Part shown: positions 1 to 64,000 of the stretch, in pieces
Numbering within the stretch: position 1 is the stretch's first letter
Layout: the number at the start of each line of letters is the position of its first letter
NCBI RefSeq assembly: GCF_002090115.1
Contig: NZ_BBRK01000004.1
Location: 1,178,001 to 1,242,000, forward strand
Reading direction: 5' to 3'
Length of the DNA: 64,000 nucleotides
Source: Demequina sp. NBRC 110054
GTDB lineage: Bacteria; Actinomycetota; Actinomycetes; Actinomycetales; Demequinaceae
Notes under the pieces: model-generated
What the model saw: the letters and a program-made list of their open reading frames with translations, nothing else
What the model was told of the DNA's origin: nothing
Databases searched by the model: none
Program-made: the position numbers and the translations under genes

Positions 1-125
1 GCCGTGACTTAGGGGCGCGATCTCTGCGCGGTTTCTCAGCAGCTCGGGCGACGATCACTCTGGCTCGGGGCTTACAGTCAGAGATTGAAAGTGCGGGGTC
101 GGCACCAAACAGTCGAGCCGGAGAA

Positions 126-154
126 ACGAAAAACCCCCGCCGTAGCAGGGGTTT
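126..154 (-). terminator. Terminator after tRNA-Phe
   Basis: On the minus strand, just 3' of tRNA-Phe, a 7-bp stem (AAACCCC/GGGGTTT, 131-137 with 148-154) is followed by a T-rich run. This is a typical intrinsic terminator and would end the tRNA-Glu/Asp/Phe transcript. Confidence 0.75.
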
Positions 155-156
155 CG

Positions 157-229
157 TGGCTCCGACCGGCGTCGATCCGGTGACCTTTCGATTTTCAGTC
201 GAACGCTCTACCAACTGAGCTACAGAGCC
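157..229 (-). tRNA. tRNA-Phe (GAA)
   Basis: The reverse complement folds as a 73-nt cloverleaf. The anticodon loop reads ACTGAAAAT, giving anticodon GAA (Phe). The acceptor arm GGCTCTG pairs with CGGAGCC and the discriminator base is A. CCA is not encoded. It is the last tRNA of a minus-strand Glu-Asp-Phe cluster. Confidence 0.95.
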
Positions 230-255
230 TTGGGGGCGCGAACCCCCATGGTGAA

Positions 256-278
256 CGAAAACCCCTTACGAGAAGGGG
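256..278 (-). terminator. Terminator-like hairpin between tRNA-Asp and tRNA-Phe
   Basis: Perfect 6-bp stem CCCCTT/AAGGGG (262-267 with 273-278), followed on the minus strand by TTTT. It lies downstream of tRNA-Asp and may end or attenuate transcripts before tRNA-Phe, or act as a processing signal. Confidence 0.55.
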
Positions 279-290
279 CTGTCGCTTCCG

Positions 291-364
291 CGACCCTGAC
301 GGGACTTGAACCCGCGACCTCCGCCGTGACAGGGCGGCGCGCTAACCAACTGCGCTACAGGGCC
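291..364 (-). tRNA. tRNA-Asp (GTC)
   Basis: The reverse complement gives a 74-nt cloverleaf. The anticodon loop CTGTCAC contains GTC (Asp). The acceptor GGCCCTG pairs with CAGGGTC and the discriminator is G. It is the middle gene of the Glu-Asp-Phe cluster. Confidence 0.95.
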
Positions 365-428
365 TTGCTTGGTGCTCCCACCGAAATGGGCGCGACGACT
401 AGTGTAGACCATTCCAGAGGGTGCTTCG

Positions 429-501
429 TACCCCCAACGGGATTCGAACCCGTGCTGCCGCCGTGAAAGGGCGGTGTCCTAGGCCGCTAGACGATGAGGG
501 C
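429..501 (-). tRNA. tRNA-Glu (TTC)
   Basis: 73-nt cloverleaf on the minus strand with anticodon TTC (Glu). The T arm is ACGGG-TTCGAAT-CCCGT and the acceptor starts GCCCTCA, with a G-U first pair. It is the promoter-proximal gene of the cluster. Confidence 0.93.
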
Positions 502-569
502 ATCGTTCCAGGAGCCCGAAAGCGCCTGAGCAACCTGGACATCATACCGGTGCGTGCGACCATGTCGCC

Positions 570-920
570 ATGATCACCATGAGCGACGAGGAGTTCGAGG
601 CGGCGGTCGAGGACGGGCTCGATGCGGTGCCCGACGAGCTCTTCGACCTGATCGACAACGTCGTCATCCTCATCGAGGACGAGCCCGAGGGAGACGACCC
701 CGAGCTGCTCGGCCTGTACGACGGAATCGCCCTCACCGACAGGGGCGACTCGGGCTACGGCGAGCTGCCCGACCGCATCTTCATCTACAAGAATCCGACC
801 CTGCGCTACTGCGAGGACGCCGACCACGTGCGCGAGGAGGTCGCGGTCACCGTCGTCCACGAGATCGCCCATCACTTCGGCATCGACGACGACCGCCTCC
901 ACGAGCTCGGCTGGGACTGA
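570..920 (+). CDS. Zincin-like metallopeptidase family protein
   Basis: A 116-residue acidic protein of the small metallopeptidase family once called DUF1025. The zinc motif HEIAH lies at residues 97-101, followed by LHELG near the C-terminus, and total length is right for the family. It has no signal peptide, so it is probably cytoplasmic; the substrate is unknown. The start could also be the second ATG at residue 4. It stands alone, upstream of a divergent tRNA cluster and 128 bp before the GH1 gene. The family call is firm; the proteolytic role is family inference. Confidence 0.85.
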   Translation: MITMSDEEFEAAVEDGLDAVPDELFDLIDNVVILIEDEPEGDDPELLGLYDGIALTDRGDSGYGELPDRIFIYKNPTLRYCEDADHVREEVAVTVVHEIAHHFGIDDDRLHELGWD

Positions 921-1048
921 ACTCGGCCGGGGCAGGGCGCAGTGAGGGAAGCGCGCGAGCGGGACCGGCCCCGACTGGGACTGACCCCGCCCCCGCCCTA
1001 GGCTGAAGTCGCACCCCCAAGGTGAGGCGCCGAGCAAAGGAGCAGGCC

Positions 1049-2287
1049 ATGTCCGAGTCTGAGGAGTTCTTCGAGTTCGGTCCGGTCCCGGAGGGCTGGC
1101 TGTGGGGTGCGGCCACGGCCGCGCACCAGATCGAGGGCGGCAACACGAACAGCGACTGGTGGGCGTTCGAGCATCGTCCCGGCAGTCCCGCCAAGGAGTC
1201 GAGCGGCGATGCGTGCGACTCCTGGCACCGGTGGCGCGACGACCTGGAGCTCGTCAAGGAGATGGGCCTCGACGCGTACAGGATGAGCATCGAGTGGGCG
1301 CGCATCGAGCCTGCGGACGGCGAGTTCTCGCTGGCGGCGCTCGAGCACTATCGCCGGGTCCTCGTGACGGCGCAGGAGATGGGCCTCAAGACCTCGGTGA
1401 CCTTCCACCACTTCACCTCGCCGCAGTGGACCGCCGAGCGCGACGGCTGGATGAACCCCGACATCGTCGACCTGTTCGCGCGCTACGTCGACATCGCCGG
1501 GCAGCACCTCGCGGACCACATCGACATCGCCGCGACGTTCAACGAGCCGAACGTCGTCGCCGGCATGGGCTACGCCGAGGGCGGCTTCGCGCCCGGCATC
1601 AGCGCGGGCCAGGCGGGCGTGCAGCAGGCGACCGACAACTTCGTGGCGGCGCACCTGAGGGCGCGCGAGATCCTCAAGGGCGGTCCGGGCAACTTCCCTG
1701 TGGGCCTGACGCTCGCGATGCCGGACCAGGTCGTGCACCTCGACGGCAACCTGGCGAGCCCGGGCCTGCGCTACGACGAACTCCCCGCGGGCAGCGCCGC
1801 CGCCGAGCGGATGCGGCTGTGGACCGGCGTCTACCTCGACGCGGCCAAGGACGACGACTACGTGGGCGTCCAGACCTATACGACCGAGCACTTGGACGCC
1901 GACGGCCATCATCTGCCGGTCCCCGAGGGAGGGCGGGTCACGCAGATGGGCTGGCGCTTCGTGCCCGAGGCGCTCGGACGCTCGGTGCGCCACGCGCATG
2001 CGGTCGCCCAGGTGCCCTTGATCGTCACCGAGAACGGCATCGCCACGAACCACGACGAGGAGCGCATCGAGTACTACGAGGGCTCCCTCGCCTCGCTGCG
2101 GGAGGCCATCAACGACGGCGTCGACGTGCGCGGCTTCTTCGCGTGGAGCCTGCTCGACAACTTCGAGTGGGCGGAGGGCTTCCGGCCGACCTTCGGGCTC
2201 GCGTCGGTCGACCCGCTGAGCTTCGACCGCACGCTCAAGCCGTCGGGCCGCTGGCTCGCGGAGGTCGCTTGGGGCTCCCGGAACTGA
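1049..2287 (+). CDS. GH1 beta-glucosidase
   Basis: Glycoside hydrolase family 1 retaining enzyme of 412 residues, likely cleaving beta-glucosides such as cellobiose in the cytoplasm. The acid/base Glu sits in TFNEPN (about residue 166) and the nucleophile Glu in VTENG (about residue 328). The N-terminus carries the usual FLWGAAT-type opening (WLWGAATAAHQIEG). The ATG at 1049 is preceded by AAAGGAG, so I chose it over an upstream in-frame start. It is a little shorter than most GH1 enzymes (440-480 residues). No signal peptide. It fits with the GH3 and GH6 enzymes elsewhere in the window. Confidence 0.92.
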   Translation: MSESEEFFEFGPVPEGWLWGAATAAHQIEGGNTNSDWWAFEHRPGSPAKESSGDACDSWHRWRDDLELVKEMGLDAYRMSIEWARIEPADGEFSLAALEHYRRVLVTAQEMGLKTSVTFHHFTSPQWTAERDGWMNPDIVDLFARYVDIAGQHLADHIDIAATFNEPNVVAGMGYAEGGFAPGISAGQAGVQQATDNFVAAHLRAREILKGGPGNFPVGLTLAMPDQVVHLDGNLASPGLRYDELPAGSAAAERMRLWTGVYLDAAKDDDYVGVQTYTTEHLDADGHHLPVPEGGRVTQMGWRFVPEALGRSVRHAHAVAQVPLIVTENGIATNHDEERIEYYEGSLASLREAINDGVDVRGFFAWSLLDNFEWAEGFRPTFGLASVDPLSFDRTLKPSGRWLAEVAWGSRN

Positions 2288-2297
2288 GGCGACCGCC

Positions 2298-2341
2298 GCA
2301 TCGTCCCGTTCCCAACATCGTCCCCGCCCCAGCATCGTCCG
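2298..2341. repeat. Cluster of three GCATCGTCC motifs
   Basis: Three near-identical copies of the window-wide motif GCATCGTCC(C) lie in the same orientation at 2298, 2315 (one mismatch) and 2332, right after the GH1 stop codon. A fourth copy, inverted, forms part of the palindrome at 2371-2418. Confidence 0.6.
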
Positions 2342-2360
2342 GGACGGGCAGCACGAACCC

Positions 2361-2442
2361 GATTAGACAACGACACCCCGCATCGCGGCCCCTTTCACAG
2401 GGACGATGCGGGGTGTCGGTTCTGACATTGGTTCAGACTGTC
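2361..2442 (-). repeat. REP-like palindromic element, copy 1 (possible terminator of the uracil permease gene)
   Basis: A perfect 15-bp inverted repeat, CGACACCCCGCATCG (2371-2385) and its complement (2404-2418), has an 18-nt loop and is flanked by TGGTTCAGACTGTC (2429-2442). It begins 12 bp after the minus-strand permease stop. A related element follows galE at 4000-4090 with the same flank and the GACACCCC arm. This shared placement suggests a dispersed 3'-end element, perhaps terminating transcription or protecting mRNA. Confidence 0.65.
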
Positions 2443-2453
2443 GGGGAGGGGCC

Positions 2454-3809
2454 TCAGGCCTCCGTGTCCACCGGCGTCCCGTGAGAGGACTCGGAGTCCG
2501 AGCCGCGGACCTTCGCGATCCAGCCGAGGCCGTGGAAGATCGCGAGCGCCGCGATCGAGCCGAGCGCGATGCCGTTGAACACCATCGAGCCGGCTGTCGC
2601 GGTGAAGTCCGCGGTGCCGACGATCAGCGCGACTGCCGCGGCGACGAGGTTGACGGGCTTGGTGAAGTCGACCCTGTTCTCGACCCAGATGCGGCCGCCG
2701 AGCACGGCGATGAGGCCGAACAGCAGGACCGAGAGGCCGCCGAGGATGCCGGTCGGGATCACGGCGACCATCGCGCCGAACTTCGGCACGAGCGAGAGGA
2801 CGAGCGCGAAGACCGCGGCGGCCCAGTAGGCGAGCGTCGAGTACACGCGCGTCGCCGCCATGACGCCGATGTTCTCTGCGTAGGTGGTCGTGCCGGATCC
2901 GCCGCCGAGGCCGGCGACCGTGGTCGCGAGGCCGTCGGCGAACAGCGCGCGGCCGGTCTCGGCGTCCAGGTTGCGGCCGGTCATCGCGGTCACCGACTTG
3001 AGGTGGCCGATGTTCTCCGCCATCAGGATGAGCACGACGGGCACGAACGCGACGAGGACGCTCGGGTCGAACGTCGGCGAGTGGAACTCGGGGGTGCCGA
3101 ACCACGCGGCCTGGCCGATGTACTCGGCGGGGGTGAGGCCGCCGAGCGAGTCGAGCGCCGTGGTCCACTCGCCGCGCAGCGCCGAGAATGCGGCGCCGAT
3201 CAGCGCGCCGACCAGGATCGCGATGCGGCCCAGGAAGCCGCGGAACGCGACCATCGACACGAGCACCGCGACGAGCGTGACGAGCGCGGTCCACGGGCTC
3301 GCCTCCCACTGGTCGCGTGCGGTGCCCGCGAGGTTCAGCCCGATGAGCGCGACGATCGTTCCCGTCACGACAGGGGGCATGAGCTTCGCGATCCAGTCGG
3401 CGCCGAGCCAGTTGACGGCCACGCCGACGAGCGCGAGGAGCACGCCCGCGAGCAGCACGCCGCCGAGGCCCTTGGAGATGGTCGCCGCGTCGAGCGGCGC
3501 GTTGGCGCTGTTGACGCCGGCGGCGGCGAGCGGGGCGAGAAACGCGAAGCTCGAGCCCAGGTAGCTCGGCACGCGGTTGCGCGTGATGGTGAGGAACAGC
3601 GCGGTGCCGACCGCGGAGAAGAACATCGTCGTCGCGGCGGGCATACCGGTGATCGCGGGCACCAGCAGCGTCGCACCCATCATGGCGAGCACGTGCTGCA
3701 TGCCGATGCCGATGGTGCGGGGGTAGGTGAGGCGCTCGTCGGGGGCGACGGCCGCGCCCGGCGCGATCTCCTTGCCGTCCCCGTGCAGCGTCCAGCTGAA
3801 CATGCTCAT
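2454..3809 (-). CDS. uraA: Uracil permease / NCS2 family transporter
   Basis: A 451-residue polytopic membrane protein of the nucleobase:cation symporter-2 family, most like uracil permeases (UraA/PyrP). It carries the N-terminal RTIGIGMQHVLAMMGATLLVP segment, a glycine/threonine-rich TTTYAENIGV loop and the MAENIGHLKSV motif typical of the uracil branch. The start is the ATG at 3809, with GAAGGAG at good spacing; the longer reading frame upstream has no ribosome site. It probably imports uracil for salvage with proton coupling. REP-like palindromes lie beyond its 3' end and between it and galE. Confidence 0.9.
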   Translation of the reverse strand: MSMFSWTLHGDGKEIAPGAAVAPDERLTYPRTIGIGMQHVLAMMGATLLVPAITGMPAATTMFFSAVGTALFLTITRNRVPSYLGSSFAFLAPLAAAGVNSANAPLDAATISKGLGGVLLAGVLLALVGVAVNWLGADWIAKLMPPVVTGTIVALIGLNLAGTARDQWEASPWTALVTLVAVLVSMVAFRGFLGRIAILVGALIGAAFSALRGEWTTALDSLGGLTPAEYIGQAAWFGTPEFHSPTFDPSVLVAFVPVVLILMAENIGHLKSVTAMTGRNLDAETGRALFADGLATTVAGLGGGSGTTTYAENIGVMAATRVYSTLAYWAAAVFALVLSLVPKFGAMVAVIPTGILGGLSVLLFGLIAVLGGRIWVENRVDFTKPVNLVAAAVALIVGTADFTATAGSMVFNGIALGSIAALAIFHGLGWIAKVRGSDSESSHGTPVDTEA

Positions 3810-3999
3810 GCCTTGTCTCCTTCGTGGCGCGGCCGCGCGTCGATGCGCGTTCCGCCGCAATCTAGCGCCGCCTGGGTGCGGTCGCACGCGGAGAGGCTAC
3901 CCGGGGTCAGGAGCGGTGGCGGACGTCACCGAATGCACGTTTCACCAGGGGTGATGATTGACGTGTCACCGTGCCGCATCGTCCACTTCCCCCGGACAC

Positions 4000-4090
4000 T
4001 TTGAACCAATCTGAAGCGCGACACCCCGAGCGCACGCCCTGGGCCGGCCTCGTTCGCGGCGTGTCGGCAGTGAGAGTGGTTCAAACTGTC
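4000..4090 (-). repeat. REP-like palindromic element, copy 2 (after galE)
   Basis: The outer 9-bp inverted ends TTTGAACCA (4000-4008) and TGGTTCAAA (4077-4085) enclose inner arms GACACCCC and GGCGTGTCG. It resembles copy 1 at 2361-2442, sharing TGGTTCA(G/A)ACTGTC and the GACACCCC arm, and lies about 28 bp after the minus-strand galE stop. The rest of the 3810-4117 gap holds one dispersed motif (3976) and the permease promoter region; no gene is seen there. Confidence 0.55.
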
Positions 4091-4117
4091 TGCTGAAAAC
4101 TCCGGCGCAGCGCGAGG

Positions 4118-5092
4118 TCAGGCCTTGGGGTGCGCGGCCCAGAGGCTCGCGACCATCTCGTCGACCGAGTAGCGCATCTTCCAGTTGAGGTCCCGCGCGG
4201 CGAGCTCGCCCTTGGCGACGATCGACGCGGGGTCGCCGGGGCGGCGCGGGCCCTCCTCGATCGGGAGGTCCGTGCCGGTGGCCTTGACGATGGCCTCCAT
4301 GATCTGACGCACCGAGCTGCCGTCGCCGGAGCCCAGGTTGTAGATGGGCTCGAGCTCCTTGCCCTCGTCGAGCGCCTCCGCGGCCGCGATGTGGGCGAGC
4401 GCGAGGTCCTGGACGTGGACGTAGTCGCGCACGCACGTGCCGTCGGGCGTGGGGTAGTCGGTGCCCGCGATCACGGGGGGCTGGCCGTCGACGATGCGCG
4501 CGAAGACCTTGGGCAGCAGGTTGTGCGGCGAGGCGTCCCACACGTCCATGTGCGCGGATCCGACGACGTTGAAGTAGCGCAGCGAGGTGGCCTTGAGCGG
4601 TGCCTCGGACTCGGCGGTCGCGCGCACCTGGTCGCGGATGAGCCACTCGCCGATGAGCTTGGTCTCGCCGTAGGGGGACTCGGGGAACGTGCCAGTCTCC
4701 TCGGTGACGACCGCGGTCGACGGCGTGCCGTAGACGCCCGCGGAGGACGAGAACACGAGCTTGGTGACGCCCGCCTCGGCCATCGCCGCGAGCAGGACGC
4801 GCGTGCCCTCGACGTTCTGCTCGAACGTGTGCAGCGGGTACTTCACCGACTCGCCCGCGAACTTGTAGCCCGCGCAGTGGATGACGCCGGTCACGCCGTA
4901 GTCGCGCAGGGCGGCGACGACATCGCCGTGGTCGAGGATCGACGCGCGCACGAAGGGCACGTCGGAGGGGATGAACTTGTCGAGCCCGGTGGACAGATCG
5001 TCCAGGACGACGGGGGCGATGCCCGCGCTCGCGAGCGCCCGCACCACGTGCGACCCGATGTACCCCGCGCCTCCGGTGACCAGCCAGCTCAT
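4118..5092 (-). CDS. galE: UDP-glucose 4-epimerase
   Basis: A 324-residue extended short-chain dehydrogenase that interconverts UDP-galactose and UDP-glucose using bound NAD. The N-terminal GGAGYIGSH (residues 7-15) is the NAD-binding loop; Ser115-117, Tyr141 and Lys145 (SPYGETK) form the catalytic set. Length is typical for GalE. It lies 131 bp downstream of galK on the same strand, so the two probably form a galK-galE Leloir unit; galT is absent from the window. A GAGGAGAG ribosome site precedes the ATG. Confidence 0.95.
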   Translation of the reverse strand: MSWLVTGGAGYIGSHVVRALASAGIAPVVLDDLSTGLDKFIPSDVPFVRASILDHGDVVAALRDYGVTGVIHCAGYKFAGESVKYPLHTFEQNVEGTRVLLAAMAEAGVTKLVFSSSAGVYGTPSTAVVTEETGTFPESPYGETKLIGEWLIRDQVRATAESEAPLKATSLRYFNVVGSAHMDVWDASPHNLLPKVFARIVDGQPPVIAGTDYPTPDGTCVRDYVHVQDLALAHIAAAEALDEGKELEPIYNLGSGDGSSVRQIMEAIVKATGTDLPIEEGPRRPGDPASIVAKGELAARDLNWKMRYSVDEMVASLWAAHPKA

Positions 5093-5223
5093 CGTCTCTC
5101 CTCCTCGTCATTGCCTTGCGTGTGCGCGGCCCTGCATGGGCGCGGCCTCGCCGCGTGCCCCAGCCGGAGCCAGCCTAGACGGACGGGCGGGGGCGATGCC
5201 GGTATCCCCCGGCCGGGTTGCGC

Positions 5224-6402
5224 CTAGGCGTCGCGGCGAGGGCCCTGCGACGGCTTCTCGGTGAAGACAGTGGGCGTCGTGTAGCCGGCGGCGGCGAACG
5301 CGGTGAGGACCGCCTCGGCCGCCTCGTCGCGGCGCTCGACGGGGATCACCGCGATCGCGGAGCCGCCGAAGCCGCCGCCGGTCATGCGGGCGCCGATCGC
5401 GCCGTGCTGCATCGCGGTCTCGACCGCGAGGTCCAGCTCGGGCACGGAGATCTCGAAGTCGTCCCGCATCGAGGCGTGCGAGGCGAGCAGCAGGTCGCCG
5501 ATCGCGCGCGCACCCTCGGAGCGCAGGACCTTGACCGTCTCGAGCACGCGCTCGTTCTCGGTGACGACGTGCTTGACGCGGCGGAACGTCACGTCGTCGA
5601 GCAGCTCCTGGGCCTTGGGGAGGTCGTCGACGGTGAGGCCGCGCAGGGTGCTCACGCCCATGACCTCGGCGCCGCGCTCGCAGGCCGCGCGACGCTCGCC
5701 GTAGCCGCCGGTGGCGTGCGCGTGCTCGACGTGGGTGTTCATCACGAGCACCGTGAGGCCCTCGTCCGCGAGCGGCAGCGGGATGACCTCCGACTCGAGG
5801 CTCTCGCAGTCAAGGAAGACGGCGAAGCCCTCGAGCGCGCGCAGCGAGGCGGTCTGGTCGAGGATTCCCGTCGGCGCGCCGACCGCGACGTTCTCCGCGC
5901 GCTGGCACACCTTGGCGAGCGCGGCCGAGTCGAGTCCCAGGTCCCACTCCTCGTTGAGCGCGGTCGCGACCGAGCACTCGATCGCGGCCGAGGAGGACAG
6001 TCCCGCGCCCGACGGCACGTTCGATGCGATCGCGAGGTCCACGCCCTTCACGGAGGAGAGGTCGACCCCGCGCTCGGTGAGCGCCCAGACCACGCCGAAG
6101 ACGTACGCGCTCCAGCCGTCGAACGTGGCGTCCTCGATCCCGTCGAGAGACACCTCGCGGGCCTCGCCGGAGAAGGTCGAGTACACGCGGACGATGCGGT
6201 CGTCGCGGTGGGACAGCGCGCACCAGGTGCGCTGCTCGATGCCGAAGGGGAGGACGAAGCCGTCGTTGTAGTCCGTGTGCTCACCGATCAGGTTGACGCG
6301 GCCGGGGGCCGACCAGACGCCGTCCGGCGCACCGCCCGTGAGCGCGGTCAGAGCGGCCGCGGCCTCGGTCGTCAGGTCGGTTGCAGGAGCGTCGTTGCCC
6401 AT
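5224..6402 (-). CDS. galK: Galactokinase
   Basis: A 392-residue GHMP kinase that phosphorylates galactose to galactose-1-phosphate. The galactokinase signature GRVNLIGEHTDYND lies at residues 34-47, the GHMP ATP loop is VPSGAGLSSSAA, and the C-terminal motif is MTGGGFGGSAIA. I chose the ATG at 6402 because the protein then begins at normal galactokinase length; the open frame extends further upstream without support. It is divergent from the LacI-type regulator, and an operator-like palindrome sits in the shared intergenic region. Confidence 0.95.
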   Translation of the reverse strand: MGNDAPATDLTTEAAAALTALTGGAPDGVWSAPGRVNLIGEHTDYNDGFVLPFGIEQRTWCALSHRDDRIVRVYSTFSGEAREVSLDGIEDATFDGWSAYVFGVVWALTERGVDLSSVKGVDLAIASNVPSGAGLSSSAAIECSVATALNEEWDLGLDSAALAKVCQRAENVAVGAPTGILDQTASLRALEGFAVFLDCESLESEVIPLPLADEGLTVLVMNTHVEHAHATGGYGERRAACERGAEVMGVSTLRGLTVDDLPKAQELLDDVTFRRVKHVVTENERVLETVKVLRSEGARAIGDLLLASHASMRDDFEISVPELDLAVETAMQHGAIGARMTGGGFGGSAIAVIPVERRDEAAEAVLTAFAAAGYTTPTVFTEKPSQGPRRDA

Positions 6403-6482
6403 GATGCGTGCCTCGTTCACAAGTCGATGTCTCGATTGGGTGACGGTCTCACCCCACACGGTGTCCAACTTGGACGATCGGA

Positions 6483-6496
6483 TGTTACCGTGAACA
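6483..6496. promoter_or_regulatory. LacI-type operator between galK and the lacI-family gene
   Basis: TGTTACCGTGAACA, the centre of the longer near-palindrome GATGTTACCGTGAACATC, matches the usual LacI-family operator pattern TGTTANCGNTAACA. It lies in the divergent region between galK and the regulator, so it could control both. Two similar sites precede araD (7737) and the sugar importer (10084). Confidence 0.65.
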
Positions 6497-6637
6497 TCGT
6501 CCAGCCAGGTTGGCTCCGTTACGAGGGTACTTGGTCCCCGCTCGCGCAGTGTCGCGTGAACGAGGTTCTCGCACGAAACCGCTGGCAGGACGCGTGGGCT
6601 GCACGGCGCAGCCCCCACTCGTCCCAAGGAGGTGGCG

Positions 6638-7654
6638 ATGGGCCGAGGAGCCCGCGGTCCGAGCATGCACGACGTCGCCGCCATGGCTGGCGTGTCCCAC
6701 CAGACGGTGTCTCGCGTGCTCAACGGCTTTGAAGGAATCCGTCCGGAGACGCGCGAACGGGTGCTCGCAGCGATCGATCGGCTCGGCTACCGGCGCAACC
6801 TCGCGGCGCGCTCGCTCGCGACCGGCCGCACGGGCGTCGTCGGAGTGCTCGCCCCCGACAACCCGACGTATGGCGCGACCTCGGGGCTGTACGGCGTGGA
6901 GCATGCGGTGCGCGAGGCCGGCCTGCAGCCGCTCATCACGACCACCTCGGGCCTGCCCGAGTCCGTCGAGAGCGCCCTCGAGTTCCTCTACGGCCGCGCG
7001 GCCGAGGCGCTCGTGATCATGGCGCCGACGCGGTCCGTGCTCGAGGTGCACGATCGCATGGGCACCGAGGTGCCCACCGCGTACCTGCTCACGGGCGCGG
7101 AGCGTGGCCGCTGGTCGGTGTGCACCGACCAGGCCAAGGGCGCCGAGCTCGCGATGCAGGCGCTTCTCGACGCGGGTCACACCGCGATCCAGCACGTGCG
7201 CGGCCCGCTCGACTCGACCGAGGCCCAGCTGCGGTCCGACGCCTACTCGCGCTTCATGGCGCAGCACTCGCTCGCGCGGCTCCCGATCCTCGAGGGCGAC
7301 TGGAGTCCGCAGTCGGGCTTCGACGCCTACCTGCGGCTCGACCCCCGTGCCACCGCGGTGTTCTGCGCCAACGACCAGATGGCCATCGGCGTCATCCACG
7401 CGGCCTACGTCGGCGGCAGGTGGGTGCCCGATGACCTGAGCGTGGTCGGCTTCGACGACATCCCGGAGGCGGCGCACACGCTTCCGCCACTGACCACCGT
7501 GCGGCAGGACTTCAGAGGCGTCGGCAGCCTGGCCGTCTCGCTGCTCACCGCGGCCCTCGACGGCGAGGAGCCGCCCGTCGTCGAGCCGCTCATGCCCGAG
7601 CTGATCGCGCGCGACTCCGTAGGACCACCGGGTGAGCGGAAACGCTCGTGGTGA
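6638..7654 (+). CDS. LacI family transcriptional regulator (candidate arabinose/galactose regulator)
   Basis: A 338-residue protein: an N-terminal LacI helix-turn-helix (SMHDVAAMAGVSHQTVSRVL, residues 9-28), then a periplasmic-binding-protein-like sensor domain (about 60-330). The ATG at 6638 follows AAGGAGG at ideal spacing. It is divergent from galK and directly upstream of araD-araA, and matching operators precede all three transcription units. I infer that it senses L-arabinose or galactose and represses these genes; the ligand is not visible in the sequence. Confidence 0.88.
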   Translation: MGRGARGPSMHDVAAMAGVSHQTVSRVLNGFEGIRPETRERVLAAIDRLGYRRNLAARSLATGRTGVVGVLAPDNPTYGATSGLYGVEHAVREAGLQPLITTTSGLPESVESALEFLYGRAAEALVIMAPTRSVLEVHDRMGTEVPTAYLLTGAERGRWSVCTDQAKGAELAMQALLDAGHTAIQHVRGPLDSTEAQLRSDAYSRFMAQHSLARLPILEGDWSPQSGFDAYLRLDPRATAVFCANDQMAIGVIHAAYVGGRWVPDDLSVVGFDDIPEAAHTLPPLTTVRQDFRGVGSLAVSLLTAALDGEEPPVVEPLMPELIARDSVGPPGERKRSW

Positions 7655-7736
7655 ACTACCGTCGTCCTGGTGGCCGAGCGCCCCTGCGGGAGTAGTTCCT
7701 GCAACCGGGACCTCGGTCCCTCGCACAGGCCCCGAA

Positions 7737-7750
7737 TGTTAGCGTTATCA
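7737..7750. promoter_or_regulatory. LacI-type operator before araD
   Basis: TGTTAGCGTTATCA lies 30 bp before the araD start and matches 12 of the 14 consensus positions of TGTTANCGNTAACA if the two N positions are counted as free. Its place just upstream of the ribosome site suggests repression by the adjacent LacI-family protein. Confidence 0.6.
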
Positions 7751-7779
7751 TCTACCCCAGAAGGCAAGGAGGCCATCCC

Positions 7780-8493
7780 ATGAGCGAGTACGACATCGCT
7801 GCCATCGAGGCGGCGGTCGCCGACCTCAGGAAGCAGGTCAGCGACCTGCACGCACTTCTCCCCGAGTACGAGCTGGTCATCTGGACCGGCGGCAACGTCT
7901 CGGGTCGAGTGCCCGGACACGACCTGTTCGTGATCAAGCCGTCCGGCGTCATGTACCCGGACCTCGCACCCGAGAACATGGTCGTCTGCGACCTCGACGG
8001 CAACGTCATCCCCGGCACGCTCGGCTCGGACCGCTCGCCGAGCTCGGACACCGCCGCGCACGCGTACGTGTACCGGAACATGCCGCACGTCGGCGGCGTC
8101 GTCCACACGCACTCGACCTACGCGACCGCCTGGGCGGCACGTAATGAGGCGATCCCGTGCCACATCACGGGCATGGCCGACGAGTTCGGCGGAGAGATCC
8201 CCGTGGGCCCGTTCGCGATCATCGGCGACGACTCGATCGGCCGCGGCATCGTCGCGACGCTCGACGGCCACCGGTCCCGCGCGGTGCTCATGGCCAACCA
8301 CGGCGTGTTCACCATCGGCAAGGACGCCAAGGATGCGGTCAAGGCCGCCGTCATGTGCGAGGACGTGGCTCGCACCACCCACATCGCGAAGCAGGGCGGC
8401 GACCTCGTCCCGATCCCCCAGGACAAGATCGACGCCCTCTTTGACCGCTACCAGAACGTCTACGGACAGAAGCCTCAGGGAGGCATGGCATGA
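7780..8493 (+). CDS. araD: L-ribulose-5-phosphate 4-epimerase
   Basis: A 237-residue class II aldolase-fold enzyme that converts L-ribulose-5-phosphate to D-xylulose-5-phosphate. The zinc ligands are visible as VVHTHSTYA (His109, His111) and NHGVF (His about 178); the N-terminal phosphate-binding WTGGNVSGR and KPSGV segments are also present. The ribosome site AAGGAGG lies 7 bp upstream. It overlaps araA by an ATGA junction, so the two are co-translated. No ribulokinase gene (araB) is in this cluster. Confidence 0.92.
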
Positions 8494-9995
8494 CCTCGAT
8501 CGTCCCGAATCTCGCCGAGTACGAGGTCTGGTTCCTCACCGGATCCCAGACCCTCTACGGCCCCGAGGTCCTTGAGCAGGTCGCGACGCAGTCGCAGGGC
8601 GTCGTCGACCTCCTGAAGGAGTCGGGCGACGTGCCCGCGACCGTCGTGTGGAAGCCCGTCGTGAAGAGCCGCGACGAGATCCTCGACACCATCATGGCCG
8701 CGAACGCCGACCCCAAGGTCATCGGCATCATCACGTGGATGCACACCTTCTCCCCGTCGAAGATGTGGATCTCGGGCCTCAACGCGCTCCAGAAGCCGAT
8801 GCTGCACCTGCACACGCAGGCCAACGTCGAGCTCCCGTGGGACACGATCGACTTCGACTTCATGAACCTGAACCAGGCCGCGCACGGCGACCGCGAGTTC
8901 GGCTACATCGAGTCGCGTCTCGCGATCCCGCGCACGACCGTCGTGGGCCACGCCTCGAACCCCGAGGTCTCCGCCCGCATCGGCGAGTGGACCCGCGCGT
9001 GCGCCGGCCGCGCCGCCGCCTACAACATGAAGGTCGCGCGCTTCGGCGACAACATGCGCTTCGTGGGCGTCACCGAGGGCGACAAGACCGAGGCCGAGAC
9101 CGTGTTCGGCACCCAGATCAACACGTGGGGCGTCAACGAGCTCGTGGAGCGTGTGAACGCCGCCACGGACGAGCAGATCGACGCGCTCGTCGCCGAGTAC
9201 CTTGACCTGTACGACGTGGTCGACTCGCTCAAGCCGGGCGCCGAGAAGCACGAGTCGCTCCGCTACGGCGCGGCCGTCGAGATCGGTCTGCGCTCGTTCC
9301 TCGAGGAGGGTGGCTTCTCCGCCTTCACCGACACCTTCGAGGACCTGGGCGAGCTCAAGCAGCTCCCCGGCCTCGCGGTGCAGCGCCTCATGGCCGACGG
9401 CTACGGCTTCGGCGCCGAGGGCGACTGGAAGACCGCGATGCTCGTGCATATCGCCGCGGTGATGGGCGCAGGCAAGCCCGGTGGCGCGAGCCTCATGGAG
9501 GACTACACGTACCACCTGGCAGTGGGCGAGGAGCTGTCGCTCGGCGCCCACATGCTCGAGGTGAGCCCGTCGCTGTCCTCCAAGAAGGCCAGCCTTGAGG
9601 TGCACCCGCTCGGCATCGGTGGCAAGGACGACCCGGTCCGCCTGGTCTTCACTGCCGACCCCGGCCCGGCCGTGGTCGTCGCGATGTCGGACGTGCGCAA
9701 CCGCTTCCGCCTCGTGGCCGCGGAGGTCGACAACGTCGACCTTCCCGAGCCCATGCCGAACCTTCCCGTGGGTCGCGCGGTCTGGCGTTCGCGCCCCGAC
9801 TTCGCGACCGCGACGACGTGCTGGCTCGAGGCCGGCGCGGCGCACCACACGGTCATGTCGAACCAGACGAGCCTCGCGTGCTGGAAGGACTTCGCACGCA
9901 TGACGGGGGTCGAGCTGGCCACGATCACGGAGGACACGACCATCGAGTCCTTCACCAGGGACCTGGCGCTCAACGCCAAGGTCTTCGCGAACTGA
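8490..9995 (+). CDS. araA: L-arabinose isomerase
   Basis: A 501-residue enzyme that converts L-arabinose to L-ribulose with a divalent metal. Family landmarks are present: the N-terminal [14 protein letters not shown], the metal/substrate segments [10 protein letters not shown] and [11 protein letters not shown], and a C-terminal HHTVMSNQ histidine region. Length matches bacterial AraA (about 500). It overlaps araD by 4 bp. The sugar importer that follows is separated by 161 bp with its own operator-like site. Confidence 0.96.
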
Positions 9996-10083
9996 ATTAC
10001 CTGGTAAACGGCTAGTCACCCCGGTATCGGCGACCGCGATTCTTAGTTACGCGATCGTGACCTGACCGGGGTTGACCGCCGAA

Positions 10084-10097
10084 TGTGAACGCGAACA
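10084..10097. promoter_or_regulatory. LacI-type operator before the sugar ABC importer
   Basis: TGTGAACGCGAACA, flanked by AA and CA, has the same central ACG/CGNNAACA layout as the sites at 6483 and 7737. It lies 60 bp before the substrate-binding protein start, which fits repressor control of the importer by the same LacI-type protein. Confidence 0.5.
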
Positions 10098-10156
10098 CAA
10101 TGGCAGTACCACCGTTCCTGCGCAGAGTGGCGCAGGGTGGATCTCAAGGAGGAGAT

Positions 10157-11329
10157 ATGAAGGCGAAGCAGTTCTATGCTGCGGCTGCTGGTGCGGCGAT
10201 GGCTCTGACCCTCGCAGCGTGCAGCGGCGGGGGAGCCGGATCGTCGTCGGACGACGCAAGCTCGGACACCGGGTCGAGCGACGACACGATGGAGACCACC
10301 GACTACCGAGTGGGCGTCGCGATGCCGACGCAGACCTCGGAGCGCTGGATCGCTGACGGCGAGGCCGTCCAGTCCCAGCTCGAGGAGCTCGGCTACGAGG
10401 TCGACCTCCAGTTCGGCAACGACGACATCAACACGCAGTCCCAGCAGATCGACCAGATGGTCACCAACGGCGCCGACCTGCTGATCGTCGCTGCGATCGA
10501 CGGCACCGCCCTCGCGTCGCAGCTTGAGGGTGCCGCCGCGGCGGGCATCCCGGTCATCGCGTACGACCGTCTCATCAACGACACCGACGCCGTCGACTTC
10601 TACGTGACGTTCGACAACTACACGGTCGGCATCCAGCAGGCGACCTCGCTGCTCGTGGGTCTCGGCATCCTTGACCGCGACGGCAACGAGACCGGTGAGG
10701 AGGGTCCGTTCAACATCGAGCTGTTCGCCGGTTCGCCCGACGACAACAACGCCGGATTCTTCTTCAACGGCGCGATGGAGGTCCTCCAGCCCTACATCGA
10801 CTCGGGCGTGCTCAACGTGGCCTCGGGTCAGACGGACTTCGACACGGTCGCCATCCTGCGCTGGCAGCAGGAGACCGCGCAGAAGCGCATGGAGGACCTG
10901 CTGACCTCCACCTACACCGGTGGCACCGAGGTCGACGGCGTGCTGTCGCCGTACGACGGTCTGTCGCGAGGCATCATCACCGCGCTCCAGAACGGTGGCT
11001 ACTCGGGCACGACCGCTGACGGCTTCCCGATCGTGACCGGCCAGGACGCGGAGATCGCCTCCGTCAAGCTGATCGCGGACGACGTCCAGTTCTCCACCAT
11101 CTTCAAGGACACCCGCAAGCTCGCCGCCCAGGCGGTCACCGCGGCGGAGTCGATCCTTGCCGGTGGGGAGCCTGAGGCGAACGACACCGAGACCTACGAC
11201 AACGGCGTGAAGGTCGTTCCCTCGTACCTGCTCGAGTCGGACATCGTCTACGCGGACAACATCCAGTCCCTGCTGGTCGACAGCGGCTACTGGACCGAGG
11301 AGGAGGTCGCTTCCGGCGTCGCCGAGTAA
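10157..11329 (+). CDS. chvE: Sugar ABC transporter substrate-binding lipoprotein (ChvE-like)
   Basis: A 390-residue lipoprotein that captures a monosaccharide outside the membrane for the ABC importer encoded next. A signal sequence ends in a lipobox (LTLAAC, Cys about residue 22), followed by a Ser/Asp-rich linker and a two-lobe type-1 periplasmic binding fold of the ChvE/multiple-monosaccharide kind. The ATG at 10157 follows AAGGAGGAG. Linkage to araD-araA suggests L-arabinose or galactose as ligand. A strong hairpin after the gene may help it be expressed above the ATPase and permease. Confidence 0.9.
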
Positions 11330-11357
11330 GCGATACCCCCTACACGCACAACCCCAC

Positions 11358-11398
11358 GCTCGTGGCGCCGGCTTCCGCTGGTGGTCGGCGCCACGAGC
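11358..11398 (+). terminator. Intercistronic hairpin after the binding-protein gene
   Basis: Perfect 13-bp inverted repeat GCTCGTGGCGCCG (11358-11370) with its complement (11386-11398) and a 15-nt loop, without a T tract. Such hairpins between a binding-protein gene and its ATPase often stabilise the upstream mRNA or cause partial termination; here that role is inferred. Confidence 0.6.
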
Positions 11399-11438
11399 CC
11401 CCGGGGGGACCAAGTCATCACGTCAATGGAGAGGAACG

Positions 11439-13010
11439 ATGGCTGAGAACATCCTCGAGATGCACACCATCACCAAGACGTTCCCCGGAGTGAAGGCGTT
11501 GGAGGACGTCGAGCTCCGGGTCGCGAAGGGCGAGATCCACGCGATCTGCGGCGAGAACGGCGCCGGCAAGTCCACGCTCATGAAGGTGCTCTCGGGTGTG
11601 TACCCGTACGGCACTTACGATGGCAAGATCATCTACCAGGGCAATGAGGCCCGCTTCAACTCGATCAAGGACTCCGAGCACGCGGGAGTCGTGATCATCC
11701 ACCAGGAGCTCGCGCTCGTGCCCCAGCTCACGGTGGCCGAGAACATCTTCCTGGGCAACGAGCGCAAGGGCCGCTTCGGCCTCATCGACTGGAACGACGC
11801 CAACACGCAGGCCGTCGAGCTCATGCACCAGGTCGGCCTCGACGAGAACCCGACGACCCCCGTCGGCCAGCTCGGAGTCGGCAAGCAGCAGCTCATCGAG
11901 ATCGCGAAGGCGCTGTCCAAGGACGTGTCCCTGCTCATCCTCGACGAGCCGACCGCGGCGCTGAACGACTCGGACTCGCAGCACCTGCTCGATCTGATGA
12001 AGCGCCTGCGCGACGAGCGGGGCATCACCTCGATCATGATCTCGCACAAGCTGAACGAGATCGAGTACGTCGCCGACACCACCACGATCATCCGTGACGG
12101 CCAGACGATCGAGACCCTCGACATGGCCGAGCCCGAGTCGACCCAGGACCGCATCATCCGCGGCATGGTCGGCCGCGAGCTCGAGAACCGCTATCCGCCC
12201 AAGACGGGCCGCAGCATCGGCGAGGAGCTGTTCCGCGTCGAGAACTGGACCGTTCATCACCCGACCCAGCCGGGCCGCCTCGTGATCGAGGACGCGTCGT
12301 TCGACGTGAAGGCGGGCGAGGTCGTGGGCATCGCCGGCCTGATGGGCGCGGGTCGCACGGAGATGGCCATGAGCGTCTTCGGCCGCACCTACGGCCGTCA
12401 CGCGACGGGCAAGGTCTTCAAGAGCGGCAAGGAGATCCACACCAGGTCCGTCGCCGAGTGCATCGAGAACGGCATCGCCTACGCGACCGAGGACCGCAAG
12501 CGCTACGGCCTCAACCTCATCGACGACATCCGCCACAACATCTCCTCGGCCGGCATCCACAAGCTGACCAAGAATGGCTGGATCGACACCAACGAGGAGC
12601 TGAAGGTCGCCCAGGACTACCGCGTCGCGATGAACATCAAGACGCCGTCGGTCCTGCAGAAGGCGGGCAACCTCTCGGGTGGAAACCAGCAGAAGGTCGT
12701 GCTGTCCAAGTGGATGTACACGGACGCGGACGTCGTGATCCTCGACGAGCCGACGCGTGGCATCGACGTCGGCGCCAAGTACGAGATCTACACGATCATC
12801 AACAAGCTCGCCGCTGAGGGCAAGGCCGTGGTGATCATCTCGTCCGAGCTCCCCGAGCTCCTCGGCACATGCGACCGCATCTTCACCCTCGCCTTCGGGC
12901 GCATCACGGGCCAGCTGCCCATCGATGACGCGAACCCCGAGGCGCTCATGAAGCTCATGACTCAAGAACGAACTGCGAAGGCCGCTGCCTCCGCTGGGGA
13001 AGGCAAGTAA
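11439..13010 (+). CDS. gguA: Sugar ABC transporter ATP-binding protein (GguA-like, two ABC domains)
   Basis: A 523-residue CUT2-type ATPase with two ABC modules. Module 1 has Walker [10 protein letters not shown] (38-46) and Walker [12 protein letters not shown]. Module 2 has a degenerate Walker A region ([10 protein letters not shown]) but a full signature LSGGNQQKV and Walker [13 protein letters not shown]; this asymmetry is normal for the family. It energises import through the adjacent permease. The permease ATG directly abuts its TAA stop, so they are co-transcribed. Confidence 0.93.
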
Positions 13011-14240
13011 ATGTCCACCACTGCAACGGCAAAGAAGCCGGGGGCCGACGAGGGCACCGAGTCCATCGGCGCCTCGATCCGCGCGGTATTCACCACTAAC
13101 ATCCGCCAGTCCGGCATCTTCATCGCCTTCGTCGCGATCGTCCTCCTGTTCACGTGGCTGACCGAGGGCACCCTGCTCACGGGCCAGAACGTCACCAACA
13201 TCATCCTGCAGTACTCGTACATCCTGGTGCTCGCCATCGGCATGGTGATCGTCATCATCGGCGGTCACATCGACCTGTCCGTCGGATCGGTCGTGGCGTT
13301 CGCCGGAGCGGTCTCCGCGGTGCTCGTCATCAAGCAGGGCATGCCCTGGTGGGTGGGCGTCATCGCGGCGATCGCTGTCGGCATCCTCGTGGGAGCCTGG
13401 CAGGGGTTCTGGGTCGCCTTCGTCGGCATCCCGGCGTTCATCACGACGCTCGCGGGCATGCTCATGTTCCGAGGCGCGACGTACCTGACGCTCGAGAACA
13501 TCTCGCTCTCCCCGTTCCCCAAGGAGTACACGCAGATCGGCACGGGCTTCCAGAACGGGCTGTTGGGCGGCAACGGGTTCGACGTCTTCACGATCGTCGT
13601 GTTCGCGATCGCGGTCGCGGCCTACATCTTCACCCAGTTCCGTGGCCGCGCTGCCGCGATCAGGTACAACCAGCACGTGTCCGCGATGCCGCTGTTCATC
13701 GTCAAGCTCGTCGTGGTCGCCGCGGTCGTCATGTGGCTGTCGTGGCTGCTCGCGAACAACCGCGGTCTGCCGAACGTGCTGATCATCCTCACCGTCCTGG
13801 TGATCGTGTACACGCTCGTCACGACCCGCACCGTGTTCGGTCGCAACGTCTACGCGATCGGTGGAAACCTCACCGCCGCGACCCTGTCCGGTGTGAAGGT
13901 CAAGTGGGTCAACTTCGGCATCATGCTGAACATGGGCTTCCTCGCCGGTGTGGCGGGCGTCCTGTTCGGTGCCCGCTCCAACGGTGCCCAGCCTGGAGCC
14001 GGAAACATGTTCGAGCTCGACGCGATCGCCGCGTCGTTCATCGGTGGAGCCGCCGTCACCGGTGGTGTCGGCAAGGTCACCGGCGCGATCGTCGGTGGTC
14101 TGATCATGGCCACGATGACCAACGGCATGCAGCTGCTCGGCTACGACCAGTACCTGCAGAACATCGTCAAGGGTCTCGTGCTGCTGCTCGCGGTCGCCTT
14201 CGACGTCTACAACAAGCGCCGCGCGGGAGCGTCGCGCTAA
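13011..14240 (+). CDS. gguB: Sugar ABC transporter permease (GguB-like)
   Basis: A 409-residue BPD/CUT2-type permease with many membrane segments. The family motif GGHIDLSVGSVVAFAG is near residues 84-99, and the C-terminal half has the NMFELDAIAASFIGGAAVTGG stretch seen in ribose/arabinose permeases. A hydrophilic N-terminal tail of about 25 residues precedes the first membrane helix. It starts immediately after the ATPase stop codon and completes a three-gene importer. A GC-rich hairpin follows the stop. Confidence 0.92.
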   Translation: MSTTATAKKPGADEGTESIGASIRAVFTTNIRQSGIFIAFVAIVLLFTWLTEGTLLTGQNVTNIILQYSYILVLAIGMVIVIIGGHIDLSVGSVVAFAGAVSAVLVIKQGMPWWVGVIAAIAVGILVGAWQGFWVAFVGIPAFITTLAGMLMFRGATYLTLENISLSPFPKEYTQIGTGFQNGLLGGNGFDVFTIVVFAIAVAAYIFTQFRGRAAAIRYNQHVSAMPLFIVKLVVVAAVVMWLSWLLANNRGLPNVLIILTVLVIVYTLVTTRTVFGRNVYAIGGNLTAATLSGVKVKWVNFGIMLNMGFLAGVAGVLFGARSNGAQPGAGNMFELDAIAASFIGGAAVTGGVGKVTGAIVGGLIMATMTNGMQLLGYDQYLQNIVKGLVLLLAVAFDVYNKRRAGASR

Positions 14241-14262
14241 GCAGAGGTCTTGGCAACAGCCC

Positions 14263-14295
14263 CGAGGGGCCCCGCGGATTCCGCGGGGCCCCTCG
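14263..14295 (+). terminator. Hairpin after the sugar importer operon
   Basis: A perfect GC-rich inverted repeat (arms from CGAGGGGCCCCGCGG and complement) with a minimal loop lies 23 bp after the permease stop. There is no clear T tract. Transcription termination is likely but not certain. Confidence 0.65.
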
Positions 14296-14329
14296 CGGCG
14301 TTCCGGGGCCTCCCGACCGCCCGGCTGCG

Positions 14330-14425
14330 GCATCGTCCCCATCCCCGCCCGCGCATCGTCCCTCCACCCGCACTGTCCCCCCGCGCGGTCTCGCCGCGGC
14401 ATCGTCCGGGCCCCCGCATCGTCCC
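14330..14425. repeat. Cluster of four GCATCGTCC(C) motifs
   Basis: Copies at 14330, 14353, 14399 and 14416 share one orientation, with a degenerate copy (CACTGTCCCC) between them. The gap 14241-14632 otherwise holds the importer terminator and the carbonic anhydrase upstream region, with no credible gene. Confidence 0.65.
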
Positions 14426-14632
14426 CGTGTCGGGAAGGCGACGGACCGTCGCCGGGAATACGCGACGCGACCCGGGGTTTCAGTGGGTGAGGCGATCTCG
14501 TCCGTCACTTCCCCACGCCGCTTGCGGCCCGCGCAGGCCGCGACCGCACGCGAGGCGGGATGCGGTCGCCGTCACCTACGCTGAGCCAAGAGAGGTGCGC
14601 CTGCGCGCGCACGACGAGACCGGGAGGGTCCG

Positions 14633-15121
14633 ATGGGAATCACCGACGAGCTGCTGGAAAACAACAAGGCCTACGCCGCGGACTACGCGCCGGACCGGCC
14701 GCTCGCGCCGAAGCGTCAGCTCGCCGTCGTGTCCTGCATGGACTCGCGCCTCGACATCTTCGCGCTGCTGGGGCTCGAGATCGGTGACGCGCACATCATG
14801 CGTAACGCCGGCGGCGTCGTCACCGACGACATGATCCGCTCGCTCACGATCTCGCAGCGCAAGCTCGGCACGCGCGAGATCATCCTCATCCACCACACCG
14901 ACTGCGGCGCGCTCACGTTCACGGACGACGAGCTGCGCAACCAGCTGCTCCAGGAGACCGGCCTCAAGCCGAGCTGGACCCCCGAGAGCTTCGTGGACCT
15001 CGACGCCGACCTCCGCCAGTCGATGGAGCGCATCCGCCGCAGCCCCTTCCTGGTCGACACCACGCAGGTGCGCGGCTTCGTCTTCGACGTGCACACGGGC
15101 CAGCTGCGCGAGGTCCTGTAG
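14633..15121 (+). CDS. Beta-carbonic anhydrase
   Basis: A 162-residue zinc enzyme that hydrates CO2 to bicarbonate. The zinc ligands are Cys35 in CMDSR (with the Asp37-Arg39 dyad), His88 and Cys91 in HHTDCG. It belongs to the short beta-class seen in actinobacteria. The ATG follows GGGAGGGTCCG. It is monocistronic, flanked by motif-rich intergenic DNA on both sides. A housekeeping role supplying bicarbonate for carboxylases is inferred from the family. Confidence 0.93.
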   Translation: MGITDELLENNKAYAADYAPDRPLAPKRQLAVVSCMDSRLDIFALLGLEIGDAHIMRNAGGVVTDDMIRSLTISQRKLGTREIILIHHTDCGALTFTDDELRNQLLQETGLKPSWTPESFVDLDADLRQSMERIRRSPFLVDTTQVRGFVFDVHTGQLREVL

Positions 15122-15469
15122 CCGGAGGGGTCTCCGGCGCGGGCCGCCGCCACGTCCCATGAGCACAGGAGTGCTCAGATTGTGCGTCCCTCCGCACCCA
15201 TGTGCTCACAGCGCACACGGGGGCGTAGGAGGGGCGGCGCGGAGCCTCCCAGGGCCCCGATTCTCAGAGTTCACTGAGAGGGACCTCCGTCCCACCCATG
15301 CGTTATCAAAAAGGATAATGTTGTTCGTGGGCGATCTGATCGCCCTGTCGGAGGATCTCCCAGGCAGCTGGCGGGCAACAGACCCCCCCTTCGCGCCTAC
15401 GCCGCGCTTGGGAGCACCTTCGACACGCTCCGAGGCAGTTCGATGGCGTGTCTCGGCGCACCCAGTGAT

Positions 15470-15521
15470 GCGGACCCCCGGGGCAACCATCCCCCCTCCT
15501 TCCGGAGCCCCGGGGGTCCGC
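15470..15521. repeat. Large perfect hairpin 1 in the 15122-15615 gap
   Basis: GCGGACCCCCGGGGC (15470-15484) and its exact complement (15507-15521) enclose a 22-nt loop. It lies between the convergent carbonic anhydrase and SIMPL genes, far from either stop. The 494-bp gap contains no convincing gene; it also holds an AT-rich patch at 15300-15325 and several small palindromes (for example GAGCACAGGAGTGCTC). Confidence 0.6.
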
Positions 15522-15536
15522 TCCTCACCGATCCGG

Positions 15537-15574
15537 CCGGCGATGTGGGCACGCTGAGGGGCCCACATCGCCGG
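15537..15574. repeat. Large perfect hairpin 2 in the 15122-15615 gap
   Basis: CCGGCGATGTGGGC (15537-15550) pairs exactly with 15561-15574 around a 10-nt loop. It is 41 bp before the end of the minus-strand SIMPL gene, so it could act as that gene's terminator, although there is no T tract. Confidence 0.6.
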
Positions 15575-15615
15575 GCTCGGTCGCCAGGTCGGGGCTGAGA
15601 ATTAGGGACGATGCG

Positions 15616-16236
15616 TCAGGCGAGCTCCCACGTCACCGTCACCAGCGACAGGGCCTCCACGCCGCCCGGCTCCACCGGCATTTTCGCCGCCTGCAGCGCG
15701 GGGCGACCGATCGGCCCGTCTGGCTCCTCCGCGATCCGCACGACGGCCCCGAGCCTTCGCCCTGACCTCTCCGCGAGCTGGGTCCCCGAGCGCACCGCGT
15801 CCGACCATGCGTCGTCCCTCGCGCGGCCTCGCAGCTCGCCGGGGTCCGCGAGCGACAGCATCACGCCGTCGAGTCGCGCCGAGTCGCCCGCGGCGGCGAC
15901 GGCCGCCGCGAGGATCTCTCCCAGGCGCTGCAGATCCCCGACCTCGAGCGCGAGCCGATGCGTCGCGGAGTAGCCGACGATCGCGTTGTCCTGCCCGACC
16001 CTGCCGCGTCCCTCGACCGCGCTGATCTGCACCCCCGCGGTCGCAGAGCGGTCCGCGCCCACGCCGAGCTGGGAGACGGCCGCCCGGACGAGCCGCACCG
16101 CGGCATTCGCGTCGGCGACCGCGTCCGCGACGGTATGCCTCTCGGCGTGGCACGACAGCCGCACGGTCGCGGAGTCCGCCGCCGCGCACGCCTGCCCGCG
16201 CCCGGTCACGGTGACGGTGGCCTGCGGGTCGGTCAT
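15616..16236 (-). CDS. SIMPL domain-containing protein (DUF541)
   Basis: A 206-residue SIMPL/DUF541 protein. It begins with the family pattern ATVTVTGRGQA, has the central GVQISAVEGRGRVGQ and YSATHRLALEV strands, and ends in a beta-rich tail. No signal peptide is visible, unlike many SIMPL proteins, so it may be cytoplasmic. Function is unknown; family members are linked to stress and envelope roles. It is separated by 53 bp from the GH3 gene on the same strand and may be co-transcribed. Confidence 0.85.
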   Translation of the reverse strand: MTDPQATVTVTGRGQACAAADSATVRLSCHAERHTVADAVADANAAVRLVRAAVSQLGVGADRSATAGVQISAVEGRGRVGQDNAIVGYSATHRLALEVGDLQRLGEILAAAVAAAGDSARLDGVMLSLADPGELRGRARDDAWSDAVRSGTQLAERSGRRLGAVVRIAEEPDGPIGRPALQAAKMPVEPGGVEALSLVTVTWELA

Positions 16237-16289
16237 ACCGCCAGCCTAAGTCGGTAGCCGCGGCCTCGCTCGTCGTAGCGAGCCAGGTA

Positions 16290-18671
16290 TCAGGAGCGTT
16301 GCGCGCGGCGCTGCTTCCGGACCTTCGCGGAGGTGAGGTTCAGCGCGTCGATGATGCGGTCGATGGTCGCGAGCGAGATCTTGCCATCCGAGCCCATCGC
16401 GAGCACCCGCATCGGCGTCGACTCGTAGAAGCCCAGCGCCACAGGGTCCTCGTCGATCGACGCGCCCATCTCCTTCTCGCTCGCCCTCTTGACCACGGTG
16501 CGCAGCACGTGGCCGAGTCCGCTCGCCTTCAGCTCCCGCACGGTCGTCTCGCGGTCGAAGGGGAGTGTGGGCTCGGGGGTCGGCAGGGGGTGGCCGAGCA
16601 GCGTCGACAGCTCCGCGTCGGTCGCCGCGGGCCCCGCGGGAGCGGGCACCGCAGTCGCGTCTCCGCCCGAGGTGACGCGCACGGTCGCCGTCGCGCGGAT
16701 GTCGACCGAGGAGAGTCCAACGCGCAGCTCGAACTCGCCGGCCTCGACGACCCACGAGGCCGACTCGACGTCGTAGAACGAGAAGGCCCGCTCGTCGAGA
16801 GGCAGGGCCACCGAACCGGTCTCTCCGGGCTCGAGCGTCACCTTGCTCCACGCGCCGAGCTCCTGCTCGGGGCGAGGCACGGAGGACGCGACGTCGTGCA
16901 CGTACACCTGGACGACGGTCGTGCCGGCGCGCTCCCCGGTGTTCGTCACGTCGACCGTCACGGTGCGCTTGGCTCCGCGGCCGGCTGTCTTGGCGTTGCT
17001 CACGTCGAATGTCGTATACCCGAGTCCATGGCCGAACGCGAAGCGCGCGGGCACGCCCCACGAGTCATGGAAGCGGTAGCCGACGTAGAGGTTCTCCCGG
17101 TACAGGGCCTGGGTGGGGTGAGTGGAGAACGTCGCGCGCGACGGCAGGTCGGCGCCCAGCACGGGGAAGGACTCCGCAAGTCGGCCGGTCGGCTCGACGT
17201 CGCCGAAGAGCACGTCGACCAGCGCGGATCCCGACGCCTGTCCGCCGAGGTAGGAGAGGAGCACGGCACGGGTCCGGCCGGCCCATGGCAGCTCGACGGG
17301 CGCGCCGGTCGCGAGGACCACGACGGTGTCCGGGTTGGCGTCCAGGACCTCCTCGAGCAGGCGCGTGTGACCCTCGGGCAGGCGGAGGTGCTCGCGGTCG
17401 TAGCCCTCGGCCTCGTACGAGTCGGGCAGGCCGATCATGAGCACGGCGGTGTCCGCGGACGATGCGACGCGGCGCGCCTCGGCGATCCTCGCGTCGTCCG
17501 TCTCGCCGGTCTTCACGTCGTAGCCCTCCGCGTAGGCGAAGTCGTCGCCGAGACGCTCGTGCAGCGCGCCGTAGGCCGTGTCGACGCGCGTGGGGTTCAC
17601 CTGTGACGAGCCGGCGCCCTGATAGCGCGGCGCGGTCGCGAAGCCGCCGATGAGCGCGATCGAGCGGTCGGCGGCGAGCGGCAGCACACCGTCGTTGCGC
17701 AGCAGCACGGATCCCGCGGACGCGGCCCTGCGCGCGAGCGCGTGGTGCGCGTCGAGATCCACGGCGGCGCCGTCCTCGTGGCTCTTCCGCTCCTCCTGCG
17801 CCCGCAGCGCGAGGGCGACGACGCGCGACGCGGCGAGGTCCACGTCGTCCATCGCGAGCGTGCCCGCGGCGAGCGCGCGCCGGACCTGGCCGTCCCACGT
17901 GCCCTTCGATCCGGGCATCTCGAGGTCGAGTCCCGCGTGGACTCCCGCCGCACGGTCGGCCACGGCGTACCAGTCCGACATCACGAGGCCGTCGAAGCCC
18001 CACTCGTCGCGCAGGATGTCCGTGAGCAGGCGGCGGTGCTGGCTCGCGTGGGTGCCGTTGACCTTGTTGTACGCGCACATCACGGTCCAGGGGCTCGACT
18101 CCTTGACCGCGATCTCGAAGCCCGTGAGGTAGATCTCGCGCAGCGTGCGCTCGTCCACGACGGAGTCGGCGCGCATGCGGTCGCGCTCCTGGCTGTTCGC
18201 GGCGAAGTGCTTGAGGCACGCGCCGACGCCCTCCGACTGGATGCCGTTCACGAGCGCCGCGGCCATGCGGCCGGAGACCAGCGGGTCCTCCGACAGGTAC
18301 TCGAAGCTGCGGCCGCCCGCGGGGTGCCGCTTGATGTTGAGTCCCGGGCCCAGGATCACGTCGACGCCGAGGCTGCTCGCCTCGCGGCCGAGCGCCGCTC
18401 CGATCTCCGACGCGAGCGCGGGATCCCATGTCGCACCGAGGGCCGAGGCGGTGGGGAAGCAGGTCGAGGGGTCGGACGAGCCGATCCCGACGTGGTCCGC
18501 ATCCGCGCCCTGGTGGCGCAGCCCGTGCGGGCCGTCGGAGAGGGAGGCCGCGGGGATGCCGTGCTCCGGCATGGCCACGGTGGTCCAGAAGTCGGCGCCC
18601 GAGAGCAGGTCGATCTTCTGGTCGGTCGTGAGCTGCGCGACGATCTCACGCGCGCGGTCGAGGTGGGTCAT
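16290..18671 (-). CDS. GH3 beta-glucosidase / beta-xylosidase
   Basis: A 793-residue retaining glycosidase. The N-terminal TIM barrel carries KHFAANSQERDR (154-165) and the nucleophile Asp233 in VMSDWYAV; the alpha/beta sandwich and a C-terminal fibronectin-III-like domain (NTGERAGTTVVQVYV) follow. No signal peptide is seen, so it probably acts inside the cell on short beta-glucosides or xylosides. The last about 100 residues resemble an appended helical tail. AGAAGGAA precedes the ATG. A divergent TetR gene and a palindromic operator lie upstream, pointing to substrate-induced control. Confidence 0.92.
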   Translation of the reverse strand: MTHLDRAREIVAQLTTDQKIDLLSGADFWTTVAMPEHGIPAASLSDGPHGLRHQGADADHVGIGSSDPSTCFPTASALGATWDPALASEIGAALGREASSLGVDVILGPGLNIKRHPAGGRSFEYLSEDPLVSGRMAAALVNGIQSEGVGACLKHFAANSQERDRMRADSVVDERTLREIYLTGFEIAVKESSPWTVMCAYNKVNGTHASQHRRLLTDILRDEWGFDGLVMSDWYAVADRAAGVHAGLDLEMPGSKGTWDGQVRRALAAGTLAMDDVDLAASRVVALALRAQEERKSHEDGAAVDLDAHHALARRAASAGSVLLRNDGVLPLAADRSIALIGGFATAPRYQGAGSSQVNPTRVDTAYGALHERLGDDFAYAEGYDVKTGETDDARIAEARRVASSADTAVLMIGLPDSYEAEGYDREHLRLPEGHTRLLEEVLDANPDTVVVLATGAPVELPWAGRTRAVLLSYLGGQASGSALVDVLFGDVEPTGRLAESFPVLGADLPSRATFSTHPTQALYRENLYVGYRFHDSWGVPARFAFGHGLGYTTFDVSNAKTAGRGAKRTVTVDVTNTGERAGTTVVQVYVHDVASSVPRPEQELGAWSKVTLEPGETGSVALPLDERAFSFYDVESASWVVEAGEFELRVGLSSVDIRATATVRVTSGGDATAVPAPAGPAATDAELSTLLGHPLPTPEPTLPFDRETTVRELKASGLGHVLRTVVKRASEKEMGASIDEDPVALGFYESTPMRVLAMGSDGKISLATIDRIIDALNLTSAKVRKQRRAQRS

Positions 18672-18711
18672 CGCATTCCTTCTGCGGGTCGTCTCTGGGT
18701 TGCGGCCACGC

Positions 18712-18730
18712 TATCTGACATTGTTAGATA
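18712..18730. promoter_or_regulatory. Palindromic operator between the GH3 and tetR genes
   Basis: TATCTGACATTGTTAGATA is a near-perfect 19-bp palindrome 41 bp before the GH3 start and 51 bp before the TetR start. It sits in the divergent promoter region, where a TetR-family repressor would bind to control both genes. Confidence 0.7.
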
Positions 18731-18780
18731 ACGCCAGGGTCATCCGCGGGCGGCCGCCTGCGGTGAGCGGGGAGGTGGGC

Positions 18781-19338
18781 ATGGGCGAACGGCTGACGCC
18801 CGAGGTGCGCCGCGCGCGCATCCTCGACACCGCGATGCAGATCCTCGACTCCGACGGTCACCGCGGCCTCACGCTGCGCGCCGTGGCACGCGCGTGCGAC
18901 ATGACGGCGCCGGGCCTCATGCACCATTTCCCGACGCTCGATCACCTGCTCGTCGCCGTCGTCGAGCGGCGCGATCAGCGCGACGAGGTCGAGGGCGAGG
19001 CCAGGCTCGCGGGACGGATCACGCCGCGCGCGATCTTCGACGAGATGATCGAGGGCATCCTCGCGCGCCCCGAGGCGGCGCGGCTGTTCGCCGCGGTCCA
19101 GGCCGACGCGATCGACCCGGCCCATCCCGGCCACGCGTGGTTCGTCCATCGGTACGCCCGCGAGGCCGAGCACTTCACCGCGCTGTTCGGCGACCGGATT
19201 CCCGATGCCGGGGGGCTCGCGCGTCGCTGCATGGCGGCGATCGACGGCCTCCAGCTCCAGTTCCTCGCCGACCCTTCGTTCGACCTTCGCGGCCAGTGGG
19301 CCGCCATGGCCGACGCGCTCCTGTCGCCCGCCGAATGA
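18781..19338 (+). CDS. TetR family transcriptional regulator
   Basis: A 185-residue regulator. The N-terminal TetR helix-turn-helix spans about residues 8-52 (RRARILDTAMQILDSDGHRG, then TLRAVARACDMTAPGLMHHF); the rest is the helical ligand domain. The ATG at 18781 follows GGGGAGG; a GTG 18 bp upstream is an alternative. It is divergent from the GH3 gene across a 109-bp gap with a strong palindrome, so it probably represses that gene. The ligand is unknown. Confidence 0.88.
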   Translation: MGERLTPEVRRARILDTAMQILDSDGHRGLTLRAVARACDMTAPGLMHHFPTLDHLLVAVVERRDQRDEVEGEARLAGRITPRAIFDEMIEGILARPEAARLFAAVQADAIDPAHPGHAWFVHRYAREAEHFTALFGDRIPDAGGLARRCMAAIDGLQLQFLADPSFDLRGQWAAMADALLSPAE

Positions 19339-19413
19339 CCGGGCTCTCCTGGGGCGCCTGACCAGCGCCACAGGGCAGGGGGAGAGGGACGATGCGGGCG
19401 CGAGGACGCCTCG

Positions 19414-21222
19414 TCAGTCCTCGTCGTCCTCGTTCGGGATCACGGTCTCGACCTCGTCGGTGCCGAGCTCGCGGTACGTCACGGACGGACGCACGGTGGG
19501 CATCTCCCCGGTCTCGTCGGAGAGGGGCGCCGCGCTCGCGGCGGTGTCGCCGAGGCCGCTGCGCCGCCGCCAGCGGATGCGGGTGGCGCGCATATCGATC
19601 TCGGTCGTGGTCGGCTCGAGCCCGAACTGGTCGCCCATCTTGGTGATGATCCCGGCCACGAACTCCTCGCGGCTCGCGGTCTTCTGTCTTCGGTGCTCGT
19701 GCGCGAGAGCCGTGAGCGTCGAGATCATCATCCCGATCATGACGATCGAGAACGGCAGCGCCGTGAGGATCGCCGCGGTCTGGAGTGCGGTGAGCCCTCC
19801 CGAGACCATGAGCGCGATCGCGACGGTCGCCGTCGTGGTCGCCCAGAAGACGCGGATCCACGACACGGGCTCCTCGTCGCCTCCGGTCGAGAGCATCGAC
19901 AGCACGAGCGCGCCCGAGTCGGACGACGTCACGAAGAACAGCGCGATGAGGATCATGGCCCCGAAGATGGCGATCTTGCCGCCGGGAAGGCCCTCGAGCA
20001 GTGTGAAGAACGAGCCCTCGACGTCCACGGAGCCGTCGGCGTTCAGCATCCCTCCCTCGCCGTAGAGCTCGCGGTAGATCGCCGAGCCGCCCAGGACCGA
20101 GAACCACAGGAACGTGAGCGAGGCGGGCACGAGCAGGACGCCCCATACGAACTCGCGGACGGTGCGGCCCTTGGAGACACGGGCGATGAAGACGCCGACG
20201 AAGGGCGCCCACGAGATCCACCAGCCCCAGTAGAACGTGGACCACGACGACTGCCACTCCCGGCCCGCCTCACCCGCGAAGGCCGAGGTGTCGAAGGCCA
20301 TCGAGATGAACCCCGACAGGTAGGCGCCGATCGACTGCACGAACTCGCTCAGCAGGAACTCGGTCGGCCCCATGACGAGCACGAAGATCAGGATCGCTCC
20401 CGACAGCACCAGGTTGGTGCTGGACAGCCACTTCATGCCCTTCTGGACACCGGTGACCAGCGAGAAGATCGTCACGCACGTGATGCCGACGATCAGCCAC
20501 ACCTGGGTCGACACGGTCGGGTCGGCGATGCCGGTGCTGTCGAGGCCCGAGGACAGCTGCAGCACGCCGAAGCCGAGCGACGTCGCGAGGCCGAACAGGG
20601 TGCCCACCACGGCGGCAGCGTCGATCACGTCGCCCCAGCGGCCCTTGACCCTGTCCCCGAGCAGCGGCTCGAGCGTCCACCGGATCGACACCGGTCGGCC
20701 GCGACGGTGCACCGCGTAGGCGACCGCGAGGCCCACGACGATGTAGATCGCCCAGGCGTGGAGCCCCCAGTGGAGGAACGTGCGGGCCATCGCCTGCTCG
20801 GCGAGGTAGTCCGGCGCGCCCTCGACGCCCGGTGGCGGAGAGGTGAAGTGCGACAGCGGCTCGGAGACTCCGTAGAACACCAGGCCGATGCCCATGCCGG
20901 CGGCGAACAGCAGGCCGTACCAGCTGAAGTTGGAGAACGCGGGTCGGTCGTCGTCCTTGCCGAGCACGATGTCGCCGTACTGGCTGAACCCCAGGTAGAG
21001 CACGAAGACCACGAACACGGCCGCGATGAGGACGTAGTACCAGCCGAAGGCCGCGATCACGGAGTCGTTGATCGCGTCGAATGCCGCGGCGGCGCCGGTG
21101 GGCCAGATGAGTGCGAACGCCACGAACGTGAAGATGATGACCGCGGCCGGCACGAAGACTGCCTTCGCGAGGCCGGCGCGCGACATGTGGTCCCCGACTC
21201 GCTTCACGTCCTTGACAGCCAT
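19414..21222 (-). CDS. BCCT family transporter (betaine/choline/carnitine)
   Basis: A 602-residue secondary transporter with twelve predicted membrane segments, importing glycine betaine, choline or a similar osmolyte. Family landmarks include the GMGIGLVFYGVSEPL stretch, LHWGLHAWAIY, and the tryptophan-rich WSTFYWGWWISWAPFVGVFIARVS region around TM8. A long hydrophilic C-terminal tail (about 80 residues) could sense osmotic state, as in BetP. It is convergent with the TetR gene and 90 bp from the next minus-strand gene. Confidence 0.93.
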   Translation of the reverse strand: MAVKDVKRVGDHMSRAGLAKAVFVPAAVIIFTFVAFALIWPTGAAAAFDAINDSVIAAFGWYYVLIAAVFVVFVLYLGFSQYGDIVLGKDDDRPAFSNFSWYGLLFAAGMGIGLVFYGVSEPLSHFTSPPPGVEGAPDYLAEQAMARTFLHWGLHAWAIYIVVGLAVAYAVHRRGRPVSIRWTLEPLLGDRVKGRWGDVIDAAAVVGTLFGLATSLGFGVLQLSSGLDSTGIADPTVSTQVWLIVGITCVTIFSLVTGVQKGMKWLSSTNLVLSGAILIFVLVMGPTEFLLSEFVQSIGAYLSGFISMAFDTSAFAGEAGREWQSSWSTFYWGWWISWAPFVGVFIARVSKGRTVREFVWGVLLVPASLTFLWFSVLGGSAIYRELYGEGGMLNADGSVDVEGSFFTLLEGLPGGKIAIFGAMILIALFFVTSSDSGALVLSMLSTGGDEEPVSWIRVFWATTTATVAIALMVSGGLTALQTAAILTALPFSIVMIGMMISTLTALAHEHRRQKTASREEFVAGIITKMGDQFGLEPTTTEIDMRATRIRWRRRSGLGDTAASAAPLSDETGEMPTVRPSVTYRELGTDEVETVIPNEDDED

Positions 21223-21312
21223 GCGATCCCGCCCTCGTCACGTGCGCGCCCGCATGAAGGGGCGCCCTAGATGCAACCTAGTCCTGTGCCGGGCCGTCGG
21301 CACCTGATGCCG

Positions 21313-22161
21313 TCACATCTCCTCGTGCGTGTTCGGGTCGCCGTCGAAGAGCCGGCCGTCGGCGAGGGTCATCGCGTCGATCGCCGCCATCTCCTCGTCC
21401 GTCAGCGAGAACCCGAACACGTCCAGGTTCGCACGCTGACGCTCCGGTGTCGCGGACTTGGGCAGCGGCAGCGAGCCGTGCTGCACGTGCCAGCGCAGGA
21501 CGACCTGCGCGGGGGAGACGCCGTGCGCCTGCGCGGCCGCGGCGACGGTCGCCTGGTCGAACGGTGCGTTGCGCTTGCCGAGCGGGCTCCACGCCTCGGT
21601 GACGATGCCGAGGCGCGCGTGCGCGCCGCGCAGCGCCGCCTGGTTGAACCACGGGTGCATCTCCACCTGGTTGACCACCGGAACGGCGCCCGTGTCGGCG
21701 ATGATCTCCTCGAGCAGGGGCTCGGTGAAGTTGCTGACGCCGATCGAGCGCACGAGGCCCTTGTCGCGCGCCTCCACGAGGGCGCGCCACGCGCCGAGGT
21801 ACTTGCCGGTGATCGGGTTGGGCCAGTGGATCAGCATGACGTCGATGCGGTCCACTCCCATGCGTGCGACGGACTCCTCGATCGACGCGAGCGCGCGCGC
21901 CTGGTCGTGGTGGCGGCCGGGCAGCTTCGACTGCACGGTGACCTCGTCCCGCGCGGCTCCCGACTCGGCGAGGAAGTCGCGCAGCGCCTTGCCGACGGTG
22001 CCCTCGTTCTCGTAGTTCACTGCCGAGTCGAGCAGCCGGTAGCCGTTGTCGAGCGCGGACCGGATCGCGCGGTAGCCGGCGTCGCCGACCAAGGGGTACG
22101 TGCCGAATCCCAGCGCGGGGATCTCGAAGCCGTCGGACAGGGTGTGGGAGGGAATGGTCAT
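21313..22161 (-). CDS. Aldo/keto reductase
   Basis: A 282-residue NADPH-dependent oxidoreductase of the AKR5-like group. The catalytic tetrad is visible: Asp in LLDSAVNYENE with the Tyr, Lys in VQSKLPG, and His in LIHWPNP. The C-terminal PKSATPERQRANLDVFGF segment binds NADPH phosphate. It is a soluble protein with a typical length. Substrate is unknown. It lies between the BCCT transporter and a lipase-like gene on the same strand, with gaps that allow co-transcription. Confidence 0.92.
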   Translation of the reverse strand: MTIPSHTLSDGFEIPALGFGTYPLVGDAGYRAIRSALDNGYRLLDSAVNYENEGTVGKALRDFLAESGAARDEVTVQSKLPGRHHDQARALASIEESVARMGVDRIDVMLIHWPNPITGKYLGAWRALVEARDKGLVRSIGVSNFTEPLLEEIIADTGAVPVVNQVEMHPWFNQAALRGAHARLGIVTEAWSPLGKRNAPFDQATVAAAAQAHGVSPAQVVLRWHVQHGSLPLPKSATPERQRANLDVFGFSLTDEEMAAIDAMTLADGRLFDGDPNTHEEM

Positions 22162-22229
22162 GGGCCCACGCTATGCCCTGCTAGCGGAGCGAGTGCAAGG
22201 CGAGGTTCGCGGCCCTCAGTCGCGCCGCG

Positions 22230-23102
22230 CTACTCCGTGGCGGTGTGCGCTCCCAGCCAGGAGATCAGGTCGGCGATGACCTCGTCCTTGTTGATCTCGT
22301 TGACGAGCTCGTGGCGCGCCCCGGGGTAGATCTTGACGGTCACGTCCGTGAGGCCCGAGCGCTCGCGGTAGTCGCGCTCGAGGTGCCGGATCGAGGAGGG
22401 GCCGCCGAGCGGGTCGTCCTCGCCGACCATGAGCAGGAGGGGCAGGTCGCTGCCGAGGCGACGTGCGGGGCGACCGAGGAGCCGGAGAGTATCGCGCAGG
22501 CCGAAGAGCCTCAGCAGCGGCTTGTCGGAGGTGAGCGGATCGGCCTTGAAGGCGTGGTGCACGGAGGTGTCGCGGCTCAGCCACTCGAGGCCCGTGTCGC
22601 CCAGGTGCTTGTGGCGCGCGTTGAGGTCGCCGCCGTTCATGTGCCGCACCGTGCGGTGTGCCGAGCCCATGAGGATCGCGGCGTCGTAGTCGGCGGCGTG
22701 GTCATTGAGGATGATCTGCGCCATGAGCGAGCCCCACGAATGGCCGAACAGGACCAGGGGCAGGTTGGGGTGAGCCTCGCGGATGATGCCGGTGAGCTGG
22801 CGGACGGCGGCGACCGTGGCGCGGTGCCCACCGATGCCGAGACGGCCCTGTCGACTCGCATCGCCGCCGTGCTGCTCGAGGCCCGTGCGGCCGTGACCGC
22901 GGTGGTCGTCGGCCCACACGGTGAAGCCTGCGGCGGCAAGGGCCCTGCCGACGTGGTCGTAGCGACCGGAGTGCTCGCCCACGCCGTGGAGGAGCTGGAC
23001 GACGCCCCGAGGCCTGTCGGCCTCCCACACCCGCACGTGGATGCGGACGCCGTAGGCGTCGGTGTAGGTCGTGTCCGAGGCGGCCTTGGCGTCGTCGCTC
23101 AT
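22230..23102 (-). CDS. Alpha/beta hydrolase (monoacylglycerol lipase-like)
   Basis: A 290-residue Hydrolase_4/serine aminopeptidase S33-type protein. The nucleophile elbow is GHSWGS (Ser122), the oxyanion region is LLHGVGEHSGRY, the acid is probably the Asp in GEDDPLGG, and the His lies in GARHELVNE. This motif set resembles monoacylglycerol lipases. No signal peptide. The natural substrate is uncertain. Confidence 0.88.
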   Translation of the reverse strand: MSDDAKAASDTTYTDAYGVRIHVRVWEADRPRGVVQLLHGVGEHSGRYDHVGRALAAAGFTVWADDHRGHGRTGLEQHGGDASRQGRLGIGGHRATVAAVRQLTGIIREAHPNLPLVLFGHSWGSLMAQIILNDHAADYDAAILMGSAHRTVRHMNGGDLNARHKHLGDTGLEWLSRDTSVHHAFKADPLTSDKPLLRLFGLRDTLRLLGRPARRLGSDLPLLLMVGEDDPLGGPSSIRHLERDYRERSGLTDVTVKIYPGARHELVNEINKDEVIADLISWLGAHTATE

Positions 23103-23238
23103 GTCTGCACGATATCGGGAGCGGCCCGGGACGGGCGCCGCTTCCGAGGGGCGTGCGGGTGCTGCTGGCGCTCCCCGAGGGGCCGCACGCGTGCTGGTGG
23201 TGACCGCTCGCAGGGACGCAGGGAGAGGGTGAGCGAGG

Positions 23239-23598
23239 TCATGCCGCGATCACGTCTCCCGCGGGCATCGCATCGGTGTCGCCGATCGCGTCGGTCGCGG
23301 AGTCGCGGAACGCGTTGGCCGCCGCGAAGCTCAGGCCCTGGTCCCACACCGCGACGGTGAGGATGCGTGCGTCGTCGGCGAGGTCGGGGCCCTCGCCGTC
23401 GGAGGGGTCGCCGGGGGTCACGGCGGAGGCGTTGACGTAGCGGTCGCCGTCGTCCGTCGACTCCGACGTGGTGGAGGAGTCGGTGATCGCGGGTGCGGAG
23501 GTCTCGGGAGACGCGTCCGTGTCGGTCGCGCAGCCGGAGAGGAGGAGGGCCCCGACTGCGGCTGCCGCGACGGCGGTGAAGGTGCGCTGCGTTCTCAT
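23239..23598 (-). CDS. Small lipoprotein of unknown function
   Basis: A 119-residue protein with a lipoprotein signal (basic MRTQR start, hydrophobic stretch, lipobox LLSGC with Cys at about 23), a Ser/Thr/Asp-rich spacer, and a short folded C-terminus around ILTVAVWDQGLSFAAANAF. I do not recognise the domain. It is probably anchored on the outer face of the membrane. It is divergent from the sirtuin gene. Confidence 0.7.
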   Translation of the reverse strand: MRTQRTFTAVAAAAVGALLLSGCATDTDASPETSAPAITDSSTTSESTDDGDRYVNASAVTPGDPSDGEGPDLADDARILTVAVWDQGLSFAAANAFRDSATDAIGDTDAMPAGDVIAA

Positions 23599-23715
23599 GG
23601 CTTCAGTTCAGTCCCGGACCCTCAGAGCGCGCTGGGAACGCCCTGCGAGGTCGCTCCGAGGTGCCCGCGAGCCCCGCGTTCACGCGTCGGTTCACGTGCG
23701 GCGTAGTGTCGAGGC

Positions 23716-24441
23716 GTGACCACACGCGTGACCGTCCTGACCGGCGCGGGCGTCTCGACGGGCGCCGGCATCCCCGACTTCCGCGGCCCGCAGGGCGTGT
23801 GGACGCTGCGCCCCGACAAGGCACGACTGCTCGAGATCGACGTCTTCGTGAACGACACGGCGATGCGCGAGGAGGGCTGGCGCGACTGGCGCGACCACCC
23901 GACCTGGACCTCGCGGCCGACCGATGCGCATCGCGCCCTCGCGCGCCTCGGCGAGTCGGGTGCGCTCACCGCGCTGCTCACCCAGAACATCGACGGCCTG
24001 CATCAGGCGGGTGGCTCCCGCCCCGAGGACGTGGTCGAGCTCCACGGGGCGCTCCCGACCACGTCGTGCATGGCGTGCGGGGCCGGCCCGATCCCGACGG
24101 TCGACGTGCTCGCGCGCCTCGACGAGCAGCCCGATCCGCGGTGCGCGGAGTGCGGCGGGATCCTCAAGACCGACGTCGTCTACTTCGGGGAGGCGCTCCC
24201 GGAGCGCGCGCTCGAGCGGGCGATCCGCGCCTCTCAGGAGTGCGACGTCTTCGTCGCGATCGGCACGACGCTCACGGTCTACCCGGTCGCGTCGCTGCCG
24301 GGGGTCGCTCTCGACGCGGGCGCCTCGCTCGTCATCGTCAACGCCGAGGCGACGGCGTACGACCGCTATGCGGACGAGGTGATCCGCGAGCCCATCGAGA
24401 CCGCGGTGCCCGCGCTCGTCGAGCGCTGGCTCGCGGACTGA
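23716..24441 (+). CDS. cobB: NAD-dependent protein deacetylase (sirtuin)
   Basis: A 241-residue class III Sir2 protein that removes acyl groups from lysines using NAD. The NAD-binding GAGVSTGAGIPDFRG is near residue 10, the catalytic region is TQNIDGLHQ with the general base in ELHG, and a zinc site is formed by CMACG and CAECG. The GTG at 23716 is the only start that keeps the NAD motif near the N-terminus. An acetyl-CoA synthetase, a classic CobB substrate, is encoded far downstream at 59397. Confidence 0.93.
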   Translation: MTTRVTVLTGAGVSTGAGIPDFRGPQGVWTLRPDKARLLEIDVFVNDTAMREEGWRDWRDHPTWTSRPTDAHRALARLGESGALTALLTQNIDGLHQAGGSRPEDVVELHGALPTTSCMACGAGPIPTVDVLARLDEQPDPRCAECGGILKTDVVYFGEALPERALERAIRASQECDVFVAIGTTLTVYPVASLPGVALDAGASLVIVNAEATAYDRYADEVIREPIETAVPALVERWLAD

Positions 24442-24491
24442 GCCGACCCGAGCCGGACCCACCGGAAAGGCGTTGTTCCCGCCCGGGTGGC

Positions 24492-24524
24492 GCATCGTCC
24501 CCGTCCCAGCGGTCGCATCGTCCC
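24492..24524. repeat. Two GCATCGTCCC motifs upstream of the sucrose phosphorylase gene
   Basis: Copies at 24492-24501 and 24515-24524, same orientation and 23 bp apart, lie in the 124-bp gap before the sucrose phosphorylase start. They could be regulatory or simply part of the dispersed repeat family. Confidence 0.6.
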
Positions 24525-24565
24525 TGTTCCTGCGCGATGCTGGAGCCGAGGGAAGGCGGTGCGCG

Positions 24566-26059
24566 ATGGAGCGTGGCGACGAGAAGGTCCAACTGATCAC
24601 CTATGCCGACAGGCTTGCGGGTGACCTGCCCGGACTCGCGGCGCTCCTGAGGCGAGAGCCGTTCGCGGAGGCGTTCGCGGGCGTGCACGTGCTGCCGTTC
24701 TACACGCCGTTCGACGGCGCCGACGCGGGCTTCGACCCGAGCGACCACACCGAGGTGGACCCGCGGCTCGGCACGTGGGACGACATGCGCGAGCTGTCGA
24801 CCACGCACACCACGATGATGGACCTCATCGTCAACCACGTCTCCTCGGACTCGGCGGCGTTCCAGGACGTCGTCGCGCGCGGGCGCGACTCCGAGTTCCA
24901 CGACATGTTCCTCACGCTCGGCTCGGTCTTCCCCGACGGCGCGACCGAGGAGCAGCTCACCGGGATCTACCGGCCCCGTCCCGGCCTGTGCTTCACTCCC
25001 ATGACGCTCGGGGGCGAGAAGCGGCTCGTGTGGACCACGTTCACGCCGCAGCAGATCGACATCGACGTGCGCTCCGCGCCTGGGCGGGACTACCTCGCGC
25101 GGATCCTCGAGCGCGCGGGGGATGCCGGGGTCTCGCTCGTGCGGCTCGACGCGGTCGGCTATGCGATCAAGGCGCCGGACACCACGTCGTTCATGGTCGC
25201 CGAGACCTTCGACTTCATCGAGGACTTCACGGAGCAGGCGCGCGGGCACGGCGTCGGGGTGCTCGTCGAGGTGCACTCGTACTACCGGCGCCAGCTCGAG
25301 ATCGCGTCCAAGGTGGACCTCGTCTACGACTTCGCGCTGCCGCCGCTCGTGCTGCACGCGCTCTACACCGGTCACGGGGAGGTGCTGAAGCAGTGGATGG
25401 AGATCCGGCCCCGCAACGCTGTCACGGTGCTCGACACCCACGACGGCATCGGGGTCATCGACGTGGGCCCGTCGTCCGATCCCGGCGGCGGTCCCGGGCT
25501 GCTGAGCGATGCGCAGATGGACGAGCTGGTCGAGGGGATCCACTCGCACTCCGGGGAGACCTCGCGCGAGTCGACGGGCGCCGCGGCCTCGAACCTGGAC
25601 CTCTACCAGGTCAACTGCACGTTCTACGACGCGCTCGGCCAGGACGACCGCAGGTACCTGGCCGCGCGCGCGATCCAGCTCTTCACTCCCGGGATCCCGC
25701 AGGTCTACTACGCGGGCGCGCTCGCGGCGGTCAACGATATGGCGCTGCTGCGGTCGACGGGCGTCGGGCGCGACATCAACCGGCCCTACTACGACGGGCC
25801 CGCTTTGGAGGCCGCGCTGTCGCGGCCCGTGGTGCGGGCCCAGCTCGAGCTGTGCGCCTTCCGCAATGAGCTCCCCGCGTTCTCCGGGGACGTCGAGGTC
25901 GGCCTCGACGGCTCGGCCCTCACCATGACCAGGCGCGGGGACGATGCGTGGGCGACCCTGGCCGTCGACCTCGCGTCGGGCGCCACGGTCATCCAGTGGG
26001 AGGGCCCGCGGGGCCGCGGATCCACGGAGGACCTCCTGGAGTCGCCGCCGAAGGTGTGA
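24566..26059 (+). CDS. Sucrose phosphorylase (GH13_18)
   Basis: A 497-residue glucosyl-transferring enzyme that splits sucrose with phosphate into glucose-1-phosphate and fructose, or a close relative acting on sucrose-6-phosphate or glucosylglycerate. The nucleophile is Asp195 in LVRLDAVGYA, the acid/base Glu235 in VLVEVHSY, and the transition-state Asp is in LDTHDGIG (about 293). These positions match the Bifidobacterium enzyme closely. No signal peptide. The ATG at 24566 follows GGGAAGGCGG. It is monocistronic, with two dispersed motifs upstream. Confidence 0.9.
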   Translation: MERGDEKVQLITYADRLAGDLPGLAALLRREPFAEAFAGVHVLPFYTPFDGADAGFDPSDHTEVDPRLGTWDDMRELSTTHTTMMDLIVNHVSSDSAAFQDVVARGRDSEFHDMFLTLGSVFPDGATEEQLTGIYRPRPGLCFTPMTLGGEKRLVWTTFTPQQIDIDVRSAPGRDYLARILERAGDAGVSLVRLDAVGYAIKAPDTTSFMVAETFDFIEDFTEQARGHGVGVLVEVHSYYRRQLEIASKVDLVYDFALPPLVLHALYTGHGEVLKQWMEIRPRNAVTVLDTHDGIGVIDVGPSSDPGGGPGLLSDAQMDELVEGIHSHSGETSRESTGAAASNLDLYQVNCTFYDALGQDDRRYLAARAIQLFTPGIPQVYYAGALAAVNDMALLRSTGVGRDINRPYYDGPALEAALSRPVVRAQLELCAFRNELPAFSGDVEVGLDGSALTMTRRGDDAWATLAVDLASGATVIQWEGPRGRGSTEDLLESPPKV

Positions 26060-26122
26060 GGCGGCGAGCGGCCTCGCGGCCGACCGCCGCGAGGCCGTGG
26101 CGCGCGGAGGTCACGCCTCGCG

Positions 26123-27439
26123 CTACTTGGCGCGCAGGCGTCGCCAGATCTCCGCGACCGTGGGCACGCGGGCGGGCTCCACCTGCATGGCCGCCCTGGT
26201 CTCGCGGCGGCTCGCGATCACGCCGACCACCCCCATCAGCCAGGGGATCAGCAGCGTCGCGAAGGCGATGCGGTACTCGTGCAGCGCGTACTCGGTCGCT
26301 CCCGCGGGGGAGGCGAGCTGGAGGGCGACTCCGACGATGAGGATCGAGATGATCGAGGCGACGAAGCCGCCCATGTTCACGAAGCCGGTCGCGCTGCCGA
26401 CGCGGTGCTGCGCCGCGAACGAGCGCGCGAAGTCCATGCCGACGAGCGACATCGGGCCGCCCGCCGCGACAGCGACCACGAAGAGGATCAGCTGCCACAG
26501 GGGCCGCGGCGTGCTCGGCACGAGGATCGCGACCCACGCCAGCGCGGTCACGGACGCTCCGCCGAGCACGAGCCACGAGCGGCGCATCGGGAAGCGCGAG
26601 GTCATCGCGCCGATGAGCGGTCCCACGGCGATGTTCGTGACCACCGCGACGGTGAGGAGCATCGATGCCTCGGCCGTCGTGCGGCCCTCGCCCTGGGTGA
26701 AGAACGGGACGCCCCACAGCAGCGCGATCGTGTTGATGGAGAAGGGCCCCAGGAAGTGCGACCAGAATCCGAGCCGCACGCCGGGCGTGTGCCAGTGCAG
26801 GCGCAGCGCCTGCGCGATCGAGAACTTGTCGGGCTCCTGGGTGGGCTTGCCGTGGCCCGGTCGCAGCATCGTCCACCAGACCCCGATCGCGGCGAGCACG
26901 CCCACGATCGCGAGGCCGCCGAACGTGCCCGTCCACCCGGTGTGATGCAGGGCGAACGCGACCGGGATGGCCGTGGCGAGCTGACCCGCCTGCCCGAGCA
27001 GGCCGGTCATCTGCACCATCACGGGCACCCGCTTGGGTGGGAAGTAGAGGCCGACCACGCGCGTCGCCGCGATGAAGATGGGGGCGTCGCCGACGCCGAT
27101 CAGCACGCGCGCGACGAGCGCCCAGCCGAAGCCGGGGGCGTAGGCCATGAGGCCCTGGCCGAGCGCCATGACGAGCGAGCCGGCGACCATGACGGGCGCC
27201 GGGCCCCAGCGGTCCAGCAGCACCCCCGCCGGCACCTGCATGGCCGCGTACGCGGCGATCTGCAGGACTGCGAGCATCGACAGCGCGGTGGCCTCGACGC
27301 CGAAGCGGTCGATCGCCTCGACGCCCGCCACCCCGAGCGCCGTGCGGTGGATCACCGCGATGAAGTAGGTGGCCGCCGCGACCGCGAACACCGTCCACGC
27401 GAGGCGGTTGGCGTGGGCTGGGCGTGCGGCGGCGGTCAT
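26123..27439 (-). CDS. MFS transporter
   Basis: A 438-residue major facilitator superfamily protein with twelve predicted membrane segments. It has the loop 2-3 motif (QVPAGVLLDRWGP) and the TM5-like GLLGQAGQLATAIPVAF segment; the LLTVAVVTNIAVGPLIGAM stretch lies in the second half. It resembles the anion/carbohydrate-porter group, but the substrate cannot be named. Convergent with the sucrose phosphorylase gene, so it is not part of that unit. The C-terminal tail is cytoplasmic and basic. Confidence 0.85.
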   Translation of the reverse strand: MTAAARPAHANRLAWTVFAVAAATYFIAVIHRTALGVAGVEAIDRFGVEATALSMLAVLQIAAYAAMQVPAGVLLDRWGPAPVMVAGSLVMALGQGLMAYAPGFGWALVARVLIGVGDAPIFIAATRVVGLYFPPKRVPVMVQMTGLLGQAGQLATAIPVAFALHHTGWTGTFGGLAIVGVLAAIGVWWTMLRPGHGKPTQEPDKFSIAQALRLHWHTPGVRLGFWSHFLGPFSINTIALLWGVPFFTQGEGRTTAEASMLLTVAVVTNIAVGPLIGAMTSRFPMRRSWLVLGGASVTALAWVAILVPSTPRPLWQLILFVVAVAAGGPMSLVGMDFARSFAAQHRVGSATGFVNMGGFVASIISILIVGVALQLASPAGATEYALHEYRIAFATLLIPWLMGVVGVIASRRETRAAMQVEPARVPTVAEIWRRLRAK

Positions 27440-27628
27440 CGGGTTCCTCGGCTGTGGTGGGTGCTTGAGCGACCCGGCGGCGCTGGAGAGTCCGTCGTCA
27501 GGCTACGCCCGTCCACCCGGGGTCCGACGCCACGGTCGAGGTCCGGTGGCGCGGGAACTGGACTGGCGCATCGTCCTGAGGCGTGCGCGAGACCCGGCCG
27601 CATCGTCCCTGCGCGGGAGGCGACCCGC

Positions 27629-28219
27629 TCAAGCGTGACGGACCGGGCCGACCTTCTGGATGTAGCAGCGGCCGCACAGCGACTCGTACTCGGCCTGCTG
27701 GCCGTCGATCGCGACCTGGTCGCCGTGGCTCACGAACTCGCCGTCGATCCGGCGCCCGTTGAACACGGCCTTGGAGCCACAGCGGCAGATGGTCTTGAGC
27801 TCCTCGATCGCGTGCGAGATCTCGAGCAGGCGCAGCGAGCCGGGGAAGGAGTGGGTCATGAAGTCGCCGCGCAGGCCGTAGCAGAGCACCGGGATGCCCC
27901 GCATGACGGCGATCTCGTAGGCCTCGTCCACCTGGGAGGGCGTGAGGAACTGGGCCTCGTCGACGAAGATCGCGTCGATCTGGTCGAGCGGCTGGTGGGT
28001 CTCAAGCTTGTCGAGGAACGACTCCTCGGCACCGAGCAGCACGTCCACCTTGCGCTCCACGCCGATGCGCGACTGGACGGACTCGCCCGCCTTCGTGTCG
28101 ATGCCGGGCTTCACGATGACGGGGTGCTGGTCGCGCTCCTCATAGTTGTAGGCCGCGGTCAGCAGCAGCGCCGACTTGGACGAGTTCATCGCGCCGTAGC
28201 GGAAGTACAGCTTGGCCAC
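27629..28219 (-). CDS. tdk: Thymidine kinase
   Basis: A 196-residue type II thymidine kinase that phosphorylates thymidine for DNA precursor salvage. The P-loop is GAMNSSKSALL, the Walker-B-like segment is FVDEAQFL, and a zinc-binding lasso is formed by CRCGS and CGRCY near the C-terminus. The start is the GTG at 28219, where GGGGAGG gives a good ribosome site; the longer open frame has none. It is convergent to no gene and is followed by a motif-containing gap before the MFS gene. Confidence 0.93.
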   Translation of the reverse strand: MAKLYFRYGAMNSSKSALLLTAAYNYEERDQHPVIVKPGIDTKAGESVQSRIGVERKVDVLLGAEESFLDKLETHQPLDQIDAIFVDEAQFLTPSQVDEAYEIAVMRGIPVLCYGLRGDFMTHSFPGSLRLLEISHAIEELKTICRCGSKAVFNGRRIDGEFVSHGDQVAIDGQQAEYESLCGRCYIQKVGPVRHA

Positions 28220-28233
28220 CGGTGGTCCTCCCC

Positions 28234-28332
28234 TTATGTTCGGAGGCAATCGTATCGGCGCCAGTCGTGGGCGCCGCCGATCTCCGCGACGGCCGCGAGG
28301 GCGAAGACGACGACGATGCGCACCAGGGTCAT
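28234..28332 (-). pseudogene. 5' remnant of a ynfA/UPF0060 small membrane protein gene
   Basis: An ATG at 28332 opens a 32-codon frame reading MTLVRIVVVFALAAVAEIGG, which matches the first membrane helix of the YnfA/UPF0060 family (AAxAEIGGA motif). After Gly-Ala the frame continues into unrelated residues and stops, where intact members of about 110 residues continue with a Trp-rich loop and three more helices. I read it as a 3'-truncated remnant left when the tdk upstream DNA was joined here. Confidence 0.6.
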
Positions 28333-28415
28333 GGCGCTACCGTAGCCCGGGCCAGGCGGTGGTCTTCCGCACATTCCCTGGTCTCGGGCCGATCGGCTCG
28401 TTATCGTTCGTGAAC

Positions 28416-29765
28416 ATGACCCGTCGCGTGCCCGCCCTCGCGCTCGTCGTCGCCCTCGCGCTGAGCCTCGTGGTGGCCGTGGCACGGCCTGCGTCCGCCG
28501 GCGACGCGCTCTGCGTCGCGCAGTACACGGTGCAGTCGAAGTGGGACGGCGGTTTCACCGCGCAGGTGCGCCTGCGCAACACGTCGGGCAAGGCGCTGAC
28601 GTCGTGGCGCGCGGCCTTCTCTTTCAGGGACGGCCAGACGATCTCGCAGGCCTGGAATGCCGAGGTCGTCACCGCCTCGGGCCGCGCCAAGGTCCGCCAT
28701 CTCTCCTACAACACGTACCTGGCGAAGGGTGCGTGGGTCGAGTTCGGGTTCAACGGCACCTGGTCGGACGGAAACAGGAGGCCCATCGACTTTCGCCTGA
28801 ACGGTGAGCGGTGCGTCCTCAGGAACTGGACGGCGACCGTGACGGGAGGCACCGCATCGTCCGGGCCCACTGCGTCATCCGGCTCGGGTTCCGGCGTCGG
28901 CACCACGACCACGGTCACCCAGTCGTCCTCGAAGTTCTTCACGAGCGCCGACACCCAGGCCTACGCCGCGTTCTCGAGCGCAAGCGGAACCCAGCGGAAG
29001 CTGCTTGCGAAGATCGCGAAGACCCCGACCGCCCGGTGGATCGGCGACTGGTACACCGCGTCCCAGGCCAAGGCCGAGACCAGGACGTACACGAGGGCCG
29101 CGAAGCGGGCCGGGCGCACGGGCGTGATGGTCATCTACGCGATCCCCGGCCGCGACTGCGGCTCATACTCGGCGGGAGGCCTGACGGCGACGGGCTACAA
29201 GAAGTGGATCGATGCGGTTGCAGATGGCATTGTCGGCAAGCCATGGATCGTCCTCGAGCCCGACGCGATCGCGCAGATGGGTGACTGCTCGGGCCAGGGC
29301 AACCGCGCGGGTCTGCTGAGGTACGCAGCGAAGGTACTCACGCAGCACGGCGGCAAGGTCTACCTCGACGCGGGGCACTCGAACTGGCGCTCCGTCTCCG
29401 ACACGGTGAGCCGCCTCAAGGAGGTCGGCTTCCGCTACGCGGTCGGGTTCTCGCTCAACACGTCGAACTACAACACGACCAAGGCGGAGAGGGCCTACGG
29501 GCAGGCTATCTCCAAGAAGCTCGGCGGGAAGCCCTTCGTCATCGACACGTCGCGCAATGGCAACGGCTCCAACGGCGAGTGGTGCAACCCGTCGGGCCGC
29601 GCGCTCGGGGCCAAGCCGGGGCTCGTGAAGGACTCCTCGAACCTCAAGGCGCTGCTGTGGATCAAGGCGCCCGGCGAGTCCGACGGCACGTGCAACGGCG
29701 GGCCGGCCGCGGGGCAGTGGTGGCAGAAAGGCGCGCTCGCGCTCGCGCGCAACGCGTCGTGGTGA
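28416..29765 (+). CDS. Secreted cellulase: CBM2 + GH6 endoglucanase
   Basis: A 449-residue exported enzyme attacking cellulose. Order: signal peptide (1-28, cut after RPASA), family 2 carbohydrate-binding module (about 30-135; WDGGFTAQVRLRN and FGFNGTWS), a Ser/Gly/Thr linker (about 140-165), then a GH6 catalytic domain. GH6 marks include the Asp in IPGRDCGS and the general acid Asp in LEPDAIAQMGDC, plus the C-terminal NGEWCNPSGRALG. It looks like an endoglucanase (CelA type) rather than an exo-enzyme. One dispersed GCATCGTCC motif encodes part of the linker. Confidence 0.92.
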   Translation: MTRRVPALALVVALALSLVVAVARPASAGDALCVAQYTVQSKWDGGFTAQVRLRNTSGKALTSWRAAFSFRDGQTISQAWNAEVVTASGRAKVRHLSYNTYLAKGAWVEFGFNGTWSDGNRRPIDFRLNGERCVLRNWTATVTGGTASSGPTASSGSGSGVGTTTTVTQSSSKFFTSADTQAYAAFSSASGTQRKLLAKIAKTPTARWIGDWYTASQAKAETRTYTRAAKRAGRTGVMVIYAIPGRDCGSYSAGGLTATGYKKWIDAVADGIVGKPWIVLEPDAIAQMGDCSGQGNRAGLLRYAAKVLTQHGGKVYLDAGHSNWRSVSDTVSRLKEVGFRYAVGFSLNTSNYNTTKAERAYGQAISKKLGGKPFVIDTSRNGNGSNGEWCNPSGRALGAKPGLVKDSSNLKALLWIKAPGESDGTCNGGPAAGQWWQKGALALARNASW

Positions 29766-29817
29766 GATTGGACGCCTGACTCGTGCCATGCTCCCCTCAG
29801 TGAGAGGGGGGGAGCGC

Positions 29818-30708
29818 ATGGACGATGCGCGGTTCTGGGAGGTCGTCGGGTCCACCAGTCGGTGGAAGCGCGGGCACCTCGCGCACCTGACGCGCAGCAT
29901 CGAGGCTCTTGGGCCCGAGGGTGCCGCCGAGTTCTGGCACGACGCGGTGGCGCGGGCGGAGAGACTCGCCGAAGACTTCGCGACCGACTCCCACCGGTCC
30001 ACCATCTACGCGGTGCTCGACTACGTCCTCGAAGGTCAGGCCGGCGTGGATGCGCTCCAGACCGTGGACTGGGCCGAGGCCGCGTATGCGCCGGGGCGAG
30101 CCATCGATCTTGAGGACAAGCTCGCGGCCTTCTACGAGCGCGAGACGCAGACGCCGTTCCCGCACCCCGCCGCGACCGCACCGGACCGGATCTGGGCGCA
30201 GAGCTGGTACTCCATGGCGGGGCTGCCTCGCGACCTCGTCGCGGGGACCACCGCAGCGTTCGAGGCGGTCAACGCGAGCCCCGAGATCGTCGCCGCGCTC
30301 GATGAGACTGGGCGGCGCAACCTCGAGATGCTGGCGTCGATCTCTCATGACGCCGAGCGCGGCTGGTTGGTCGGTACGCGCGAGGGGTCGTGGGTTCGCG
30401 TGCGCAACCGCCGGTGGGATGTGGGGGCGTCGTGCCAGTGGGACACCGAGGCGCTGAGAACCATGCGGTACGCCGACGGGCTGGGTCTCGTGTGCGAGAT
30501 CGTGGACACGCTCGCGGCGAAGCGCGCCGGCTTCCCGACGTCCGTGGAGGTGGCAGGCCTGCGTGCGCTCGTGGAGCGGGCTGCCGAGCATGAGGAGCTT
30601 CCCGGATTGGTCGAGCATCCGAGGGAGCCCTGGGAGCTCTCGCATCACGAGGCGCTCGACATGATGGAGGACCTGACGGACGAGCTCGAGCGGAGGCGCC
30701 ATGCTTGA
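29818..30708 (+). CDS. DUF4240-like protein
   Basis: A 296-residue soluble protein opening with MDDARFWEVVGSTSRW, the DUF4240 start pattern (DxxFWxxI), followed by an acidic helical domain with EFWHDAVARAERLA. The C-terminal half (residues 150-290) is unassigned. Function is unknown. The ATG at 29818 follows a run of GGGGGGGAG and overlaps one dispersed motif (GGACGATGC). The next gene begins inside its last codons, so the two form one unit just outside the mobile island. Confidence 0.65.
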   Translation: MDDARFWEVVGSTSRWKRGHLAHLTRSIEALGPEGAAEFWHDAVARAERLAEDFATDSHRSTIYAVLDYVLEGQAGVDALQTVDWAEAAYAPGRAIDLEDKLAAFYERETQTPFPHPAATAPDRIWAQSWYSMAGLPRDLVAGTTAAFEAVNASPEIVAALDETGRRNLEMLASISHDAERGWLVGTREGSWVRVRNRRWDVGASCQWDTEALRTMRYADGLGLVCEIVDTLAAKRAGFPTSVEVAGLRALVERAAEHEELPGLVEHPREPWELSHHEALDMMEDLTDELERRRHA

Positions 30709-31114
30709 GCTGGTGCTCGCGTCGCTCGGATTGGGGTTCGTGTCCGACCGGCTCGAGCGCCGCGTGGTCCTCGCCAGGATCCGGCGGCTCCAGGACCAGG
30801 GAATCCTCGTCTGCGCCGTCCGCGGGCTCGACTCCGACCTGGGCCGGTTCGGTCGACAGTGGCTGTCGAGCGAGTGGCGCGTCGCTCCCGGCAGGGTGCA
30901 TGTGGGGTCGACGACGATCGTGGTCGAGAGCGTCGAAGCCGGGGCGCGCGAGGGCAGCACCAACGAGTTCATGCTTCCCCTGAGCCTCGATGCGGTCGTG
31001 CTCACCGCACGAGGTCCGGGGCCGACGGTCGAGATCGCGATGGCCGCCGAATCGGAGCAGTGGTTCCGCGACACGGTCGCGATCGGCGGAGTGGTGAATG
31101 AGATCTCCAAGTAG
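30701..31114 (+). CDS. Hypothetical membrane-anchored protein
   Basis: A 137-residue protein overlapping the previous gene by 8 bp. A short N-terminal hydrophobic stretch (MLELVLASLGLGFV) could anchor it, followed by a beta-rich domain with GILVCAVRG, FGRQWLSSEWRV and a hydrophobic core. The layout vaguely recalls DUF2550 proteins of actinobacteria, but I would not assign it. It ends 28 bp before the left attachment repeat, so it is the last host gene before the island. Confidence 0.6.
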   Translation: MLELVLASLGLGFVSDRLERRVVLARIRRLQDQGILVCAVRGLDSDLGRFGRQWLSSEWRVAPGRVHVGSTTIVVESVEAGAREGSTNEFMLPLSLDAVVLTARGPGPTVEIAMAAESEQWFRDTVAIGGVVNEISK

Positions 31115-31142
31115 CCTGCGCGCGCCGCGGGTGGGCCGGTGA

Positions 31143-31180
31143 GTGGGCCCCGTGGGGCTCGAACCCACGACCTACGGATT
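31143..31180. other. Left attachment site (attL)
   Basis: 38-bp direct repeat identical to 38266-38303, covering the tRNA-Lys 3' end up to the base just 3' of the anticodon (GTGGGCCCCGTGGGG...GGATT). The sequence diverges on both sides, marking the left island edge. Confidence 0.9.
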
Positions 31181-31593
31181 CGCAACCTATGACGTTCGTT
31201 GGTTTGCGGTGGCGCTCGGCATCTTGCTAGACACGCAAGTTGCCAGCGCGAATGCGATCCATCCGTCATCAGGTCATTTCTTCAGTTGCTGCTGATTTCG
31301 GTGGGTATCCGGTGGGGTCTGGATCCGGCGCCGTCGATCGGCGGTGCCATAGAGGGCGCGGTGCTACGTCGTCGCATTGGCCGGTAGTGGAGAACGGCGC
31401 GCTGTCGTGGCCAATCGGGCGCCTGGGGCGCGGAGGCGGGACTCGATAGGGAGCTGCGCTCGGGGCCCAGCAATTCCGTCTGGCGATGGATTCATGGTTC
31501 GGGGCTGTCGTGCAGCGCTCGCCGGGTCCTGCCACATACCAGGGCCTTGCTTCTCGCCTGCTATTCGGTAGGGTTGAGGCAGCCGCAGGTCCA
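31181..31593. other. Non-coding leader upstream of the RT genes
   Basis: 413 nt without a credible gene. It must hold the promoter for the RT operon; I see no clear -35/-10 pair. It contains an inverted repeat ATTGGCC (31376-31382) / GGCCAAT (31409-31415). It is the alternative place for a system RNA if the downstream candidate proves wrong. The in-frame opening at 31486 has no ribosome site and is probably not translated. Confidence 0.5.
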
Positions 31594-32967
31594 ATGGGGG
31601 GGAAGTTGCGCCACACTGAGTTCACGCCCGACGCGCTCTTCCGGATCGCCCTACTCGAAACGCGTAAGGGCCACCCCGATCCGGGCTTTCGGTTCGCCGA
31701 CGTGGCGGACAAGATCCGGGATCTGAAGGACCTACGCGCCGCGCGAATCGAGGAGTGCACGCGGCTTGAGAAGATCGACAAAGCCGCTGCGCGGAAACGT
31801 CGTGGCGAATATATGGCGGAGGCAAGGGACTTGCGCGCCGAGAAGGACCTGCTATTCAGGGACCGACTTGCGACAATCTCAGATGGCATTCTTGCCGATA
31901 TTGATAGTGGCGGGTTCGTATGGGGCCTCTCGCAAGGGAAACTCGCGAGGGGAAAGCGGACCTACCGAGTTGCGGTAGACAACCGGACATACTTCGCAGC
32001 AAAGCAAGTTGAGGCGTCCCTGGGGCAACTGCGCTACGAGGGTATGCCAGACCGCCATGCGATTGCTCGTCAACTTCGTGAGGCATTGGACGGGCCGCTG
32101 CCGCGATGTGTGGCCCGACTGGATATCGAGAGCTACTTCGAGAGCATTCCGCATGCCCGACTTGTTCGCTCGCTGCGAGAAACCCGACGAGTGCCGTCCT
32201 CGGTAGTCACGCTGGTATCCGGTCTGCTTCGCGAATTCGCGGCGATCACCGGTCAAGCGCGCGGCGTCCCGCGCGGCGTCGGCATGAGTTCGCTGCTCGC
32301 TGAGTTCTACGTTCGAGAACTCAATGTGCGAATGCGTAGCCACGACGGCGTGCTGTATTTCGCCAGGTACGTCGACGACATGATCGTGATCACCGGCGAC
32401 GAGGTATCTCTCACGGATGCCGAGCGCCAGGTACGGCGCTTGGTTGAGGCGCTTGGCCTCCGGCTCAATCCTGCGAAGACTGAGCGGAGGCTGTCGATAT
32501 CCAAGCCGTGGGAGCTCTCGCAGAGCATCACGTTCCTCGGCTATGAGTTCCGCAAGGATGGCGGCAACTCGGCGGTTCGTATGCCTCGGACCGTCGTGAA
32601 CAGGTATCAAGAGCGCATTGAAGATGCGTTCCACGCCTGGGATCGCGCTTCCCCTCGCACATCTGGCCACGATGGTCTTCTGCTTGACCGCGTGCGTTTC
32701 CTGTCCGGCAATCTGCGGCTGTCAGGGGGCAGGGCCCGTGCAGTGACAGGGGCGTACTTCAACCAACCGGCGCTGACGGATGTCGAAGATCTACGGGGGC
32801 TCGACGATTTCCTGCGGACGCACATCGACAAGCGTCCGGCTCTGCCTCACCGGCTACGAACGGGCTTGGCTTCGTGCCGGTTTGAGGAGGGTTTCACCGA
32901 CCGTACCTTCTATTCGATGAGCCCCGAGAGGCTGCAGCGATGTGTGGCGGTGTGGCGCGATGCCTAG
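31594..32967 (+). CDS. drt3a: Reverse transcriptase, DRT3a-type (UG3 class)
   Basis: A 457-residue reverse transcriptase, probably one half of the antiphage system DRT3. Visible RT motifs: A, Asp177 in RLDIESYF; B, GVPRGVGMSSLLAEF (224-238); C, YVDD (259-262) with both metal-binding aspartates; D, LRLNPAKTE (289-297); then FLGYEF. The N-terminal about 110 residues are helical and charged, and about 130 residues follow the palm as a thumb-like tail. There is no maturase, endonuclease or retron msr/msd. The ATG at 31594 gives a start consistent with the HTEFTPDALFRIALLETRK opening. The next RT gene overlaps it by 8 bp. Confidence 0.82.
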   Translation: MGGKLRHTEFTPDALFRIALLETRKGHPDPGFRFADVADKIRDLKDLRAARIEECTRLEKIDKAAARKRRGEYMAEARDLRAEKDLLFRDRLATISDGILADIDSGGFVWGLSQGKLARGKRTYRVAVDNRTYFAAKQVEASLGQLRYEGMPDRHAIARQLREALDGPLPRCVARLDIESYFESIPHARLVRSLRETRRVPSSVVTLVSGLLREFAAITGQARGVPRGVGMSSLLAEFYVRELNVRMRSHDGVLYFARYVDDMIVITGDEVSLTDAERQVRRLVEALGLRLNPAKTERRLSISKPWELSQSITFLGYEFRKDGGNSAVRMPRTVVNRYQERIEDAFHAWDRASPRTSGHDGLLLDRVRFLSGNLRLSGGRARAVTGAYFNQPALTDVEDLRGLDDFLRTHIDKRPALPHRLRTGLASCRFEEGFTDRTFYSMSPERLQRCVAVWRDA

Positions 32968-34990
32968 GACCACGCGGAGAACTGACGCCAACAAGTATCG
33001 TGCGGTGCTGTCCGAGGTGCTTCCGTACGAATTGCCCGTCCCATTCTCCAACCATTCCCTATACCGCGCCCTGCGGTCCCTCGACATGAGTTCCGAGAAG
33101 GGGGTAGTCACGGCGCGATGGGTGGGCGCCCAGACTCCGTACCTACTCGCGGTTGTATTCGGACGTTACGTGCCATTTGCCCGTGCGCCAGGTAGTGATG
33201 TCATCACGTTCTCAGACCCCGGCAACGTGAGCGGCAGACGTGCATATCCCGAGACGCGACCGATGCCGCTTCGAACCCGGAAAGCGACTGGATCTGAGCG
33301 TTGGGTGTCTGTGCTGCATCCCAGGGCGCAGGTCTCCGTGGCGGAGTTCTACGAGCGTTACGAGAGTTCGATTCTCTATTTCACGAGCCGAAGTCGATTC
33401 TCGATTCGAAGGCCCGCAGGTGTCGCACGCTATACCGTCCACCGTGACGCGCTGTTCGAGAACGACCTTGCGGACCCGAGTCATGCCGTTGAAGACACGC
33501 TGCATGAGTCTGACGAAGTCCGTTCGTATTTTGTCTACGAGCGATACCCACACATCTATCGCTTCTATGAGTCATCCGAGATGCTCAGCCTGGAACGTCG
33601 ATTCGAGATATTGGCCCGATTCGATGTGACTCGTTGTTTTGAGAGCATTTACACCCACTCCATTTCGTGGGTGACCAATGGGAAGGGCGCGTCCAAGGAA
33701 TATCGGCGTGCATCGGACCGAACCTTCGGCGGTAGTTTCGACCGGCTCATGCAGTCGCTGAACGAGGACGAGACTCATGGGATCGTCATTGGCCCCGAGG
33801 TCTCGCGAATCTTCGCTGAGATCATCCTTCAGGAGATAGACGTCAGGTGCGAGCGTGAGCTAGCGCGCCGTGGTCTTAAGTACGGTCGCGATTACGTAGT
33901 GCGCCGGTACTTGGATGACTACTTCGTCTTTGCCAGCGACATGGGGGTGGTTGATGCGGTCAAGGCTGAGCTGGGGGATGCCTTGCGAGAGTTCAGGCTC
34001 TACCTGAACGAGAGCAAGTCGACTGTGGAGACCTTGCCAGGCGCGGCCCGCGTGTCGATTGCCAAGACGCGCGTTGCAGAGGTTGTGCGTGAGTGGTTGG
34101 GGGTATCGCAGGACTTCGACGTTGATGCGCCGCTAGCGGTTCCTTCGGGAATCTCGGCACGGGGGGCGGTCCTGGACTACAAGTCAGCCCTGCACTCGAG
34201 TGGTGCCGATCAGGCCCTAGTCGCAAACTTCGCGCTGTCGAGGCTCGAGATCGGCCTAGATGTGTATCTCCGCGGCGCCGTTCGGCATCTTCGCAATGAC
34301 CAGACTCGTCCCTGGTCTCATGAGGAGTGGGGGCGTCTGTCGCGCCTGCTCGCTGGGGTCATTGAAGTTGCAGCTGGGGTCTACGTCGGCGCTGAGGCGA
34401 CGTCGCCAGCCGTGAAGCTGTGCCGCATCTCGGCGAGCATCGAGCGTTTTGCCCGTGTTTCGGGAATGCCTGCTGCGTATGCGTCGAACCTGCGGTTGAA
34501 GGTCGCGCGCACCCTTCGAACGATGATCCTGCGCGCGTCCGGTTCGGTGGTCTTGACGTCCCACACCTTGATGCTCCTGGACTGCCTGACGGCACTTGGC
34601 GGCGACTACGCACTTACTGACGCGGAACTGCGAGCCCTTCTCCCGGATCACTCTCTGAAGCCTCTCGACGCCGTCTCCGCGCTGTGCATCCTCCGCCATT
34701 GCGCGGGCTCCCCGAGCCTGGTGTCCCTGCGGCGCGAAGTTGAGCAGTATGCCGTCGAGTCAGTTCGTCTTGGGGAACGGGTCGCGGACGCCCACTCATC
34801 GATGCTTACCGCGGGCCTCCTCTCATCGCAGGCGGTCTCGAAGAGGGCCCGCAAGGATCTCCTCGGCAAATTGGGTTTTCCCTCGGCCGAGATAGACAAA
34901 GTCGACGGATCGTCTCGCCTGTCGTTCGAATGGGAAGTTCCTGACTACTACGTAGCCCTTCAGCGGAAGAGAGGCAATTCCGTATACTAG
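32960..34990 (+). CDS. drt3b: Reverse transcriptase, DRT3b-type (UG8 class)
   Basis: A 676-residue second reverse transcriptase. Motif A is Asp222 in ARFDVTRCFESIY; motif B is THGIVIGPEVSRIFAEIIL (272-290); motif C is YLDD (317-320); motif D is LYLNESKST. Long N-terminal (about 200 residues) and C-terminal (about 300 residues, helical) regions flank the palm; this large size is as expected for the UG8 partner. The ATG at 32960 lies within ATGCCTAG, overlapping the drt3a stop, which implies coupled translation and a two-RT complex. Family knowledge: UG3 and UG8 RTs act together against phages, with an RNA. Confidence 0.82.
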   Translation: MPRTTRRTDANKYRAVLSEVLPYELPVPFSNHSLYRALRSLDMSSEKGVVTARWVGAQTPYLLAVVFGRYVPFARAPGSDVITFSDPGNVSGRRAYPETRPMPLRTRKATGSERWVSVLHPRAQVSVAEFYERYESSILYFTSRSRFSIRRPAGVARYTVHRDALFENDLADPSHAVEDTLHESDEVRSYFVYERYPHIYRFYESSEMLSLERRFEILARFDVTRCFESIYTHSISWVTNGKGASKEYRRASDRTFGGSFDRLMQSLNEDETHGIVIGPEVSRIFAEIILQEIDVRCERELARRGLKYGRDYVVRRYLDDYFVFASDMGVVDAVKAELGDALREFRLYLNESKSTVETLPGAARVSIAKTRVAEVVREWLGVSQDFDVDAPLAVPSGISARGAVLDYKSALHSSGADQALVANFALSRLEIGLDVYLRGAVRHLRNDQTRPWSHEEWGRLSRLLAGVIEVAAGVYVGAEATSPAVKLCRISASIERFARVSGMPAAYASNLRLKVARTLRTMILRASGSVVLTSHTLMLLDCLTALGGDYALTDAELRALLPDHSLKPLDAVSALCILRHCAGSPSLVSLRREVEQYAVESVRLGERVADAHSSMLTAGLLSSQAVSKRARKDLLGKLGFPSAEIDKVDGSSRLSFEWEVPDYYVALQRKRGNSVY

Positions 34991-35165
34991 CGATGCGTCT
35001 CGCAACAACCGCCCTAAAAAGCGACACACCGGCGCCGTCGAGAAATGTTGTGCAGGCTCGACAAGGCCCAGTGCGGCTGTGGTTCCCAATGTTGGAATCG
35101 CACGCACTGGGCTCCTGCGATTCGGCCTCGTGTTGCCGTAGGGCGGGTCGGGAACGGCCCTGCGG
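34991..35165 (+). ncRNA. Candidate DRT3 non-coding RNA with ACACAC segment
   Basis: Directly after the drt3b stop lies a gene-free, highly foldable stretch. GCAACA/TGTTGT (35002-35007 with 35046-35051) encloses CGAC/GTCG (35022-35025 with 35037-35040) and ACACAC (35024-35029). TGCAGG/CCTGCG (35051-35056 with 35114-35119) encloses a perfect 10-bp stem GCCCAGTGCG/CGCACTGGGC (35066-35075 with 35103-35112). AGGGC/GCCCT (35140-35144 with 35157-35161) closes the 3' part; CCGCCCTA (35009-35016) could instead pair with 35139-35146 as a pseudoknot. As I recall, DRT3 RNA carries an AC-repeat template. Ends are estimates. Confidence 0.6.
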
Positions 35166-35250
35166 ACTTCAAGACGGATGGCGATGCACTGGCATCTATC
35201 GGCAGGTCGGATATAGGCGTATCGAAGCGCGGGGTCTTCCCGCTCGACGC

Positions 35251-35280
35251 AAAAAAGCCGGGGGCAGGTGCTGGGCCCGG
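35251..35280 (-). terminator. Intrinsic terminator of the minus-strand island genes
   Basis: Read on the minus strand, CCGGG...CCCGG (35276-35280 with 35058+200, i.e. 35258-35262) is followed by C and six T residues (35251-35256). It lies 37 bp after the stop of the wHTH/zinc gene and would stop that transcript before it runs antisense into the RT locus. Confidence 0.7.
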
Positions 35281-35316
35281 ATGCGCTGTCGATCTTCGTC
35301 TGGGCTTCCCTCATGC

Positions 35317-36138
35317 CTAGTCTGTGGCGGCTCTCGGCTCCTGCCCTGTGCCGCCCATGAGCGCGCGCAGGGTGGCAGGCATGGGTGCAGAGTCGGCGTG
35401 TGGGCACACCCGGCCACTCGGCAGGTATCCCCGGGAATCGCATCGTGTGCAACTCGCGATGGCCTCCGTCGTTCGCTGGAGGCGAGCACGGCGCGATGCG
35501 GCGTCAGCCTCGCGTCGCCGGAGTTCGCCCTCGCGGCGCGTGGCGGCACATGCTCGACAAGGTGTCCGGGGGTCATGTACGTCGCCACATGGCTGGGGCT
35601 CTGCAGCGGGGGATCGGCGCTTCCCCTTCCTATGTCTTTCAGTTGACTCAGTAGGGGTGGTCGTGGCCGCCACACTCTTGGTGCCGATGTCGCCGCCCTC
35701 TGGAACACATTGGGTGGCGCTCTGGTGCACCCTTTCCCGGCGCAGAACGATTGCGTATTGCTGGCGCCGTCCGCGGTGCGCGCTGGAGAGTGGGCGTACC
35801 GCCCCAATGGCTATAAGTTCCGCCAGCTGCCGCTGCACGGCGCGGGTGCCGTGATGTCCCATGAGCGCGGCTAGGTGATTAACCCCGCCCCAATATCGGG
35901 GTGGGTCGTCGTTGTCTCTTGACGCGGACGCCATGAGCGCTAGGAGCAAGCGGAGGCTCGGCCTACTCCCAATCGCATCGCCCCATTGGCTGATGGCGGC
36001 GTTCACGTTCCTGGCGCCCACGGTGTGTGTCCCTCGCCCTCGGCCCTCGGCGCGAGCTGGTTGGCTCCGCGGGGGTTGCGTGGGTCCCCTAGTACCTGAG
36101 GTCCGCGGCGGCTCGTTCGTCGAGCCACTGTTCGACAT
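35317..36138 (-). CDS. Winged-helix/zinc-binding island protein, possible replication initiator
   Basis: A protein of up to 273 residues. A central helix-turn-helix-like region (PSLRLLLALMASASR, then HLAALMGHHGTRAVQRQLAE) is followed by a Cys-rich tail (CRACAATRREGE and CTRCDSRGYLPSGRVCPHAD) that could bind zinc. Such small wHTH proteins occur in actinobacterial integrative elements next to excisionase and may act as replication or regulatory factors; I cannot prove this. The first 39 residues are low complexity and overlap the excisionase gene, so a GTG at 36021 may be the true start. Confidence 0.55.
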   Translation of the reverse strand: MSNSGSTNEPPRTSGTRGPTQPPRSQPARAEGRGRGTHTVGARNVNAAISQWGDAIGSRPSLRLLLALMASASRDNDDPPRYWGGVNHLAALMGHHGTRAVQRQLAELIAIGAVRPLSSAHRGRRQQYAIVLRRERVHQSATQCVPEGGDIGTKSVAATTTPTESTERHRKGKRRSPAAEPQPCGDVHDPRTPCRACAATRREGELRRREADAASRRARLQRTTEAIASCTRCDSRGYLPSGRVCPHADSAPMPATLRALMGGTGQEPRAATD

Positions 36139-36301
36139 CTTCGGGTCGGAATCGGAGATGGCGTCCGATCCGGATGCCTCGTGGGCCGGTGCCGCGGGAG
36201 CGCCACACGTAGATCGTCTGTTCAGGTACGCCCAGCGTCCGGGAGAGGTCGCTCACGGTAAGCAGGGACGCCCGGGTCTGGCGTGGTCCGATTGTGGTCA
36301 T
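36089..36301 (-). CDS. xis: Excisionase / AlpA-like MerR-type DNA-binding protein
   Basis: A 70-residue helix-turn-helix protein of the excisionase family (SLLTVSDLSRTLGVPEQTIY, then WRSRGTGPRGIRIGRHLRF and a C-terminal DVEQWLDERA). It would bind the att region and bias the integrase towards excision, or act as a regulator. The ATG at 36301 is preceded by GAGGAGG at good spacing, better than the upstream in-frame ATG. It is divergent from the XRE-integrase pair, the usual control switch layout of small integrative elements. Confidence 0.82.
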   Translation of the reverse strand: MTTIGPRQTRASLLTVSDLSRTLGVPEQTIYVWRSRGTGPRGIRIGRHLRFRPEDVEQWLDERAAADLRY

Positions 36302-36373
36302 GGAAGCCTCCTCGTGGTTGCGGCCATGCATTGGTCGCCGCTGAGATCGTGTGACTCACGTTAGGCATGAGTG

Positions 36374-36409
36374 TTGCGATGACGCAAGAGATGAGCGTAT
36401 TGTGTTGTC
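36374..36409 (+). promoter_or_regulatory. Promoter and operator palindrome for the XRE-integrase genes
   Basis: The inverted repeat TTGCG-ATGA-CGCAA (36374-36387) overlaps a possible -35 (TTGCGA). A possible -10 TATTGT lies 18 bp on (36398-36403), with the ATG only 7 bp later, so the transcript may be leaderless. The palindrome is a natural site for XRE self-repression. Confidence 0.45.
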
Positions 36410-37042
36410 ATGAATCAAGAACTGAGTGTCGGTGCCGAGGATGCATGGGGCGCCTGGACGCGACGGGTGGGGCGGAACGTAGCGGCTGCGCGCGAACGGC
36501 GTGGCATGTCTGCTCGCGAGCTCGCGGAACGTACTAGGGCGCTCGGCTTTGAGGTGCCGCGAAACTCGATCGCCAACCTCGAGTCGGGCCGGAAGGGTTC
36601 TGTGTCGATAGCGGAAGTGGCGGCGCTCGCCGGTGCCCTGGAGGTTGCTCCGCTGGTCTTGTTGTTCGACCCTGAGGGTGCCGATGCCGAGTTTCTCCCT
36701 GGGCGCGAGGCGGCACAGGTCGTAGCCGCCGATTGGTTCGCAGGACTCCAGCCGGAACCTCGATCGGATGGTCCGATGCGAGCATCCGACCTCGACTACG
36801 CGGGTGCGCTTCCGCTCTATCGCAGGCACCGTGAGGTCGCCGCCAGGCTCAGCGCCTTCGCTCGCTCGATCGAGATTCGCGATCATGCGGTGGCCTGGAG
36901 CGGGCCGACCGATGGTGACTGCCGTGAGTGGGTGCAACGACTTCTACGCGTGCGCGCTGAGATTCGTGAGCACGGCTATCGGGAGCTGCCGATCGAAGAT
37001 GCGGTCCGAGGGCTTGTAGATCGGTTTGGCGACGATGGCTAG
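36410..37042 (+). CDS. XRE family transcriptional regulator
   Basis: A 210-residue protein with an XRE helix-turn-helix near residues 20-80 (NVAAARERRGMSARELAERT, then NSIANLESGRKGSVSIAEVA) and an uncharacterised C-terminal domain. Its place between the divergent excisionase and the integrase suggests it is the lysogeny-like switch of the element. It overlaps the integrase gene by 8 bp (ATGGCTAG), the same overlap geometry seen between the two RT genes. It may also respond to phage or host signals, which is speculation. Confidence 0.8.
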   Translation: MNQELSVGAEDAWGAWTRRVGRNVAAARERRGMSARELAERTRALGFEVPRNSIANLESGRKGSVSIAEVAALAGALEVAPLVLLFDPEGADAEFLPGREAAQVVAADWFAGLQPEPRSDGPMRASDLDYAGALPLYRRHREVAARLSAFARSIEIRDHAVAWSGPTDGDCREWVQRLLRVRAEIREHGYRELPIEDAVRGLVDRFGDDG

Positions 37043-38168
37043 ACCTCCGCTTGAGGTGGGGACCTGGGGGCATATTTCCATCGCCGAAGTAGAGCCGCGG
37101 CGCCGCTACATCGCGCGCGCCCGCTTTCGCGACTTTGACGGTCTGACGAGGAAGGTCGAGGCGGCGGGGCCGTCTAGAGCTCGTGCCGAGGCGCGGCTGC
37201 TAGAGCGCCTGCGGCGTCGAGCGAAGGCGGGCGATGAGTACCTATCGGGACTCACGCGGGTCTCGGTACTCGCGTCACATTGGCTCGAGACTGAGGTGGA
37301 CGGATCGTCACGGGCCGCGTCGACCAGGCTGCGCTACCGGTTGACGGTGAACAACCACGTGACGCCGCGCATCGGCGGGCTGCTTCTGCACGAGGTCAGC
37401 ACGGCCACTGTCGATCGAGTTCTGCGAGCGATCACAACTGATACGGGCGCGGCGACCGCAAGGCTCGCGAGATCGTGCATGGCATCGATGTTTGCTCTAG
37501 CGGTACGTCACGACGCGATTGCTGCGAACCCCGTGCGTGAGACTCTGGCCGTCGCGCCTACCGGCGGCGAAGCCAAAGCAATTTCAGTTGTCGACGTGAA
37601 GGCGCTCCGTGTTGATCTCCGGGCGGACCAAGTCGCACGGGATGCTGACTTGATCGACCTCGTTGACTTGCTCCTAGTGACGGGCGTTCGGATTGGTGAA
37701 GCGCTCGCGCTGAGGTGGCAGGACATCGACTTCGAAACGCGGAGGGTGGTCGTCAGCGGCACGATGGTTCGCGACGGCGCCAGAGGGCTTGTGCGCCAAG
37801 GTCAGACGAAGGGCAAGCGCGCCCGATCCCTGTCCATACCGCAGGCAACCGTCACGATGCTTCTCGAGCGGCAGGTGCACGGTGTTCCGAGCGAGGTCGT
37901 GTTCCCCTCCGCCGCCCTCGGATTCCGGGAGGTGTCCACGGTGAACAAGCAGTGGCGCGCGTTCCGATCACGCAATCCGCGCTGGAGTGAAGTGCAGCTA
38001 AAGCACTTCCGCAAGACCGTTGCGACGACCCTTGAGCGCACCGTCGGCCTGGAGAGCGCTGCGAGTGTGCTCGGCCACGCGGGCGTCGCTGTGACTTCGA
38101 AACACTATGTTGAGCGGGCGCTTGAGGCTCCCGACCACTCCGAAATCCTTGCTGGACTGCTCGCGTAG
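37035..38168 (+). CDS. int: Tyrosine recombinase (phage-type integrase)
   Basis: A 377-residue integrase that moves the island in and out of tRNA-Lys. An N-terminal arm-binding and SAM-like core-binding domain (about 1-175) precedes the catalytic domain. All catalytic residues are present: Arg219 (TGVRIGEALALRW), Lys259 (QTKGKRARS), His324 and Arg326 (KHFRKT), His348 (LGHAG) and nucleophile Tyr358 (SKHYVER). It ends 98 bp before attR beside the intact tRNA, the usual arrangement. Starts at ATG within the XRE stop region. No truncation, so the element may still be mobile. Confidence 0.93.
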   Translation: MARPPLEVGTWGHISIAEVEPRRRYIARARFRDFDGLTRKVEAAGPSRARAEARLLERLRRRAKAGDEYLSGLTRVSVLASHWLETEVDGSSRAASTRLRYRLTVNNHVTPRIGGLLLHEVSTATVDRVLRAITTDTGAATARLARSCMASMFALAVRHDAIAANPVRETLAVAPTGGEAKAISVVDVKALRVDLRADQVARDADLIDLVDLLLVTGVRIGEALALRWQDIDFETRRVVVSGTMVRDGARGLVRQGQTKGKRARSLSIPQATVTMLLERQVHGVPSEVVFPSAALGFREVSTVNKQWRAFRSRNPRWSEVQLKHFRKTVATTLERTVGLESAASVLGHAGVAVTSKHYVERALEAPDHSEILAGLLA

Positions 38169-38265
38169 CGGCGCTTCGGGCGGAGCCAAAACGGTGAGTT
38201 TGCGGTGGCTGCTGGACTCGTAACTCCGACTCTGCTCGGGCAGTTGCCAATCTACGTGGTCCTTC

Positions 38266-38303
38266 GTGGGCCCCGTGGGGCTCGAACCCACGACCTACGG
38301 ATT
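38266..38303. other. Right attachment site (attR) within tRNA-Lys
   Basis: 38-bp direct repeat matching 31143-31180 exactly. It ends at the anticodon-loop edge of the intact tRNA-Lys, so strand exchange probably occurs in the anticodon/T-arm part of the tRNA gene. Confidence 0.9.
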
Positions 38304-38339
38304 AAAAGTCCGCTGCTCTACCAACTGAGCTAGAGGCCC
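38267..38339 (-). tRNA. tRNA-Lys (TTT)
   Basis: The reverse complement forms a 73-nt cloverleaf: acceptor GGGCCTC with GGGGCCC, anticodon loop CTTTTAA (anticodon TTT, Lys), T arm GTGGG-TTCGAGC-CCCAC, discriminator A. The gene is intact and serves as the integration site of the island to its left. Confidence 0.95.
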
Positions 38340-38446
38340 GCAGACAATCGTAGCCGGGCCGCTGCGTCGCCCCTTCCGGAGGGGTGCCCGCGGTGCGGCC
38401 GGGTTGCCCCTCGGAATGTTGACCAGGTGTCAACTGTTCCCCAGGC

Positions 38447-38626
38447 ATGAGAATTCTTCTGATTGTCCTGGCTGTCGTCTTCCTGGCCTTCGCGATCGTG
38501 GGCTTCCTGGTCAAGGCCCTGCTGTGGCTTGCGGTGCTCGGCCTGATCCTGTTCGCCGCGACGGTCGCCTACTGGGTGATCCGAGCGAAGCTGTCGCATC
38601 GCGACGAGGAGCCCGCGCGGGCCTGA
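38447..38626 (+). CDS. Small two-helix membrane protein
   Basis: A 59-residue frame beginning MRILLIVLAVVFLAFAIVGF, with two hydrophobic segments (about 1-20 and 24-45) and a short charged tail ending EEPARA. The composition and codon use look real. No family was recognised. A clear ribosome site is not obvious (CCAGGC). It is convergent with the phosphotransferase gene. Confidence 0.6.
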   Translation: MRILLIVLAVVFLAFAIVGFLVKALLWLAVLGLILFAATVAYWVIRAKLSHRDEEPARA

Positions 38627-38645
38627 CGCCGTCCTCCGGGGCGCG

Positions 38646-39554
38646 CTACCGCAGCAGCCCGAGCGCCTCGAGCGTCCGCCAGGCCATCTTCTGCGTGACC
38701 TCGCGGGGCGACAGCGCCATCCCGACGGCCTTGCTGAGTCCGATGCCTCGCGCCCGGGCGAGGAACGCGTCGTCGACGCGACCCGTCTCGCGGTGATACG
38801 CCTCGAGCGCCGCCTCGACGCCCGAGGCTGGCATGAGCGCGTGGGTGAAGCCGACGTCGACCGCCGGATCGCACATCGCCATCGAGCCCCAGTCGAAGAT
38901 GCCTCCGAAGGCGCCGTCATGGCTGAGGACGTTGGCGCCGTGGAGGTCGGCGTGCGACCACACCCACTCCGTGTTGGGTGCGGCGGCGAGCGCGGTCTCC
39001 CACAGGCTCAGCGCCGCCTCGAGGTCGAGCCGCTCGCCGTGCGGGCCGCCGTCGTGGTGGGCACGCAGCACCCGCTCGAGCGTCTTCTCGGAGCGGTCCG
39101 CCATGGGGATCGACTGCTCGACGTTGAACGGCGCGTCGCCCGGCGCCTCGACATGCACCTGGGCGAGCGCGCGGCCCACGTCGGCTCCCGCATCGGAGGT
39201 CAGCGGGACCTCGTCCGCGGTGTCGCCGGGCACCCACGTGACCACGGCCCACGGCCACGGGTAGCCGTGACCCGGCTGCCCGTGCGCCGTGAAGGTGGGC
39301 GACGGGAAGTCCCACGAGCGGCTGAGCTGCGGGACCCAGTGCATCTCCGTCTGGAGGAAGGTCACGGCCGGCTCGGTGCGCGGAAGGCGCGCGGCGAGCC
39401 CGTCACCCAGGCGGAACATCGCGCAGTCCCATCCGTCGAAGCGGGGTCCGAGCTCGAGCTCGAGCAGCTCGGGATGCTGGTCCGCCAGGAGCCTCGCGAC
39501 GGTGTCGTGAGAGATCGACGGATGCGCCGGCGGCGGGACCGTGTCGAAGCTCAT
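38646..39554 (-). CDS. APH-family phosphotransferase
   Basis: A 302-residue aminoglycoside-phosphotransferase-fold protein. The Brenner motif is WSHADLHGANVL (catalytic Asp) and the DFG-like motif is IFDWGSMAMCDPAVDVG. The N-lobe aligns with the MPH/APH subgroup found widely in actinobacteria. The substrate is unknown and need not be an antibiotic; chromosomal actinobacterial homologues are often of unassigned role. It overlaps the preceding membrane-protein gene by an ATGA junction, so they form one unit. Confidence 0.88.
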   Translation of the reverse strand: MSFDTVPPPAHPSISHDTVARLLADQHPELLELELGPRFDGWDCAMFRLGDGLAARLPRTEPAVTFLQTEMHWVPQLSRSWDFPSPTFTAHGQPGHGYPWPWAVVTWVPGDTADEVPLTSDAGADVGRALAQVHVEAPGDAPFNVEQSIPMADRSEKTLERVLRAHHDGGPHGERLDLEAALSLWETALAAAPNTEWVWSHADLHGANVLSHDGAFGGIFDWGSMAMCDPAVDVGFTHALMPASGVEAALEAYHRETGRVDDAFLARARGIGLSKAVGMALSPREVTQKMAWRTLEALGLLR

Positions 39555-40171
39555 GCCCCAGTCTCTCGTGTCGGCGTGAGCGGGCGCCACCGGGTGAGCT
39601 GTGAGAGCAGCATCCCCACGCCCCAGCATGCGGCGAGCATCCCCGCGCTGGTCGCGAGCACCGAGGCGTAGCCGCCCGCGGGATCCAGGAAGGGGTAGGG
39701 GATCCACCCGCAGGTCGCGCCGAGCACGAGTGCGGTCAGGAGGTACGCCGTGGGATACGCGATCACGACCCATGCATGCCGCCAGCTCAGCGCTCGACGC
39801 GGGCCCTTGACCAGCCAGTCCGTCAGGAGGATCGCCGCGGAGAGCCCGTGCAGGACCGCGTTCGTCCATAGGTCGGGCAGGGCGAACCCGGCGTGCGCGA
39901 GCATCGTCCAGTAGATGACCACCAGAAGGAACAGGTGCGCCGTGGCCGCGAGCCGCGCGGACTCGAGCCGAGGCGACCCGGCCGCCGATCCGCGGAGCGC
40001 CGACAGCAGCAGCGTCGCCATCGCGAGGATGTTGGCCTGGATCGTGAAATGGCCGTACAGGTGGAGCACGCTCGGTGTGCCCGACTCGATCACCGCGAGC
40101 GTCGTCGCGGCGAGCGCGGCGAAGATCAGTAGCGCTCCCGCCAGCTGCACCCGCGTCCACACGCCCCTCAT
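39551..40171 (-). CDS. Pr6Pr family membrane protein
   Basis: A 206-residue integral membrane protein with six predicted helices, resembling the Pr6Pr/FAR-17a-like family (YGHFTIQANILAM in helix 2, then HLFLLVVIYWTMLAHAG, and AYPTAYLLTALV). Function in bacteria is unknown. It is the first gene of a two-gene unit with the phosphotransferase, overlapping it by 4 bp. Confidence 0.8.
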   Translation of the reverse strand: MRGVWTRVQLAGALLIFAALAATTLAVIESGTPSVLHLYGHFTIQANILAMATLLLSALRGSAAGSPRLESARLAATAHLFLLVVIYWTMLAHAGFALPDLWTNAVLHGLSAAILLTDWLVKGPRRALSWRHAWVVIAYPTAYLLTALVLGATCGWIPYPFLDPAGGYASVLATSAGMLAACWGVGMLLSQLTRWRPLTPTRETGA

Positions 40172-40251
40172 GCGCGAGACGCTAGCAACGGCGGCGCCTC
40201 GTCTCGTGGGGCGTTCTGCCCAGGTGGCCGTCGCTCTCGTACGCTGGACGC

Positions 40252-40833
40252 GTGAGACTTGGCACCCTTCTCGAGCTGGGCGAGTGGACGACGACGCCCG
40301 CGGCCGTCGAGCTGGACGGCGGGACGATGCTGGTGACGGCGAGGCACGGATCCGACGCCTGGCAGACCACCAGCTACGGATTCGTCCACGACGATGCGCA
40401 TGCGCTGCTCGTGCCGATGGAGGCCCGCCAGGCCGCCGAGGTCACCTTCAGGCTGGACTACGGCGAGCAGTTCGACCAGGCCGGGATCATGGTGCGCGCC
40501 GACTCCCGCACATGGATCAAGTGCGGCGTCGAGGTCTCCGACGGAGCGCCCCAGGTGGGCGCCGTCGTCACGCGCGGAGTCTCCGACTGGTCGGTCGCTC
40601 CCGTGCCCGAGTGGAATGGTCGCCTCGTGACGGTGCGCGCCTCGCGCGACGGCGACGCGGTGACCGTGCGCGCCAGGGCCGACGACGAGCCGTGGCGGCT
40701 CGTGCGCGTCGCACCCCTCGCTCCAGAGGCCGAGGTCGGCGTCGGGCCGTACTGCTGTGCGCCCTCCCGCGCGGGACTGACGGTGACCTTCACCGACTTC
40801 CGGCTCGACGAGCCCGACGTCGCTCTGCACTGA
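40252..40833 (+). CDS. DUF1349 domain protein
   Basis: A 193-residue protein covering the whole DUF1349 fold, a concanavalin-like beta sandwich related to yeast Ree1. Typical segments are YGFVHDDAHALLV, FDQAGIMVRADSRTWIKCGVEV and VTVRASRDGDAVTVRA. It starts at GTG 40252. It is probably a cytoplasmic carbohydrate-related or regulatory protein; the exact role is unknown. Divergent from the Pr6Pr gene with an 80-bp gap. Confidence 0.85.
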   Translation: MRLGTLLELGEWTTTPAAVELDGGTMLVTARHGSDAWQTTSYGFVHDDAHALLVPMEARQAAEVTFRLDYGEQFDQAGIMVRADSRTWIKCGVEVSDGAPQVGAVVTRGVSDWSVAPVPEWNGRLVTVRASRDGDAVTVRARADDEPWRLVRVAPLAPEAEVGVGPYCCAPSRAGLTVTFTDFRLDEPDVALH

Positions 40834-40966
40834 GGCCGGTCATCTCGGCGCCTGGTATTCAAGGCCCCCGGTCTCTTCGGCGCGTGTGAATTTCCGCGCA
40901 TGCGCGCATCCACCCCAACCGATCCCGATACGGTTCCGTCCTGTCTGCATACGCAGGATGTGAGGG

Positions 40967-41518
40967 GTGGAATCGGTGGCTGGGTGGGAGCGGGTGCTGC
41001 ATGAGCTCGCGGGTCAGCGTCGTGGCCGGTTGTTGGGTTTCGCGTCGATGTTGGCGGGTCCGGACGATGCGGAGGACCTGGTTCAGGAGGCGATTGTTGC
41101 GACGTTCTCGCGGGGGCGGGGCTTCGAGGATGTGGCTTCTGCTGAGGCGTATGTGCGGCGGGCGATCGCAACCAGGTATGTGGATCGGGTGAGGTCGCAG
41201 TCGGCTGATCGGCGGCGCGCGGAGCGGGTGGCTCCGGCCGAGGCGGTGCCGGATGCGAGCGAGCGGGTGGCGACGGTGGTGACGTTGCATGAGGCGTTGA
41301 AGGAGTTGGCGCCGCGTCCGCGGGCGTGTGTGACGTTGCGTTATCTGTCGGAGATGTCGGTGCGTGAGGTGGCGCATGAGTTGGGGCTGTCGGAGGGGGC
41401 GGTCAAGCGGTACACGTCGGATGGGATCCGGGCGCTGAACGCTTTGCTGGGCACGGATGAGCCTGAGGATGTGGGCGAGACGGCTGCGGTGGTGCCGATG
41501 AGGGGAGGTGTGCGATGA
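40967..41518 (+). CDS. ECF-like RNA polymerase sigma factor (SigE family)
   Basis: A 183-residue sigma-70 family factor. Region 2 lies at about 20-85 (GPDDAEDLVQEAIVATF and the -10 binding helix) and region 4 at about 110-165 (LRYLSEMSVREVAHELGLSE helix-turn-helix). GTG start at 40967, with a second GTG 12 bp on. It overlaps the next gene by ATGA, which encodes a single-pass membrane protein that could act as its anti-sigma factor. Codon use (many TTG, GTT, CGT) differs from neighbours. The AACCGATCCCGATACG stretch upstream may be a self-recognised promoter. Confidence 0.88.
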   Translation: MESVAGWERVLHELAGQRRGRLLGFASMLAGPDDAEDLVQEAIVATFSRGRGFEDVASAEAYVRRAIATRYVDRVRSQSADRRRAERVAPAEAVPDASERVATVVTLHEALKELAPRPRACVTLRYLSEMSVREVAHELGLSEGAVKRYTSDGIRALNALLGTDEPEDVGETAAVVPMRGGVR

Positions 41519-42948
41519 GCGGTCTGAAGGGGATGTTCGAGGAGGAGTTCGAGCGCGCCTCCGGTGACTTCGTTGGGCTGGCTGAGTTCGATGAGCTGGG
41601 TGCGGTGCGGTCGGTGCGGCGTCGTCGTGCGACACGGTCGATGACGGTGGCTGCTGCTGGTGTGGTCGGTGTGGGTGTGCTGTCGGTGGGGTTGTTCTCG
41701 TTTGCCGGGGGTGACGGTGATCCGGCGTCGACTCCTTCGGTGACGCCCTCGGCGACTTCGTCGTCGTCCGTGTCTCCCAGCCCCAGCGCCGAGCCCAGCG
41801 TGAGCGCGTCGCCGTCGGCGGTTGCCGAAGCGGCTGCGGCTGCCGCGAACGAGCCCGGACCTGGCTGGTTCCTGCTCGACGTCCAAGTGGAGGAGGACAC
41901 CCTCGTCGACGGTTCCGACACCTGGGTCCAGGCCGATCGCTCCACCGACACGCTGCTGCTCGTCTCTCCCGGAGGAGAGACGACCGAGGTGCTCGATGTG
42001 GCGGACTACAGTGCGAGCTGGCCCGTCGCGTGGTTCGGCGGCGAGGTCGCGCTGCTGAGGCAGGAGCTCAGCGCCGACAGCTTCGGCTGGTCAGGGACGC
42101 TGCTCACCGTGGACCTCGACAGCGGGGACGTGCTCCAGACGCTCGAGCAGGAGCCGGATTCGGAGTACGACTTCTACTATCAGCCGTGGTTCGGGGCGCT
42201 CGACGGCGGGAGCCGCATCGTCACCCTGGAGTATCTCGGCGGCTTGACCGGGTCGGTGGCCGTGGGGGCAGTGGACGGGGCGTCGACGCCCCTGTGCGAT
42301 ACCGCCGCGGTACAGAACGACCAGGCTCTCTCCCCGTCGGGCGATCGCTTCGTCTGCTTCGACCTCGACGAGGATCGCGAGGCGGCGGGGGAGAGCGACT
42401 CGCTTCCCGCGACCGTGGTGGTCGTCGCGCCGACCGACGGCTCCGCGAGTGAGGAGGTGACACGCCTGTCGCGGTTCGCGGGGCGATACGAGCCCAGCGG
42501 TTGGATGAGCGAGACCGAGCTGCTCTTCGCCCGCGAGAACGATGCCGGCGCGTATGTCTACTTCGTGCTCGATACGGACTCGGGTGAGGTGCGCGATGCG
42601 GAGGTGCCGCTCGAGGCCTCGGAGCAGCTCGCGATCTTCGACTACGACACGGGGACGTACGCGCGTGGCGAGGGAGCAGACGTGGTCTTCTATGACGAGT
42701 CGGGAGTCCGGATCGCATCGGCGACGTGTGAGGGTGGATACCTCGATGCCGAGTACCTCACGGAATTCTCGGGCGGTCGCGCCATGGTGTTGTGCGGTGG
42801 ATCGTCGCCGAACGGAGGATACGGCGAGGGCTCCCGCGCCGCGGTCTGGCTCGCCGACCTCGTGGATGGCGGTGCGACCGAGATCGATCTGTCCGCCTAC
42901 CCGGACGGCGACTACCGCACGCGCGCCCTGCCGTACTGGGGGGAGTAG
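41515..42948 (+). CDS. Single-pass membrane protein, putative anti-sigma partner
   Basis: A 477-residue protein: a short cytoplasmic N-terminus (1-38, acidic then basic), one membrane helix (about 43-66), a Ser/Thr/Pro-rich linker (about 70-110), then a beta-rich extracytoplasmic domain with WD/TolB-like strand repeats. It is translationally coupled to the sigma factor, so it is probably its membrane sensor or anti-sigma factor, though no ZAS zinc motif is visible. The first about 80 codons share the unusual codon use of the sigma gene; the rest looks like host DNA. Confidence 0.7.
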   Translation: MSGLKGMFEEEFERASGDFVGLAEFDELGAVRSVRRRRATRSMTVAAAGVVGVGVLSVGLFSFAGGDGDPASTPSVTPSATSSSSVSPSPSAEPSVSASPSAVAEAAAAAANEPGPGWFLLDVQVEEDTLVDGSDTWVQADRSTDTLLLVSPGGETTEVLDVADYSASWPVAWFGGEVALLRQELSADSFGWSGTLLTVDLDSGDVLQTLEQEPDSEYDFYYQPWFGALDGGSRIVTLEYLGGLTGSVAVGAVDGASTPLCDTAAVQNDQALSPSGDRFVCFDLDEDREAAGESDSLPATVVVVAPTDGSASEEVTRLSRFAGRYEPSGWMSETELLFARENDAGAYVYFVLDTDSGEVRDAEVPLEASEQLAIFDYDTGTYARGEGADVVFYDESGVRIASATCEGGYLDAEYLTEFSGGRAMVLCGGSSPNGGYGEGSRAAVWLADLVDGGATEIDLSAYPDGDYRTRALPYWGE

Positions 42949-42970
42949 CGAGGACGGCTCGCCAGGTCGG

Positions 42971-43285
42971 TCAGAGCCCGGCGAGCAGCAGCGCCGCGAA
43001 CGCTACGGCGCCGGCCGCCATCGTCAGGCCCGAGGACCGTCGCCAGAGAGCCACGCCCACCGCGACGAGCGCGGCCAGGTGCCACGCACCGAATCCGCGC
43101 CACGCGCCCTCGTCGAGCAGCAGCGAGTTCGCGACGATCGCCGCGAGCGCCGCGGGTCCCACGAGCTTCAGCGCCTTCTCGACGCGCGGCGGGATGTCGC
43201 GGTCGCGGCCGAAGATCACGATGCCGCTGATGCGGATCAGATAGGTGCCGATCGCCGCGGCGGTGAAGATAAGGAAGGTCGTCAT
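42971..43285 (-). CDS. azlD: AzlD family branched-chain amino acid transport protein
   Basis: A 104-residue membrane protein with about four helices and the AzlD pattern (TYLIRISGIVIFG, then VGPAALAAIVANSL). It works with AzlC as an exporter of branched-chain amino acids or analogues. It starts inside the azlC stop (ATGA overlap), so the two are co-translated. Convergent with the sigma/anti-sigma unit. Confidence 0.9.
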   Translation of the reverse strand: MTTFLIFTAAAIGTYLIRISGIVIFGRDRDIPPRVEKALKLVGPAALAAIVANSLLLDEGAWRGFGAWHLAALVAVGVALWRRSSGLTMAAGAVAFAALLLAGL

Positions 43286-44073
43286 TCGCCGGCCTCCGCA
43301 TCGTGCGCGAGCCCGTCGTCGGGAACCCCGCCGGCCGCCGCATCGTCCCTGTCTCGCGTCGGGACATACGAGCCGACCACGATCGCGATGAGCGCGCCCG
43401 CCAGCACGTTGAGCCCCCACGGCAGGTCCTTCGCCAGGACGACGACCAGCGTCGAGACGGCGACGGTGACGACAGCGGGCGCATCGTGCAGGCCGGGCAC
43501 GAGCACCGCGAGGAACATGAGCGGGACGATGAAGCCGATCTGCCACGCGTCCGGGATGACGGGCCCGAGCACGATGCCGGCCACCGATCCCATGGCCCAC
43601 ACGACGACGAACGGCAGCGCTCCGCCGAGGATGAACCAGCGGCGTCGCACCGGATCCGGATAGCGGTCCGCGTGCAGAAGCGCGACGACCGCGGCCTGGT
43701 CCGTCATGAGGTGCGCGAGGCCGAGCTTCCACCGCGTGGGGAAGGCGGCGAAGACCGGCGCGAGCGCGGCAGAGTACAGCGCGAAGCGTGCGTTGATCAC
43801 GAGTGCGGTGAGGACCGCGATGACCGCGGGGGCATTCGAGCGGATCGCCTCGACGATCGCGATCTGGCTCGCGCCCGCGACGACGGAGACCGACGCGTAC
43901 GAACCGACCCATGGGTCGATGCCCGCGACGCGGATGAGCGCGCCGAACGCGAGCCCGAACAGGACGGAGCCAGGCATGAGTGGGGCGATCGACTTCAGCC
44001 CGTCCCATGCGTCGGACCACTGCGGTCGCGCGATGCCCAGCACTGACCGGCGGGCTGGGGAGGGCGGCGTCAC
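43282..44073 (-). CDS. azlC: AzlC family branched-chain amino acid permease
   Basis: A 263-residue integral membrane protein with the AzlC signature layout: GLKSIAPLMPGSVLFGLAFG near the N-terminus and NARFALYSAALAP in the middle. It is the large subunit of the AzlCD export system. The start is a GTG at 44073. A terminator lies upstream, between it and the DUF1540 gene, so azlCD has its own promoter. Confidence 0.9.
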   Translation of the reverse strand: MTPPSPARRSVLGIARPQWSDAWDGLKSIAPLMPGSVLFGLAFGALIRVAGIDPWVGSYASVSVVAGASQIAIVEAIRSNAPAVIAVLTALVINARFALYSAALAPVFAAFPTRWKLGLAHLMTDQAAVVALLHADRYPDPVRRRWFILGGALPFVVVWAMGSVAGIVLGPVIPDAWQIGFIVPLMFLAVLVPGLHDAPAVVTVAVSTLVVVLAKDLPWGLNVLAGALIAIVVGSYVPTRDRDDAAAGGVPDDGLAHDAEAGE

Positions 44074-44168
44074 CGTGTCAGTGTGTCACGCGGCGTCGGT
44101 GCCGCCGGGGCCGCGGGTGGCGCTCCTGGCAGCGCATGGCGAGGCGGCGTTGTCGTGGGGTGCGCATG

Positions 44169-44199
44169 CGAAAGCCCCGGCCGGAGGCCGGGGCTTTCG
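44169..44199 (-). terminator. Strong bidirectional terminator hairpin
   Basis: A perfect 14-bp inverted repeat CGAAAGCCCCGGCC / GGCCGGGGCTTTCG with a 3-nt loop. The TTTC end after the stem suits termination of the minus-strand DUF1540 transcript. Confidence 0.85.
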
Positions 44200-44228
44200 A
44201 GAGAGCGGACGTCCTCGCGAGAGAGGCG

Positions 44229-44537
44229 TCAGGCGGTCGCGCCCGCGGTCTCCTTGGCCTCGAAGGTCAGGCAGTCGGCGTTGTCGGCGCTCGCGCCGAC
44301 GGTGATGCCCTCCGCCGAGCAGATGAGGCTGTCGTTGAACTTGCAGTCCGTGCGCGTGCACGCGCCGACGGACGCGGTCTCGTCCCGGCCGCCCTTGTCG
44401 GCGGTGTCGACGAACGTGTTGCAGTGCGAGTGCGGCCCGCCCACGGAGATGGCGCCCGCGTGGCAGCCGCCGTGGTTGTAGCCGCAGCTGTCGACCGAGC
44501 ACGAGGTGACGATCGGCAGTCCGATGGAGATGGGCAT
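44229..44537 (-). CDS. DUF1540 protein with two Cys-rich repeats
   Basis: A 102-residue protein with two DUF1540 units, each a small Cys4-type fold: residues about 13-40 (CSVDSCGYNHGGCHAGAISV, then CNTF) and about 60-90 (CTRTDCKFNDSLICSAEGI, then DCLTF). The paired Cys/His sites suggest metal binding. The function of DUF1540 is unknown. ATG at 44537 with CGGGAG upstream. It is followed by a strong terminator, so it is probably monocistronic. Confidence 0.85.
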   Translation of the reverse strand: MPISIGLPIVTSCSVDSCGYNHGGCHAGAISVGGPHSHCNTFVDTADKGGRDETASVGACTRTDCKFNDSLICSAEGITVGASADNADCLTFEAKETAGATA

Positions 44538-44667
44538 GTCGCGCTCCCGGGGTAGGCGCCGCACCCGTTGCGCGACGGTCTGCCTTCCACGGTAGGCGCG
44601 GCGCCCCGCAGTTTCGAGTGCTGCGGATATGTGCGCGAGAAGAGTCAGGAAAAGCCGGGCCCGAGGG

Positions 44668-45057
44668 TCAGCCAGCGGCGGCCTCCGCGGCCTCGCGCTC
44701 GGCCCGCTCGGCGGCGCGCTTGGCAAGCATCTCGGCGCGCTTCGCCTCGTATGTCGGCACCACGGCCGAGTCGTCCCACACGCAGGCGAGCTCGTCCTTC
44801 TCGCCGAATCGCTCCAGGTGGTTCTGCGCGATCGCCATGAGGGTGAACATCTCCTGCTGCGAAGGCGCGGTGATGGCGAACTCGAGCGAGGCGTCGGCAG
44901 CGGTGAGCGTGGCGACCGCATCGTCCTTGCGGATGGTCCCGATGCCCGCGTCGCCGTCGAACGTGGCGTCGATCTTGCGGCTCAGGTGCGAGCAGAGCTG
45001 CTTGGCGTAGCGGGCCGAGCGGTCGGTAGCGGCGCGACCGGTGATGGCTGAGGTCAA
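44668..45057 (-). CDS. DUF2218 domain protein
   Basis: A 129-residue protein matching DUF2218: ATDRSARYAKQLCSHLSRKI at the start, an aligned beta strand region, then HLERFGEKDELACVW. A charged Ala/Glu/Lys helix forms the C-terminal 30 residues. Relatives in actinobacteria often lie near siderophore or iron genes, but no such genes are here. Function is unknown. AGGAG precedes the ATG. Confidence 0.85.
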   Translation of the reverse strand: MTSAITGRAATDRSARYAKQLCSHLSRKIDATFDGDAGIGTIRKDDAVATLTAADASLEFAITAPSQQEMFTLMAIAQNHLERFGEKDELACVWDDSAVVPTYEAKRAEMLAKRAAERAEREAAEAAAG

Positions 45058-45534
45058 GGGGGACTCCTAGGTGGGGGCTGGCCGCATGGCGGCGAACCCG
45101 ATTTACGTTACACCGCAGTTGCGAAACGCGGAATCCCCGTTGCGAGGCCGGCGCCGGAGCGGGCCGTCGCGGGAACAAACCGAGTCCTCTGAGCGTCTTC
45201 CTCAGTGAACCGCTCGGCTTGAGCCGCGTGGGCATCGCAGGACGTCGTGGCCACACCGGACTCCCACCCCCCCTCAGGGAGAACGGCTTCCCACACAGAT
45301 GGCAGCCCTCGTCGCAGCACAGGCGCGCACCGACACCCCCCTCAGCCGGTGGGCTCGGCCGGGCGGTCCACTCACTTCGGTCAGGAACGTCCACGGGGAC
45401 GATGCTGACTACAGGGACGATGCTGGCTACACGGACGATGCGGCGTTCCACCGTCGATGGACGATGCGGGAAGCCTCGGGGGTCGGAAAGCGTTGACCTC
45501 GTGACGCGTACGCTTGTCCCGGAAGGAGCGACAC
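45058..45534. other. 477-bp gap between DUF2218 and msrB genes
   Basis: No credible gene. The left part (45100-45370) shows several small inverted segments but no clear long hairpin. The right part (45396-45467) is filled with four dispersed motifs. The msrB ribosome site AAGGAG is at 45522. Confidence 0.5.
45396..45467. repeat. Cluster of four GGACGATGC motifs upstream of msrB
   Basis: Copies at 45396, 45414, 45432 and 45458 lie in the same orientation. The first three are exactly 18 bp apart, forming a short tandem array (GGGACGATGCTGACTACA-like unit), the most regular cluster in the window. Confidence 0.7.
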
Positions 45535-45990
45535 GTGACCTCACACAAGATCGTCAAGACCGACGCCGAATGGCGCGCCCAGCTCAGCGACATCGAGTTC
45601 CAGGTGCTCCGCGAGGCCGCCACCGAGCGCCCCTGGACGGGTGAGCTGCTCGAGGAGAAGCGCCCGGGCACGTTCACCTGCCGCGCATGCGGCGCCGAGC
45701 TGTTCCGCTCGGACACCAAGTTCGACTCGCACTGCGGCTGGCCGTCGTTCTTCGACCCGCAGGACTCGGACGCGGTGACGCTCCACGAGGACCTGACCCA
45801 CGGCATGGTGCGCACCGAGGTGCGCTGCGCGGCCTGCGAGTCCCACCTGGGCCACGTCTTCCCCGACGCGCCGCAGACGCCGACCGGCGACCGCTACTGC
45901 ATCAACTCCGTGAGCCTCGGCTTCACTGCGGACGACGAGAAGAGCGTCTCGACCCCCGCCGAGTTCGGCGCCGCGGACGGAGACCTGTAG
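45535..45990 (+). CDS. msrB: Peptide-methionine (R)-S-oxide reductase
   Basis: A 151-residue enzyme that reduces methionine-R-sulfoxide in proteins. The structural zinc site is C49-x-x-C52 and C98-x-x-C101; the catalytic Cys122 lies in GDRYCINSVSL, with Cys67 in HCGWPSFF as the possible resolving partner. The start is GTG 45535 after AAGGAG. It abuts the next gene with no gap, so both are co-transcribed. Confidence 0.95.
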   Translation: MTSHKIVKTDAEWRAQLSDIEFQVLREAATERPWTGELLEEKRPGTFTCRACGAELFRSDTKFDSHCGWPSFFDPQDSDAVTLHEDLTHGMVRTEVRCAACESHLGHVFPDAPQTPTGDRYCINSVSLGFTADDEKSVSTPAEFGAADGDL

Positions 45991-46620
45991 GTGGCAGAGC
46001 CGCGCTTCCGCCGACCCGCCATGCTCGACATGGAGGAGGCCGAGCAGATCGAGGGGGACATCGACCCCGCCGATCGCGCCCTCATCGCTCACGAGACCGC
46101 GCACGCGATGGTCTCGCAGGCGCGCGCCTCGCAGGACCCCGCGCTGGTCGAGCGGCTCGTGAAGCTCGTCGACGAGGAGGGCATCGACACCGTCGCGATG
46201 CTGTGGTCGAAGGCCGAGGCGCACACCCTGCCCGGCTCGCTGTGGCGGCTCTACATGATCCGCGAGTGGGTCAAGCACTCGGGCGACGCGGTCGCGCGGT
46301 CCTATCACCACGGCGTCCACGCCGCGCATGTGCGGCACGCGATCGCGGGCGTCGAAGACCCTCCCGGACCCGAGGAGGTCCAGCGGCTCGCGGACACGAT
46401 CCTCTCCGGCGTCTACTCGGGCGACCTCGCGGTCGCGCTCGAGCGCGCGGGGGCCTTCTGCCGTGTGGTTGCCACTGGCGTCGCGTTCGAGGCCGAGTCC
46501 GACGAGGGCCACGCCGACGAGCGCGCCCACAAGACCACGATGCGCGCCGCGCAGCTGCTGCGCACCGGCGAGGACCTCGAGACCAATGCGCGCATGTGGC
46601 GCGAGGAGCGCCTCGACTGA
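45991..46620 (+). CDS. Hypothetical helical protein co-transcribed with msrB
   Basis: A 209-residue soluble protein beginning at GTG directly after the msrB stop. It is predicted mostly helical, with a central YHHGVHAAHVRHAIAGVEDP segment rich in His and several acidic helices. I do not recognise a family. Linkage to msrB is the only hint; similar unnamed proteins occur in other actinobacteria, as far as I recall. No signal peptide or membrane segment. Confidence 0.65.
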   Translation: MAEPRFRRPAMLDMEEAEQIEGDIDPADRALIAHETAHAMVSQARASQDPALVERLVKLVDEEGIDTVAMLWSKAEAHTLPGSLWRLYMIREWVKHSGDAVARSYHHGVHAAHVRHAIAGVEDPPGPEEVQRLADTILSGVYSGDLAVALERAGAFCRVVATGVAFEAESDEGHADERAHKTTMRAAQLLRTGEDLETNARMWREERLD

Positions 46621-46623
46621 ACG

Positions 46624-47274
46624 TCAGCCCTGGAGCGGCGCGTTCCTGCGATGCGTGAAGGCGTGGAACTCCTCGGGCGCCATCGTCGCGTCCGGGAGCG
46701 GAGACCGGGCGTCGCACGCCCGCATCCCGTCCAGCGCGATGCGCACGGCCCGTGAGATCGCGTCGCGCTCGACCCCGACGGGACGACCGACGAACGACCC
46801 GAGCGCGAACATCGTGAGCGTGACGTCGCCCGGCTCAAGATCCTCACGCATCGATCCCTCGCGCTTCGCCTGGTCCATGAGCTCGCCGAACGGCCCCGCC
46901 AGGTTCCTCGTCGGCGCGTAGTCCGGCTCGACCTCGTACATGAGGCGCATCACGGCGCGCAGCCCCGGCATGTCGGCGAGCAGCAGCACGACGGACTCGA
47001 CCAGGCCGGCGAACCTCTCCCACGCCGTGTCGGCCTCGGGCGGCACCGACATGCGGCTTGCGAACTCCTGAGCCGAACGGTCGTACAGGGCGCGCACGAG
47101 GGCGTCGTGATCAGGGAAGTGGCGGTACGCGGTGCCGGCGCCGACCCCGGTCGCGGCTGCGAGCTCGTTGACCGAGACGTCCGCGTTGCGCGAGCCGAGC
47201 AGCTCGAACGCCGTCTCCAGGAGCCTTTCGTGGTTCGCGACCGCGTCCCTGCGCGGGCGTCGTTGCTCGGTCAT
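46624..47274 (-). CDS. TetR family transcriptional regulator
   Basis: A 216-residue regulator with a basic N-terminus (RRPRRDAVANHERLLETAFE) and a TetR helix-turn-helix at about 12-60 (VNELAAATGVGAGTAYRHFP). The C-terminal helical domain resembles the SbtR-like group (TetR_C_33 type). It is convergent with the msrB unit, and its own upstream gap (47275-47557, no gene seen) separates it from an acetyltransferase, which could be a target. Confidence 0.88.
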   Translation of the reverse strand: MTEQRRPRRDAVANHERLLETAFELLGSRNADVSVNELAAATGVGAGTAYRHFPDHDALVRALYDRSAQEFASRMSVPPEADTAWERFAGLVESVVLLLADMPGLRAVMRLMYEVEPDYAPTRNLAGPFGELMDQAKREGSMREDLEPGDVTLTMFALGSFVGRPVGVERDAISRAVRIALDGMRACDARSPLPDATMAPEEFHAFTHRRNAPLQG

Positions 47275-47557
47275 CCTCCCAGTCTAGAGAACCCTCGGTG
47301 CGCGGCGAGCGGGCCGCGCGGGCCCGGGGCAAGGCTTGTTCGCGGAGCGCCGAAGGGGCCCGCGGAGACCGTCTCCGGGTTCCACCCTGCGCGGGTTCCG
47401 GGTTACATTAGAGGGGACGTCGGACCGCGGTAGCCCCGGGCTCCAAATCCAGCCGCCACGAGCGGCCTTCGCGCCGACTGGCGCTCCCGGTCCGGCGTCA
47501 TCTCATGCCCAGGCGCGTGACGCATCGTCCCTGCTGGCCCAGCGCAAGGAGCGCCCC

Positions 47558-48079
47558 GTGATCGACAGCCTCGCGTTGCCGACCGGACTCGCAGTGCGGG
47601 ACTCGACGATCCTCATTCGCCGCGCCACCCCTGCTGATCTCCGGTCCCTGCTACGGCTTCTGGGCGACGACGAGGTGAGCGCTTCGCGCGGCGACGCCGC
47701 GGACGAGTCGGACGCCCCGCAGCTGGAGCTTGCACTGCGAGCGATCCTCGACGACCCGTCGAACGACCTCGTGGTCGCGGTCGACCACGAGGACGCGCCG
47801 GTCGGCATGCTCCAGCTCACCCGGATCCCCGGTCTGTCGCGGCGCGGGTCCACGCGGCTGCTCGTCGAGGGCGTGCGGGTCGACCGGCGCCTCCGTTCCG
47901 CGGGGATCGGGACGGGCATGATGCGCTGGGTGATGGACAGCGCCGCGCCCGCGACCGGGGCGGCCCTGGTGCAGCTCACGTCGGATGCCCGCCGCGACGA
48001 CGCGCACCGCTTCTATCGAGGGCTCGGCTTCGACGACTCGCACGTCGGCTTCAAGTGGAAGGCCGTGCAGGGCTCCTAG
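47558..48079 (+). CDS. GNAT family N-acetyltransferase
   Basis: A 173-residue acetyl-CoA dependent transferase. The core motif A is RVDRRLRSAGIGTGMMRWVM (R-x-x-G-x-G/A loop), followed by the typical C-terminal AHRFYRGLGFDDSHVGFKW. GTG start at 47558 after AAGGAG; upstream in-frame starts have no ribosome site. One dispersed motif (47522-47531) lies 27 bp before the start. Substrate unknown. Confidence 0.87.
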   Translation: MIDSLALPTGLAVRDSTILIRRATPADLRSLLRLLGDDEVSASRGDAADESDAPQLELALRAILDDPSNDLVVAVDHEDAPVGMLQLTRIPGLSRRGSTRLLVEGVRVDRRLRSAGIGTGMMRWVMDSAAPATGAALVQLTSDARRDDAHRFYRGLGFDDSHVGFKWKAVQGS

Positions 48080-48109
48080 CGGAGCGCTGTGTCCACGGGG
48101 GCGCTGCGC

Positions 48110-49084
48110 CTACAGAGGCACCTGGAGGCCGTGGGTCTCGACCGCGACCACCTGCGCGCCCGACTCGGTCGACTGCAGGTGGGCCACGATCACGCCGCCC
48201 GCGGGCAGGTACGGATTGGAGCGCGGCAGCGCGCCGAGCGTGTACCAGCGCCGCGCGGCCCGCACCATCTCGATGATCGTCGGGAGCGTCGGCCGGTGCA
48301 CGCACACGACCCGCGCGACGTCCTTGTCGAGCAGCTTCTTGAGCAGGTGCGCGGTCTTGATGGGGCGCTCCGCGTGGCCGGGCTCGGTCAGCTCGTCGTG
48401 GGTCTTGATGGTCAGCCCCGAGGCCTCGGCGAAGGGCCGGACCGTCGCCATCGTGCGCTCTGCCGGCGAGGACGTGATGCGCGAGGCCCCGAACGCCGCG
48501 AACAGCGACACGAGCTGCCTCGCGCGCTCGGCTCCGCGCTTGGTGATCGGTCGCTTGAGGTCCGGGCCGTCCCACGCCTTGCGGCGCTTGGCACGCGCAT
48601 GCCTCGCGATGATGAACGCGTGCGTGTCGAGGCGGTCGTTCTCGTAGGCCGTCACGAGCGCCGCGAGCGGACGCAGGTCGTCCGTGAACGTGATGCGCTC
48701 GTGCGCCTCGTCGATCGTGAGCCACGCGGTCCGGTCGATCTCGGTCTTGTCGACGGGCGGCACCGGCGGGCGGGCCTTGACGGAGTGCGCGTCCTTGCTC
48801 ACGACGCGCGCCGCCCAGTACTTCACGACCTTGGTCTTGTCGCCCGCGATCGGATAGCGCAGCGACGGCAGGGGCTGGCCCAGCACGACCTGCTTGCCGG
48901 TCTCCTCCGCGATCTCGCGGATCGCGCATGCGGGAAGCGTCTCGCCCGGGTCGAGCTTGCCCTTGGGCCACGACCAGTCGTTGTACCGCGGGCGGTGCAC
49001 GGCGAGCACCTCGAGCTCGTCGTCATGGATTCGCCAGACCAGGGCCCCCGCCGCGACGACGGTGCCGGGAGGGTACCGCCTCAC
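48110..49084 (-). CDS. mutT1: MutT1-like Nudix hydrolase fused to a histidine phosphatase
   Basis: A 324-residue two-domain protein. Residues about 5-140 are a Nudix domain with a full box (GKLDPGETL, then REIAEETGK; 42-64). Residues about 155-320 are a histidine-phosphatase domain with the RHA variant (IARHARA). This is the MutT1 layout of mycobacteria, which sanitises 8-oxo-GTP and may hydrolyse diadenosine polyphosphates. It starts at GTG overlapping the ppk stop (GTGA), so translation is coupled to ppk. Confidence 0.9.
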
Positions 49085-51321
49085 TTGCCGCTTCGCCTCC
49101 GCTGTGGCTGACGCTCGATGTAGACGCTCTGAAGGTCGCGCAGGGGGTTGCCCTCGTCGTCGGTCCGCATCGCCTGCCACGAGCCATCCGAGCGCAGCTC
49201 CCACGCGCCGATGCCCGCATCCATCGACATGTCGATGGTCTCGATGAGGGTCGCCACCTGGTCCGGCTCGATGATCGACACGAGCGCCTCGATGCGGCGA
49301 TCAAGGTTGCGGTGCATGAGGTCGGCCGAGCCGATGTAGATCTCGGGCTCCCCGCCGTTCGCGAAGCCGTAGATGCGCGAGTGCTCGAGGAAGCGGCCCA
49401 GGATCGAGCGGACGCGGATGGTCTCGCTGAGGCCCGGGACGCCCGGCCGCAGCGCGCAGATGCCGCGCACGACGCAGTCGACCTTCACGCCGGCCTGCGA
49501 CGCCCGGTACAGGGCGTCGATGACCTTCTCGTCGACCAGGGAGTTGACCTTGATCTTGACCCAGGCCTCCTCGCCGTTGCGCGCGCGCTCCGCCTCGGCC
49601 TCGATGCGCTCGATCAGGCCCTTGCGGATGCCGGTGGGGGCGACGATGAGGCGGCGGAACTTCGCCTTGGGCGCGTAGCCCGACAGCTGGTTGAACAGCT
49701 TGGTGAGGTCGGCGCCGACGTCGGGGTTCTTGGTAAGGAGCCCGTAGTCCTCGTACAGGCGCGCGGTCTTCGGGTGGTAGTTGCCTGTGCCGACGTGGCA
49801 GTAGCGCTGAAGGCCGTCGTCCTCCTGGCGCACGACGAGCGAGAGCTTGCAGTGCGTCTTGAGGCCGATGAGGCCGTAGACGACGTGCACGCCCGCCTGC
49901 TCGAGCTTGCGGGCCCACGAGATGTTGCGCTGCTCGTCGAAGCGCGCCTTGATCTCGACGAGGGCGAGCACCTGCTTGCCGTTGCGGGCTGCCTCGATCA
50001 GCGCATCGACGATGGGCGAGTCGCCCGAGGTGCGGTACAGCGTCTGCTTGATCGCGAGGACCTTCGGGTCGGCGGCTGCCTGCGCGAGGAAGGCCTGCAC
50101 CGAGGTGGAGAACGAGTCGTACGGGTGGTGGAGCAGCACCGGGCCGCGCGTGATCGCGGCGAAGACGTCCTGCTCCTGCGCGGACTCGACCGGCGCGAGC
50201 TTGTGGTGAGTCGTGGGGCGGAACGCCGGGTATTGGAGCTTGGGGCGATCCAGGTCGGCGATCACGTTGAGGCCCGTGAGGTCGAGTGGCGCCGGCAGGT
50301 GGAACACGTCCGTCTCGGTGATACCGAGCTCGCGCACGAGCAGCTCGCGGATCTTGGGCGGCAGGTTGTCGGCGACCTCGAGGCGCACGGCCGGGCCGAA
50401 GCGGCGGCGCAGCAGCTCCTTCTCCATGGCCTTGAGAAGGTTCTCGGCGTCGTCCTCCTCGACCTCCACGTCCTCGTTGCGCGTGACGCGGAACGTGTAG
50501 TGGTTGAGGACCTCCATGCCGGGGAACAGGTAGTCGAGGTGTGCCGCGATGACGTCCTCGAGAGGCACGAAGCTGCGGGGCTCATCGGACAGCGCCCAGG
50601 CGTCGGTGATCTGCGAGGCGCGTCCCTCCATGTCCACCGACAGGAAGCGCGGGAGCGTCTCCGGCACCTTCACTCGCGCGAAGTACTCCTTCTGCGACTG
50701 CGGGTCGCGGATCTCGACCGCGAGGTTGAGCGACAGACCGGAGATATAGGGGAAGGGGTGCGCCGGGTCGACCGCGAGCGGCGTGAGCACCGGGAAGATG
50801 TCGGAGCGGTAGAGCTTGCGCAGGCGGTTCTGCTCGTTGTCGCCGAGCTGGTCGAAGCGCACCAGGTTGATGCCCTCGCGCGCGAGCTCGGGGAGCACCA
50901 CGTCCTCGAAGACCGACGCGTGCTCGTCCATGAGCTGATGGGCGCGCTCCGTGAGCGACTCGACCAGGCGCGTGGGGCTCATACCGGTGGCGGACGGGAC
51001 CGCGAAGCCCGCGGCGATGCGGCGCTTGAGGCCGGCAACGCGGACCATGAAGAACTCGTCCAGGTTGGACGCGAAGATCGCGAGGAAGCGGGCGCGCTCG
51101 AGCAGCGGCGTGGAGTGGTCCTCGGCGAGCTGGAGGACGCGCTGGTTGAACGCGAGCCACGACAGCTCGCGGTCCAGGTAGCGGTCGTCGGGCAGGTCGG
51201 CGAGCTCGCCGCCGTCGTACATCGGGACGGCCATCGTCTCGTCGGAGACGATCTCGAAAGCCGTGCCGGCATCGGGAGCGGGCTGAGGGCCCGCCTCGGA
51301 GAGGTCCATGCTGTCCGCCAT
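49081..51321 (-). CDS. ppk1: Polyphosphate kinase 1
   Basis: A 746-residue enzyme that makes inorganic polyphosphate from ATP. It has the four-domain PPK1 layout: N-terminal helices ([18 protein letters not shown]), H domain, and two phospholipase-D-like C-terminal domains. The region [18 protein letters not shown], the [10 protein letters not shown] segment and the phosphohistidine segment [11 protein letters not shown] with [19 protein letters not shown] are all intact. It heads a ppk1-mutT1 operon. Divergent from the ABC-2 exporter. Confidence 0.96.
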
Positions 51322-51536
51322 GGTCCTTATCGTTGCACGCCAGCCACGCCGTGGCGACCCTTCCGCGCGTGCTTTGCGCGTGCGGGCGCACAGGTTGTCC
51401 GCGCGCCTGGCGATCGGGTGAAACTCATCCTTGAGAACGATGAGGTGAGAATGCGCGCTCCGCTACAACTGGAGGAGAGACCAGTTCGCGTTCCGGGGCC
51501 CTCGGGGGCCCCGGGGGCACACCGGAAGGAGCGGCG

Positions 51537-52481
51537 ATGGCGCCGGCACCGATCGAGATCGATCACCTCACCAAGCGGTTCGGCGACGTCGTCGCCGTGG
51601 ACGATGCGTCGTTCCAGATCGAGGAGGGCGAGATCTTCGGCTTCCTCGGCCCGAACGGCGCCGGCAAGTCCACGACGATCCGCTGCCTGCTGGACCTCAT
51701 CCGGCCCACGTCCGGCTCGTGCCGCGTGCTTGGGCTCGACTCCCGCAAGGACGCCGTCGAGATCCGCCGCCACCTGGGCTTCCTGCCCTCGGACCTCGCG
51801 ATGTACCCCAACCTCACGGGCCGCCAGACCCTCGAGTTCCTCGCGCACCTGCGCGGCGGCGTCGACTGGGCCTGGGTCGACGAGCTGTCCGACCGCCTCG
51901 ACGCCGACCTCGGTCGTCGCGTGGCCGAGTACTCGTCCGGCAATCGGCAGAAGGTCGGCATCATCCAGGCCTTCATGAACCGGCCGAAGGTCGCGGTGCT
52001 CGACGAGCCGATCACGGGCCTCGACCCCCTCGTGCAGCTCGAGTTCCACACGATGCTGCGCGAGCACGTCGCCGAGGGCAACACCGTGTTCCTGTCCTCC
52101 CACACCCTGTCCGAGGTCGAGCGGGTCACCGACCGCGTCGCGTTCATCCGCCGCGGGCGACTGGTCGCGGTCGAGAGCATGGACGAGCTGCGCGAGAAGG
52201 CCGTGCGCAGGCTCCGGCTCGAGTTCGCGGCCCCCGTCGCGGCCGAGGAGTTCCTCGCGGTCCCCGGGGTCCACGAGGCATCCGCCGACGGCGCGACGGT
52301 CACCGTCCAGTACGAGGGCTCGATGGCGCCCCTGCTGCGCGCCGCGACCGACCGCGAGGTGCTGTCCGTCGAGTCCGGCTCTCTCGACCTCGACGAGATG
52401 TTCCTCGAGTTCTACCGGGACGAGGTCGGCGAGGATGTCCTGGCCGAGGAGGCCGAGGCCGCGGGGCGCGGGGCCAGGTGA
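51537..52481 (+). CDS. ABC transporter ATP-binding protein (ABC-2 type)
   Basis: A 314-residue ATPase: Walker A GPNGAGKST (about 38-46), signature EYSSGNRQKVG (unusual SSGN in place of SGGQ), Walker B VAVLDEPITGLDP, H-loop SSHTLSEVER. The C-terminal about 90 residues form the DUF4162-like regulatory tail of drug/lantibiotic exporters. ATG follows AAGGAGCGGCG. Its TGA overlaps the permease ATG, so both make one exporter. Substrate unknown; self-protection or drug efflux is typical. Confidence 0.9.
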   Translation: MAPAPIEIDHLTKRFGDVVAVDDASFQIEEGEIFGFLGPNGAGKSTTIRCLLDLIRPTSGSCRVLGLDSRKDAVEIRRHLGFLPSDLAMYPNLTGRQTLEFLAHLRGGVDWAWVDELSDRLDADLGRRVAEYSSGNRQKVGIIQAFMNRPKVAVLDEPITGLDPLVQLEFHTMLREHVAEGNTVFLSSHTLSEVERVTDRVAFIRRGRLVAVESMDELREKAVRRLRLEFAAPVAAEEFLAVPGVHEASADGATVTVQYEGSMAPLLRAATDREVLSVESGSLDLDEMFLEFYRDEVGEDVLAEEAEAAGRGAR

Positions 52482-54139
52482 TGATGCTCCAGACGCTGTA
52501 TCTCAAGTCCGTGAGGGACCGCTGGCTCGGCGCCGTCATCGGCGTCGCCGCGCTCACGGCGACCGCCTTCATGAGCATGTGGGCCTACTCGGGCATCGGC
52601 GACGACGTCGTCGGCTTCTTCGACCAGATGCCTGACTTCTATCGCACCTCGATCGGACTCAGCTCCTCCGGCGGTGTCACCACGCTGATGATGAGCATGA
52701 TGCTGAACTTCCTGGGGCCGTTCGTCATCGCCGGCATCGCCATCTCGATCGGCGCGGGAGTGATCGCCGGCGAGGAGCGCACCGGCACCGTCAACATCCT
52801 CACCACGGTCCCGCGCTCGCGCCGCCGCCTGCTCGCGTCCAAGACCGCAGCGATGATCTCGGTCGTCGTCGGCGCAGGCCTGCTCAGCTGGGCCGGCTAC
52901 GCGCTCGCGGTCATGAGCTTCGGCGAGGGTCTGTCCGAGGTGCACGTGGGGGCGTCCACGGTTCACGTGCTCGCGGTGGCGCTGCTGTTCGGGGCGCTCG
53001 CCCTCGCGATCAGCACCGCGACCGGGCAGCAGGCCCTCGGGTCGGGCATCGCCGCCGGCCTGCTGATCCTGTCCTTCCTGATCTCCGGCGTCGTCCCCCT
53101 CATCGCCGGGTACGAGGACTGGGCCAAGGTGTCGCCGTGGTTCTATATCGGCGACGGCGAGCCCCTCACCAACGGCGTCCAGTGGGCTCCGGTGTCGATC
53201 ATGCTTGCCGTGGCCGTCGCGCTGATCGGTGTGGCCTTCTGGACCCTCGAGGGGCGCGACCTGAGGTCCGGCGAGGGCGGGCTGCCGATCCTGGAGCGAC
53301 TGACCGCCGAACCCCGCGTCGAGAAGGCGCTCACGATGCTGCAGGGGCGCGCCGGAGCGAAGGGCATCGTCGGCCTCACGCTCACCGAGGGCCGCGCGAT
53401 CATGATCATCGCGGGCGGCGGCATCTTCATGATGATGGCGGTGATGGGACTGCTGTTCCTCGCGGTCGCGGACTTCGTGGGCGACTTCGTCGAGGTGTTC
53501 CCCGACTCGATCATGGCGATCGTCGGGTTCGCGGACTACACGACCCCCGAGGGCTGGTTCCATGGAGAGGGGCTCAGCATCGTCGCCCCCGTCGCCGTCG
53601 CGGTCGTCGCGATCAACCGCGGCATGAGCCTCGCTGTCGAGGAGCGCACCCGGCGCGCGAGCCTGCTGTTCGGCAATCCCGTCTCGCGTGCCGGGGTCGC
53701 GTGGCGCAAGCTTGCCGCGACGATGATCGCGGCGGTGGCCACCGCCGCGCTCACCGGCGCGGGCATCGCGGTCGGCAACGTCTCCGCGAGCCTCGACATG
53801 TCGTGGGCCAACATCGGCGCCGCGACGCTCCTGCTCGCGCTGCTCGCGACGACGCTCGGCGCGGTCGCCTTCCTCGGTGCGGCCGCGACCGGCAACCCGG
53901 CGGTCGCGAACGGCGCGGGCACGGGCGTCGCGATCCTCGGCTGGGCGATCGTGTCGTTCGCCGCGGTCAACGACGCGCTGCTGCCGTGGGCGAAGCTCTC
54001 GCCCTTCTACTACTACTCGTGGCATCTTCCGCTCGAGAACGGGCTGATCTGGTGGCACCCGCTCGTGCTCGCGGGCGCGACCGCCGTGCTCGGCGCGATC
54101 GGCGTGTGGGCGTATACGAGGCGCGACCTCAAGGGCTGA
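52481..54139 (+). CDS. ABC-2 type transporter permease
   Basis: A 552-residue membrane protein with about twelve helices in two related halves, each like a six-helix ABC-2 permease (first half to about 270, second opening GIVGLTLTEGRAIMIIAGGG). The ITAGEERTGT-type cytoplasmic motif appears as IAGEERTGTVNIL and again as AVEERTRRASLLF, supporting an internal duplication. It overlaps the ATPase stop by one base; GTG at 52478 is an alternative. It is followed by a 41-bp tandem repeat. Confidence 0.87.
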   Translation: MMLQTLYLKSVRDRWLGAVIGVAALTATAFMSMWAYSGIGDDVVGFFDQMPDFYRTSIGLSSSGGVTTLMMSMMLNFLGPFVIAGIAISIGAGVIAGEERTGTVNILTTVPRSRRRLLASKTAAMISVVVGAGLLSWAGYALAVMSFGEGLSEVHVGASTVHVLAVALLFGALALAISTATGQQALGSGIAAGLLILSFLISGVVPLIAGYEDWAKVSPWFYIGDGEPLTNGVQWAPVSIMLAVAVALIGVAFWTLEGRDLRSGEGGLPILERLTAEPRVEKALTMLQGRAGAKGIVGLTLTEGRAIMIIAGGGIFMMMAVMGLLFLAVADFVGDFVEVFPDSIMAIVGFADYTTPEGWFHGEGLSIVAPVAVAVVAINRGMSLAVEERTRRASLLFGNPVSRAGVAWRKLAATMIAAVATAALTGAGIAVGNVSASLDMSWANIGAATLLLALLATTLGAVAFLGAAATGNPAVANGAGTGVAILGWAIVSFAAVNDALLPWAKLSPFYYYSWHLPLENGLIWWHPLVLAGATAVLGAIGVWAYTRRDLKG

Positions 54140-54150
54140 GCGGGCTCCGG

Positions 54151-54265
54151 CCTGCGTTCCTGTGAGTGTGGCCGGCCGGCCCGCGAGGGGTCCTGCGTTC
54201 CTCTGAGTGTGGCCAGCCGGCCCGCGAGCAGCCCTGCGTTCCTCCGAGCGTGGCCAGCCGAGTAG
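54151..54265. repeat. 41-bp tandem repeat, nearly three copies
   Basis: Units start at 54151, 54192 and 54233, each opening CCTGCGTTCCTSTGAGTGTG and continuing GGCCRGCCGGCCCGCGAG; the third is partial. The array fills the gap between the ABC permease stop and the carboxylesterase start. The units contain the palindrome GGCCGGCC in copy 1. Confidence 0.85.
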
Positions 54266-54275
54266 CGTGCGGGAC

Positions 54276-55790
<1,515 letters not shown>

Positions 55791-55886
55791 CGGCGTGCCG
55801 CGCCCCCGGATTGCTTGCACGGCACCGGGGCGCGCGCTACCTTCAGGCATGGTCGCGGACCGGACCGCGGCTCGAGGGGAGACCTG

Positions 55887-57017
55887 ATGGCAGACGACGA
55901 CGCGACGTCGGCGGAGCCAGGGTCTGACCCGCCGCCAGCGCCGTTCGTCGCGCCGGGTCCGCAGCCGGCCGTCCCCGACGCGCTGCCGACCGGCTGGAGC
56001 CCCGAGCCCGTGACCCAGGTGGATCCGGCCCTGCCCGCGGCCAGGCCCCTCCCCGGGGCCGCCCCGGCGCCGGCCGCCGCATCGTCCCCGTTCTCTGCCA
56101 CGTACTCGGCCCCCGCTGCGTACCAGGCGCCCGCATCGTCCCCCGGCCTCGCCTCGTCCCCCTCCGCGGGCCTGCCGGTCGGGGGCGCGACCGCGCCCTG
56201 GGAGGCGCAGGCCTGGGCCCCGGTGCCGGAGAAGCAGCGCAGCGCTTTCGGCCTGGTCGGGCTCGTGCTCGGAGTCCTCGCGCTGCTGTCGACGCTGGTC
56301 CTCGGCGCCTTCGTGCTTGCGGCCTGGCTTCTCGCGTTCCCCGCGATCATCCTCGCGATCGTCGGCTTCGCGAGGTCCAAGGATCGCAACGGCCTGCCGA
56401 TCGCGGCGCTGCTCTCGGGCATCGCGGCGATCGTCGTCTCGACGGCGATCTTCGCGTTCTCGGTCGTCGACGGCATCGGCGACGTGATCGAGGCCGCAGA
56501 CGACTGGGTCGGCTCGCCTCGCGGCGCCTTCGACGAGGACGGCAACCGCGGCGTCGGCACGCTCGAGGAGCCCGCCCCCGTGGGCGAGACCTTCTCCTAC
56601 GACGCGTCCTTCGACGGCGAGGACGCGACCGTGTGGGACGTGACCGTGAACGGCTACGTGGACCTCCCCGAGCAGGATGAGTTCGCCGAGGGCTGGTGCG
56701 TCGCCGTGGTGGGGAGCATCGTCCCGACCCACGTGATCGAGGGCGAGGCCACCTCGTGGTGGATCGACACCCCGGACGTCGTCGTGATGATCGACGACGA
56801 GGCCCAGTACGGCTACGGCGGTTGCGACGTCTCGGGCGTCGAGGACGCCGGCTACCGGCACCTGTGGGAGGCCGAGGTCCCCGAGGGCGAGACCTACGAC
56901 TTCTACTACGAGCTGTGGATCCCCGCGGAGACGCAGGGCGACATCCAGGCGATCGTCGTCGGAGACCCGGACTCCGAGGGTGCGGCGTTCATCCAAGCGG
57001 TCAAGGTGGAGGAGTGA
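55887..57017 (+). CDS. DUF4190-like membrane protein with exported domain
   Basis: A 376-residue protein: a long Pro/Ala-rich cytoplasmic N-terminus (1-115, several ASSP repeats), two membrane helices of DUF4190 type (about 122-150 and 165-190; GLVGLVLGVLALLSTLV), then a DUF4352-like beta domain (about 220-376) outside the membrane. Two dispersed GCATCGTCCC motifs encode ASSP steps in the N-terminal tail. Function unknown. It is followed by a small membrane-protein gene after one base. Confidence 0.75.
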   Translation: MADDDATSAEPGSDPPPAPFVAPGPQPAVPDALPTGWSPEPVTQVDPALPAARPLPGAAPAPAAASSPFSATYSAPAAYQAPASSPGLASSPSAGLPVGGATAPWEAQAWAPVPEKQRSAFGLVGLVLGVLALLSTLVLGAFVLAAWLLAFPAIILAIVGFARSKDRNGLPIAALLSGIAAIVVSTAIFAFSVVDGIGDVIEAADDWVGSPRGAFDEDGNRGVGTLEEPAPVGETFSYDASFDGEDATVWDVTVNGYVDLPEQDEFAEGWCVAVVGSIVPTHVIEGEATSWWIDTPDVVVMIDDEAQYGYGGCDVSGVEDAGYRHLWEAEVPEGETYDFYYELWIPAETQGDIQAIVVGDPDSEGAAFIQAVKVEE

Positions 57018-57018
57018 C

Positions 57019-57342
57019 ATGAGCGACCTCGAGAGCGTCCAGGAGCGCGGGGTGCACGTCGCGTGGCGCGTCGCGTCCGCGATCGTCGCGCTCGCGACGC
57101 TCGGCGCCACCGCGTGGCTCGTGCTGCGCGCGCTGTCCTATGAGGACACGACCGCGACCGGCGCCGACGCGTACATGAGCGGCGACCTCATCGGTCTGTC
57201 CGCTGGGGGGATGCTCGTGCTCGGCGTCGGCGCTGGCATCGCCACGGGGCTGTGGCGCGGGCGGCTGTGGGCCAAGGTGGTGCTCATCGGATCGCTCGTG
57301 CTCGCCGGCGCGCTCGCGTACTACCTTTACGGTCGCGCCTGA
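57019..57342 (+). CDS. Small three-helix membrane protein
   Basis: A 107-residue protein with three hydrophobic helices (about 17-39, 55-76 and 85-104). ATG 57019 lies one base after the previous stop, with GGAGGAG upstream, so it is translated with the DUF4190-like protein. Unknown function. The family was not recognised. Confidence 0.7.
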   Translation: MSDLESVQERGVHVAWRVASAIVALATLGATAWLVLRALSYEDTTATGADAYMSGDLIGLSAGGMLVLGVGAGIATGLWRGRLWAKVVLIGSLVLAGALAYYLYGRA

Positions 57343-57492
57343 GTCTCGCGGGGAATCCCCGCCGCCGCGGCCGCGTTGTCGTCACCCGGTGCCGCGACTC
57401 GCCGTTCCCTCGCGGGACCGGACGACGCGGGTTACCGTGGAGTTCCGCCGCCCCGGGGTGGGGTGGGCAGGCGATTCGAGGGAGGTGTCCTC

Positions 57493-57771
57493 ATGTGGTG
57501 GAGATTCGCTCAGGCAGTGCGTCGTGGAGAGCATCGGCTCTCGATCACGACATGGCTCACCGCCGTCACGGCGGTGCTGTACACGCTGCTTCCCATCGAC
57601 CTGATCCCCGAGCTCTTCCTGGGGCCGTTCGGATTCATCGACGACCTCGGGCTGTGGGGAGTGTTCCTGATGCTCGCGACGCGCGAGAAGAACGAGTGGG
57701 AGCTGCGCTGGAAGGGTGAGGCGCGCGTCGTCGACGCCGAGGGCCCCTTCGTGGATGCCGAGGTCGTCTGA
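57493..57771 (+). CDS. DUF1232 (YkvA-like) membrane protein
   Basis: A 92-residue protein with the DUF1232 pattern: VLYTLLPIDLIPELFLGPFG, then FIDDLGLWG, near residues 27-55. Two short membrane segments are likely. ATG 57493 follows GAGGGAGG. Function unknown; the family is common near envelope and regulatory genes. Confidence 0.87.
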   Translation: MWWRFAQAVRRGEHRLSITTWLTAVTAVLYTLLPIDLIPELFLGPFGFIDDLGLWGVFLMLATREKNEWELRWKGEARVVDAEGPFVDAEVV

Positions 57772-57834
57772 CCTGGGTCGTCTCGCGCCGGCCGGGTCGG
57801 TCAGGTGCGGTCGTGCCGGCGTGAGCCCGTCCGG

Positions 57835-58041
57835 TCAGTCCCGCTCGTCGAGGATGTCGTCCGCCTCATCGCTCTCCACGATCTGGAGGGACTGCGTCGT
57901 CGTCGCGGCCTCGCGGCCCTGAGGGGTCTCGCTCGCCGAGGCCGCCGAGGCGCCGCCCACCGAGAGTCCTGCAGCGGCGCCGAGCGCCACGGCGCGCATC
58001 GTGGTGCGGTGGACGACGGACATGCGACGGGGAACCGGCAT
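57835..58041 (-). CDS. Small secreted protein of unknown function
   Basis: A 68-residue frame with a signal peptide (MPVPRRMSVVHRTTMRAVAL, cut probably after GASAASA), leaving a 32-residue acidic peptide ending DEADDILDERD. AAGGAG precedes the ATG at 58041. No cysteine is present in the mature part. Codon use fits the host. No family recognised. Confidence 0.6.
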   Translation of the reverse strand: MPVPRRMSVVHRTTMRAVALGAAAGLSVGGASAASASETPQGREAATTTQSLQIVESDEADDILDERD

Positions 58042-58078
58042 GAGGACTCCTTCGTAGGCGCCGCGCGGATCGCGACTC

Positions 58079-58579
58079 TCACCCCTCCAACGCGTTCTCC
58101 GCCCCATCTGTTTCCACGCGAATCGTGAAGTACCGCGAGTGAGGATCCTCCGTGTAGTCCGAGAACGGGCCGGTCGGCGCGAACCCGGCGCGCTCGTAGA
58201 GCCGGTGGGCCGCGGAGAAGTACTCATGCGTGCCGGTCTCGAGGCTCACCCGCGCGTATCCGCGCGCCTGCGCGAGCCGGAGCAGCTCGGCCAGGATGGC
58301 GCCGGCGACGCCCCTGCCGCGCGCGGGCGACGCGGTGCGCATCGACTTGAGCTCGCCGTGACCGGGGTCGAGCTCGGCGAGAGCGCCCACGCCCAGGAGG
58401 GCGCCCGCATCGTCCCTGGCCGCGAGGAAGGCGATGTCCGCGCGCTGGAGGCGCGAGACGTCAAGGGCGTGGACCGACTCGGGCGGCGAGGTGTCGCGCA
58501 TGTCGTCGAGGTGCTCCTCGAGCAGGGCGACGATGTCCGGCGTGGCCGGGTCCTCGGGGACGATGTGCATGCTGAGCAT
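58079..58579 (-). CDS. GNAT family N-acetyltransferase
   Basis: A 166-residue acetyltransferase. Motif A is SPARGRGVAGAILAELL (acetyl-CoA loop) and motif B is YFSAAHRLYERAGF. The layout matches the PaiA/YjcF-like group. The start ATG at 58579 has GGAAG upstream. One dispersed motif (58407-58416) is in its coding sequence as DDAG. Substrate unknown. Confidence 0.88.
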   Translation of the reverse strand: MLSMHIVPEDPATPDIVALLEEHLDDMRDTSPPESVHALDVSRLQRADIAFLAARDDAGALLGVGALAELDPGHGELKSMRTASPARGRGVAGAILAELLRLAQARGYARVSLETGTHEYFSAAHRLYERAGFAPTGPFSDYTEDPHSRYFTIRVETDGAENALEG

Positions 58580-58602
58580 GCTCCCACTTCCGTGGGCTGT
58601 GA

Positions 58603-59319
58603 TCAGTCCTGATATGCAGGCGGAGCGGCGGACGACTCGCCCGAGGGTGACGAGAGCACCATCGAGAAGCCCGGCTCGGCGCCCTCCGCGACCTTGACCG
58701 TCACGGTGTGCACGGTGACGTCGAGGTCGGAGGGCGTCGCGGTGGTCCACGAGGCGGTGAAATCGCCCGCGTCGCGGGTCAGGGACGAGTCGACGGGGCA
58801 GCCTCCCGTGAGCGTCCAGGAGCCCCCGTCCGGGTAGGCGGGGTCCGCGTCGTCGCAGTCCTCGAGCGCGGTCGCGTAGGAGTCGTAGACATTGCTCTGC
58901 ACGGGCGCCGTCATCTCGATCGCGACTGACGCCGAACCCGTGGGAGCAGAGTCGACCTCGGTCCATGGGGCGGCGGACCAGCCACCCTCAGTGGTCCAGT
59001 ACGCCGTCACCGAGGCCTGGTAGTAGTCCCCGTCGGGGTCCTCGTCGGGCATGCGAGCGATCTGGATGCAGGCGTCGAGTGAGCCGTTCCTCGCGGTCTC
59101 GACGGCCAGCAGCGGGATCGTCTGCGGGTCCTCGGACCAGGAGGTGCCGGTGCAGCCCCACGCGACGAGATCGGCTCCGTTGACACTCTCGATCGCGGAA
59201 GCCTTGTCGTCGTCCGGTGCCGCCTCCGCCTCGGGTGTCTGCGCGACCAGGGTCCGGGCGCCGAACCAGCCGCCCGCCACGAGCGCGACCGCGGCGACCG
59301 TCACTACCGTCTTCTTCAC
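58603..59319 (-). CDS. Exported protein of unknown function
   Basis: A 238-residue protein with an N-terminal signal or anchor helix (MKKTVVTVAAVALVAGGWFG) and an acidic exported domain with four cysteines (WGCTG, DACIQ, EDCDD, GGCPV) that could form two disulfides. I do not recognise the fold; beta-rich composition with many Trp/Thr. It probably stays anchored in the membrane. Confidence 0.65.
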   Translation of the reverse strand: MKKTVVTVAAVALVAGGWFGARTLVAQTPEAEAAPDDDKASAIESVNGADLVAWGCTGTSWSEDPQTIPLLAVETARNGSLDACIQIARMPDEDPDGDYYQASVTAYWTTEGGWSAAPWTEVDSAPTGSASVAIEMTAPVQSNVYDSYATALEDCDDADPAYPDGGSWTLTGGCPVDSSLTRDAGDFTASWTTATPSDLDVTVHTVTVKVAEGAEPGFSMVLSSPSGESSAAPPAYQD

Positions 59320-59396
59320 GTGCTGCCCCTCTGACGCGCACCCCCTGCGCGCGTGAGGGTGACGCTAGCACCTTGGTGGCACTGAGGGTCGCGACC

Positions 59397-61502
<2,106 letters not shown>

Positions 61503-61593
61503 GCCCGTCAGGCTAAGTGATGCGTCAAGGCTTCGCCAGGGTTTGTTAAGGGGCCTGGTAGATCAGGTCAAGGGGCGTGTCGCTGGGTCCGCG

Positions 61594-62427
61594 TCAGGCC
61601 TCGTCGGGCTCGACCGCGCGCTTGGCCGCGCGATACATCCACGCGCCCACGCACACGCCCGCCGCGATGAGGACCAGGGTGAGGAGCACGGACTTCTGCG
61701 CCGCATCGTCCCTGAGCTCGACGGGCTTGTGGAAGCGGAGCATCCCCCACCCGTTGTCGACGGCCGCGCGGCGCAGCGCGCGGTCGGGGTTGACCGCGAA
61801 GCCGTGACCGACCGCCGAGAGCATCGGCACGTCCGTGATCGAGTCGGAGTACGCGTAGCTTCCGGGCAGGTGGTAGCCGCGCCGCTCCGCGAGGTCCTTG
61901 ATCGCGTCCGCCTTCGCCTGCCCGTACATGTAGCTCGTGATGCCGCCCGTGTACTTGCCGTCGGCGACCTCGAGCGTCGAGGCGAGGATCCCGTCGGCGC
62001 CGAGCAGGTCCGCGATGGGCTGCACGACGTCCTCGACGGACGCGCTGACGATGATCACGTCGCGGCCGTTGAGCTGGTGGCGGCGGATGAGGTCGAGCGC
62101 CTCGGCGTAGACCACCGGGTCGATGTGCTCGTGGACGGTCTCCTCGACGATCCCGCGGACCTTCGCGACGTCCCAGCCGGCGATGAGCTCGCTCAGGGCG
62201 TCGCGCAGGCGGCTGGTCTGACGCTCGTCGGCGCCGCCGATCTGGAACAGCAACTGCGCATATGCGGCCCGGACGGCATCGGTCCTGGTGAGGAGGCCCT
62301 CGGACAGGAACGACCGGCCGAACGCGGACGACGAGCTCGTCGCGATGATCGTCTTGTCCAGGTCGAAGAACGCGGCCGTGCGCACGGGCTTGCGCGGTGC
62401 CTGCTTGGAGCGGTGCCTCACGGCCAT
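61594..62427 (-). CDS. HAD-IB family phosphatase with C-terminal membrane helix
   Basis: A 277-residue HAD hydrolase of the SerB/phosphatidyl-phosphatase-like IB type. Motif I is FFDLDKT (Asp22, Asp24), motif II is VIIVSAS, motif III uses Lys in KADAIKD, and motif IV is YSDSITDVPML. A hydrophobic C-terminal helix (about 250-268) suggests membrane attachment. ATG 62427 follows AAGGAGG. It could act on phospholipid-head or serine phosphate; not assignable. Convergent to none; lies upstream of the tad locus in divergent orientation. Confidence 0.9.
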   Translation of the reverse strand: MAVRHRSKQAPRKPVRTAAFFDLDKTIIATSSSSAFGRSFLSEGLLTRTDAVRAAYAQLLFQIGGADERQTSRLRDALSELIAGWDVAKVRGIVEETVHEHIDPVVYAEALDLIRRHQLNGRDVIIVSASVEDVVQPIADLLGADGILASTLEVADGKYTGGITSYMYGQAKADAIKDLAERRGYHLPGSYAYSDSITDVPMLSAVGHGFAVNPDRALRRAAVDNGWGMLRFHKPVELRDDAAQKSVLLTLVLIAAGVCVGAWMYRAAKRAVEPDEA

Positions 62428-62669
62428 GGGGAGCCTCCTTCGATGCACACAGCGTATCCGGGAGAGAAGCGAACGGGCCCGACCGGCGGGGTGTCCACAT
62501 CCCTCCGGGCGGGCCCGCCCACGTCAAGAGTACGGGGCCCGGGCCGTGGGCGGCGGGCCCTTCGGCCCCGGCGCGGGCGCGTCGTCCCCGGGTCGCTCCA
62601 TCGCGCTGGTTCTCCACCGTTGTCCACCCGGCCTCGGGTGGCGCGCGCACGCCGCGGGACGCTGGTGCC

Positions 62670-63719
62670 GTGCCCGCCGTTCCCGACGCCTCCTCGATGG
62701 ACGATGCGCCGGGTTGGGCGGGCGCGCTCGGCCCGTTGCTCGCGCTGCCAGGGGTGACGGACGTGCTCGTGAATGGGCCGGCGGACGTGTGGGTCGACCG
62801 AGGGGAGGGATTGGAGCGGGCGGATCTCGGGGTGAGGGCCGCGCTCGCGACGCCGGGGGCGGTGCGGGATCTCGCGGTGCGCCTGGCCTCGCTCGCGGGA
62901 CGGCGCCTGGACGATGCGGCGCCTTGCGTGGACGCGAGGCTCCCCGATGGCTCGCGCCTCCACGCGGTGCTGCCCCCGGTGGCGGACGGGTGCGCGGCGC
63001 TGTCCCTCCGGCGCCTGCGCGCGGCGGCGCTGGATCCGCGCGAGCTCGTCGCGAGTGGCATGGTGACCGCCTCGGGGATGGCCGGGCTGCTCGGGCTCGT
63101 GAAGGGGAGGGCGTCGCTCCTCCTCACGGGCGCGACCGGATCCGGGAAGACCACGCTACTGACCGCGCTGCTGTCGCTCGCCTCGCCGACCGAGCGGATC
63201 GTCGTCATCGAGGAGGCCGGCGAGGTCGCTCCTGATCATCCGCACGTCGTGCGGCTCGTCGAGCGCAGGGCCAACGTCGAGGGGGCGGGAGCGGTGCCGC
63301 TGTCAGCGCTGGTGCGCGAGGCGCTCAGGATGCGGCCGGACCGGGTCGTCCTGGGCGAATGCCGCGGCGCCGAGCTGCGCGAGGTGCTGCTCGCCTTCAA
63401 CACCGGCCACAGGGGAGGGCTAGTGACGATGCACGCGAACTCCGCGGGCGATGTGCCCGCGCGGCTCACGGCCCTCGGCGCGCTCGCGGGCATGGGGGCC
63501 GAAGCGGTCGCGCTGCACGCCGCGGCGGCCTTCGACGCGGTGATCCACTTGGCGCGCGGCCCGGACGGCGTGCGGCGGGTGGTCCAGACCGCCCGCCTCG
63601 TGCTCGACGACGGGCGGCTCGCGGTGGTGCCGCTGGAGCCGTCGGCGTTGGCTGTGACGTCGGTGGGTTCGACGCCGTTGCCCGTGCGCGCTTCATCCTT
63701 CGAGGCGGGTGAACGGTGA
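62670..63719 (+). CDS. tadA: TadA/CpaF-type secretion ATPase
   Basis: A 349-residue type II/IV secretion ATPase driving Flp-pilus assembly. Walker A is GATGSGKTTLL, the Asp box is VIEEAGEV, Walker B is RMRPDRVVLGECRG and the His box GHRGGLVTMHANS is intact. GTG start 62670 or ATG 62697. It overlaps the next gene by GTGA. The N-terminal domain is shorter than in Caulobacter CpaF, typical for actinobacterial TadA. Confidence 0.92.
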   Translation: MPAVPDASSMDDAPGWAGALGPLLALPGVTDVLVNGPADVWVDRGEGLERADLGVRAALATPGAVRDLAVRLASLAGRRLDDAAPCVDARLPDGSRLHAVLPPVADGCAALSLRRLRAAALDPRELVASGMVTASGMAGLLGLVKGRASLLLTGATGSGKTTLLTALLSLASPTERIVVIEEAGEVAPDHPHVVRLVERRANVEGAGAVPLSALVREALRMRPDRVVLGECRGAELREVLLAFNTGHRGGLVTMHANSAGDVPARLTALGALAGMGAEAVALHAAAAFDAVIHLARGPDGVRRVVQTARLVLDDGRLAVVPLEPSALAVTSVGSTPLPVRASSFEAGER

Positions 63720-64000
63720 GGCGGCGACGCGGAGAGGCCCCGCCGTGGGACGTCGACGCTCCCGCGGAGGTGCGGGCCCCTGCGCTGTCGACCGCCGCGG
63801 GCCTGCTGCGCGCGGGCGCCCCACCCGCGACCGCGTGGGCCGCAGCGGGGCTCGGGGCTCCTGGCCCCGACGGCGTGCCAGGGGGCGCGAGCCTCGAGCT
63901 CGCCGCCGCGGCAGTGCTCGCGCACACCGCCGGCTGCCCCCTCGCTCCCACGGTCGAGGCGCTCGCCGAGCGGCTCGCCGACGCCGAGGACGCTGCCGCG
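63716..64000 (+). CDS. tadB: TadB-like type II secretion F protein (partial)
   Basis: A frame opens at GTG 63716, inside the tadA stop, and runs off the window after 95 codons with no stop. It begins VRRRRGEAPPWDVDAPAEVR and is Ala/Leu-rich with AAGLLRAGAPPATAWAAAG, as in the N-terminal cytoplasmic part of actinobacterial TadB proteins. Only the first part is seen, so the membrane helices and GSPII_F domain are outside the window. The assignment rests mainly on position behind tadA. Confidence 0.6.
   Translation, partial: MRRRRGEAPPWDVDAPAEVRAPALSTAAGLLRAGAPPATAWAAAGLGAPGPDGVPGGASLELAAAAVLAHTAGCPLAPTVEALAERLADAEDAAA

Follow-up and report, generated by a model that had tools for sequence, protein, structure and literature searches.

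The locus at positions 31594-34990 of the 64-kb window (the whole stretch of Demequina DNA that was analysed) is very probably a DRT3 antiphage defence system carried on a small tRNA-Lys integrative element. DRT3 is an established defence of bacteria against phages; its two reverse transcriptases (RTs) yield repetitive double-stranded DNA, and protein, not nucleic acid, is reported to dictate the sequence of one of the strands. Its hallmarks are poly(dTdG) and poly(dCdA) products and a 6:6:6 complex. The Demequina locus is a deep-branching representative of the system, which is already present in Actinobacteria. The gene content, the protein family, the residues, the template hexamer with its conserved place and the borders of the island are established here.

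The paired reverse transcriptases

The locus holds a UG3-type RT with an intact YxDD motif and, directly downstream, a UG8-type RT that also has an intact YxDD. The two RTs are distinct and their motifs are complete, as originally predicted, with YVDD at residues 259-262 of ORF 1 and YLDD at residues 317-320 of ORF 2.

31594..32967, + strand: drt3a (ORF 1), UG3, class 2 RT, predicted to make poly(dTdG) from an RNA template (PADLOC, NCBIfam, AF2/Foldseek)
32960..34990, + strand: drt3b (ORF 2), UG8, class 1 RT whose C-terminal half is helical, predicted to make poly(dCdA) from a protein primer and a protein template (PADLOC, NF041748, residues, AF2/Foldseek)

Both ORFs are open over these coordinates, and the predicted 8-nt overlap (32960-32967) is reproduced with the drt3b start at ATG 32960. 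Each gene has an alternative start. The drt3a frame is open from an in-frame ATG at 31486, and an in-frame GTG at 32942, with a GAGAGG ~10 nt upstream (read by eye), would lengthen the overlap to 26 nt for drt3b.

The original prediction paired UG3 with UG8 as DRT3 (UG3 is Drt3a and UG8 is Drt3b; Figure 1 legend, PMC13174585), and the profile comparison proposed with it bore this out by wide margins. The top model for ORF 1 is PADLOC Drt3a (264.9 bits, E 4.2e-79), with UG17 as the best other RT class (96.4 bits). The top model for ORF 2 is PADLOC Drt3b (455.8 bits, E 6.9e-137), with Drt6 as the runner-up class (152.1 bits). Both proteins also exceed the NCBIfam equivalog cut-offs (244.2 bits vs. 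200 for NF041747, Drt3a; 425.2 bits vs. 350 for NF041748, Drt3b). A Pfam search detected RVT_1 in ORF 1, and the RVT_1 score of ORF 2 falls slightly short of the cut-off (27.2 vs. 29.6 bits); the predicted lack of a maturase or endonuclease domain holds for both ORFs.

Three other assignments were tried and rejected. The group II intron RT model TIGR04416 gave 76.7 (ORF 1) and 28.5 (ORF 2) bits against a cut-off of 300, and the retron RT model NF038233 gave 34.9 (ORF 1) and 15.6 (ORF 2) bits against a cut-off of 235. Other UG classes are ruled out by the profile score margins over UG17 for ORF 1 and Drt6 for ORF 2.

Structural comparison of the AF2 model of Drt3a (pLDDT 93.5) showed DRT9 as the top Foldseek match. 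The fold is common to DRT9 and the group II intron RTs at an identity of 15-17% (DRT9 and 6ar1/6ar3 structural rows); however, the maturase domain of the latter is missing from Demequina Drt3a. The top matches of the Drt3b model (pLDDT 86.4) are DRT4, DRT6, UG15 and AbiK, class 1 UG/Abi RTs in which the RT domain is followed by a helical domain as in Drt3b (14-16% identity in the structural alignments). These class 1 systems are not known to include a second RT.

Although both proteins also score weakly with models for group II introns, retrons and other UG classes, as RTs usually do, the best other-class models lie 168 bits (ORF 1) and 304 bits (ORF 2) lower, and the group II and retron models stay under their cut-offs. 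Both trees group the proteins with actinobacterial DRT3 pairs, and the template hexamer is present. A chance adjacency of two unrelated RT genes, whether from a group II intron, a retron or another UG class, is thus hardly credible, and the pair is read as drt3a and drt3b.

By alignment, the Demequina Drt3b has every residue that was published for gating, priming and catalysis (E24, R114, R283, Y317LDD and Y676). The reported nucleotide gates and primer, E22, R71, R241 and Y666 (PMC13174585), align with E24, R114, R283 and Y676; PMC13213688 gives the gate residues as Glu26 and Arg253. The two-gene order, the gate residues and the C-terminal Tyr are shared with the E. coli DRT3 structures (PDB 9z6y, Drt3a/Drt3b; 26cz, Drt3b-like), whereas the sequence matches of the Demequina proteins to the 9z6y and 26cz chains reach only 64, 217 and 182 bits.

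Conservation was counted over 110 DRT3 rows. A Drt3b profile match of at least 150 bits was obtained for 118 rows, from which eight were removed before counting: L001 (a repeat of the Demequina window), L003-L005 (fragments of a single disrupted copy in G011), and L132, L135, L136 and L138 (truncated or odd). The 110 rows include copies and near-copies (e.g. L093 and L117, L121 and L137, L054 and L064) so the number of independent cases is below 110. Every row (110/110) has R in the R241 column, and the E22 column is E in 103, D in 5 and a gap in 2, both truncated. Tyr is the final residue in 102/110 rows and lies within the last four residues in all of them. The second position of YxDD is V in 102 rows, I in 6 and L in 2.

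The predicted downstream template RNA

An ACACAC located 34 nt past drt3b is the sole occurrence of this hexamer on the + strand of the window. E. coli DRT3 also has a downstream RNA that carries ACACAC (PMC13174585).

34991..35115, + strand: predicted DRT3 noncoding RNA, ends predicted (place and template conservation, fold)
35024..35029, + strand: ACACAC, predicted Drt3a template (hexamer uniqueness, conserved place)
35037..35062, + strand: predicted RNA hairpin immediately 3' of the template (minimum free energy and centroid fold)
35065..35113, + strand: predicted long 3' RNA hairpin (minimum free energy and centroid fold)

This RNA gene with its ACACAC template, like the island borders described below, was absent from the original prediction.

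ACACAC occurs at most 300 nt after drt3b in 108/110 rows, and ACACAC or CACACA in 110/110, compared with 3/108, 6/110, 7/110 and 4/97 for ACACAC in control stretches. CACACA takes its place in L049 and L075, and is also present in L171, whose long Drt3b-like ORF is under the family cut-off and outside the 110 rows. The Demequina offset of +34 is near the median of +42 over the 110 rows, and the actinobacterial relatives have ACACAC at +30 to +50. The template runs on as ACACACNNGC, the GC of which is invariant in the 40 rows of one alignment and the 8 actinobacterial rows of another, although CACACNNGC is present in just 78/110 rows. The uniqueness, position and continuation of the hexamer make it very unlikely that ACACAC at 35024 arose by chance and that the true template RNA, if any, lies elsewhere, as might be read from the weak 5' hairpin and from the failure of the model built on other DRT3 RNAs to match this one.

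No other dinucleotide template paired with changed Drt3b gates was found among the rows; the five E-to-D rows and the sole R71-to-N row (L033) retain ACACAC. Judging from the Demequina locus and its relatives, the match between RNA template and protein gates is kept across the eight named phyla sampled.

Folding of 34991-35125 beats 199/200 shuffles (z -2.57). Other systems have a hairpin directly 5' of the template; its Demequina counterpart is weak (-1.6 kcal/mol, with 9/40 shuffles doing as well). A per-row hairpin test, which is a weak one, gave a rank of at most 0.05 in 22/105 rows for the 26 nt before the template, 35/105 for the 50 nt after it and 11/105 for a far control. Single-RNA folding showed a strong fold for G022 (z -5.86) and folds barely or not above shuffles for five other actinobacterial RNAs (z -0.05 to -1.11; L038 left out). 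A covariance model of 40 non-actinobacterial DRT3 RNAs has no match to the Demequina RNA, even with filters off, or to the seven other actinobacterial DRT3 RNAs (0/8 in all); the reach of this model is 10/35 sources at E up to 10, 5 of them under 0.01, and the annotated plasmid DRT3 loci L030-L034 are also missed. RNAalifold on the eight actinobacterial RNAs gave four pairs only. The evidence for the RNA thus consists of the hexamer, the position at which it lies and a modest fold of the single sequence.

By homology with the E. coli system, the RNA would be transcribed at the Demequina locus and the complex assembled, with corresponding products, toxicity and defence. Drt3a would repeatedly copy the ACACAC loop (35024-35029) of this RNA into poly(dTdG). 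Drt3b would prime from its last residue, Y676, with E24 admitting dA and R283 admitting dC, and would build poly(dCdA), the complement, with no nucleic acid as template. Pairing of poly(dTdG) with poly(dCdA) would then give a repeat duplex DNA, whose build-up during infection may lead to growth arrest.

The actinobacterial lineage and a possible nuclease guard

Trees built within DRT3 group the Demequina proteins with the other actinobacterial pairs in a single clade of eight. The support is 100 in the Drt3b tree (107 rows, without L027, L137 and L117) and 99 in the Drt3a tree (104 rows, leaving out L117, L137 and another four in which no 150-bit Drt3a ORF is present). The same clade in both trees is expected if the pair was inherited together. 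Both trees carry odd-composition and long-branch warnings, the latter for Demequina and G022 among others; the clade was retained under a mixture model (support of 99 with 41 chosen rows, and 98 with the longest branch removed). The systems of Brevibacterium, Microbacterium, Aurantimicrobium, Scrofimicrobium, Aeromicrobium and G022 belong to this clade in both trees, with Drt3b at most 36% identical to that of Demequina. The G022 system, from the same genus as the Demequina host, has a Drt3b of 28% identity and lies between DEAD-box helicase-like and PheT-like ORFs, with no integrase among the listed ORFs (by eye).

The locus had been regarded as a host-range extension. This is weakened by six other named actinobacterial genomes with DRT3 (two of Brevibacterium, and Microbacterium, Aurantimicrobium, Aeromicrobium and Scrofimicrobium, among the best 80 of 328 genome-scan relatives). 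What stands is the rarity of the system, as the Drt3b cut-off is passed by 4/396 genomes of the order, 1/394 of the class and 1/396 of the phylum sample (the samples overlap, and the Demequina genome is counted in each). The Drt3b proteins of two same-order genomes are identical to named Brevibacterium records.

The Demequina Drt3b is at most ~36% identical to any DRT3b in the sample and sits on a long branch. This deep divergence, the YLDD in place of YVDD in Drt3b, and the RNA unmatched by the non-actinobacterial covariance model would also suit a locus of DRT3 ancestry whose DNA product has changed, or which has decayed, in the Demequina lineage. However, the locus retains both gates, R114, the catalytic aspartates, the ACACAC hexamer and the terminal Tyr, both ORFs are open, and L041, another Drt3b with YLDD, has an ACACAC template, which renders a changed product or decay unlikely compared with an intact DRT3.

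The nuclease proposed to restrain DRT3 in E. coli is RecBCD. RecD over the equivalog cut-off was found in 0/11 actinobacterial DRT3 genomes and only 11/42 other DRT3 genomes, whereas an AdnA homologue is present in 11/11 of the actinobacterial ones. The RecD test is one equivalog cut-off, applied to genomes reached via loci without a completeness figure, several of them metagenome bins. Sub-cut-off RecD matches at E of at most 0.001 occur in 7/11 actinobacterial genomes (37.5 bits in Demequina) and 37/42 others, and four of the 42 contain RecD-like pieces of 156-273 bits. In comparison with E. coli, the Demequina host is an actinobacterium with an AdnAB-like pair, no RecD over the cut-off and no RecC match in a search of that genome alone. 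If DRT3 works in this host, it does so where no copy of the proposed E. coli restraining nuclease can be recognised.

AdnAB is common in Actinobacteria, so its presence in DRT3 hosts is no special association. Given the RecD counts, if a guard holds the duplex at low levels in the actinobacterial hosts, it would have to be another nuclease, e.g. AdnAB. It is possible, if tentative, that actinobacterial DRT3 forms a deeply branching lineage in which the RNA fold is distinct and the double template (RNA ACACAC and protein gates) is unchanged, restrained by AdnAB instead of RecBCD. The E. coli RecBCD guard may then be one host's solution, as suggested by RecD over the cut-off in 11/42 other and 0/11 actinobacterial genomes. 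The contrast between RecD (0/11) and AdnA (11/11) makes the RecBCD-guard model testable, and two points become accessible, namely the interchangeability of the guards and the RNA structure that Drt3a needs beyond the template.

The tRNA-Lys island

The predicted mobile-island setting is real, with an att repeat of 38 bp, a tyrosine integrase, an excisionase-like protein and a lower GC content than the flanks.

31143..31180, no strand: attL, copy of the tRNA-Lys 3' end and left end of the island (perfect 38-bp direct repeat with 38266-38303)
35317..36138, - strand: weakly replication-initiator-like island protein (phrog_3171 5.5e-6; no Pfam family over cut-off)
36089..36331, - strand: excisionase-like HTH protein (HTH_17 1.9e-13, phrog_66 8.3e-11)
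36410..37042, + strand: XRE-type regulator (HTH_31 and HTH_3 over cut-off)
37026..38168, + strand: tyrosine integrase (Phage_integrase 5.4e-16, phrog_1 6.9e-42)
38266..38339, - strand: tRNA-Lys (ttt), attachment-site gene, with attR at 38266-38303 (tRNA call, direct repeat)

The island is bounded by the perfect repeat, which is the 3' end of tRNA-Lys, and the integrase is adjacent. An integrase and an att direct repeat at a tRNA 3' end are features of tRNA-targeting integrative elements. The GC content is 63.0% in the island vs. 69.5% and 71.1% in the flanks. Genome G018 has an integrase of 57% identity, likewise beside tRNA-Lys(ttt), with a different cargo.

Two reverse transcriptase genes and their conserved residues

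The original prediction read this locus as a DRT3 pair, and both reverse transcriptase (RT) ORFs were found as claimed: ORF 1 encodes 457 residues with YVDD at 259-262, and ORF 2 encodes 676 residues with YLDD at 317-320.

31594-32967, + strand: ORF 1, drt3a
32960-34990, + strand: ORF 2, drt3b
~34991-35115, + strand: predicted template RNA

The ORFs overlap by the predicted 8 nt when ORF 2 starts at the ATG at 32960; an in-frame GTG at 32942, with GAGAGG before it as read by eye, is an alternative start. Profile comparisons agreed with the proposed UG3 and UG8 identities. The PADLOC models assigned ORF 1 to Drt3a (4.2e-79) and ORF 2 to Drt3b (6.9e-137), with the best RT model of another class 168 and 304 bits lower, respectively. 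Both ORFs also passed the NCBIfam equivalogs (Drt3a, 244.2 bits, cut-off 200; Drt3b, 425.2 bits, cut-off 350). Pfam detected RVT_1 in ORF 1 and, below cut-off, in ORF 2, and bore out the absence of an accessory domain in either RT. Group II intron and retron RT identities were rejected for both ORFs, as the cut-offs of the NCBIfam models were not reached. According to PMC8934634, ~97% of UG3 RTs adjoin a UG8 RT.

The AlphaFold2 models have mean pLDDT values of 93.5 (Drt3a) and 86.4 (Drt3b). The top Foldseek match of the Drt3a model is DRT9, and those of the Drt3b model are DRT4, DRT6, UG15 and AbiK; no DRT3 entry is among the 50 matches listed for each model (library to 2026-04-08). The best fold matches of these predicted structures are in keeping with class 2 for Drt3a and class 1 for Drt3b in the naming of PMC13174585 (Figure 1 legend). 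By sequence, the best PDB matches are 9z6y for Drt3a and 26cz and 9z6y for Drt3b.

In E. coli Drt3b, according to PMC13174585, a C-terminal Tyr primes, Glu and Arg alternate dA and dC, and R71 reportedly stacks against the incoming base. Alignments with the PDB entries place E22, R71 and R241 at E24, R114 and R283 of the window Drt3b, and a separate alignment places Y666 at Y676; Glu26 and Arg253 of another published numbering (PMC13213688) align with the same E24 and R283. Relatives were collected from a genome scan (best 80 of 328), a viral scan (29), eight plasmid records and the same-genus genome G022, giving 118 rows, of which 8 were dropped and 110 counted, copies and near-copies included. 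In the 110-row Drt3b alignment, the R241 column holds Arg throughout (110/110), the E22 column Glu in 103, Asp in 5 and a gap in 2, and the R71 column Arg in 107, Asn in 1 and a gap in 2. The Y666 column holds Tyr in 109 rows and Ala in one (L106, whose final residue is also Tyr). Tyr is the final residue in 102 of the 110 rows and lies among the last four residues in all 110. The Asn at the R71 position, the only such case among 108 non-gap rows, belongs to L033 on a Phaeobacter inhibens plasmid.

The predicted template hexamer and the fold of its RNA

In E. coli, an RNA is encoded 3' of drt3b, and Drt3a uses its ACACAC loop as the template for poly(dTdG) (PMC13174585). Within 300 nt 3' of drt3b, 108 of 110 rows have a sense-strand ACACAC, compared with 6.9 expected from base composition. 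ACACAC or CACACA occurs within this distance in all 110 and within ≤80 nt in 87. The control counts for ACACAC are 3/108 at 300-600 nt downstream, 4/97 in the 300 nt before drt3a, 6/110 in the last 300 nt of drt3b and 7/110 in its middle; GTGTGT is found downstream of drt3b in 2/110 rows. The only + strand ACACAC of the 64-kb window is at 35024, which is 34 nt past the drt3b stop; the other strand has five copies. Rfam at gathering thresholds showed nothing beyond the window's four tRNAs. In L027 (CP083496.1, an E. coli plasmid), drt3b is annotated as two separate ORFs, 3' of a drt3a-like ORF.

The consensus of 40 non-actinobacterial RNAs runs hairpin, template, hairpin and terminator-like hairpin; 20 of its 21 pairs show compensatory changes. 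The alignment of these RNAs (A5; rows from L039-L118, covering ~135 nt that surround the template downstream of drt3b) also showed a pseudoknot, in which the 5' part of the RNA pairs with the loop of the terminator-like hairpin at its end. All six of its pairs have two-sided changes, with 76% of cells paired vs. 81-90% in the other helices. No mention of a pseudoknot was found in the parts of PMC13174585 consulted; its methods give 32 unique hits for the published covariance model, and a legend mentions 41 systems. A covariance model of the 40 RNAs matched neither the window RNA nor seven other actinobacterial RNAs. The fold of the window RNA (34991-35125) beats 199 of 200 shuffles (z -2.57), which the folds of two neighbouring window stretches do not (z 0.99 and -1.05); the 5' hairpin of the window RNA is weak. 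Judged by sequence, the predicted actinobacterial DRT3 RNAs have the template and its place in common. Since the model misses them and the window 5' hairpin is weak, their fold is either different or too diverged to see.

Phylogeny, spread and host nuclease

Both trees were computed quickly under LG+G4 and drew warnings about long branches; each groups the window with G022 and six named loci from Actinobacteria as one branch (SH-aLRT 100 for Drt3b, 107 rows; 99 for Drt3a, 104 rows). When 41 chosen Drt3b rows were analysed under a mixture model, the actinobacterial clade had a support of 99, and 98 without G022. The named DRT3 rows span eight phyla. Drt3b above cut-off was found in 2/47 genomes of the family, 4/396 of the order, 1/394 of the class and 1/396 of the phylum sample, the last three overlapping and each counting the window's own genome, and in 2/57 genomes of the genus of the actinobacterial genome G461. 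The DRT3 of G022 is only 28% identical to the window's and lies at a different site; genome G011 has a broken DRT3 copy, and the RNA downstream of it resembles that of G022 by eye. Among the open papers searched, none was found on DRT3 or UG3/UG8 RTs in Actinobacteria, Actinomycetota or Streptomyces. Two long actinobacterial Drt3b-like proteins, L171 (G757, 315.4 bits) and L172 (G654, 307.8 bits), fall under the NCBIfam cut-off; they are 47% identical, with CACACA downstream of one and ACACAC downstream of the other, and would constitute a further divergent DRT3 subgroup.

Two adjacent genes of the window's genome match mycobacterial AdnAB (PDB 6ppj/6ppr/7sjr; chains B and A) over nearly the whole length; this genome showed no RecC match and no RecD above cut-off. 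RecD above cut-off was found in 0/11 actinobacterial DRT3 genomes (one with a broken DRT3 copy and two with Drt3b under the family cut-off included), all 11 of which match the window's AdnA-like protein, in pieces in G011, G461 and G757. Of 42 other DRT3 genomes, picked out of ~73 non-actinobacterial loci of the genome scan, 11 have RecD above cut-off. We propose that AdnAB could act as a guard in actinobacterial DRT3 hosts; in E. coli, the DRT3 product is kept in check by RecBCD (PMC13174585).

The integrative element at tRNA-Lys

The island is 7161 bp long with a perfect 38-bp repeat, and its GC content is 63.0% vs. 69.5% and 71.1% in the flanks. Besides DRT3, it carries a tyrosine integrase, an XRE regulator, an excisionase-like protein and a weak replication-initiator-like protein. 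In G018, another species of the same genus, a related integrase (57% identical) adjoins tRNA-Lys(ttt), beside ORFs whose translations resemble an XRE regulator and an excisionase. In place of DRT3, this related element (L164, G018:C8:50001-66000) has ORFs that, by their look, are primase- or helicase-like. Elements may insert repeatedly at tRNA-Lys(ttt). The window ORF at 28212-29765 (+ strand) resembles, by eye from its translation, a secreted cellulase with a carbohydrate-binding domain.
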